The position numbers and the translations under genes are program-made. A DNA stretch of 33,012 nt, taken from contig JACXUS010000007.1 of NCBI GenBank assembly GCA_014763785.1, positions 1-33,012 of the forward strand, given 5' to 3'. Origin of the DNA: Sphingomonadales bacterium. Its GTDB lineage: Bacteria > Pseudomonadota > Alphaproteobacteria > Rhodobacterales > Rhodobacteraceae. How positions within the stretch are numbered: the stretch's first letter is position 1; every line of letters starts with the position of its first letter. Shown here piece by piece: positions 1 through 33,012 of this stretch. The notes beneath the pieces were generated by a model. That model did not search any database, was not told the DNA's origin, and worked only from the letters and a program-made list of their open reading frames with translations.

Positions 1-113
1 CCCCCCAGCCGCCCCCCCGCCGTGTCGCTTTTCGCCCGAAATTGTCGGGCGCGTGGGCCCGGACCCGTGTCACTCTGGCACAACAGGGAAAAGTCATCCT
101 CGGAGAGTCGTCC

Positions 114-2615
114 ATGAAAACCCATGTCAAAGCTCTGGTTGTCGGCGGCGGTGCCGTCGGCTGCTCGGTCGCCTACCACCTGGCCAAGGCCGGCTGGGAG
201 GTGATGCAGGTCGAGCGCGACGAGCTGACCTCGGGGTCCACCTGGCATGCGGCGGGGCTGCTGCCGCTGTTCAACATGTCCTATGCGACGACCCATATCC
301 ACAAATACAGCGTCGATTTCTACAAGACGCTGGAGGCCGAGACGGGCCTGAATGCGGGCTTCTCGATCTGCGGCAACCTGCGCATGGCGCAGACCGACGA
401 GCGGATGGACGAATACATGCTGTATTCCTCGGTCGCCGAGACCGCGGGCGTCTATCACGAATTCCTGACGCCCGCGCAGATCAAGGAGCGCTGGCCGCTC
501 CTGCGCACCGAGGATCTGAAGGGCGCGCTGTTCCACCCGCAGGATGGCTATATCAACCCCGCCGATGTGACTCAGGCGATGGCCAAGGGCGCCCGTCAGC
601 GCGGCGTCGATATCGTGCGCAAGATGCAGGTCAATGCCTATAAATGGACCGGCTCGGAATGGGTCGTGACCCTCGAGAAGATGATCGAGAAGGGCGGCAA
701 CCTTGTCGGCTCGGGCGAGCTGGTCGATGTGCATGCCGAGCATGTCGTGACCGCGACCGGCAACCACGCGCAGCGCACCGCGCGGCTTCTGGGCATCAAG
801 ATCCCGGCGATCCCGGTCGAGCACCAGTTCATCGTGACCGAGCCCGACCCGGCGCTGCAGGCCTGGCGCGCCGCCGGAAACCCGGAACATCCCGTGCTGC
901 GCGATGCCGATGCGAAATGGTATGTCCGCGAGGAACGCGGCGGCTGGATCCTCGGCCCCTATGAGCGCGGCGCGCCCGCGCGGTTCCTGTATGACGTGCC
1001 GGAAACCTTCCGCGCCGATCTGTTCCCGCTCGATCTGGACCGGATCGAGGAGGAATATGTCAGCATGATCCACCGGCTGCCGACCTCGGAAACCGTGGGC
1101 CTGAAGGACGACTTCAACGGCCCGATCTGCTACACCCCCGATGGCAACCCGCTGGTGGGCCCGGCGCCGGGCCTGCGCAACATGTGGCTGGCCGAGGGCT
1201 TCAGCTTCGGCATCACCGCGGCGGGCGGCACCGGCTATTATCTGGCGCAGATGATGGTCGAGGGCGAGGCCGAGATCGACATGGCATCGCTGGACCCCAA
1301 ACGCTACGGCAGCTGGATGACCACCGAATATGCCGCGCGCAAAAACGAGGAATGCTACGAGCATGTCTTCATCCTGCACCACCCGGACGAAGAGCGCGAA
1401 GCCTGCCGCCCGCTGCGCACCGCCCCCGCCTATGACCGCCAGCTGGCGCTGGGCGCGCAGATGGGTCAGGTGAACGGCTGGGAACGCCCGAACTATTACG
1501 GGCCCGTCGATGCGCCCGCCGATTTCGACCACAACTCGCGCAGCTTCCGCCGCGGCGCCTGGTGGCAATATGCCAAGGCCGAGGCCGAGGCGGTGCGCAG
1601 CACCTGCGGGATCATCGACGCCTCGGCCTTCACCAAGCATCTGGTGCGCGGCCCGGGTGCGACGGCGTTCCTCGACCACTTCACCTGCAACAAGCTGCCG
1701 AAAGTGGGCCGGATCAACCTGACCTATGCGCTGACCAATGCGGGCACGGTGCGGACCGAATATACGATCGTGCGGCTGGCCGAGAACGAGTATTACCTGA
1801 TCTCGGCCGGGGCCTGGACCGCCTATGACGGCGACTTCCTGCTGAAATCCATCGAGGATTTCGTGGCCGCGGGCGGCGCCCATGTCGATTGCCACGATGT
1901 GACGACGCAATGGGGTGTCTATGCGCTGGCGGGCCCCAATGCGCGGGCGATCCTGAACGAGGTGGTGAAGGACGCGAACCCGGAAACGGTTCTGTCGAAC
2001 AAGCGCTTCCCGTGGCTGAGCTATCGCGACATCGAACTGGGCATGTGCCCGGTGCGCGCGGTGCGCGTGGCCTATACCGGCGAGCTCGGCTGGGAGCTGC
2101 ACTATCCGATCGAATTCGGCCGCTATCTGTGGGACCTGCTGCTGAAGGCGGGCGAGAAACATGGGCTGAAGCCGGTGGGCGCGCGGGCGCAGAACTGGCT
2201 GCGTCAGGAAAAAAGCTATCGCGCCTTCGGCAACGAACTGGGCCGCGATGCGACCCCGCTGGAAGCCGCGCTCGACCGCTTCGTCGATCTGGAGAAGGAC
2301 TTCCGCGGCAAGCAGGCGATGCTCGACACCGGCATCCGCGCGACCTGTGTGACGCTGCTGATCGACGGGCCCGAGGATACCGATCCGTGGGGCAAGGAGG
2401 CGCTTTTGCTGAACGGCGAGAAGATCGGGCGCCTGACCTCGGGCGGCTGGTCGGTGGCCTTCGGCAAGCAGATCGGCATGGGCTATGTCCGCCCCGATCT
2501 TGCGGCACCCGGCACCAAGCTCAAGGTCAAGATCCAGCTCAAGGAATGGGATGCGGTGGTGACCGAGGACAGCCCGCACGACCCGTCGAACGCGCGGATC
2601 CGCATCGACGGCTGA
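114..2615 (+). CDS. Dimethylglycine/sarcosine dehydrogenase-like FAD protein with C-terminal GcvT domain
   Basis: Predicted 833-residue flavoprotein that oxidatively demethylates an N-methylated glycine (dimethylglycine or sarcosine) and passes the one-carbon unit to tetrahydrofolate. The N-terminal half is a DAO-type FAD domain with a GGGAVG dinucleotide motif at residues 11-16 and the acidic ribose-binding end near E34. His45 in STWHAAG matches the histidine that carries covalent FAD in mammalian dimethylglycine and sarcosine dehydrogenases. From about residue 420 it resembles the aminomethyltransferase (GcvT) fold, with the GcvT C-terminal barrel from about 735. Length fits the family. The ATG at 114 follows a GGAGAG ribosome-binding site and begins exactly at the FAD motif; the open frame extends upstream to 42 without a comparable start. 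It is the only gene of this pathway here, so the exact substrate is open. A GC-rich hairpin lies 20 bases downstream. Confidence 0.9.
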   Translation: MKTHVKALVVGGGAVGCSVAYHLAKAGWEVMQVERDELTSGSTWHAAGLLPLFNMSYATTHIHKYSVDFYKTLEAETGLNAGFSICGNLRMAQTDERMDEYMLYSSVAETAGVYHEFLTPAQIKERWPLLRTEDLKGALFHPQDGYINPADVTQAMAKGARQRGVDIVRKMQVNAYKWTGSEWVVTLEKMIEKGGNLVGSGELVDVHAEHVVTATGNHAQRTARLLGIKIPAIPVEHQFIVTEPDPALQAWRAAGNPEHPVLRDADAKWYVREERGGWILGPYERGAPARFLYDVPETFRADLFPLDLDRIEEEYVSMIHRLPTSETVGLKDDFNGPICYTPDGNPLVGPAPGLRNMWLAEGFSFGITAAGGTGYYLAQMMVEGEAEIDMASLDPKRYGSWMTTEYAARKNEECYEHVFILHHPDEEREACRPLRTAPAYDRQLALGAQMGQVNGWERPNYYGPVDAPADFDHNSRSFRRGAWWQYAKAEAEAVRSTCGIIDASAFTKHLVRGPGATAFLDHFTCNKLPKVGRINLTYALTNAGTVRTEYTIVRLAENEYYLISAGAWTAYDGDFLLKSIEDFVAAGGAHVDCHDVTTQWGVYALAGPNARAILNEVVKDANPETVLSNKRFPWLSYRDIELGMCPVRAVRVAYTGELGWELHYPIEFGRYLWDLLLKAGEKHGLKPVGARAQNWLRQEKSYRAFGNELGRDATPLEAALDRFVDLEKDFRGKQAMLDTGIRATCVTLLIDGPEDTDPWGKEALLLNGEKIGRLTSGGWSVAFGKQIGMGYVRPDLAAPGTKLKVKIQLKEWDAVVTEDSPHDPSNARIRIDG

Positions 2616-2635
2616 TCGGGGCTTTGTGGAAACGC

Positions 2636-2664
2636 AGGGGCGGGGGGAAACCTCCGCCCCTTTG
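2636..2664 (+). terminator. GC-rich hairpin downstream of the dehydrogenase
   Basis: An 11-bp stem (arms 2636-2646 and 2651-2661, one G-T pair) closes a GAAA tetraloop, 20 bases after the stop codon of the dehydrogenase gene. It is followed by only three T residues, so termination efficiency is uncertain, but position and shape fit an intrinsic terminator. Confidence 0.6.
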
Positions 2665-2685
2665 GCTTCGGGTGGCTCCCAAGGT

Positions 2686-2756
2686 GAGTATTTAGGCCAA
2701 GAAGAAACCCAAAGCCGCGTTTCTGGTCCTGGTGTTTCTTCTTGGATCAAATACTC
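2686..2756. repeat. Long intergenic inverted repeat between convergent genes
   Basis: Two 23-base arms, 2686-2708 and 2734-2756, are near-perfect inverted copies reading GAGTATTT...CCAAGAAGAAAC and GTTTCTTCTTGG...AAATACTC, separated by 25 bases. The core is AT-rich against a very GC-rich background. It sits between the ends of two convergent genes, so it probably acts as a bidirectional terminator. From memory, similar GAGTATTT...CCAAGAAGAAAC elements are common between genes in Rhodobacterales genomes; I cannot check copy number here. Confidence 0.75.
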
Positions 2757-2805
2757 AAAACCTGACCGCCGGGCCGCGCGACGCCGTTGACGCCGGCGCG
2801 TGCGG

Positions 2806-3627
2806 TCACTGTCGGCGCCGCGCGAGCCAGGCGGACCATGCCTCGGGCGAGCCCGCGAAGGCGTTCAGATCGACGATGCCGCCGATCCCGCGCGCAACCC
2901 CGGTGCCGGAATATTGCCAGAACGACCAGCGCTCGCCCGGATAGCGTTCTGACGGGTGCCCCGCGACCGAGCGCAGCCAGAATTCCTGCCCGGTCAGGCT
3001 GCCCAGATCGTTTTCGGCGTAGAAATCGGGCGTCGTATAGATCACCGGCGCGGTGCGGTAGTGGCGCGTGACGATATCGACAAAGGTGCGGATCTCGGCG
3101 CGGATGGTGGCCGGGTCGGGGTGGCGTTTGCAGCTGCGCGACTGGTGGTTCCATTCCATGTCGAGCACCGGGGGCAGGTCGCCCTTGACCCGCGGCACGT
3201 TCTTGATGAACCACTCGGCCTGCTCCTTGGGGGGGCGGCAGAAATAATAGAAGTGATAGGCGCCGACCGGCACGCCCGCGGCACGGGCGCGGGGCGCGTT
3301 GATCTCATAGCCCGGGTCGATGTAATTGCCGCCCTCGGTCGCCTTGAGCCAGGCGAAACTCACACCCTGCGCCCGCGCGGTCGGCCAGTCGATCCGGCCC
3401 TGATAGCGGGCCGCGTCAATCCCATGCACCGCATAGATCGCCGGGGCGAGCGTTTGCCATTCATGCGGCTTCGTGTCGCCGAACTGGGGCGGCAGGCCGG
3501 GTGCCGGATAGGCCGCGGGATCCAGTGGCGCGGGCTGCATCAGCGCGCCCCGCATCGGCCCGCTGTCGCCGCCGCCGCATCCTGTCAAAGCCAGTGTCAC
3601 CACACCGACGACCGCCCAAAGACGCAT
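2806..3627 (-). CDS. GH25 lysozyme-like lipoprotein
   Basis: 273-residue protein of glycoside hydrolase family 25 (Lyz1-like muramidase), which cleaves the N-acetylmuramic acid to N-acetylglucosamine bond of peptidoglycan. The start at 3627 gives a short lipoprotein signal with lipobox LTGC (acylated Cys17), so the mature enzyme should be membrane anchored in the envelope. The fold begins with GIDAARYQGRIDW (Asp71), a GH25 hallmark. PVLDMEW (Asp156 and Glu158) carries the expected catalytic acids, and the WSFWQYSGTG segment near the end is typical of the last strands. An AGAGG ribosome-binding site precedes the ATG; the frame continues upstream to 3711 without a signal peptide. It could be a housekeeping cell-wall hydrolase. 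Convergent with the dehydrogenase to its left. Confidence 0.9.
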   Translation of the reverse strand: MRLWAVVGVVTLALTGCGGGDSGPMRGALMQPAPLDPAAYPAPGLPPQFGDTKPHEWQTLAPAIYAVHGIDAARYQGRIDWPTARAQGVSFAWLKATEGGNYIDPGYEINAPRARAAGVPVGAYHFYYFCRPPKEQAEWFIKNVPRVKGDLPPVLDMEWNHQSRSCKRHPDPATIRAEIRTFVDIVTRHYRTAPVIYTTPDFYAENDLGSLTGQEFWLRSVAGHPSERYPGERWSFWQYSGTGVARGIGGIVDLNAFAGSPEAWSAWLARRRQ

Positions 3628-3667
3628 GTTCTGCCCGCCTCTTGATTTGTTTGGCGCAAATTCGCCG

Positions 3668-3701
3668 AAAAACGCCCGGCTGTCACGGGGGCAGCCGGGC
3701 G
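3668..3701 (-). terminator. Intrinsic terminator for the EF-hand gene
   Basis: Perfect 10-bp stem (CGCCCGGCTG at 3673-3682 with its complement at 3692-3701) around a 9-base loop. Read on the minus strand it is followed by five T residues (complement of 3668-3672), a classic rho-independent layout about 50 bases past the stop of the EF-hand gene. Confidence 0.8.
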
Positions 3702-3750
3702 GGCGACGCATTTGTGATCGCGAGTTCGTGCGCGAATGTGAGCGGGCGGT

Positions 3751-4272
3751 TCAGCCCCGCGGCGGGCCGAAATCGGCCGGGCTCAGCACGCCGTCGCCCG
3801 TGCGGTCGCGCATTGCAAACCACGGGTCGGTGCCTGCGACGAATTCGGCGCGGGTCACGGTGCCGTCGCGGTTGGCGTCGAACATCTTCATGCCCTCGGC
3901 CGCGGGTTGGAAGAAGCCCTGACCTTGCCCCTGACCCTGCTGGGCCTTGCCGGGGCCATTGCCAGCACCGCGGCCGGGCGGCGGCGCCATGCCCTCGGGC
4001 AGCTGATGACCGGGGCCCATGCCGGCCTCCAGCTCCATCAGCTTGTGCGCGTCAATGCCCGCCAGCTCCTCGGCGGAATAGGCGTCATCGCCATCGCTGT
4101 CGAACATGGAAAAGATGTTGTCGCGTTGCTCGCGCGCCTCGGCGAGGGTGACCGCGCCGTCGCCGTCGAGATCCCATTGCGCCATGAAATTCTCGGCCGG
4201 GGCGGCGGTCTGGGCCGTCGCAACCCCGGCGCAAAGGGCCAGCGCGCTGGCAAGAAGCAGGGACCGTTTCAT
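3751..4272 (-). CDS. Exported EF-hand calcium-binding protein
   Basis: 173-residue secreted or periplasmic protein with four EF-hand loops: residues 34-45 (DLDGDGAVTLAE), 58-69 (DSDGDDAYSAEE), 132-143 (DANRDGTVTRAE) and 156-167 (DRTGDGVLSPAD). Each carries acidic residues at loop positions 1, 3, 5 and 12, with Arg at position 3 or 5 weakening the last two. A signal peptide with cleavage after ATA (about residue 20) precedes them. The two EF pairs are joined by a Pro/Gly/Gln-rich linker (about 85-120) holding repeated GQ. The start at 4272 is supported by an AAGGA ribosome-binding site and by the signal peptide; an upstream extension to 4413 would destroy it. Role unknown; calcium sensing or buffering in the envelope is a reasonable inference. 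Confidence 0.85.
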   Translation of the reverse strand: MKRSLLLASALALCAGVATAQTAAPAENFMAQWDLDGDGAVTLAEAREQRDNIFSMFDSDGDDAYSAEELAGIDAHKLMELEAGMGPGHQLPEGMAPPPGRGAGNGPGKAQQGQGQGQGFFQPAAEGMKMFDANRDGTVTRAEFVAGTDPWFAMRDRTGDGVLSPADFGPPRG

Positions 4273-4304
4273 GATCTTCGTCCTTCGATCGTTATGGTCA
4301 TGAA

Positions 4305-4337
4305 ACGAAGCGGCCCGCAGCTTCCGCCGCGGGCCGC
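4305..4337 (-). terminator. Hairpin downstream of the AhpD-like gene
   Basis: Perfect 9-bp stem (GCGGCCCGC at 4310-4318, complement at 4329-4337) with a 10-base loop, 24 bases beyond the stop of the AhpD-like gene on the minus strand. It is followed on that strand by a mildly T-rich stretch (TTCGTTTCAT). Probable but weak terminator; it also sits just upstream of the EF-hand gene start. Confidence 0.5.
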
Positions 4338-4360
4338 CCGTGTCAGACCGTCGCAGGGGC

Positions 4361-4705
4361 TCAACCCTGAGCGGCCGCCAGCTCGTCCCAGCAGGCCAGC
4401 GCATGGCCCGCATACATCATGCCCGGACCGCCGCCCATCTGGATCGCCATCGCGCAGATATCGCCCAACTCCTCGCGGGTGCCGCCGGCGCGCATCAGGG
4501 CCGCAACGTGGAAATTGATGCAGGGCTCGCAGCGGGTGACCATCGCCATGCCAAGCGCGATCCATTCTTTCTGCTTCTTGTCCAGAACGCCGCCATCGGT
4601 CACGGCCTTTTCCATCGCCGAGAAGCCGCGCATCTGTTCGGGGATGAGCTTGTTCATCGCCCGCAATTCGCCGCGCATGCTGTCGATCTTGTCCTTGTAG
4701 CTCAT
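4361..4705 (-). CDS. Carboxymuconolactone decarboxylase / AhpD-like family protein
   Basis: 114-residue all-helical protein of the CMD/AhpD superfamily. The CEPCINFH motif (Cys59, Cys62, His66) is the CxxCxxxH redox centre of AhpD-type alkylhydroperoxidases rather than of true decarboxylases, so a thiol peroxidase or peroxiredoxin-reducing role is likely. The following segment (MRAGGTREELGDICAMAIQMGGGPGM) is the conserved second helix pair. The ATG at 4705 is preceded by a good AGGAG site; the in-frame ATG at 4774 lacks one and would add an unconserved, Arg/His-rich tail. Stand-alone gene, between the EF-hand gene and a small lipoprotein gene. The substrate cannot be told from sequence. Confidence 0.85.
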   Translation of the reverse strand: MSYKDKIDSMRGELRAMNKLIPEQMRGFSAMEKAVTDGGVLDKKQKEWIALGMAMVTRCEPCINFHVAALMRAGGTREELGDICAMAIQMGGGPGMMYAGHALACWDELAAAQG

Positions 4706-4823
4706 CGGGGTCTCCTGTCGGTGGATGCGATGGCAGTGGCACAGGGCCCGGCCGGTTGCCCTGATCTGTATCAATCGAATGCGGGAATGTGAATGTGTGA
4801 CGCGGCGGCGGTGCTATGGCGGC

Positions 4824-5201
4824 CTAGCTGCTGACCTTCATATGGCCGCGTTGCGCGGCGCCGCAGGCGAAGGCGGCGCCCTCGAGTGTGGCGATCACCG
4901 CCTTGCCCGCGCGCAGCCGCACGAAGAACGGCTGGAAGCCCGCATAGCCGCCGAAGCTGTTGGTGCCGTTCACCTCGCCGCACAGGATCACATCGCCCGC
5001 GCTGGTGGAATAGCCCGCCAGATCGCGGAATTTGGCGCTGTCGGGGTCTTTCAGCTGATAGGCGATCGCGGCCTTGGCGGTGGCCATGTCGCGGTCGGTG
5101 ACGGCGGCGGGATAGGTGTCGATCTCGACCGTATTGGCGACACAGGCCCCCAGCGCCAGTGTTGCCGCGCCAAGGCAGAGCAGAACCGGGGTGATGCGCA
5201 T
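4824..5201 (-). CDS. Small putative lipoprotein, function unknown
   Basis: 125-residue protein with a lipoprotein signal ending LALGAC (acylated Cys20). The mature part has a conserved-looking centre (KDPDSAKFRDL...CGEVNGTNSFGGYAGFQPF) and a second Cys pair that could form a disulphide. The core, in which a residue-loss stretch precedes a G-x-V-N-x-x-N-x-F-G-G-Y motif, resembles short alphaproteobacterial hypothetical proteins I cannot name. The ATG at 5201 has a strong AAGGAGG site upstream; the longer frame start at 5231 does not. Envelope location is likely; no function is assigned. Confidence 0.75.
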   Translation of the reverse strand: MRITPVLLCLGAATLALGACVANTVEIDTYPAAVTDRDMATAKAAIAYQLKDPDSAKFRDLAGYSTSAGDVILCGEVNGTNSFGGYAGFQPFFVRLRAGKAVIATLEGAAFACGAAQRGHMKVSS

Positions 5202-5293
5202 CGGCTCCTCCTTCTTTGGACCAGAAGACACCGGCGCCCCTGAGATTTCAAGCGATTTGGCAACCCTGGGTTGCGGCCGCCGCGGAGGTTGGC

Positions 5294-5764
5294 TCAGAAA
5301 TGGCTGCGCACATGGGTGTGGACATGGGGGTGGTCGTCGTCGCCGTGGCGATGGCGGCTGGCGCCCTCGGCCACCGGGATCAGCGCCAGATGGCCGTGCT
5401 GCACGCCGCGTTCCAGAAACAGCGCCTCGGCCGCGGGGCCGACCTCGCCCAGCGGGCCGCGGGTCACCTCGATTTCAAGCGCCGTCGTGTGGTCGAGCGG
5501 GATCGACAGTGCCGCGACATGGCGGTCATGCGCATCGAGCCGCCGTTGCGCCAGCCGCGCGCCAAGGTTGCGGGTGCTTTGGTCGACCGTATAGCTGAGC
5601 ACGCCGAGGCATTCGGCCTGCTCGGGGCCCTGCACCCGGTCGAGCATCGCGCGCCGCACCAGATCGCGGATCGCCTCGGAGCGGTTCTGCGCGCCGCTCT
5701 CGGTCATATAGCTGTCAAGCGCCGCCGCGATCTCGTCGGACAGGGTGATGGTGATCCGTTTCAT
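5294..5764 (-). CDS. nikR: NikR-family regulator lacking the canonical nickel ligands
   Basis: 156-residue ribbon-helix-helix repressor of the NikR family with a C-terminal ACT-like domain. Against E. coli NikR (recalled, 133 residues) it aligns without gaps through residue 130. The DNA-contact residues Arg3, Thr5 and Thr7 are present (MKRITITL), as are NRSEAIRDL and the LEIEV...GVQHGHL core. The four high-affinity Ni ligands are all replaced: His76 to Leu, His87 to Ser, His89 to Pro, Cys95 to Ala. The tail (137-156) is instead very His/Asp-rich (RHRHGDDDHPHVHTHVRSHF) and could bind metal. Start at 5764 by homology; the open frame runs upstream to 5941 across the operator region. Divergent from nikK, with a perfect NikR-type operator between them. 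It may be a metal-blind, relic or rewired regulator. Confidence 0.9.
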   Translation of the reverse strand: MKRITITLSDEIAAALDSYMTESGAQNRSEAIRDLVRRAMLDRVQGPEQAECLGVLSYTVDQSTRNLGARLAQRRLDAHDRHVAALSIPLDHTTALEIEVTRGPLGEVGPAAEALFLERGVQHGHLALIPVAEGASRHRHGDDDHPHVHTHVRSHF

Positions 5765-5854
5765 ATCCACTCTCGCGGGGGGACTGGTAAGGCGCTGACC
5801 ACCCGTTCCCAGAAAACACAGGCAAATTTCGGCGCAGGACGGGGCTGGTGCGGC

Positions 5855-5882
5855 GTATGATTTTTTGAAACGTTTTTCATAC
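5855..5882. promoter_or_regulatory. NikR operator (GTATGA-N16-TCATAC)
   Basis: Exact inverted repeat GTATGA (5855-5860) and TCATAC (5877-5882) with a 16-base AT-rich spacer, which is the E. coli nik operator consensus in both half-sites and spacing. It lies between the divergent nikR and nikK starts, 34 bases before the nikK ATG, and overlaps a possible -35 element (TTGAAA, 5865-5870). It can serve autoregulation and control of the nickel gene. Confidence 0.88.
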
Positions 5883-5915
5883 CGAACCGAATCACATCCA
5901 TTGCAAGGACCGATC

Positions 5916-6692
5916 ATGCCAAAGACCCAGACCGCCCGCATCCCCTGCCTTGCCCTCGCCCTGATGGCGCTGGCCAGCCCGGCGGCGGCGCATTTTCAGG
6001 AGCTCATCCCCGCGGCCGATGTGCTGCCCGAGGGTGGGGCGGTGACGCTCGATCTGGTCTTCACCCATCCGTTCGAGGGCGGCCCGGTGATGGCGATGGC
6101 GCGGCCCGTGGCGGTCGGCGTTCTGGCGGGCGGGGTGCGCACCGATCTGGGGCCGCAGCTGGTCGAGGCGCCGCAGGGCGGTGTGATGGCCTGGCGGCTG
6201 ACCCATGATCTGCCCGAGCCCGGCGCCGCGATCTTCTACACCGAGCCTGCGCCCTATTGGGAACCGGCCGAGGGCAAGTTCATCGTGCATTACGCCAAGG
6301 TGGTGGTGGACAGCTTTGCCTCGGGCGAGGGCTGGGATGAGATGGTCGGCCTGCCGGTCGAGATCGCGCCGCTGGCGCAGCCCACCGGGCTTTGGGTCGG
6401 CAATGTCTTCTCGGGCGTGGTGACCAAGGCGGGCGCGCCGGTGCCCTTCGCCGAGATCGAGGTGGAATTCGTCAATGACGGCTCGATCACCGCGCCGAGC
6501 GATGCCTATATCACCCAGGTGATCAAGGCCGATGCCAATGGCACCTTCTCCTATGCGATGCCCTTCGCGGGCTGGTGGGGCTTTGCCGCGCTGATCGAGG
6601 GCGATCAGCCGATGACCGCCCCCGATGGCCGCGCGGTGCCGGTCGAAGAGGGCGCGCTGATCTGGGTCAATGCCAAGGCGCCGCTGCGCTGA
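5916..6692 (+). CDS. nikK: Periplasmic nickel transport accessory protein, NikK type (DUF4198)
   Basis: 258-residue exported protein of the DUF4198 family, which in Rhodobacteraceae is found with ECF-type nickel transporters as the periplasmic component NikK. A signal peptide ends ASPAAA; cleavage would leave a mature N-terminus beginning HF, placing a His at residue 1, suited to metal binding. The rest is beta-rich, with conserved HPFEGGPVMAM, GLWVGNVFSGVV and PFAGWWGFAAL segments. The last motif (ALIWVNAKAPLR) closes the Ig-like fold. An AAGGA site precedes the ATG at 5916; the frame start at 5865 lies inside the operator. The stop codon overlaps the ATG of the nikM remnant by one base, as in an intact nik operon. 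With the permease lost, its present role is doubtful. Confidence 0.85.
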   Translation: MPKTQTARIPCLALALMALASPAAAHFQELIPAADVLPEGGAVTLDLVFTHPFEGGPVMAMARPVAVGVLAGGVRTDLGPQLVEAPQGGVMAWRLTHDLPEPGAAIFYTEPAPYWEPAEGKFIVHYAKVVVDSFASGEGWDEMVGLPVEIAPLAQPTGLWVGNVFSGVVTKAGAPVPFAEIEVEFVNDGSITAPSDAYITQVIKADANGTFSYAMPFAGWWGFAALIEGDQPMTAPDGRAVPVEEGALIWVNAKAPLR

Positions 6693-6805
6693 TGGCGCAT
6701 ATCCCCGACGGTATCTTGTCGGCGCCGGTGCTGATCGGCGGCGGGCTGCCCGCCTTCCGCGCGACCCGGGTGCCGCTGCGCAGCGCCATGACCGGCCGGA
6801 CCTGA
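6692..6805 (+). pseudogene. nikM: 5' remnant of nikM (nickel ECF transporter permease)
   Basis: A 37-codon frame begins MAHIPDGILSAPVLIGGGL, the conserved N-terminus of CbiM/NikM permeases, in which the first His-containing residues bind Ni or Co. Intact NikM proteins run to 200 residues or more; here similarity ends after about codon 19 and the frame becomes unrelated (PAFRATRVPL...) and stops at 6805. The one-base overlap with nikK (TGATG) shows that it was the second gene of a nik operon. None of the remaining transporter genes follow; the FAD monooxygenase gene starts seven bases later. The deletion or insertion junction should lie near 6746-6760. Confidence 0.8.
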
Positions 6806-6811
6806 CCGGGC

Positions 6812-8251
6812 ATGGCTGGCTTGGCTGAAACCCCCGCGCCGGGGGCGGACCCCGGCACTGGCCCCGACACTGGCCCCGGCACTGGCCCCGTCATCGCCAT
6901 CATCGGCGCGGGCATCGCCGGACTGCTGGCGGCGGCGGCGGTGGCGCCCCATGCGGAGCGGGTCGTCCTGCTGGAACAGGACAGCCTGCCCGCGGGGGCG
7001 GCGCTGCGGCGGCGTGTGCCGCAGGGCGGGCATGTGCATGCCCTGCTGGACAGCGGGCTCGGCGCGATCGAGGCGCTTCTGCCGGGCTTTGCCGAGGCCG
7101 CGCGGCTGGCGGGCAGTCTGCGGCTGCCCGCGCGGTCGGGCTGGCGGTTCCATGACGGGCGCGGCTGGTCGGTGCCCTATGAGGGCGCTCCCGCGGTCCT
7201 GTCGCAAAGCCGCTGCCAGCTGGAGCATCTGCTGCGCATCCGGGTGCTGAGGCTGGCGAACCTGCGCCTTTTGACGGGCCGGGTCGTCGCGCTCAGCCGC
7301 GGGCCGGATGGCCGGATCGACGGGCTGCGGGCGCAGACGGGCGAGGGCGGGCCCCTTGCGCTGACGGCCGATTGGGTGATCGACGCTTCGGGGCGCGGCG
7401 GGGCCAGCGCGGCCTGGCTCGAGGGCTGCGGCGCCCCGGCGGTGCCAGAGCTGAGCCACGCCCCCCATGTCGGCTATACCAGCCTGATCGTGCCGCGCGC
7501 GGAGCCCGATGCAAAAGCCTGCGCCTGGCTGCGGCTGGCCCAGCCGCCCGCGACCCGCGGGCTCGTGGCCGCCCCGATCGAGGATCAGGCCTGGATCGTC
7601 ACGCTGACGGATCGGTTCGGCGCGGTGCTGCCCACCACGCCCGAGGATTTCGCCGCGGCCTTGCGCGCCCTCCCCGATCCGGAGCTGTCGGCCCGTCTGA
7701 CGGCGCGCTGGCCAGAGGCCGGACTTGGCCCCGTGCGCCGCTTTCAGATCGACCGCGTGCGGCTGCGGCGGGTCGGCTCGGCCGATCTGCCCGCGGGATA
7801 CCTGCCGATCGGGGATGCGATCGCTACCTTCAACCCGCTGCATGCGCAGGGCATGAGCGTCGCCGCGTTGCAGGCCGGTGCGCTTGGCCGCGCCATGGCC
7901 GGGTTGCGCCGGTCTGGCCCCGGCGCCGTTCAGGCCCGCTATCTTGCCGAGGCCGAGACGCTCGCCCGCAATGCCTGGATGATCGGTCAGGCGGTCGATC
8001 TGGCCTATCCCCGCCTGCGCGAGGGCGCCGCGCCAGAGGCGTTGCGGCGTGCGCAGATCCTGCGCGCGGCCTTTGCCACGGCGGCTCTGCGTCCCGACAT
8101 GGCCCGCCGCGTCGACCGGGCCCTGCACCTGCTCGACCCGTTCTCGGCGCTCTGGCAGCCCGCCCCCGACCTGCATCTTTCCCCATCCTCCACCCGATCG
8201 GAGCTTTCCCATGAAACTACTGACCACGGCGCCGCCCTCGGTTCGCTTTGA
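6812..8251 (+). CDS. FAD-dependent monooxygenase (epoxidase/hydroxylase-like)
   Basis: 479-residue flavoprotein. After a Pro/Gly/Thr-rich N-terminal stretch encoded by 12-bp repeats come the FAD-binding VIAIIGAGIAGLLAA (about 27-41) and the acidic LLEQD. The PQGGHVHALLDSGLGAIEALLPG segment is typical of FAD monooxygenases related to the polyether epoxidases and to geranylgeranyl-reductase-like enzymes. A second FAD motif, LPIGDAIATFNPLHAQGMSVAALQA, lies near residue 330. The substrate is unknown. The gene overlaps the next start by 41 bases, so the two are translated together. Its start lies directly after the broken nikM, which marks the left edge of a module that does not belong to the nickel locus. 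The extreme C-terminus, within the overlap, is probably not functional. Confidence 0.85.
   Translation: MAGLAETPAPGADPGTGPDTGPGTGPVIAIIGAGIAGLLAAAAVAPHAERVVLLEQDSLPAGAALRRRVPQGGHVHALLDSGLGAIEALLPGFAEAARLAGSLRLPARSGWRFHDGRGWSVPYEGAPAVLSQSRCQLEHLLRIRVLRLANLRLLTGRVVALSRGPDGRIDGLRAQTGEGGPLALTADWVIDASGRGGASAAWLEGCGAPAVPELSHAPHVGYTSLIVPRAEPDAKACAWLRLAQPPATRGLVAAPIEDQAWIVTLTDRFGAVLPTTPEDFAAALRALPDPELSARLTARWPEAGLGPVRRFQIDRVRLRRVGSADLPAGYLPIGDAIATFNPLHAQGMSVAALQAGALGRAMAGLRRSGPGAVQARYLAEAETLARNAWMIGQAVDLAYPRLREGAAPEALRRAQILRAAFATAALRPDMARRVDRALHLLDPFSALWQPAPDLHLSPSSTRSELSHETTDHGAALGSL
6850..6890 (+). repeat. Three 12-bp tandem repeats in the monooxygenase N-terminus
   Basis: CCCCGGCACTGG, CCCCGACACTGG and CCCCGGCACTGG follow one another at 6850-6885, then a partial fourth unit. 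They encode a P-G/D-T-G tetrapeptide repeated in frame, just before the FAD-binding strand. Copy number could vary by slippage without breaking the frame. Confidence 0.85.
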
Positions 8252-9254
8252 GCCGCAGAGCTATCTTCAGACGATCCGCGACCTCGCCCGCTGGAACGAG
8301 GCCGCCGGGATCGAGGGGATGCTGATCTATACCGACAACAGTCTGGCCGACCCCTGGACCGTCGCGCAGGCGGTGCTGGACTGCACCACCACCTTCGTGC
8401 CGCTTGTGGCCGTGCAGCCGCTTTATCTGTCGCCCTATGCCGCCGCCTGCAAGATCGCCTCGCTTGGCTTTCTCTATGGGCGGCGGATCGCGCTCAATCT
8501 GGTGGCGGGGGGGTTCCGCAAGGATCTGGAACAGCTTGGCGATTTGCTGGATCACGATCCGCGCTATGACCGGCTGGTGGAATATGCCACGATCCTGCAA
8601 GCCCTTCTGCGCGGGGAGACGGTGACCTTCGCCGGCACCTATTACATGGTGCGCAACCTGAAACTGCAACCCGCGCTGCCGCCCGGGCTGATGCCCGAGA
8701 TCTATGTCTCGGGCGCCTCCGAGGCCTGTATCGCCGCGGCGCAGCGGCTGGGGGCCGTGCGCTTCAGCTATACCAAACCGCCCGCCGAGCTGCGCGCCCT
8801 CGCGCCGCTGCCCGGGGCCGGGGATCTGGGTCTGCGCTTTGGCATCATCGCACGCGACACCAGCGAAGAGGCCTGGCAGGTGGCGCGGGCACGGTTTCCG
8901 GCGGACCGGCGCGGACAGATGGCGCATCGCATGGCGCGGGCCACCTCGGATTCGATCTGGCATCAGGAGATTGCCGAGCTGGCCGAGGAGCTGCCCGACG
9001 CGCGGGACGGGGCCTATTGGCTCTATCCGGTGCGCAACTATCGCACCTTCTGTCCCTATCTGGTCGGCAGCCATGCCGAAGTCGGCGCGCTGATCGCCGA
9101 GTATGCCGGGCTGGGGTTCCGTTGCCTGATCCTCGACGTGCCGCAATCCGAGGCCGATCTGGCGCAGGCCATGCGGGCCCTGCCGCCAAGCTTCGCCCCG
9201 GCCGGCGCCGCCTCCGCGCCGCTTGCCACGGCGCCCCTGTCCCAAACCGCCTGA
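8211..9254 (+). CDS. LLM-class (luciferase-like) flavin-dependent monooxygenase
   Basis: 347-residue TIM-barrel enzyme of the bacterial luciferase/alkanesulfonate monooxygenase superfamily, which uses FMNH2 from a separate reductase. Family traits are DLARWNEAAGIEGMLIYTDNSLADPW near the start, the PLVAVQPLYLSPYAAACKIASL strand-helix, RIALNLVAGGFRKDLEQLGD with the N-x-V-x-G-G motif, and LPPGLMPEIYVSGASEACIAAAQRLGA. The ATG at 8211 follows a GGAG site and matches the family N-terminus; it overlaps the upstream gene by 41 bases. No flavin reductase gene is adjacent, so reduced flavin must come from elsewhere or from the neighbouring flavoproteins. The substrate is unknown; members occur both in sulfur-scavenging operons and in natural-product clusters, and the neighbours favour the latter. 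Confidence 0.88.
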   Translation: MKLLTTAPPSVRFEPQSYLQTIRDLARWNEAAGIEGMLIYTDNSLADPWTVAQAVLDCTTTFVPLVAVQPLYLSPYAAACKIASLGFLYGRRIALNLVAGGFRKDLEQLGDLLDHDPRYDRLVEYATILQALLRGETVTFAGTYYMVRNLKLQPALPPGLMPEIYVSGASEACIAAAQRLGAVRFSYTKPPAELRALAPLPGAGDLGLRFGIIARDTSEEAWQVARARFPADRRGQMAHRMARATSDSIWHQEIAELAEELPDARDGAYWLYPVRNYRTFCPYLVGSHAEVGALIAEYAGLGFRCLILDVPQSEADLAQAMRALPPSFAPAGAASAPLATAPLSQTA

Positions 9255-9268
9255 GGACCCGCAGACCG

Positions 9269-10444
9269 ATGTTCAGACGTGCCTATCTTCAGCCGCAGCA
9301 TGCGGAGTTCGCGGCCCGGGTCGAGGGGTTTCTTGACGCGCATGTGGTGCCCCATCACGCGGACTGGGCGGCCCGGGGCGGCGGCCTGCCGCGCGCGCTC
9401 TGGCAAGAGGCCGGGGCGGCGGGGCTTTTGTGCCGCACGGTGCCGCAGGTCTATGGCGGCCCGGGCGGCGATCTGCTCGAGGCGGCGATCATCACCGAGG
9501 CCCTCGGGCAGCGCCGCATTTCCGGCTTTCTGACCTGCCTGCAAAGCGACATTGTCGCGCCCTTCGTGCTGAAACTGGGGCGCGAGGATCAGAAACGGCA
9601 CTGGCTGCCCGCGCTGGCCAGCGGCAACGCCGTCGGTGCCATCGCGATGACCGAACCGCAGGGCGGCAGCGATATCGCCGGGATCGAGACCACGGCGCGC
9701 CGCCATGGCGACAGCATCGTGCTGAACGGGACGAAGACGCATATCTCGAATGCGATGACGGCCGATGTGATCATCGTGGCCGCCCGCACCGTCCTGCCCG
9801 ACAGCGGCGATCCGGCCCGCAGGTCGCAACCGGCGATCAGCCTTGTGATGGTCGAGGCAGAGCGGCCCGGCATCACCCGCCAGCCGATCGACAAGGCGGG
9901 GATGCCCGCGCTGGATACCGGCACGATCACCTTCGAGGACTGCGTGGTGCCCGCCGCCAATCTGCTGGGCGCCGAGCATATGGGCTTTGTCTATCTGATG
10001 ACCTTTCTGGGCATCGAACGGCTGGTGCTGGCGACCTATGCGCAGGCCTGCGCCGAGCGCCTGCTGCGCGACCTGATCGCCGATTGCGATGCACGCAAGA
10101 CCGCGGCCGGATCGCTGCTCGATTATCAGAATACCCGCTTCGTGCTGGCCGATCTTTACAGTGCCTGCGCGGTCAACCGCGCTTTCGTCGATCACTGCCT
10201 GATCGCGGCGCAGGGCGGTCGCTCCGATCCGAAAGCCGCCTGTATCGCCAAGCTGCGGGTGACCGATACGCTGCGCCAGATCGCGGCATTCGGCGTCCAG
10301 TTCCGCGGGGCCGCGGGCATCAGCGGCGCGACGGGGGCCCGCGCCAGTCAGGACATGCTGGACAGCGCCGTTCAATCGGTCTGGGGCGGCACCAGCGAGA
10401 TCATGCGCGATGTCATCGGTCAGGGGCTCGCGTCGGTGCTATGA
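9269..10444 (+). CDS. Acyl-CoA dehydrogenase family protein
   Basis: 391-residue FAD enzyme that introduces an alpha-beta double bond into a thioester substrate. Signatures are AIAMTEPQGGSDIAGIETTA (about 125-143), TGTITFEDCVVPAANLLG, and the C-terminal VWGGTSEIMRDVIGQGL. The usual base in MCAD (the E of YEGT) is Gly here. Glu250 in FLGIERLVLA sits where isovaleryl-CoA and long-chain dehydrogenases keep their catalytic base, so the enzyme should be active and of that type. It starts 14 bases after the LLM gene and ends in an ATGA overlap with the phosphopantetheinyl transferase gene. In that context the substrate may be an acyl group on a carrier protein rather than on CoA; this is inference only. 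Confidence 0.9.
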   Translation: MFRRAYLQPQHAEFAARVEGFLDAHVVPHHADWAARGGGLPRALWQEAGAAGLLCRTVPQVYGGPGGDLLEAAIITEALGQRRISGFLTCLQSDIVAPFVLKLGREDQKRHWLPALASGNAVGAIAMTEPQGGSDIAGIETTARRHGDSIVLNGTKTHISNAMTADVIIVAARTVLPDSGDPARRSQPAISLVMVEAERPGITRQPIDKAGMPALDTGTITFEDCVVPAANLLGAEHMGFVYLMTFLGIERLVLATYAQACAERLLRDLIADCDARKTAAGSLLDYQNTRFVLADLYSACAVNRAFVDHCLIAAQGGRSDPKAACIAKLRVTDTLRQIAAFGVQFRGAAGISGATGARASQDMLDSAVQSVWGGTSEIMRDVIGQGLASVL

Positions 10445-11223
10445 TCGCGCAACGCCCCCCAGAGCTGCGGCGCGCGATGCCGCCCGGCGCGCCCGCCAGC
10501 GCCCTGCCCCCGGCGCAAACCCCGGACTGCGACACGCTGGCCGCGGTGCGGCTTTGGTCGCTGGATCTGGCCCGGGCGCCCGCCGATGATCCCACCCCGT
10601 TGTCGCAAGATGAGATCGCGCGGATGGCTGCGATCCGCGATCCCCGCAGCCGCGCCGTCTTCGCCATGACGCGCCGGGCGCTCCGGCGTATCCTTGCGCA
10701 GATGCTGGACTGCGCCCCGGCCGAGGTCCGCCTCACCACGGGCTGGAACGGCAAGCCTGCGCTCGCGCCCCGGCCGGGGCGGGCGGTGCCGTTCTTCTCG
10801 GTCAGCCATTCGGGCGATCACGCGCTCATCGCCACCAGCCTGAGCGGTGAACTCGGCGTCGATCTGGAGGCCGAGACCCCCCGGCGCAACGGTCTGCGGA
10901 TCGCCGCGCGCTTCTTCGCGCCCGCCGAGGTGGAGGCGCTGCACGCCCTGCCCGAGGACCGGCAGGGCGACGCCTTCACCCGCCTGTGGACCCTGAAAGA
11001 AGCGGTGATCAAGGCCACGGGCGAGGGGCTGGCCCGGCGTCTGGACAGTTTCGCCATCGACCTTGCCGCCTGCCGCCTGCGGCCAGAGCCTGCGAGCGCG
11101 CCGCCCGGGCCGTGGCACCTGGCCCAATTGCCGGCCCCCCCGGGCTATCGCGCCGCGCTGGCGCTCCGGGTCTCAACTGTTCCTGAAGCTGAACTGCGGC
11201 GGGCCACGGCAACTTGTAATTGA
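10441..11223 (+). CDS. Sfp-type 4'-phosphopantetheinyl transferase
   Basis: 260-residue transferase that moves phosphopantetheine from CoA to a serine of a carrier protein. Motifs in order: GWNGKPALAP (101-110), FFSVSHSGDHALIA (118-131), GVDLE with metal ligands Asp141 and Glu143, and FTRLWTLKEAVIKATGEGL with Trp183, Lys186 and Glu187. Length and order match the Sfp/EntD/HetI group, used for polyketide, non-ribosomal peptide or polyunsaturated fatty acid systems and not the short AcpS form. The ATGA overlap with the upstream dehydrogenase indicates coupled translation. No carrier protein is encoded in the window, so its partner must lie elsewhere. Confidence 0.93.
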   Translation: MIAQRPPELRRAMPPGAPASALPPAQTPDCDTLAAVRLWSLDLARAPADDPTPLSQDEIARMAAIRDPRSRAVFAMTRRALRRILAQMLDCAPAEVRLTTGWNGKPALAPRPGRAVPFFSVSHSGDHALIATSLSGELGVDLEAETPRRNGLRIAARFFAPAEVEALHALPEDRQGDAFTRLWTLKEAVIKATGEGLARRLDSFAIDLAACRLRPEPASAPPGPWHLAQLPAPPGYRAALALRVSTVPEAELRRATATCN

Positions 11224-11243
11224 TCGGCCGCCTCCTGTATGGT
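11214..11243 (+). promoter_or_regulatory. Possible promoter of the AraC-type regulator gene
   Basis: TTGTAA (11214-11219) and TATGGT (11238-11243) are separated by 18 bases, 54 bases before the regulator's ATG. This is a plausible sigma-70 promoter in an otherwise GC-rich spacer, overlapping the end of the upstream gene. Weak evidence on its own. Confidence 0.3.
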
Positions 11244-11296
11244 CGAGCCATTAGCCGTTGTGCCCCGCCAGATGTCGCAAGACTGGAGAGCGTTCC

Positions 11297-12418
11297 ATGT
11301 TGTTGTTTCCGCTGCCATTTCTGACTGCATTCTTCCTGATATTTCTGCTGCTGCATTTGTCGCGGTATGTATCGGCGGGTCTGCCGGGACTGGTTCTGGT
11401 CACCGTTGCCGCCTATGCGCTGCAATCGGTCCTGCTGGGGCTGCAATGGGGTCTCGGGACGGTGCCGCCGATGGTGCTGATCGTTCTGGCGAACCTGCTG
11501 CCACCGCTGACATGGCTTGCGCTGCACAAGCTGGCCGGGCGCAAGATCGAGAGCTGGCGGATCGGCGTGGCCTGCGGCATCGCGCTGTTGCTGACGCTGA
11601 ATGCCTGTCTGGTCCTCGGGTTCGCCAACGGGCTCGATGTGATCGGGATCGCGAATTACAGCATCTTTGGCCTGCATCTGATCTGGCAGGGCTGGCGCAA
11701 GGAACTGGACTGGCTGTCGAGCCACCCGCTCAATACCATCCTGCCGGTGCAGCGCACCTTCATGATCGCCGGGGCGGTGCTGCTGGTCTCGGCCTGTATC
11801 GACATGGTGGTGCTGGTCGATATCCAATGGAACGAGACGAAGATCTCCTCGGCGCTGGTCGGCTATTCCAACCTCGCGCTGCTGCTGTTGCTCAGCGTGA
11901 TCTTCTTCCGGGCCGGCGCCCCCTCGCGGCGCAGTGCGTCTGAGCCGCCCGCCGCGCGCGCCCCCTCCGCCGAGATGGCGGCAAACGAACAGGGCGCACA
12001 GGAGATTCTCGATCTGCTCGACGCCGAGATGACCCGCAATCATCTCTATCGCAATGAAAGCCTGACGCTGGATCAGATCGCGCGCCGCATCCGCATGCCC
12101 GCGCGGCAGGTCTCGATCGCGGTCAATTCGCTGCGCGCAATGAACGTGCCGCAATATGTGAACACCTTCCGCATCCGGGACGCCTGCCGGATCCTTGAAA
12201 CGACCGATATGCCGGTGACCAGCATCGTCTTCGAGGTCGGCTTCACCACGAAATCGAACTTCAACCGCGAGTTTCAGCGCGTGACGGGCCTGACCCCCAG
12301 CGACTGGCGCAACCGCGCCCGCACGCAGGGCCCGCCGCGCGGCGGCAAGGAGAAGCGGGCCGAGGCCCCGCTGATCTCTGACAAGACGCGGTTTGCCACG
12401 CAGGCGAACGCCGACTGA
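11297..12418 (+). CDS. Seven-helix membrane sensor fused to an AraC-family DNA-binding domain
   Basis: 373-residue regulator. Residues 1-205 hold about seven hydrophobic helices (roughly 3-20, 28-50, 57-77, 88-110, 115-130, 155-175, 186-204). A Pro/Ala-rich linker follows, then an AraC/XylS double helix-turn-helix domain from about residue 240 to 350. The first HTH lies in SLTLDQIARRIRMPARQVSIAVN; the second region reads PVTSIVFEVGFTTKSNFNREFQRVTGLTPSDWR, the standard AraC signature. Such proteins bind DNA while anchored in the membrane and probably sense a small or hydrophobic ligand. The ATG at 11297 has a GGAGA site seven bases upstream. It follows the flavoenzyme and transferase genes on the same strand and is the obvious candidate for their regulator. 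Confidence 0.88.
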   Translation: MLLFPLPFLTAFFLIFLLLHLSRYVSAGLPGLVLVTVAAYALQSVLLGLQWGLGTVPPMVLIVLANLLPPLTWLALHKLAGRKIESWRIGVACGIALLLTLNACLVLGFANGLDVIGIANYSIFGLHLIWQGWRKELDWLSSHPLNTILPVQRTFMIAGAVLLVSACIDMVVLVDIQWNETKISSALVGYSNLALLLLLSVIFFRAGAPSRRSASEPPAARAPSAEMAANEQGAQEILDLLDAEMTRNHLYRNESLTLDQIARRIRMPARQVSIAVNSLRAMNVPQYVNTFRIRDACRILETTDMPVTSIVFEVGFTTKSNFNREFQRVTGLTPSDWRNRARTQGPPRGGKEKRAEAPLISDKTRFATQANAD

Positions 12419-12543
12419 ACGGCCTGAAACCTGCAGATCCGGGCAAGATCGTGATCAAGGACGCGCGCGGCGCAATGCCGGTCGCGCGGGCGGGGCAGGG
12501 CGCCGATGTTGGCTCCAGTCGAAACCCGAACCGGAGACCTGAC

Positions 12544-13134
12544 ATGACGCGTCCTGACGCCCTTTTGAAACCCAGCCTGATCGCCGCGGCCTGCGGGGCG
12601 CTCATGGCCCTGTCGCCGGCCGCTCTGGCGGGCGATACGCAAAGCTATCCGCTGGCTGACGCCGTGCATACGGTGCGGCTGCAAGGCGCGGGGACCGCGC
12701 TGCAGGTCAAGACACGCGCCGCATCCGACCGGCAGCTGGATGTCATGGCCGAGGATAATTTCGGCTGCACCCTCTCGACCCGGATGCGCCAGCAGGATGA
12801 TGTTCTGGTGGTCGATGTGATCGCCGGGGGCTGGCGCTTTGGCCCGTGGTGCGACCCGGATCTGATCGTCACCCTGCCCGAGGGGCTGGCGCTGGACATC
12901 GGGCTCGAGAACCTTGCCGCCGATATCCGCGGCGTCTATGGCCCGGTCAATATCACCTCGCAGAATTCGGTGATCCAGTTCGCGGGCAGCGCCTCGGGGT
13001 TCGAGGTGAGCGGCCGCCGCGCTGCGCTGCGCCTGAGCTTCCCGCCGGATATGGCGCGCGATGCCGTCAAGATCGACGTCGGTCTGGTCATGTCGGATAT
13101 CACCTTCGACGGCGCCGCGCCCGGTGATCTCTGA
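12544..13134 (+). CDS. Exported protein of unknown function (DUF4097-like beta repeat)
   Basis: 196 residues. A signal peptide ends SPAALA (about residue 29), and the mature protein should be periplasmic or secreted. The C-terminal half (DLIVTLPEGLALDIGLENLAADIRGVYGPVNITSQNSVIQFAGSASGFEV) is built of short beta-strands like the right-handed repeats of DUF4097/adhesin-like proteins; this family assignment is tentative. Two Cys residues (GCTLST, PWCDPD) could form a disulphide. A GGAGA site precedes the ATG at 12544; the frame extends upstream to 12451 without signal character. It lies 125 bases after the AraC-type regulator and may be its target. Confidence 0.7.
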   Translation: MTRPDALLKPSLIAAACGALMALSPAALAGDTQSYPLADAVHTVRLQGAGTALQVKTRAASDRQLDVMAEDNFGCTLSTRMRQQDDVLVVDVIAGGWRFGPWCDPDLIVTLPEGLALDIGLENLAADIRGVYGPVNITSQNSVIQFAGSASGFEVSGRRAALRLSFPPDMARDAVKIDVGLVMSDITFDGAAPGDL

Positions 13135-13450
13135 CCTGTTCGGCGCCGCCGCGCCCCGACCCGTTCGGGCGCGGCCCGGGGCGCGCTCGGCCGTGGCCGC
13201 GGCATTTTGCGCCCGCCGCCGCGGTCGCGGCCGGTGGCGGCCGGGGCGGCGGGCTGCTAGTCTGGCCGGGCCTTCAGCCAAAGACGCCGGGGCCGGCCAA
13301 GCCATCCCGTCTCGCCAGAAGCGCCCGAACCCCTGTGTGACGCAACAGATCATCCCGGCCAGAGGCCAAAGCGGCCGCGCCGGTCGCCTCTTGCTCTGGC
13401 CGTGCGGGCCGAGCGCGCCTATCTGATGACGACCAGCCCCGGAGTGATCC
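13135..13450. other. 316-base intergenic stretch without a supported gene
   Basis: Extremely GC-rich spacer rich in GCC/GGC runs (13190-13260). It contains only Arg/Pro-rich shadow frames without ribosome-binding sites or recognisable motifs. The last 15 bases hold the GGAG site of the next gene. I see no terminator, promoter or RNA gene that I can support. Confidence 0.6.
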
Positions 13451-13801
13451 ATGACCGACGACATCCCCGCGCCGCCTCCGGCCCGTTCTGAAACCCTGTT
13501 CCGGGTCTTTCGCCTCGTCGCGGTGATCGAGGGCCTGACCACGCTTGCGCTGTTTTTCGTCGCGATGCCGATCAAATACGTGCTGGGCGATCCGCTGTGG
13601 GTGCAGATCACCGGGCCGGTGCATGGCTATGCCTTTCTGGCCTATCTGGGGCTGATGACCGCCGCGCTGTGGGGCAGGGGATGGACGGCCGCCGATTGGG
13701 GGCGCACCATTGCCGCGGCGTTCCTGCCCTTGGGGACGTTTCTCAACGATCCCTTTCTGATGCGGCGCAAGGCCGCGGAGGCCCCGGATGCCATCCTCTG
13801 A
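13451..13801 (+). CDS. DUF3817 small integral membrane protein
   Basis: 116 residues with three predicted membrane segments. The family pattern is clear: FRLVAVIEGLTTLALFFVAMPIKYVLG (about 18-45), GPVHGYAFLAYLGLMTAALWG (55-76) and TIAAAFLPLGTFLNDPFLMRR (86-106), with the conserved IEG, P-x-KY and HG motifs of DUF3817. Function is unknown. A GGAG site precedes the ATG. Its last 14 bases overlap the next gene, so the two are probably co-translated. Confidence 0.85.
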   Translation: MTDDIPAPPPARSETLFRVFRLVAVIEGLTTLALFFVAMPIKYVLGDPLWVQITGPVHGYAFLAYLGLMTAALWGRGWTAADWGRTIAAAFLPLGTFLNDPFLMRRKAAEAPDAIL

Positions 13802-14183
13802 GCGCCACCCCCAGGGCCACCCCGCCCTGCGCCACCTGTGCCTTGTGCTGGGGCTCGTGTTCACGGCGCTGGGCTTCGTGGGCGTCTTCCTGCCGGTCCT
13901 GCCGACGGTCCCCTTCCTGATTCTGGCGGCGGCCTGTTTCGCGCGTTCCTCGCAGCGTCTGGAAACCTGGCTGCTCGAGCATCGCCATTTCGGCCCCCTG
14001 CTGCGCGACTGGCGCGCGCGCGGCGCCATTCCGAGGCGCGCGAAATGGATGGCGCTGAGCGGCTCCGCGCTGGGCTTTGTGATGTTCATCCGGGGCAGTC
14101 AGCCGGGCTGGCCCCTGATCGCCATGGTGGGGGGCGTGATGCTCTTCGGGGTGGTCTACGTTTTCACGCGCCCTGACGCCTGA
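13788..14183 (+). CDS. DUF454 (YbaN-type) membrane protein
   Basis: 131-residue membrane protein. The hallmark is the stretch LGFVGVFLPVLPTVPFLILAAACFARSS, followed by RLETWLLEHRHFGPLLRDW and an AIPRRAKWMA segment, which together match the DUF454/YbaN family. Two further hydrophobic stretches follow (GSALGFVMFI, PLIAMVGGVMLFGVVYVF). Molecular function is not known. It overlaps the DUF3817 gene by 14 bases, so both are read from one transcript. About 65 bases further on lies the promoter of the aromatic cluster. Confidence 0.87.
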   Translation: MPSSERHPQGHPALRHLCLVLGLVFTALGFVGVFLPVLPTVPFLILAAACFARSSQRLETWLLEHRHFGPLLRDWRARGAIPRRAKWMALSGSALGFVMFIRGSQPGWPLIAMVGGVMLFGVVYVFTRPDA

Positions 14184-14248
14184 CCCGTAACGGCAGCCCT
14201 TTCCAACCTCTTGCCCCGCGGATCGCGCTGAGCAGGTTGCGCTAATGA

Positions 14249-14291
14249 CAATACTTCAAGGTATTGACTGATGCGATTCTGCGTGTATGGT
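14249..14291 (+). promoter_or_regulatory. Promoter of the aromatic cluster with overlapping palindromic operator
   Basis: A perfect inverted repeat CAATAC-TTCAAG-GTATTG (14249-14266) overlaps a -35 box TTGACT (14264-14269); TATGGT (14286-14291) sits 16 bases further as -10. A GAGAGG ribosome-binding site and the ATG at 14318 follow. The arrangement fits repression by a dimeric regulator. Related copies of the repeat occur at 14555, 15913 and beside the tetR gene at 28081. Confidence 0.75.
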
Positions 14292-14317
14292 CTTGGATGG
14301 GAGCGAGAGGAACGCAT

Positions 14318-15844
14318 ATGACATCGGTTGATTTGCTCGACTGGCAGGGTTTCCTGTCGGCCGGAAGCCTTGTGGATATCTTCGAGACAGGGGCCGTTTC
14401 GCATCCGGAGCGCCTGTTTATCTCGGATAAGCAGATCAAACTGACCTAGGGAGAGGCGCGCAAGGCGGTTGTGGGCTTCGCTGAAACCTATGGCGACCGG
14501 CTGCGCGGGCAGGACGTTGCGATGTTCATGAGCAACGGCTCAAACTTCTTCGTTACATACCTTGGAGTATTGTTTTAGGGCGGCCGCCCGGCCCTGTTGA
14601 ACGCGGCGATGCCGCGCAAATCCGGCGCCAGCCTGATGAGCAGCCTGCGTCCGGAAATGGTGTTCTCGGATCACCCGCTCGAGTTTGACGCGCGCGCGGT
14701 GCTTGTCGATCACGCGCGGATCGCGGTCTGGATCGAGGCCGCAGGCAGCCGGCCAAGCGCCTGCGGGCGCGGCGATGACCCGGCCACCTATCTCTATTCG
14801 GGCGGGACCACGGGCGTGCCCAAGCGGATCCTTTATACCCACCGCAAACTGGTCGAGGCGGGGGCACGGATGCAATGGGGCTGGCCGGTGCGCGCGGCCG
14901 AAGTGTTCCTGCCGATCGCGCCCTACAGCCATATCTATGGCTTCCTTGCGGGCATCTGCCTGCCGCTGCAATCGGGGGGGACCTCGATCGTGCCCGAGCG
15001 GTTTCACCCCGCCGACGTGCTCGACCTGATCGAGCGCGAGAAGGTGACGGTGCTGGGCGGCGGCCCGCCCGCGATCTATCAGGCGCTGATGGCCGATCCC
15101 CACCTCGACAGGCGCGATCTCAGCTCGTTGCGGGTCTGTCCGGGCGGCGGCGCGGCCTATCCGGTCGAGGTGCATCGGCGCTGGAAGGCGTTGACCGGGC
15201 TGACGATCTACGAAGGCTACGGCATGACCGAAGTCGCGCCGATCACCGTGAACACCGAGGCGCAGGGCCACCGCGCCGGTGCCGCGGGCAAGCCGGTGCC
15301 GGGCACCGAGGTCGATATCGTCGATCTGGAAACCGGGACGCGCTCCTTGCCGCGGGGCGAGGCGGGCGAAATTCGGGTGCGCGGCCCGCATATCATGCCG
15401 GGCTATTGCAACAATGCCGAGGAAACCGCCCTCGTGCTGCGCGATGGCTGGGTGCATACGGGCGATATCGGGGTGCTTGACGAGGCGGGCTTCCTGACCA
15501 TCACCGACCGCAAGAAGGACGTTATCATCCACAAAGGGTTCAACGTCTTCCCGCGCGAAGTCGAAGAGGCGATCATGTCGCATCCCTCCGTTGCCGCGGT
15601 CTGCGTGGTGGGCGCCCCGGACGAGCGCGCGGGCGAGATCGTGGTGGCCTATGTCACCCTGCGCGACGGCCATGTGATCGACCAAGAGGCGCTGTGCAAC
15701 GAAAGCAAGCAGTTCCTCGTGACCTACAAACTGCCGGGACGGGTCGAGTTTCTGGACGCCTTGCCGCTGACACCGGCCGGGAAAGTCGATCGCCTCGCCC
15801 TCAGGGCCCGTGCGCGCGCATCGCGGGAGACGATGAGCGCCTGA
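14318..15844 (+). pseudogene. Acyl-CoA synthetase (AMP-forming) interrupted by two in-frame TAG codons
   Basis: One reading frame of 509 codons encodes an ANL-superfamily acid-CoA ligase but holds TAG at 14447-14449 and again at 14576-14578. Similarity continues across both: N-terminus (DWQGFLSAGSLVDIFETGAVSHPERLFI), between the stops (GEARKAVVGFAETYGDRLRGQDVAMFMSNG) and after them (GGRPALLNAAMP). The remaining motifs are intact: YSGGTTGVPKRI phosphate loop, YEGYGMTEVAP, HTGDIGVLDEAGFLTITDRKKDVI and the catalytic Lys in PLTPAGKVDR. The open part after the second stop has ATGs at 14609 and 14636, but a start there would drop about 100 residues of the N-terminal domain. Either the gene is dead, or TAG is read through. 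If active it would activate an aromatic substrate or the acid released by the C-C hydrolase. Confidence 0.8.
14555..14572. promoter_or_regulatory. Second operator-like inverted repeat, inside the ligase frame
   Basis: ACATAC-CTTGGA-GTATTG matches the 14249 palindrome (CAATAC-N6-GTATTG) in both half-site cores and spacing. It falls just before the second TAG codon and is encoded by several codons unusual for this DNA (ACA, CTT, GGA, GTA, TTG). Confidence 0.5.
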
Positions 15845-15887
15845 CGGTTTGAAGACCCACCTGTGTTGATAGGGAGGAAACACAGAC

Positions 15888-16934
15888 ATGGCGACACGGA
15901 TTCATCGCCGCACCATACTCAAAGGTATTGCCGGGGCCGCGGCGGCCAGCATGGCGGGCCTGCCCGCCCGCGCGGCCGAGACGCTCGTGCTCAATTACAA
16001 CCAATGGTTCCCGAGCGGGCATTGGTCGCAGGCCGAAGGCCTCTACAAGTGGTTCGACCAGATCGCCGAAGTCACCGAGGGGCGGGTCAAGGTTCAGGCC
16101 TCGGCCAAGCCGCTGGCCCCGCCCAACCGCAATTATCAGGCGGTGATCGACGGCGTGGCCGATATCGCCTGGGGTCCGCATGGCTATACGCCGGGGGTGT
16201 TTCCGCTGACCGAGATGGTCGAGCTGCCCTTCATCACCAAGGATGCGGGCGTCTCGTCGCAGGCCTATTGGCGGCTGTGGAAGGCCCATTTCGAGCCGAC
16301 CGGCATGCAGCGCGATGTCGTGACGCTGGCGATGCATGTGACCGCGGGCGGCAATATCTCGATGCGCAAGGCGCCGGTCACCTCGATGGCCGATCTCCGG
16401 GGCAAGAAGATGCGGGTGCCCACCCCGGTCGTGGGCCGGGTGCTGCAGGCGCAGGGCGTCGTGCCGGTATCGGGTTCGCTGACCGAGCTGCGCGAAATGC
16501 TCTCGCGCGGGATCGTCGACGGGACGGTGATCTCGGACGGGCTGATCACCGGCTTCAAGGTCGATGAGGATGTGCAGGGCGTGACCCGGGTGCCGGGCGG
16601 GATCTTCTCGAATTCGGCTTTCGTCATCATGAACCGGGGCAAATGGGACCAGATCAGCCCGGCAGATCAGGCCGCGATCATGGCCATCTCGGGCGAGGCG
16701 CTGTCGCATCGAATGGGCGCGCTGTGGCAGGCCAATGACCTGATCGCGGGCGAGATGTTCCGCGCGCGTCTGGGCGCGGCCTATGTCACCGCCTCCGACA
16801 GCTTCATGGCCGAAATCGCCGCGGCCTTCTCGGGCGAGCTGGACGCGTGGAAAGCGACCGCAACGGGCCTTGGCATCGACGCCGCGGCGGCGGTGGCCTT
16901 CTACAACGCCGAGATCGAAGGGCTCAGCCGGTAA
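15888..16934 (+). CDS. dctP: TRAP transporter substrate-binding protein (DctP family)
   Basis: 348-residue periplasmic solute-binding protein of a tripartite ATP-independent transporter. The N-terminus HRRTILKG followed by a hydrophobic Ala-rich stretch ending PARAAE is a twin-arginine signal, so it may be exported folded. The mature part has family features: DQIAEVTEGRVKVQ, the DLRGKKMRVPTP motif with the Arg that binds a carboxylate, and NSAFVIMNRGKWDQISPADQAAI. A carboxylate-bearing, probably aromatic, ligand is inferred from the downstream catabolic genes. A GGGAGG site lies ahead of the ATG, and the stop overlaps the dctQ start by one base (TAATG). An operator-like repeat sits at 15913-15930 inside the signal-peptide codons. 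Confidence 0.92.
   Translation: MATRIHRRTILKGIAGAAAASMAGLPARAAETLVLNYNQWFPSGHWSQAEGLYKWFDQIAEVTEGRVKVQASAKPLAPPNRNYQAVIDGVADIAWGPHGYTPGVFPLTEMVELPFITKDAGVSSQAYWRLWKAHFEPTGMQRDVVTLAMHVTAGGNISMRKAPVTSMADLRGKKMRVPTPVVGRVLQAQGVVPVSGSLTELREMLSRGIVDGTVISDGLITGFKVDEDVQGVTRVPGGIFSNSAFVIMNRGKWDQISPADQAAIMAISGEALSHRMGALWQANDLIAGEMFRARLGAAYVTASDSFMAEIAAAFSGELDAWKATATGLGIDAAAAVAFYNAEIEGLSR
15913..15930. promoter_or_regulatory. Third operator-like inverted repeat, in the dctP signal-peptide codons
   Basis: CCATAC-TCAAAG-GTATTG differs from the perfect palindrome at 14249 at only one of twelve arm positions. It uses a rare ATA codon within the Tat signal. It could be a roadblock or auxiliary operator, or chance similarity. 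Confidence 0.4.
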
Positions 16935-17431
16935 TGCACCCGCATGATCTGATGAAATATGCGCAGTGGCCCTTCCGCGCTCTGGCTGGCGTGGCCCTTG
17001 TGGCGCTGGTCGTGATCACCGCGGTCGATGTCATCGGCCGGGTGGTCCTGTCGCGCCCGCTGGGCTTTGCCTATGAGCTGGTCGGCCTGCTGCTGGGGGT
17101 TGCGGTCTATGCCGGGCTGATCGGCATGAACTGGACCCGCGACCACATCCGCATCGACCTGATCGAGGGCGTGCTCTGCCGCTTCCCGCGCTTCGATCGG
17201 CTGCGGGCGGGCGTGGTCTGGGGGCTGGAGGTCGTCTTCTTCACCCTCGTCGCGCTTTATGTGGCGCGGCAGGCGATGCAGATGCAGCGCTGGCACGAGA
17301 CCTTCCTGTTCCTGCCGCTCGAAAAATGGATGCCGCTCGCGGTCTACGCGGGCTTCGCAGCCCTTGCAGCCCTCAGCACGGTTCTGGCCGCCGTGCCCCT
17401 GCTGAGGGCCCGCATCGAGGATTTGAAATGA
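16934..17431 (+). CDS. dctQ: TRAP transporter small membrane subunit (DctQ family)
   Basis: 165-residue membrane protein with four predicted helices (about 14-36, 46-64, 91-113, 127-150). The VDVIGRVVLSRPLGFAYELVGLLLGVAVYAGLI segment and TRDHIRIDLIEG loop are characteristic of DctQ. It pairs with DctM to form the sodium-driven uptake complex. The start overlaps the dctP stop by one base, and its stop overlaps dctM in an ATGA, so the three subunits are translationally coupled. Confidence 0.92.
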   Translation: MHPHDLMKYAQWPFRALAGVALVALVVITAVDVIGRVVLSRPLGFAYELVGLLLGVAVYAGLIGMNWTRDHIRIDLIEGVLCRFPRFDRLRAGVVWGLEVVFFTLVALYVARQAMQMQRWHETFLFLPLEKWMPLAVYAGFAALAALSTVLAAVPLLRARIEDLK

Positions 17432-18717
17432 TCATCGGATTGGCATTTCTCGCCCTCATGGTGCTGCTGTTCCTGCGCACCCCGATTGCGGTGGCGACGG
17501 GGCTGGTCGGGCTGGCGGGGCTGGCCGCGTTTCAGGGCTGGCCCGCGGCCCTCTCGCAGGTCGGCATCATCGCTTCCGAGACGGTTCTGACCTATGAATT
17601 CGCGGTGATCCCGCTGTTCATCGTGATGGGCGCCTTCATCGCGCATTCGGGCATCGCCGAAGAGCTGTTCCGCGCCTGCTATGCGCTGGTCGGGCATTGG
17701 CGCGGCGGACTCGCGCTGTCGACCATCGTGGCCTGCGGCGGGTTCGGCGCGGTCTCGGGCTCGTCGCTGGCGACGGCGGCCACGATGTCGCGCATCGCTT
17801 ACCCGCAGATGAAGCGCTATGGCTACAACACCCCCCTTGCCACCGGCGCGATTGCCGCGGGCGGCACCCTTGGCATCCTGATCCCGCCCTCGATCGCGCT
17901 GGTCTTCTACGGCATCATGACCGAGACCGATATCGGCGCGCTCTTTATGGCCGGGATCGTGCCGGGCATTCTGGGGATGTTCCTCTATGCGGCGGCGGTG
18001 CTCTGGACCGTGCTGCGCGACCCGCAGGCGGGGCCCGCGGGCCGGAAAATGACCCTGCCCGAGCGGCTCCGGGCGCTGGCGGGGGTCTGGCCGGTGGTCC
18101 TGCTGTTCGGGGTCGTGATGGGCGGGATCTATGGCGGGCTGTTTTCCCCCACCGAAAGCGCCGGGATCGGGGCCTTCGGGGCGCTGCTGATCGCGGCGCT
18201 GCGCGGGCGGCTGAGCCTGCGGATGCTTCGGACCTCGCTCAGCGACGGGATATCGACCACCGTATCGCTGATGATGATCCTGATCGGCAGCTTCCTGTTT
18301 GCCAATCTCGTCAATGTCGCGCGGGTGCCGCAAGCGCTGGTCAGCGGGATCGAGGCCATGGCCGTGCCGCCGCTGGCGGTGATCTTCCTGATCATCCTGA
18401 TCTATGTGGTGCTGGGCTGTGTGCTGGAAAGCATCTCGATGATGCTTCTGACCGTGCCGGTGTTCTTCCCGCTGATCGTTTCGCTCGGCTACGACCCGAT
18501 CTGGTTCGGTGTTCTGGTCGTGGTGGTGGTCGAGATTTCGCTGATCACACCGCCCATCGGGCTGAATGTCTTCATCCTCAACGCCGTGCTGCGCGATGTG
18601 CAGCTGACCGAGATCTTTCGCGGCGTGGTGCCCTTCATCGCGGCCGATGTGGCGCGGGTTCTGCTCGTGGTCTTCATCCCGGCGCTGTCACTCACCCTGC
18701 CATATCTGCTGAAATAG
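17428..18717 (+). CDS. dctM: TRAP transporter large membrane subunit (DctM family)
   Basis: 429-residue permease with about twelve hydrophobic helices, the ion-coupled translocation subunit of the TRAP system. Conserved elements include FLRTPIAVATGLVGLAG, GGFGAVSGSSLATAATMSRIAYPQMKRYGY, GTLGILIPPSIALVFYG and EISLITPPIGLNVFI. The SGSS/ATAA and PPS motifs belong to the substrate and Na-binding hairpins. Length is usual for the family. ATGA overlap with dctQ; the next gene, a hydrolase, starts nine bases after the stop behind a GGAGG site, tying transport and catabolism in one transcript. Confidence 0.93.
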   Translation: MIIGLAFLALMVLLFLRTPIAVATGLVGLAGLAAFQGWPAALSQVGIIASETVLTYEFAVIPLFIVMGAFIAHSGIAEELFRACYALVGHWRGGLALSTIVACGGFGAVSGSSLATAATMSRIAYPQMKRYGYNTPLATGAIAAGGTLGILIPPSIALVFYGIMTETDIGALFMAGIVPGILGMFLYAAAVLWTVLRDPQAGPAGRKMTLPERLRALAGVWPVVLLFGVVMGGIYGGLFSPTESAGIGAFGALLIAALRGRLSLRMLRTSLSDGISTTVSLMMILIGSFLFANLVNVARVPQALVSGIEAMAVPPLAVIFLIILIYVVLGCVLESISMMLLTVPVFFPLIVSLGYDPIWFGVLVVVVVEISLITPPIGLNVFILNAVLRDVQLTEIFRGVVPFIAADVARVLLVVFIPALSLTLPYLLK

Positions 18718-18726
18718 GAGGGCTTC

Positions 18727-19554
18727 ATGCTCGACACCGACATTCAAACGCTGTCGCTGATTGCGGCGGATCACAAGACCAACCTGCATCGCGCGGGCAC
18801 GGGCAAGCCGGTCGCGCTGCTGCATGGCTCGGGGGCGGGGGTCTCGGCCTGGGCCAACTGGCGCAAGGTCATCGCGCCGCTGTCGCAGGGGTTCGACATC
18901 ATCGCCCCCGATATCGCGGGCTTTGGCGCGACCGAGCTGAAACCCGACACGCAGTATACGATCCTGCTCTGGGTCGAGCATTTCATCGGCATTCTCGACG
19001 CGCTGGGGATCGAGAAGATCTCGGTCGTGGGCAATTCCTTCGGCGGGGCGCTGGGGCTGATGACGGCGATCAACCACCCCGAGCGGATCGACCGGCTGGT
19101 GTTGCTCGGCACGCCCTGCGGACAGTTCCCGCTGACCGAGGGGCTGCGCGCGCAGGGCGAGTTTGACGGGACCCTGCCCTCGATGCGCCGGGCGATCAGC
19201 TATTTCCCCTATGATGCCTCGATCATCACCGAGGATCTGATCGCGGCGCGTTTTGAGGCCGCGACCCGCGATGGCGCGCTCGAGGCCTTCCGCAAGCTGA
19301 TGCCGCCGCCCACCGGCGAGACGCCGATCGTGCGCGGCATCCCCGAAAAGCTGCTGCGCAAGGTCCCGCACAAGACCCTGATCCTGCACGGCCGCGAGGA
19401 TCGCGTGGTGCCCTATGAGCGCGCGCTGGACATGCACCAATGGCTGGAAAACTCGCAGCTGCATTCCTTCGGCAAATGCGGCCACTGGGTCCAGATCGAG
19501 CGCGAGGTAGAATTCCTGAACCTTGTCAAAGACTTCCTTGGAGGTGACGCATGA
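18727..19554 (+). CDS. Meta-cleavage product (C-C bond) alpha/beta hydrolase
   Basis: 275-residue alpha/beta-hydrolase that splits a ring-fission product into 2-hydroxypenta-2,4-dienoate and a carboxylic acid. The triad is Ser104 (GNSFGG), Asp225 (HGREDRVVP) and His253 (GHWVQIE). HGSGAGVSAWANW (33-45) forms the oxyanion loop seen in MhpC, BphD, CarC and related C-C hydrolases. Its place beside an extradiol dioxygenase makes this role much more likely than a general esterase. Since the products enter the hydratase-aldolase route encoded further on, the ring carries a carbon side chain or second ring. ATGA overlap with the next gene. Confidence 0.9.
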   Translation: MLDTDIQTLSLIAADHKTNLHRAGTGKPVALLHGSGAGVSAWANWRKVIAPLSQGFDIIAPDIAGFGATELKPDTQYTILLWVEHFIGILDALGIEKISVVGNSFGGALGLMTAINHPERIDRLVLLGTPCGQFPLTEGLRAQGEFDGTLPSMRRAISYFPYDASIITEDLIAARFEAATRDGALEAFRKLMPPPTGETPIVRGIPEKLLRKVPHKTLILHGREDRVVPYERALDMHQWLENSQLHSFGKCGHWVQIEREVEFLNLVKDFLGGDA

Positions 19555-19808
19555 GCCGCAACACGCTGGAAAAGGTGCTTTACGACCTGTCCACCTCGGG
19601 CGCGCACAAGAAGAAATTCGCCGAAGACCCCGAGACATTCCTCAGCCGCTATCAGCTTGTCGAGGACGAGCGCGCCCTGATCCGCGACTACAAGGTGCGC
19701 GCGCTGGCCGATCTGGGCGTCAACACCATGCTGACCTGGGGCTTCTGGCTGCAGGCCGGGAAATCGAACCGCGAATATCTCAAGGTCATGAAGCGCGAGG
19801 AGGCGTAA
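19551..19808 (+). CDS. Extradiol dioxygenase small subunit, LigA-like
   Basis: 85-residue all-helical protein of the LigA superfamily, the alpha subunit of class III (type II) extradiol dioxygenases such as protocatechuate 4,5-dioxygenase LigAB and aminobiphenyldiol dioxygenase CarBaBb. Features are FAEDPETFLSRYQLVEDERALIRDYKVRALADLGVNTMLTWGF, where the small subunit caps the active site of the large one. It is shorter than LigA of Sphingobium and close to CarBa. ATGA overlap with the hydrolase and two bases from the large-subunit start show it is made with its partner. Confidence 0.88.
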   Translation: MSRNTLEKVLYDLSTSGAHKKKFAEDPETFLSRYQLVEDERALIRDYKVRALADLGVNTMLTWGFWLQAGKSNREYLKVMKREEA

Positions 19809-19810
19809 TT

Positions 19811-20644
19811 ATGGCGACGATCGTCGGGGGCTTTGTCGCCCCGCATAACCCGGTGATGTATTTCAACCCGCAAGGCGCCTCGCAAGAGCAGTCCGACGCC
19901 TGCTATGCCGCCTATGCGGCGATGGCTGAACGGATCAAGGCGCTTGAGGCCGACGCCGCCATCGTGATCGGCTGCGACCATTACATCCTCTTCGGGACCG
20001 AATGCCTGCCGCCCTATGTGATCTCGACCGGCGAGATCGAGGGGCCGGTGGACCAGTTGCCCGGCCTCAGGCGCAAGCCGCTGCCCTCGCATGGCGCGCT
20101 GGGCGAGCATATCGCCAAGGTCGGCCGTGAGACCGGCTTCGACTGGACCGTGGGCCGCGCGCTCAATGTCGATCACTCGGTCGCGGTGCCCAATCACCTG
20201 ATGCTGGAGCCCACCGGCCGGGACATCCCGCTTGTGGCCGTGATGCTGGCCTGTGGTGTGGACCCCTATCTGCCGATGAAACGCGCCTGGGATCTGGGCG
20301 AGCATATCGCCGATGCGGTCGCCAGCTACCCGGGCACCGAGCGCGTGGTGGTGATCGGCTCGGGCGGCATTTCGCACCATGTCGGCGACGAGCGCATGGG
20401 CGAGGTGAACCCGGAGTTCGACCGCAGGATCCTCGATATCGTCACCCGCGGCGACAAGGCGGCGATGCTGGCGCTGAGCGATGCGGAAATCCTGCGCGAG
20501 GGCGGCAACGGCGCGATGGAGATCCGCACCTATGCCTGCGCAATGGCCGCGACCCGCGCCGCGGGCGGCCGGGTCATCGGCTATGAGCCGGTCGAGGGCT
20601 GGGTCACCGGCATGGGCTTTGCCGAACTCGAGGTGGCGGCATGA
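19811..20644 (+). CDS. Extradiol ring-cleavage dioxygenase large subunit, LigB-like
   Basis: 277-residue Fe(II) enzyme of the LigB superfamily that opens a catechol-type ring next to the hydroxyl pair with O2. Expected ligands are in place: His12 (VAPHNP), His57 (IGCDHYIL) and Glu237 (GAMEIRTY); His189 in GGISHH corresponds to the acid/base His of LigB. Size and partner resemble CarBb or LigB, not the single-subunit MhpB. Together with the Rieske oxygenase genes its substrate should be the dihydroxylated product of that system. Its ATG follows the small subunit by two bases, and its stop overlaps the ferredoxin start (ATGA). Confidence 0.92.
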   Translation: MATIVGGFVAPHNPVMYFNPQGASQEQSDACYAAYAAMAERIKALEADAAIVIGCDHYILFGTECLPPYVISTGEIEGPVDQLPGLRRKPLPSHGALGEHIAKVGRETGFDWTVGRALNVDHSVAVPNHLMLEPTGRDIPLVAVMLACGVDPYLPMKRAWDLGEHIADAVASYPGTERVVVIGSGGISHHVGDERMGEVNPEFDRRILDIVTRGDKAAMLALSDAEILREGGNGAMEIRTYACAMAATRAAGGRVIGYEPVEGWVTGMGFAELEVAA

Positions 20645-20970
20645 TCATCGAGATCTGCGACAGCGCCGCGATCCCCGAAGGCGAGATCCGCCGCTTCGAG
20701 CCCGAAGGCTTCGCCCCGATCGCCGTGGCGCGCCACGAGGGGCGGCTCTACGTCTTCCCCGACCGCTGCCCGCATGCCGACGAAAGCCTCGCCGAGGGCT
20801 GGCTCGAGGACGGGCGCGTGGTCTGCGGCGTGCATTTCGCCGAATTCGAGCTGGACACCGGCAAGGTGCATAACCCGCCCGTCGGCTGCCCCAACCTGTC
20901 TTTCTTCAGATGCGAGGACCGCGACGGCAAGGTCTTCGCCACCCTCACCGGAGGACCCGAATATGTGTGA
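20641..20970 (+). CDS. Rieske [2Fe-2S] ferredoxin of the ring-hydroxylating oxygenase
   Basis: 109-residue soluble ferredoxin that carries electrons from the reductase to the oxygenase. Cluster ligands are Cys43 and His45 (CPHADESL) and Cys62 and His65 (CGVHFAEF), with the usual 16-residue gap. The segment FELDTGKVHNPPVGCPNLSFFRCEDRDGKVF follows the typical Rieske end. It overlaps the LigB-like gene by four bases and the alpha-subunit gene by eight. The reductase that should feed it is encoded at 28127, past the tetR gene. Confidence 0.93.
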   Translation: MIIEICDSAAIPEGEIRRFEPEGFAPIAVARHEGRLYVFPDRCPHADESLAEGWLEDGRVVCGVHFAEFELDTGKVHNPPVGCPNLSFFRCEDRDGKVFATLTGGPEYV

Positions 20971-22363
20971 CACAGGATGCGCCGGAAACGCCGGCCGCCC
21001 GAACATGGCCCCGGTCTATCCCAAGGCCGGACGCTATCCCGACTATGCCCGGCTGGTGGATCGCAACCGCGCGCAGGTCGACCGCCGCGTCTTCGTGGAC
21101 GAGGGCGTCTATCAGGCCGAACTGCAGCAGATCTTCGCCCGATCGTGGCTGTTTCTGGCGCATGAGAGCCAGATCCCGAACCCGGGCGATTTCATCCGCA
21201 CCTCGATGGGCGAAGATGACGTGATCGTGGTGCGCCAGCGGGACCGGACGGTCCGGGCCTTCCTCAATTCCTGCCCGCACCGGGGCAACCGGGTCTGCAT
21301 GGTCGATGCCGGCAGCAAGGCGCGCGGCTTCATCTGCAACTATCACGGCTGGTCCTTCGGGATCGACGGCGGCCTGCGCGGCACCGATGGCAAGGTCTAT
21401 GAGAAGGACGAAACCTTCGAGAAGGCGCAGATCGGCCTGACCCCCGTCGCGCAGGTGGACAGCTACAAGGGCCTGATCTTCGGCACGTTCGATCCGAATG
21501 CCCCCTCGCTGCTGGAGTTCTTCGGGCCCTTCACCTTCTATCTCGATATCATGCTCGACAACGATGAGGGCGGGACCGAATTCATCGGCGGCGCGATCAA
21601 ATCCGAGATCGACTGCAACTGGAAATTCCCGGCCGAGAATTTCGTCGGCGACATCCTGCATGCGTTCTGGACCCATCAGTCCGGCGCGCAGGCGATCCTT
21701 GGCGGCGGTGTCGATCTTGGCAAACGCTATGACGAGCTGGCGTTTCAGGCCTCGGTCTATGGCCATGGCATCGAAACCAACCTCGACAAGGTCGGCAACA
21801 CCCGCACGCTGGGCTATCCCGAGCTGGTCGATTACGTCTTCGACCTGTCGGAACGCGCCCGCGACCGGCTGGGCGATCTGCGCTCGCGGGCGATCGGGGC
21901 GATTTCGTCCTGCACCATCTTCCCGAATTTCTCCTTCCTGCCGGGGCAGAACACCTTCCGCGTCTGGCACCCGCGCGGGCCGGGCAAGATCGAGCTGGTG
22001 GTCTGGACGCTGGTCAACAAGAACGCCCCCGATCACATCAAGGAGCTGTATCGCAAGGGCGTGATGATGACCTTCTCTCCGGGCGGGGTCTTCGAGATGG
22101 ATGACGGCGAGAACTGGGAATATTCGACCCGCGTCAATCAGGGCTTCGTCACGCGTCAGCAACCGCTGCATTACGCGCTGGGACTGCAAAGCGCCGATCT
22201 GGACCGCGATCTGCCCGGGCATATTCACAAGGGCTCGCTCAACGATGCCAATCAGCGGCTGTTCTACACCCGCTGGGCGGAATTCATGGAACATGACAAC
22301 TGGACCGATCTGCAGAACGGTGAAACCGCGCCGCCGCAGAAAACGGCCAGCGCGGCGGAGTGA
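20963..22363 (+). CDS. Ring-hydroxylating dioxygenase alpha subunit
   Basis: 466-residue catalytic subunit that adds both atoms of O2 to an aromatic ring. The Rieske centre is Cys104/His106 (CPHRGNRVC) and Cys125/His128 (CNYHGWSF). The mononuclear iron site follows Asp-x2-His-x4-His at GDILHAFWTH (Asp230, His233, His238). Length matches three- or four-component dioxygenases of the naphthalene/biphenyl/benzoate superfamily. The start at 20963 has a GGAGG site and an N-terminus with Cys2 and Cys6; a start at MAPVYPKAG (21005) is possible. It sits with a beta subunit and ferredoxin, so an alpha3beta3 enzyme is expected. The substrate cannot be deduced without phylogeny. Confidence 0.93.
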   Translation: MCDTGCAGNAGRPNMAPVYPKAGRYPDYARLVDRNRAQVDRRVFVDEGVYQAELQQIFARSWLFLAHESQIPNPGDFIRTSMGEDDVIVVRQRDRTVRAFLNSCPHRGNRVCMVDAGSKARGFICNYHGWSFGIDGGLRGTDGKVYEKDETFEKAQIGLTPVAQVDSYKGLIFGTFDPNAPSLLEFFGPFTFYLDIMLDNDEGGTEFIGGAIKSEIDCNWKFPAENFVGDILHAFWTHQSGAQAILGGGVDLGKRYDELAFQASVYGHGIETNLDKVGNTRTLGYPELVDYVFDLSERARDRLGDLRSRAIGAISSCTIFPNFSFLPGQNTFRVWHPRGPGKIELVVWTLVNKNAPDHIKELYRKGVMMTFSPGGVFEMDDGENWEYSTRVNQGFVTRQQPLHYALGLQSADLDRDLPGHIHKGSLNDANQRLFYTRWAEFMEHDNWTDLQNGETAPPQKTASAAE

Positions 22364-22367
22364 GGAC

Positions 22368-22925
22368 ATGCTGGATCTGCTCGATATTTCCAAACCCTTC
22401 GCCGATCTCGACGCGCCCGTCGATCTGGAGACCGAACGCGCGATCACCCGCTGGCTGCATGCCGAGGTGCGCCTGCTCGACGCCGAGCGCTATCAGGAAT
22501 GGCTGACGCGCTGCATCGACCCGGACATCCGCTATTGGATGCCCGATATGGAAACGCGCCGGCGCGACGATCCGCGCGGCATGTTCGCCTATGGCGAGGC
22601 GGCCTATTTCGACGACAGCTGGAAGGAACTCGAAATCCGCGTGAAGCGCTATAACGAGCCCTCGGCCTGGGCCGACAACCCGCAGACGCGGCATCTGCAT
22701 CAGATCTCGAATATCGAGGTGAATGCGACCGAGGATCCCACGCTTTTTGCGGTGCATTCGGTCTTTACCAATGTGCGCAACCGCAACGAGGCGGATCAGG
22801 ATATCGTCCATGGCCGCCGCGAGGATGTGCTGCGCGCGGGGCCGGGCGGCTATCGCCTGCTGCGCCGCCGGGTGTTCATCGTGCAGAACGTCCTGCTGTC
22901 GAAAAACCTCAATACGTTCTTCTGA
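22368..22925 (+). CDS. Ring-hydroxylating dioxygenase beta subunit
   Basis: 185-residue SnoaL/NTF2-like protein that packs against the alpha subunit. Recognisable features are ITRWLHAEVRLLDAERYQEWLTRCIDPDIRYWMP near the N-terminus and the C-terminal RREDVLRAGPGGYRLLRRRVFIVQNVLLSKNLNTFF, with the nearly invariant RRR-ended strand. Length fits benzene/biphenyl-type beta subunits. It starts four bases after the alpha stop, with a GAGGAC site overlapping that stop, so expression is coupled. Confidence 0.93.
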   Translation: MLDLLDISKPFADLDAPVDLETERAITRWLHAEVRLLDAERYQEWLTRCIDPDIRYWMPDMETRRRDDPRGMFAYGEAAYFDDSWKELEIRVKRYNEPSAWADNPQTRHLHQISNIEVNATEDPTLFAVHSVFTNVRNRNEADQDIVHGRREDVLRAGPGGYRLLRRRVFIVQNVLLSKNLNTFF

Positions 22926-22938
22926 TGGTGGGGGTCTG

Positions 22939-23736
22939 ATGGGACGGCTGGAGGGATATTCCGCCTTGGTCACGGGCGGCGGCAAGGGCATCGGCCGCGC
23001 CGTGGTCGATCGCTTCGTGGCCGAAGGGGCGCGGGTGGTCGTGCTTGTGCGCTCAGGCAGCGACGCCGAGGCGCTGGCGGCGCAGCATGGCGACCGCGTT
23101 GCCTGCGTGACCGGCGATGTGCGCAACTGGCAAGACAATGTCGCGGCCGTGGAGATGGCCGAGACGCGATTTGGCAAGCTCGATGTGCTGGTGCCCAACG
23201 CCGGGGTCTATGATTTTTCGGACCCGTTCGAGAGCCTCGCGGGCGAGGATCTGGCGACGCGCTATCGCCAGCTCTTCGATGTCAATGTGCTGGGCTATCT
23301 GCTGGCCACCCGCGCGGCGCTCGGGGCGCTGCGCGCAAGCCGGGGCAGCATCATCTATACGCTGTCGTCCTCGTCGTTCTTTGCGGGCGGCGGCGGCGCG
23401 CTCTATGTCAGCTCGAAACATGCGCTGGTCGGGACGGTGAAACAACTCGCCTATGAGCTGGCCCCCGAGATCCGCGTGAATGCCGTGGCGCCGGGGGGCA
23501 CGCGCACCGGGCTTGGCGGTCTGCCGGGCGATACCCGCGCGCTGGCCGATCTGGCGGGCTTCGAGGACATGGTCGCGCGCAACGTGCCGCTCGGGTTTCT
23601 CTCGGAGCCCGAGGACCACGCCGGCCTTTATGTGACGCTGGCCGCGCGCGAGGAGAGCCGCTTTGTCACCAGCGAGATCATCCGCTCTGACGGCGGGATC
23701 GAAGTGCGCGGACGGCGCAGAAAGACAAGCTCATGA
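22939..23736 (+). CDS. cis-dihydrodiol dehydrogenase (SDR family, BphB-like)
   Basis: 265-residue NAD-dependent short-chain dehydrogenase that rearomatises the cis-dihydrodiol made by the dioxygenase. It has TGGGKGIGRA (12-21) for NAD, NAGV (87-90), Ser143 or a neighbour in SSSSF, and Tyr156-Lys160 (YVSSK) as catalytic pair. The wording of ALVTGGGKGIGRAVVDRFVAEGARV and of DVNVLGYLLATRAAL matches BphB/NahB-type diol dehydrogenases more than general SDRs. It starts 13 bases after the beta subunit and overlaps the next gene by an ATGA. Confidence 0.9.
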   Translation: MGRLEGYSALVTGGGKGIGRAVVDRFVAEGARVVVLVRSGSDAEALAAQHGDRVACVTGDVRNWQDNVAAVEMAETRFGKLDVLVPNAGVYDFSDPFESLAGEDLATRYRQLFDVNVLGYLLATRAALGALRASRGSIIYTLSSSSFFAGGGGALYVSSKHALVGTVKQLAYELAPEIRVNAVAPGGTRTGLGGLPGDTRALADLAGFEDMVARNVPLGFLSEPEDHAGLYVTLAAREESRFVTSEIIRSDGGIEVRGRRRKTSS

Positions 23737-24701
23737 CCGCACGCGAACAGATCGAGGCGCTGAAAGCGCGGCTGCGCCTGCCGGTGATTGCGGCGCCGAT
23801 GTTTCTGGTCTCGGGGCCCGAGTTGGTGATCGCGGCGGCGCGCGCGGGCATCATGGGGGCGTTTCCCGGCCCGAACGGGCGCACCATCGCCGACCTGCGC
23901 GACTGGTTCGAGACCATTCACGCGGCCCTTGGGCCCGCGCAGCTGCCCTTCGCCTTCAACATGATCACCCATTCGAGCTATGGCCGCTTCGACGAGGAAC
24001 TGGCTCTGGTGGCGCGCTTCAAGCCCGAGATCGTCATCACCGCGCTGGGCGGGCCGCACCGGGTCAGTGACGTGGTGCATGGCTATGGCGGGCTGGTCTT
24101 TGCCGATGTGGGCAGCCCGACCTATGCCCGCAAGGCGATCGAGAAGGGCGCGGACGGGCTGGTTCTGGTCTGCGCGGGCGCGGGCGGCCATACCGGAACC
24201 TATGCCATGGCGCCCTTCCTCGATGAGGTGCGCCGCTTCTTCGACGGGCCGATTGCGGTCGGCGGCGGGATTTCCACCGGCGAGGCCGTGCTGGCCGTCG
24301 AGATGCTCGGCGCCGATTTCGCCTATATCGGCACGCGCTTTCTGGGCGCGAGCGAAACCCTGATCGGCGACGGCTATCGCCAGATGGTGATCGACAGCGG
24401 GATCGAGGATCTGATCGCCTCGAAGGCCATCACCGGCGCCTTGGGCAACTGGATGAAGGCCTCGGTCGCGGCCGCCGGTCTCGATCTCGAGGCGATGAAG
24501 GCCGAGGCCAGGATCGACTTCTCGGGCGACATGCACTCGGGCGCGAAGGCGTGGAAAACCGTCTGGAGCGCGGGGCAGGGCGTGGGCCAGATCCACGCGA
24601 TCACCCCCCTGGCGCAGATCGTCGAGGATCTGGCCGCGGGATATGAGGCGGCGGGCCGCAGGCTGGCCGCGCGTTTTGTCAAACCGGAGGAGCCGGCATG
24701 A
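23733..24701 (+). CDS. Nitronate monooxygenase family flavoprotein
   Basis: 322-residue FMN TIM-barrel protein of the 2-nitropropane dioxygenase/nitronate monooxygenase family, which also holds FabK enoyl reductases. Motifs are PVIAAPMFLVSGPELVIAAARAGIMGAFPG, GADGLVLVCAGAGGHTG with His153 at the position of the nitronate base, and GPIAVGGGISTGEAV with YIGTRFLGASE for the FMN phosphate. It is not a usual member of a meta-cleavage operon, yet ATGA overlaps on both sides (SDR before, hydratase after) fix it in this transcript. It could detoxify nitronates, handle a nitro-group substrate, or reduce an unsaturated intermediate. No choice is possible from sequence. Confidence 0.85.
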   Translation: MTAREQIEALKARLRLPVIAAPMFLVSGPELVIAAARAGIMGAFPGPNGRTIADLRDWFETIHAALGPAQLPFAFNMITHSSYGRFDEELALVARFKPEIVITALGGPHRVSDVVHGYGGLVFADVGSPTYARKAIEKGADGLVLVCAGAGGHTGTYAMAPFLDEVRRFFDGPIAVGGGISTGEAVLAVEMLGADFAYIGTRFLGASETLIGDGYRQMVIDSGIEDLIASKAITGALGNWMKASVAAAGLDLEAMKAEARIDFSGDMHSGAKAWKTVWSAGQGVGQIHAITPLAQIVEDLAAGYEAAGRRLAARFVKPEEPA

Positions 24702-25468
24702 GCTTGCAACAGATCGCAGAGGCCCTGCGCGCCGCCGAGGCCAGCGCGACGCCGATCCCCGCCATTCGCGCGCATCTGCGCAGCGGCGAAGACGCCTATG
24801 CCATTCAGGAACTCAACACCACGGCGCGTCTGGCCGCCGGCGGGCGTCTGGTCGGGCGCAAGATCGGGCTGACCAACCCGGCCGTTCAGGCGCAGCTGGG
24901 CGTCGATCAGCCCGATTACGGCATGTTGTTTGCCGATATGGACCTGCCCCATGGCGCGGTTCTGCCATGGTCGGAGGGCGCGCAGTGGAAGGCCGAGGCC
25001 GAGCTTGCCTTCGTCATCGGCCGCGATCTGACGCAGCCCGATTGCACCATGGCCGAGGCGATGCGCGCGGTCGAATATGTGGTGCCCGCGCTCGAGATCG
25101 TGGGCTCGCGGATTGCCGGTTGGGATATCCGCTTCCTCGACACGGTCGCCGATAATGCCTCCTCGGCCTTCTTCACGCTGGGGCCATCGGCGCGCCGCCT
25201 GATCGACGCCGATCTGCTGAACTGCCGGATGGAGATGCGCGCGGGCGCCGAGGTAGTCTCGCAGGGGGAGGGCCGCGCCTGTCTCGGCTCGCCGCTGAAC
25301 GCGCTCTTGTGGCTGGCGCGAACCATGGCCCGCGCGGGCCGCCCGCTGGCCGAGGGGGATGTGGTGCTGTCGGGCGCTTTGGGGCCGATGGTCACCGCCA
25401 GCCCCGGCGCGCGCTTCACCGCCGAGATCGAAGGATTTGGCGAAACTGCCATCGGATTTGGAGACTGA
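24698..25468 (+). CDS. mhpD: 2-oxopent-4-enoate (2-hydroxypenta-2,4-dienoate) hydratase
   Basis: 256-residue hydratase of the MhpD/BphH family that adds water to the dienoate released by the hydrolase, giving 4-hydroxy-2-oxovalerate. The metal-binding acid triad is Glu100 and Glu102 (WKAEAELAF) and Glu133 ([10 protein letters not shown]). [26 protein letters not shown] (53-78) is the diagnostic N-terminal motif, and [16 protein letters not shown] is also conserved. Length is normal. ATGA overlap with the flavoprotein gene; one base separates its stop from the acetaldehyde dehydrogenase start. Confidence 0.92.
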
Positions 25469-25469
25469 C

Positions 25470-26414
25470 ATGGACAAGGTCAAATGCGCGATCATCGGAT
25501 CGGGCAATATCGGGTCGGATCTGATGATCAAGATCATGCGCACCTCGGAGGTTCTGACGATGGGCGCCATGGTCGGGATCGACCCCGCATCGGACGGCCT
25601 GACGCGCGCGGCGCGGATGGGGGTTGCGACCACACATGAGGGGCTTGCCGGGCTGCGCGCCTTGCCCGATTACAAAGATATCCGCATCGTCTTCGATGCG
25701 ACCTCGGCGGGCGCGCATAAACGCCATTCCGAGGCGCTGATCGCGGATGGCAAGCAGGTGATCGACCTGACCCCCGCGGCCATCGGCCCCTTCGTCATTC
25801 CCGCGGTCAATATCGACGCGCATCCCGGCGCGATGAACGTCAATATTGTGACCTGCGGCGGGCAGGCGACGATCCCGATGGTGGCGGCGGTCAACCGCGT
25901 CAGGCCGGTGCATTACGGCGAGATCGTCGCCTCGATCTCGTCGAAATCGGCAGGCCCAGGCACGCGCGCCAATATCGACGAATTCACCGAAACCACCGCC
26001 CATGCCATCGAGCAGGTCGGCGGCGCCGGGATGGGCCGCGCGATCATCATCCTGAACCCCGCCGAGCCGCCGATGATCATGCGCGACACGGTCTATTGCC
26101 TGTGCGACGAGGCCGACCCGGAAGCGATCCGCGCCTCGATCGCCGAGATGGTGCGCGAGGTGCAGGGCTATGTGCCGGGCTATCGGCTGAAACAGGCCGT
26201 GCAATTCGAGCATATCGGCGCCAACGCGCCCCTGCATATCCCCGAGATGGGCCGAGATTTCACCGGGCTCAAGGTCTCGATCTTCCTCGAGGTCGAGGGC
26301 GCGGCGCATTACCTGCCCGCCTATGCCGGCAATCTCGACATCATGACGAGCGCCGCACTGCGCACCGCCGAGCGGCTCGCCATCAAACGCAACTGGGTCA
26401 AGGAGGCCGCGTGA
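25470..26414 (+). CDS. mhpF: Acetaldehyde dehydrogenase (acylating)
   Basis: 314-residue CoA-dependent enzyme (MhpF/DmpF/BphJ) that turns acetaldehyde into acetyl-CoA with NAD. It shows the nucleotide-binding [11 protein letters not shown] (8-18), the catalytic Cys129 in [13 protein letters not shown], and conserved ATSAGAH and [22 protein letters not shown] segments. In this family it forms a channelled complex with the aldolase encoded directly after it; the two genes share one base at 26414. Confidence 0.95.
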
Positions 26415-27433
26415 TGCCCAAGCTTTATGTTCAGGACGTCACGCTGCGCGATGGCATGCATGCGATGCGCCACCAATATGACCTCGGTCAGGTCCGTGCG
26501 ATCGCGCAGGCGCTCGATGAGGCCGGGGTGGATGCGATCGAGGTGACCCATGGCGATGGCGTTGCGGGCTCGACGATCAACTACGGTTTTGGCCGGCACA
26601 CCGATACCGCATGGATCGCCGAGGCGGCCAAGGTGATCCGCTCGGCCCGCCTGACCTGCCTGCTGGTGCCCGGCATCGGGACCTTGCAGGACCTGCGCCG
26701 CGCGCATGAGGCGGGCGTGACCTCGGTGCGCGTCGCCACCCATTGCACCGAGGCCGATGTGGCCGCCCAGCATATCGCCGCGGCGAAAGAGATGGGGATG
26801 GATGTCTCGGGCTTTCTGATGATGGCGCATCGGGTCGCGCCCGCGACGCTGGCCGAACAGGCCCGGCTGATGGAAAGCTATGGCGCCGATTGCGTCTATT
26901 GCACCGACAGCGCCGGGCGGCTGACCATGGCCGATGTGGCCGCGCGGTTCGAGGCCTATCGCGAGGCGCTGGGCCCCGCGACGCAGCTTGGTGCGCATAT
27001 GCATGAAAACCTGTCGCTGAGCGTGGCCAATTCGGTCGTGGCGGTCGAGCATGGCGCGACCCGCGTCGATGCCTCGCTGGCGGGGATGGGCGCGGGCGCG
27101 GGCAATACGCCGATCGAGGCCTTCGTGGCGGTCGCGAACCTTTATGGCTGGGAGCACGGCTGCGATCTGTTCAAGCTGCAGGATGCGGCCGATGATCTGG
27201 TGCGCCCGCTGCAGGACCGCCCCGTCCGCGTCGACCGCGAGACGCTTTCGATCGGCTATGCCGGGGTCTATTCGTCCTTCCTGCGCCATGCCGAGACCGC
27301 CGCGCGCCTCTATGGGCTCGATACCCGCGACATCCTGATGGAGCTGGGGCGGCGCGGCATGGTCGGCGGTCAGGAGGATATGATCGTCGATGTGGCGCTC
27401 GACATGGTCAAGGCGCTTGAGGCCGCGCAATGA
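26414..27433 (+). CDS. mhpE: 4-hydroxy-2-oxovalerate aldolase
   Basis: 339-residue divalent-metal aldolase (MhpE/DmpG/BphI) that splits 4-hydroxy-2-oxovalerate into pyruvate and acetaldehyde. The TIM barrel starts [14 protein letters not shown] with Arg12, Asp13 and His20; the metal pair is His195 and His197 ([15 protein letters not shown]). The C-terminal helical domain ([42 protein letters not shown]) docks the dehydrogenase. It ends the operon: its stop lies five bases from that of the convergent tetR gene, and I see no terminator between. Confidence 0.95.
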
Positions 27434-27438
27434 CCGCC

Positions 27439-28059
27439 CTAGCGCGTCTGTCCGGCCTGCCCCGCGGTCATCGTGAGGGCCTTTTCCAGGAATTCCTCCT
27501 GACTCATCGGGTCGAGCGAGCTGTGCAGGATGGAATCCCCCATGATCAGGCAATAGGCGAGATAGGCGCGTTTGCGCGCTTCCTCGGGCGCATAGCCCAT
27601 GTCGCGAAACAGCTTCGAGATATAGTCGAAGCGAATCTCGTCGACCTCGGCCACCGCCTTGCGCGGCATCTCCACCCGACGCGCCCAGTCCCGGATCGAG
27701 GTCTCGATCTGCGCGAAAGCGGGCGAATTCTTGCGCCGCGGCAACGAGAACAGGCTGGTCAGCCGCGCGCGGGGATCGTCGCCGGCAATCGAGATCGAGC
27801 GGATGACATTCAGCGTCATCTTCTTGCGCCAATGCCCCAGCATCGCGCCCAGAAGCGCGCTGCGGGTCTTGAAATGCCAGTAAAAGCTGCCTTTCGTGAC
27901 CCCCAGCCGGTCGCACAGCGTGTCGATCTTGATGCCGCGGACATTCTCGTTGACCAGAATCTGCAGCGCCTCCTGCACCCAGTCCTGCTCGTTCAGCGGA
28001 CTGTCCTTGTGACGGCTGGTGGGGCGGCGTTTCGTCTGGGTCTTGGCAGGTTCGGACAC
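27439..28059 (-). CDS. TetR-family transcriptional regulator of the aromatic cluster
   Basis: 206 residues from a GTG at 28059, which has an AAGGAG site nine bases upstream. An ATG start at 28128 would reach into the divergent reductase gene. The basic N-terminal tail is followed by a TetR HTH (about 25-72; IDTLCDRLGVTKGSFYWHFKTRSALL). The ligand-binding part has TSIRDWARR and YLAYCLIMGDSILHSS. Position between the catabolic operon and the reductase gene suggests that it represses both. Its own upstream region holds a copy (28081-28098) of the palindrome found at the cluster promoter, which would allow control of both units and of itself. Confidence 0.9.
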   Translation of the reverse strand: MSEPAKTQTKRRPTSRHKDSPLNEQDWVQEALQILVNENVRGIKIDTLCDRLGVTKGSFYWHFKTRSALLGAMLGHWRKKMTLNVIRSISIAGDDPRARLTSLFSLPRRKNSPAFAQIETSIRDWARRVEMPRKAVAEVDEIRFDYISKLFRDMGYAPEEARKRAYLAYCLIMGDSILHSSLDPMSQEEFLEKALTMTAGQAGQTR

Positions 28060-28080
28060 GGGATGCTCTCCTTCGCTCGA

Positions 28081-28098
28081 CAGTACCTTAGAGCATTG
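28081..28098. promoter_or_regulatory. Operator-like repeat between tetR and the reductase gene
   Basis: CAGTAC-CTTAGA-GCATTG is an imperfect copy (4 of 6 arm pairs) of the 14249 palindrome. The likeness continues to the right: both sites run directly into TTGACTG. It lies in the 67-base spacer between the divergent starts, so one bound regulator could shut both genes. A candidate -10 TATTAA (28108-28113) faces the reductase gene. Confidence 0.55.
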
Positions 28099-28126
28099 AC
28101 TGGCCGATATTAAGAGGGACAAATCC

Positions 28127-29335
28127 ATGGAAACCGTTGTGATCGTCGGTGCCGGACAGGCGGGGGCGGCGGCTGCGCTGTCGCTGCGCGACTTCGGCTT
28201 TGCGGGCGCTATCGAGGTGATCGGCCAAGAGCCCGATCCGCCCTATGAGCGCCCCGAACTGTCCAAGGGCTACCTTGCCGAAACCGTGCCCTTCGGGGCG
28301 CTGGTCGCGCTTGCCCCCGAGAAGGCCGAGGCGCTGGGCATCACGCTGCGGCTGTTTTGCGACGTGCGCGAGATCGACCGGGCGGGGGCGCGGCTGCGCA
28401 CGGATAGCGGCTGGACCCGCTATGACCATCTCATTCTGGCGACCGGAGGGCAGCCGCGTCGCCTGCCCCTGCCCGAGGCGCTGGCGCGCAAGGCCTGTGC
28501 CATCCGCACCCGCGCGGATGCCGATCAGATCCGGGCCCGGTTGCGACAGGCGGCCTCGGTGGTGGTGATCGGCGGCGGTTGGCTCGGCACCGAACTGGCG
28601 TTGACCGCGCGGTCGTTCGGGGCGCAGGTCGATCTGATCGAGACCGCGCCGCGGCTTTGTGCCCGGGTGGCGCCGGTCTGGCTGTCGGACCGGCTGGCCG
28701 AGATCCAGACCGCGGCCGGGGTCCGGCTGCATCTCGGGCAGGTGCCCGGCTTCGAGGCGCAGGGGGCGATCCGTCTTGGCCCCGCGCGTCTGCAGCCCGA
28801 TCTGATCGTCGAAGCGGTCGGGATGATCGCCCATGACGGTCTGGCCCGCGCGGCCGGGCTGGACTGTGACGATGGCATCCTTGTGGACAGCCACAATCTG
28901 ACGGCGGACCCGGCGATCTTTGCGATTGGCGATTGCGCCAAGGTGGCGGGCGAGGCACGCTGCGAAAGCTGGCAATATGCCAATCACTCGGCCCGGGTCG
29001 CGGCGGCCCGGATCACCGCCCGGCCACGGCCAAAGCCGGAGCCGCGCTGGTTCTGGAGCGTGCAGGGCGCGTCCCGCGTGCAGATGCTGGGCGAGTGTCC
29101 CGAGGGCGCCGTCCAGATCGTGCGCCAGATCGGCCGCGGGCAGAGCTGCCTGTTCCTGTCGGGGGCGATGCTGGTGGGCTGCGTCGCCATCGACACGCCC
29201 CGCGACATCGCCGAGGCGCGCAAGGTGATGGCCTCGCGCCGGGCGCTCGATCTCGACCGGATCCGCGATCTGAAGGTGCCGCTCTCGCAGGCGCTGCTGG
29301 ATGTGCGCGAGGCAGTGGCCAATTATCCGGCCTGA
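28127..29335 (+). CDS. Ferredoxin reductase of the ring-hydroxylating oxygenase
   Basis: 402-residue FAD/NAD(P)H reductase of the glutathione-reductase-like group (BphA4, TodA, rubredoxin reductase). FAD-binding VVIVGAGQAGAAAALSLR (4-21), YERPELSKGYL, the NAD motif VVVIGGGWLGTELAL (about 146-160), and the second FAD motif AIFAIGDCAKV are all present. The C-terminal dimerisation-type domain begins at about 305 with WFWSVQG. It should pass electrons from NADH to the Rieske ferredoxin at 20641, completing the four-component dioxygenase. An AGAGGGA site precedes the ATG. Separate, divergent transcription from tetR is unusual for an oxygenase component. Confidence 0.92.
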   Translation: METVVIVGAGQAGAAAALSLRDFGFAGAIEVIGQEPDPPYERPELSKGYLAETVPFGALVALAPEKAEALGITLRLFCDVREIDRAGARLRTDSGWTRYDHLILATGGQPRRLPLPEALARKACAIRTRADADQIRARLRQAASVVVIGGGWLGTELALTARSFGAQVDLIETAPRLCARVAPVWLSDRLAEIQTAAGVRLHLGQVPGFEAQGAIRLGPARLQPDLIVEAVGMIAHDGLARAAGLDCDDGILVDSHNLTADPAIFAIGDCAKVAGEARCESWQYANHSARVAAARITARPRPKPEPRWFWSVQGASRVQMLGECPEGAVQIVRQIGRGQSCLFLSGAMLVGCVAIDTPRDIAEARKVMASRRALDLDRIRDLKVPLSQALLDVREAVANYPA

Positions 29336-29398
29336 CGAGGCCGCAGCGCCGTGCCCGGCCGGAGGCCGCCGGGCCGCCCTGTCCGCCGCCCGGCGTAG

Positions 29399-29434
29399 AA
29401 AAAGGCCGCGCAGGTTGCCCTGCGCGGCCTTTTC
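29399..29434. terminator. Bidirectional intrinsic terminator
   Basis: Perfect 15-bp palindrome AAAAGGCCGCGCAGG (29400-29414) and complement (29419-29433) around TTGC. With A-rich and T-rich outer ends it works on either strand, serving the reductase gene on + and rpmJ on -. Confidence 0.92.
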
Positions 29435-29452
29435 ATCTGCGGCTCGAGTGCC

Positions 29453-29578
29453 TCAGCCCTGACGGGCCTTGAAGCGCTTCTGCGTCTTGTTGATCACATA
29501 GACGCGGCCCTTGCGGCGCACGATCTGGCAATCGCGATGACGCTGCTTGAGCGAGCGGAGCGAGTTACGGACCTTCAT
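29453..29578 (-). CDS. rpmJ: 50S ribosomal protein L36
   Basis: 41-residue basic ribosomal protein ([20 protein letters not shown], then [21 protein letters not shown]). This is the longer alphaproteobacterial L36 form with only one Cys (Cys17), i.e. without the full zinc-binding set of the short form. A strong AAGGAGAT site precedes the ATG at 29578. It is monocistronic, with the hairpin at 29399-29434 behind it. It marks conserved backbone beside the catabolic cluster. Confidence 0.96.
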
Positions 29579-29645
29579 GGGTCATCTCCTTGTCGCGGCG
29601 CGCGTGCGCCTTGAAACTTGTGTCCCCTTGCGGGGACGGCGAAAA

Positions 29646-29720
29646 TGGTGGGCGGTACTGGGATCGAACCAGTGGCCACTACGATGTCAACGTAGTGCTC
29701 TACCGCTGAGCTAACCGCCC
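29646..29720 (-). tRNA. tRNA-Val (anticodon GAC)
   Basis: On the minus strand a 75-base cloverleaf folds with acceptor stem GGGCGGT/ACCGCCC, D arm GCTC...GAGC, anticodon stem CTACG/CGTAG around TTGACAT (anticodon GAC), and T arm ACTGG-TTCGATC-CCAGT. The 3' CCA is encoded (29646-29648). Confidence 0.97.
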
Positions 29721-29879
29721 ACACCCGGGTGATTCTGCGCCAAGTCCCTTCCGGTAAAAGAAAGGACGCGGGCGAACCGCGTCGGTCTGCGGGTCTATAA
29801 AAGGAGTCGGAGCGGCTTTCAAGAGGCTTTTGGCAGGAAAAGAAATCGGTGTATCCTTCGGGAAATGCAAGGAGAGACG

Positions 29880-30737
29880 ATGCAAGACACGCCCCCGTTC
29901 CGGCTGCGGATGCCCCGCCTGCAGACGAGCGCGGTGATCTTTGCCTCGCCGCATTCCGGGCGGCGCTATCCGGCGCAGATGCTGGGGCGCAGCCTGCTGG
30001 ATCCCTTGCGGCTGCGCTCCTCCGAGGATGCCTATGTCGATCGCCTGCTGGCATCTGCGCCGCAGGCCGGCGCGCCCTTGCTCAGCGCGCTGCTGCCGCG
30101 GGCCTGGGTCGATCTGAACCGCGCCGAGGACGAGCTCGACCCCGCGCTGATCGAGGGGTTGCGCGGCTATCGGCCCAGCCCCCGGGTTGCGGCGGGGCTG
30201 GGGGTGATTCCCCGCGTCGTGTCCGGCGGGCGGGCGATCTATGCGGGCAAGATCGAGCGCGCCGAGGCCGAAGAACGTCTGGCGCTGGTCTGGCGGCCCT
30301 ATCATGACGCGCTCGCGCGGCTGATGACCATGACGCGCGCGCGATTCGGCCGGGCGATCCTGATCGACGTGCATTCGATGCCGTCCGAATCCTTGCAGGG
30401 CCTTGGGCCCACGCGCCCCGATGTCGTGCTGGGCGACCGCTTTGGTGCCTCGGCCGGGGCCGATGTGGTTGCAGGGATCGCGGCGGTGCTCGAGGCCGAG
30501 GGCCTGCGGGTGGCGCGCAACACCCCCTTCGCCGGCGCCTATATCGCCGAGCGGCATGGCCGGCCGATGCTGGGCAGCCATGTCGTGCAGATGGAGATCG
30601 ACCGCGCGCTGTATCTCGACGAGGCGCGTGTCCGCCCCAGTGCCGATTTCGACGCTTTCGCCGCGCTGATGGCGCGGGTGTTAGCGGCGCTGGCCGATCT
30701 GGGGCGGCCCGAAAACGGCCGTCTGGCCGCGGAATAG
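29880..30737 (+). CDS. N-formylglutamate amidohydrolase family protein
   Basis: 285-residue zinc hydrolase of the FGase family (HutG-like), which releases formate and glutamate from N-formylglutamate or acts on related N-acyl amino acids. Motifs are IFASPHSGRRYP (19-32), VDLNRAEDELDP, ILIDVHSMPSES and GSHVVQMEIDRALY. The ATG at 29880 lies behind an AGGAGAG site that overlaps an in-frame ATG at 29865, which is therefore unlikely to be used. No other hut gene is near, so the physiological substrate is open. Confidence 0.88.
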   Translation: MQDTPPFRLRMPRLQTSAVIFASPHSGRRYPAQMLGRSLLDPLRLRSSEDAYVDRLLASAPQAGAPLLSALLPRAWVDLNRAEDELDPALIEGLRGYRPSPRVAAGLGVIPRVVSGGRAIYAGKIERAEAEERLALVWRPYHDALARLMTMTRARFGRAILIDVHSMPSESLQGLGPTRPDVVLGDRFGASAGADVVAGIAAVLEAEGLRVARNTPFAGAYIAERHGRPMLGSHVVQMEIDRALYLDEARVRPSADFDAFAALMARVLAALADLGRPENGRLAAE

Positions 30738-30740
30738 GGC

Positions 30741-31127
30741 TCAGGCGGCGCGGCTGCCCTGCGCCTCGCGCAGCCATTTCGAGATGTTGCGCACCAGATG
30801 TTCCGATTTCGGCAGGAATTGCGCCTCGAACACCGATTGCGCCTGTGCCATGTCGCCCCGTTCGATTGCGGCAACGACCTCGCCTGCGAGCTGGTGGAAC
30901 TCGGCGTGGATGCGGCTGACGACGCGGTGCGGGACGCCGGCGGCATAGGCGCCGCCGCGCTTCGGGTCGTCCAGCCATTGGCCAAAGGCGCAGCAATCGC
31001 AGCGGCTGGCCTCGGCCGCGGTGATCTGTGCGCGCCGGGTCAGCATCGCGGTCTTGAGCCGCAGTTTCCAGGCGCCGTGCTGGCCGATGGCATCATGAAG
31101 GGAAGAGGCGAGATCTTGTTGGGTCAT
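30741..31127 (-). CDS. Stand-alone CZB (chemoreceptor zinc-binding) domain protein
   Basis: 128 residues made almost wholly of one CZB domain, the helical Zn-binding module usually found at the end of chemoreceptors or diguanylate cyclases. Predicted ligands are His17 (QHGAWKLRL), Cys46 (CAFGQWL), His74 and His78 (HAEFHQL). The flanking CDCC gives three closely spaced cysteines that could add redox or hypochlorite sensitivity. The AAGGA-preceded ATG at 31127 is preferred to that at 31154. It could sense zinc or thiol oxidants and act on a separate signalling partner. Convergent with the FGase gene, three bases between ends. Confidence 0.85.
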   Translation of the reverse strand: MTQQDLASSLHDAIGQHGAWKLRLKTAMLTRRAQITAAEASRCDCCAFGQWLDDPKRGGAYAAGVPHRVVSRIHAEFHQLAGEVVAAIERGDMAQAQSVFEAQFLPKSEHLVRNISKWLREAQGSRAA

Positions 31128-31207
31128 CTGTCTATGTCCTTGAAAACGTCGCATCTATTTCCCTGAATGTGTCAAGGAAGCGTTAATATGACAGGTCTGT
31201 AACGGGA

Positions 31208-32473
31208 TTATTTGGGCTTGGTAAATCCGCGGCCCGTGCCGATGGCCTGCGCGCCAAATCGTGCGCGGATCGCATCGACCGCGCGTTCGGCCCCGGCGCG
31301 GCGCCCGGCCTGCGGGTCCAGCAGATCGCCCACCGGATCGCGCCCGTCCGATTGCGTCAGGTCGGTATAGCCGACCCCGATCAGCCGGAACGGCCCGCGC
31401 TCGGGCAGGGCGGCGAGCATCCGCTGCCCCTCGCGAAAGAGCGTGTCCGCCAGCTGGCTCGGCTCCTCCAGCCGGTGTTGCCGCGAGAGCGCCGAGAAAT
31501 CCGCGCGCCGCAGCTTCAGCACCACGGTGCGCCCCATCAGCCCCTTGGCCTTCATCCGCGCGGCCGATTTCTCGGCCATCGTCCAGAGCCAGCGATCCAG
31601 CGCCTCGGGCTCGGCGATGTCCTTGTCGAAGGTGGTTTCGTTGCTGACCGATTTCATCGGCTCGTTCGGGGTGACGCGGCGGGCATCCTCGCCCCGCGCC
31701 AGATGCCACAGGCGCGCCCCCGAGGGGCCAAAGCGGCGGATCATCTCCTCGCGCGCAAGCCGCCGGATATCGGCGAGCGTCCGCAGCCCCGCGCGCCCCA
31801 GTTCCGCCCGCGTCGCGGCGCCAACCCCCCACAGGATCGTCACCGGCTGATCGCGCAGGAAGGCATCCGTATCGGCCCGGCCGATCACCGAAAACCCCCG
31901 CGGCTTGTCGAGGTCCGAGGCGATCTTGGCCAGAAACTTGTTATGCGACAGCCCGACCGAGACGGTGACGCCGACCTGCTCCTCGATCTCGCGCGCCAGC
32001 CGCGCCATCTGCACCGCGGGCGGCGCGTGATGCAGCCGCGCGGTGCCGGTCAGATCCAGAAACGCCTCGTCAAGGCTGAGCGGCTCGACCAGCGGCGTCA
32101 GCGCCTGCATCCGGCCCCGGATCTCGCGCGAGACGGCGGCGTAATGGTCCATCCGCGGGCGGATCACCACGGCCTCGGGGCAGAGCTTCATCGCCTGAAA
32201 CATCGGCATCGCCGAGCGCACGCCCGAGATGCGCGCGACATAGCAACAGGTGGACACCACCCCGCGCGTGCCGCCGCCGATGATCACCGGCTTGGACGCC
32301 AGCGCCGGATCGTCGCGCTTCTCGACCGAGGCATAGAAGCTGTCGCAATCCAGATGCGCGATGCTCAGATCGAACAGCTCGGGATGCGCCAGCACGCGCG
32401 GGCGCCCACAGCGCGGGCAGCGCGGCGGGGCATGGTCGAAACTCGCAAGACAATCGCGGCAGAGGGCGGGCAT
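31208..32473 (-). CDS. dinB: DNA polymerase IV with N-terminal zinc knuckle
   Basis: 421-residue Y-family translesion polymerase. The palm carries the metal-binding Asp42 (HLDCDSFYASVE) and Asp135-Glu136 (LSLDEAFLDL); fingers, thumb with helix-hairpin-helix (ILWGVGAATRAELGRAGL) and little finger follow. An extra N-terminal stretch of about 35 residues has four cysteines (5, 8, 19, 22; CRDC and CPRC) as in a zinc ribbon. I see no obvious beta-clamp QxxLF-type motif at the C-terminus (ends GRGFTKPK). No SOS box is evident in the 79-base divergent spacer. Confidence 0.93.
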   Translation of the reverse strand: MPALCRDCLASFDHAPPRCPRCGRPRVLAHPELFDLSIAHLDCDSFYASVEKRDDPALASKPVIIGGGTRGVVSTCCYVARISGVRSAMPMFQAMKLCPEAVVIRPRMDHYAAVSREIRGRMQALTPLVEPLSLDEAFLDLTGTARLHHAPPAVQMARLAREIEEQVGVTVSVGLSHNKFLAKIASDLDKPRGFSVIGRADTDAFLRDQPVTILWGVGAATRAELGRAGLRTLADIRRLAREEMIRRFGPSGARLWHLARGEDARRVTPNEPMKSVSNETTFDKDIAEPEALDRWLWTMAEKSAARMKAKGLMGRTVVLKLRRADFSALSRQHRLEEPSQLADTLFREGQRMLAALPERGPFRLIGVGYTDLTQSDGRDPVGDLLDPQAGRRAGAERAVDAIRARFGAQAIGTGRGFTKPK

Positions 32474-32552
32474 GATCGCGATGATACCGCGGCGCGGGCG
32501 GCGCGCGAAAGCCCCTCTGGTGCGGCCCCGCCCCGCATGCTAGCCCGTCGCC

Positions 32553-33012
32553 ATGCTTGCGATCTTTCTCAAGGTGCTGCCCTTCTTCGGCCTGATCGGG
32601 CTTGGCTGGTTCGCCGGTCGGACCCGGGTTTTCCCGGCCGAGGCGACCGCGTGGCTGACGAAATTCGTCTTCTACTTCGCGCTGTCTGCGATGCTGTTTC
32701 GGTTCACCGCGACGCTGGATCTGGGGGCGCTGTTCGATCCGGCCTTCGTCGCGGCCTATCTGATCGGCTCGGGCGTGGTCTGGGCTCTGGGCTTTGCCAT
32801 CGCCCGCGCGCGTGGCCGACCGCTGGCCGAGGCCGCGATGGAGGCCCATACCGCGATGACCGGCAATACCGGCTTTCTGGGCGTGCCGATGCTGGTCGTG
32901 CTGCTGGGCGAGCGGGCCGTGGGTCCGGTGCTAATGGTGCTGGCGATCGACATGGTGGTGTTTTCCGCGCTGATCACCGGGCTGATCACGGCGGCGCGGC
33001 AGGGGCGGGTGG
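32553..33012 (+). CDS. AEC-family transporter, 5' part only
   Basis: The first 153 codons of a membrane protein cut by the window edge. Its helices include IFLKVLPFFGLIGLGWFAGR, WLTKFVFYFALSAMLFRF and, after a cytoplasmic loop, MTGNTGFLGVPMLVVLLGERAVGPVLMVLAIDMVVFSALITGLI. The last, with TGNTGFLGVP, is the hallmark of the auxin efflux carrier (AEC) family, also annotated as malonate or organic-acid transporters. Start chosen at 32553 by similarity; no clear Shine-Dalgarno is seen (CCCGTCGCC). Divergent from dinB. Confidence 0.85.
   Translation, partial: MLAIFLKVLPFFGLIGLGWFAGRTRVFPAEATAWLTKFVFYFALSAMLFRFTATLDLGALFDPAFVAAYLIGSGVVWALGFAIARARGRPLAEAAMEAHTAMTGNTGFLGVPMLVVLLGERAVGPVLMVLAIDMVVFSALITGLITAARQGRV

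Follow-up and report, generated by a model that had tools for sequence, protein, structure and literature searches.

In-frame stop codons in bacterial genes have been described by Belinky et al. 2021 (PMC7918605). In the parts of that article drawn on here, such stops are reported to be widespread, to occur in genes with a dN/dS below 1 and to be mostly short-lived; frequent read-through is favoured as the explanation, and the large-scale study used stops that are shared by two or more species.

The locus described here has two in-frame TAG codons in a gene for an acyl-CoA ligase. It is located in a stretch of 33,012 nucleotides, here called the window (positions 1-33012 of contig C217), from a genome assembly of 3,413,188 bases in 579 contigs. 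Among the three explanations offered in the first-pass annotation, a young pseudogene is the one best supported; a restart yielding a shortened enzyme found little support and read-through of the stops none. We infer that the ligase gene has very probably been inactivated recently, as a nonsense allele or very young pseudogene, and that ordinary decay rather than a novel reading of stop codons is responsible. An aromatic-acid cluster would formerly have carried a working acyl-CoA ligase as its first gene, as it does in Actibacterium naphthalenivorans and Salipiger pentaromativorans, and two codons of the ligase would have changed to UAG in this lineage. Translation should then end after 43 residues, with the other cluster genes examined staying open.

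The interrupted frame and its orthologs

The ligase gene is a single frame of 508 codons followed by TGA, starting with an ATG that is preceded by a plausible ribosome-binding site (GAGAGGA) and, on translation, containing two internal stops, both TAG (Table 1). With the stops written as X, Pfam family PF00501 matches residues 22-363 (E 2e-64, 218.2 bits against a gathering score of 29.9) and PF13193 matches residues 414-489 (E 1.9e-19, 70.8 bits against a gathering score of 24.5). By both domains it is a member of the AMP-binding acyl-CoA ligase family, with a frame that is interrupted. The sequences YSGGTTGVPK, YGMTE and TGD and a lysine close to the C-terminus, which we take to be motifs typical of the family, are all present. 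Among solved structures, the top sequence matches are 4-coumarate-CoA ligases, aligned from residue 64-71 on. Tblastn alignments to the near orthologs form one piece, from residue 1-3 to residue 491-502, so there is no frameshift. The first-pass annotation had described two in-frame amber codons, at 14447 and 14576, in an otherwise intact frame, with similarity running through both without a frameshift, in the first gene of an operon; translation, tblastn and the Pfam matches bear this out, and genes for DctP, DctQ and DctM and for catabolic enzymes follow downstream. The genome holds no close paralogue of the ligase, the next best match being 36% identical.

Table 1. Coordinates of the ligase frame, the palindromes and the cluster genes in the window
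Feature	Position	Strand	Remarks
Perfect 18-bp palindrome (6-6-6, CAATAC-N6-GTATTG), promoter region, putative TetR-type operator	14249-14266	.	pattern scan
Acyl-CoA ligase (AMP-binding) frame with two internal TAG	14318-15844	+	translation, Pfam, tblastn, near orthologs
First in-frame TAG, codon 44	14447-14449	+	Trp in all near orthologs (7 loci, 6 distinct)
Degenerate palindrome copy, 2 mismatches, inside ligase frame	14555-14572	.	in L023 and L024 at 306-307 bp from promoter copy
Second in-frame TAG, codon 87	14576-14578	+	Cys or Ser in near orthologs
Longest remaining conventional ORF of the frame, 415 aa, TTG start	14597-15844	+	no good ribosome-binding site seen
TRAP transporter: DctP 15888-16934, DctQ 16847-17431, DctM 17326-18717 (ends TAG)	15888-18717	+	open
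Alpha/beta hydrolase, LigB-type extradiol dioxygenase, ring-hydroxylating dioxygenase alpha and beta	18727-22925	+	open
SDR dihydrodiol dehydrogenase, NMO-like protein, hydratase, acetaldehyde dehydrogenase, aldolase	22723-27433	+	
TetR-family regulator, candidate palindrome reader	27439-28128	-	degenerate palindrome copy at 28081-28098
Pyridine-nucleotide reductase with Reductase_C domain	28127-29335	+	

Near orthologs are present at seven loci, which contain six distinct sequences from five lineages (L027 and L030 share one coding sequence, and L025 resembles L027 at 97%). All are uninterrupted and 65-77% identical to the window ligase over nearly the full length. The closest are those of A. 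naphthalenivorans (L024; 77% over residues 1-491) and S. pentaromativorans (L023; 76% over residues 1-501), followed by L025, L026, L027, L029 and L030, with 65-66%. In a protein tree that took in the distant orthologs L031-L035 and left out L004 and L030 (identical to L027), the window gene is the sister of L024 and then of L023 (SH-aLRT 89 and 90).

The Trp that all seven near loci have at the first site is encoded by TGG, one change away from TAG. At the second site, Cys (TGC) is found in L023, L024 and L029 and Ser (TCG) in the other four loci (three distinct sequences). The Tyr and Ala that had been expected at the two sites from the sequence alone are wrong for this subfamily and belong to the distant group L031-L035, where Tyr occupies the first site in all five and the second is Ala in four and Ser in one. 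TAG is found at neither site in the seven near loci (six distinct) or the five distant orthologs. The TGC of L023, L024 and L029 is two changes from TAG; the second site must therefore have passed through another sense codon or undergone a double change. This distance from the Cys codon of the closest relatives counts against a simple loss. The three codons preceding the second TAG (GTA TTG TTT) are identical in the window, L023 and L024. Compared with the intact orthologs both stops are premature, as in a nonsense pseudogene, and they are of a kind that the host uses; the allele is known from one genome.

The distribution of the ligase is patchy, with matches at E <= 1e-100 in 8 of 394 genomes of the family, its own included. 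None of the 17 same-genus genomes searched shows an ortholog, intact or interrupted; the best match there has an E-value of 2.2e-58 and is 33% identical. In a plasmid collection, the best protein match is 44.5% identical and 154 records match at the DNA level, none over at least 80% of the query, three of them with their best place at 90-99% identity. All 90 records from a phage collection are below 60% identity. A literature search for A. naphthalenivorans and S. pentaromativorans together with the genes gave neither species name among the matches listed. By hand count, about 149 matches are listed over 61 genomes. Six of them, among these the window gene, carry a flagged stop within the aligned part, and two such stops occur in the window gene alone; these flags may include natural gene ends. 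Interrupted ligase frames are uncommon, not exceptional. A distant ortholog in G410 was considered as a second broken case and set aside, its flagged TGA being, in our reading of its position, the natural gene end. The lower G+C content before the second TAG was likewise discarded as a sign of decay, as several orthologs show the same.

UAG as a stop codon in this genome

The genome encodes RF1 (TIGR00019, 478.4 bits against a cut-off of 423.25). Stop codon usage was sampled over 215,150 bases, made up of 13 genome stretches and the window, from long ORFs with coding-like composition, which were chosen heuristically and are not annotated genes: of 153 such ORFs, 17 end in TAG, 17 in TAA and 119 in TGA. 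Within the cluster, DctM is 463 amino acids long in the window, L024 and L023 and ends in TAG in the first two and in TAA in the third.

Suppressor tRNAs, for which the first-pass annotation had proposed a search, were sought in two ways. ARAGORN, run on the 28 tRNA loci found, gave no CTA anticodon; tRNAs for Ile, Ser, Tyr, Phe and His are missing from this set, so the assembly or the tRNA search is incomplete and a suppressor might lie in the missing part. A tRNA-like pattern with U-CUA matched at four places, none of which is an amber tRNA. Two of these lie, by position, in the D-arm part of tandem tRNA-Glu genes on contig C331, one in C58 is not tRNA-like by eye, and the fourth, in C129, resembles the 3' part of a tRNA-Asn. 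This last sequence is located near the contig end, at about 1500-1550 of locus L083, in which ARAGORN calls nothing. For PylS, the best match scores 28.8 bits against a cut-off of 178.15; matches also occur in 13 of 14 control genomes, one of them above the cut-off. As far as could be tested, UAG is a working stop here.

That both stops are TAG is unremarkable, since TAG is the stop most easily reached in the intact genes: 65 codons of L024 and 69 of L023 are one change away from it, against 23 and 19 for TGA and 39 and 36 for TAA.

Programmed or suppressed read-through, by which both UAGs would be decoded and full-length ligase made, agrees with a dN/dS that is low across the whole frame and is helped by the incomplete tRNA catalogue. 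It would also be in line with the statement in the consulted parts of PMC7918605 that in-frame stops under purifying selection are widespread in bacteria. Against it stand the presence of RF1, the normal use of UAG as a terminator, the lack of a CTA anticodon among the tRNAs found and the PylS score below the cut-off. In addition, two ambers in series would multiply any leakiness, Trp is encoded by ordinary TGG elsewhere in the gene, and no ortholog has TAG at either site. We hold read-through to be extremely improbable, and it is the two stops in series together with the evidence on UAG that make us lean towards loss. The locus carries little weight for the genetic code, since the simple loss of a single enzyme is its most likely explanation. 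Stops combined with a low dN/dS are also the picture that a very young loss presents, and a check of RF1, stop usage and tRNAs should therefore precede any proposal of read-through.

Selection on the ligase gene

Selection was analysed with a branch codon model written by us (seven taxa, F3x4, one starting point), with stop codons and gaps treated as missing data; L030 (identical to L027), L031-L035 and L004 were left out. Omega is 0.155 on the window branch and 0.089 in the background (2dlnL 4.50), and an omega of 1 on the window branch is rejected (2dlnL 26.6). In a five-taxon run the rise is weaker, with 0.129 against 0.087 (2dlnL 2.12). When the gene is divided, codons 1-92, before the region of the second TAG, have an omega of 0.210 against a background of 0.211 (2dlnL 0.00), and the part after that region 0.146 against 0.066 (2dlnL 5.52). 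The rise is not confined to the ligase, as the window branch lies above the background in seven of the eight cluster genes tested; in the seven genes other than the ligase, among which DctP and DctM were tested with three taxa only, six values are higher (the exception is the SDR gene) and the largest 2dlnL is 1.72.

For most of the branch, the ligase gene thus encoded a functional protein, and beside the two stops it shows no clear sign of decay. As an omega of 1 is rejected, the break should have come late on the branch. A low omega together with two stops is what a very recent loss would give; read-through would also account for it, but the evidence on UAG makes this unlikely. The purifying selection that is still visible and the weak, unspecific rise in omega were counted against a loss.

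A restart at 14597 (TTG), 14609 or 14636 (both ATG) would give a shortened enzyme, kept under selection. The 415-residue ORF from the first of these retains nearly all matches to AMP-binding families, and omega is low in the part after the stops. On the other hand, none of the internal starts has a good ribosome-binding site by eye and the near orthologs are all of full length. If a short form were selected, the abandoned amino-terminal part should diverge faster, and the pattern does not fit this: in that part the window ligase is 62% identical to L023 and 61% to L024, no more diverged than these two are from each other (63%), its omega equals the background, and the slight rise is found after the stops, opposite to what a short form predicts. 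We therefore judge a restart to be very unlikely.

Genomic setting, putative operator and comparison with known systems

The first 4.8 kb of the contig align with the same-genus genome G001 at 86%, and the first 2.6 kb or so with other genomes of the genus at 81-87%. Between about 29.4 kb and the contig end, too, there are pieces that align with same-genus genomes (86-87% for G001). Since both ends align in this way, the contig belongs to the genus and foreign contamination is unlikely. Errors of sequencing or assembly, or a mixture of strains, would mean that one or both sites are sense codons in the majority of cells. The assembly is indeed fragmented, with 84.39% completeness and 4.68% contamination, and the other compared genes of the cluster are open; two substitutions without an indel, though, are not the usual pattern of read errors, and an artefact appears very unlikely to us.

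Between the two ends, same-genus matches are scattered and cover single genes (for example 75% in G003, over the acetaldehyde dehydrogenase and aldolase genes), among the 16 candidates scored per genome. A tRNA-Val gene is located at 29646-29720 and the cluster ends shortly before it. The stretch from about 14200 to 29400 ends near this tRNA gene, with only scattered same-genus matches inside.

The catabolic cluster is likely an acquired island. Its genes after the ligase are open in a gene-for-gene comparison, which extends to about 23.7 kb for L023 and L024 and to about 26.4 kb for L026; the assessment of the aldolase, TetR and reductase genes comes from Pfam matches alone. The window has one stop against a 262-residue L023 ORF that covers DctQ; the stop seems to fall in an upstream extension of this ORF, since the 194-residue version of L024 encounters none. 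Names from NCBIfam point to catabolism of the 3-phenylpropionate/cinnamate type, with every match below the curated cut-off. Homologues of the ligase and of the NMO-like protein (window 23733-24701) are near each other in L025, L027 and L030-L034, where the DNA examined contains little of the rest of the cluster. A function of these two proteins in one step or pathway is suggested.

The window contains four sites that match the palindrome with up to two mismatches, against 0.19 expected. The right half, GTATTG, is invariant in all six aligned upstream regions. With no or one mismatch, the palindrome precedes the ligase in L023, L024, L026 and L029, and L025 has the right half as well; the DNA examined at L030, L031, L034 and L004 contains no copy within two mismatches. 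The copy inside the ligase frame is located 306 bp on from the promoter copy. Further degenerate copies are found inside the start of the DctP gene (15913-15930) and near the TetR gene.

At the inner site, four of five fully conserved residues with degenerate codons share the codon in all five sequences, against 49 of 236 over the whole gene (hypergeometric P 0.007, a value computed when the conservation was already known, although the pattern scan had picked out the site; another stretch, from codon 403, also reaches four). A reasonable guess is that the inner site may serve the TetR protein of the cluster as an auxiliary operator, like O2 of the lac system. The putative operator pair at 14249 and 14555 is testable. 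Under a related explanation, the protein would be dispensable or made in traces through the two ambers, and the ligase frame would survive as a regulatory leader of which the first 260 bases or so are kept for the second putative operator of the TetR-type repressor, the operon still being tuned by its broken first gene; this we consider very unlikely. The second TAG begins three bases beyond the inner copy, a closeness that may be a coincidence.

A recent nonsense loss of the ligase can be set beside several known systems. With the interrupted genes described in the consulted parts of PMC7918605 it shares an in-frame stop in an otherwise intact frame and a dN/dS below 1; it differs in having two stops, in one genome only. 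The ligase loci of A. naphthalenivorans and S. pentaromativorans resemble the window in their DNA, which is collinear over about 9.3-9.6 kb at 80-82% identity, and in the same promoter palindrome, but they lack internal stops. Systems in which UAG is recoded, with pyrrolysine, amber suppression or a reassigned code, also have in-frame UAG in conserved frames; unlike these, the present genome has RF1, uses UAG as a stop and has a PylS match below the cut-off, and no suppressor tRNA was found. The HCA/MHP route degrades 3-phenylpropionate as the free acid. Matches to HcaE, HcaB and 2-keto-4-pentenoate hydratase, all below the NCBIfam cut-offs, link the cluster to the genes of this route, from which it differs by the CoA ligase and TRAP transporter at its head. 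The probable loss of the ligase suggests that CoA activation may be dispensable in this lineage, the cluster being otherwise like that of the free-acid route.
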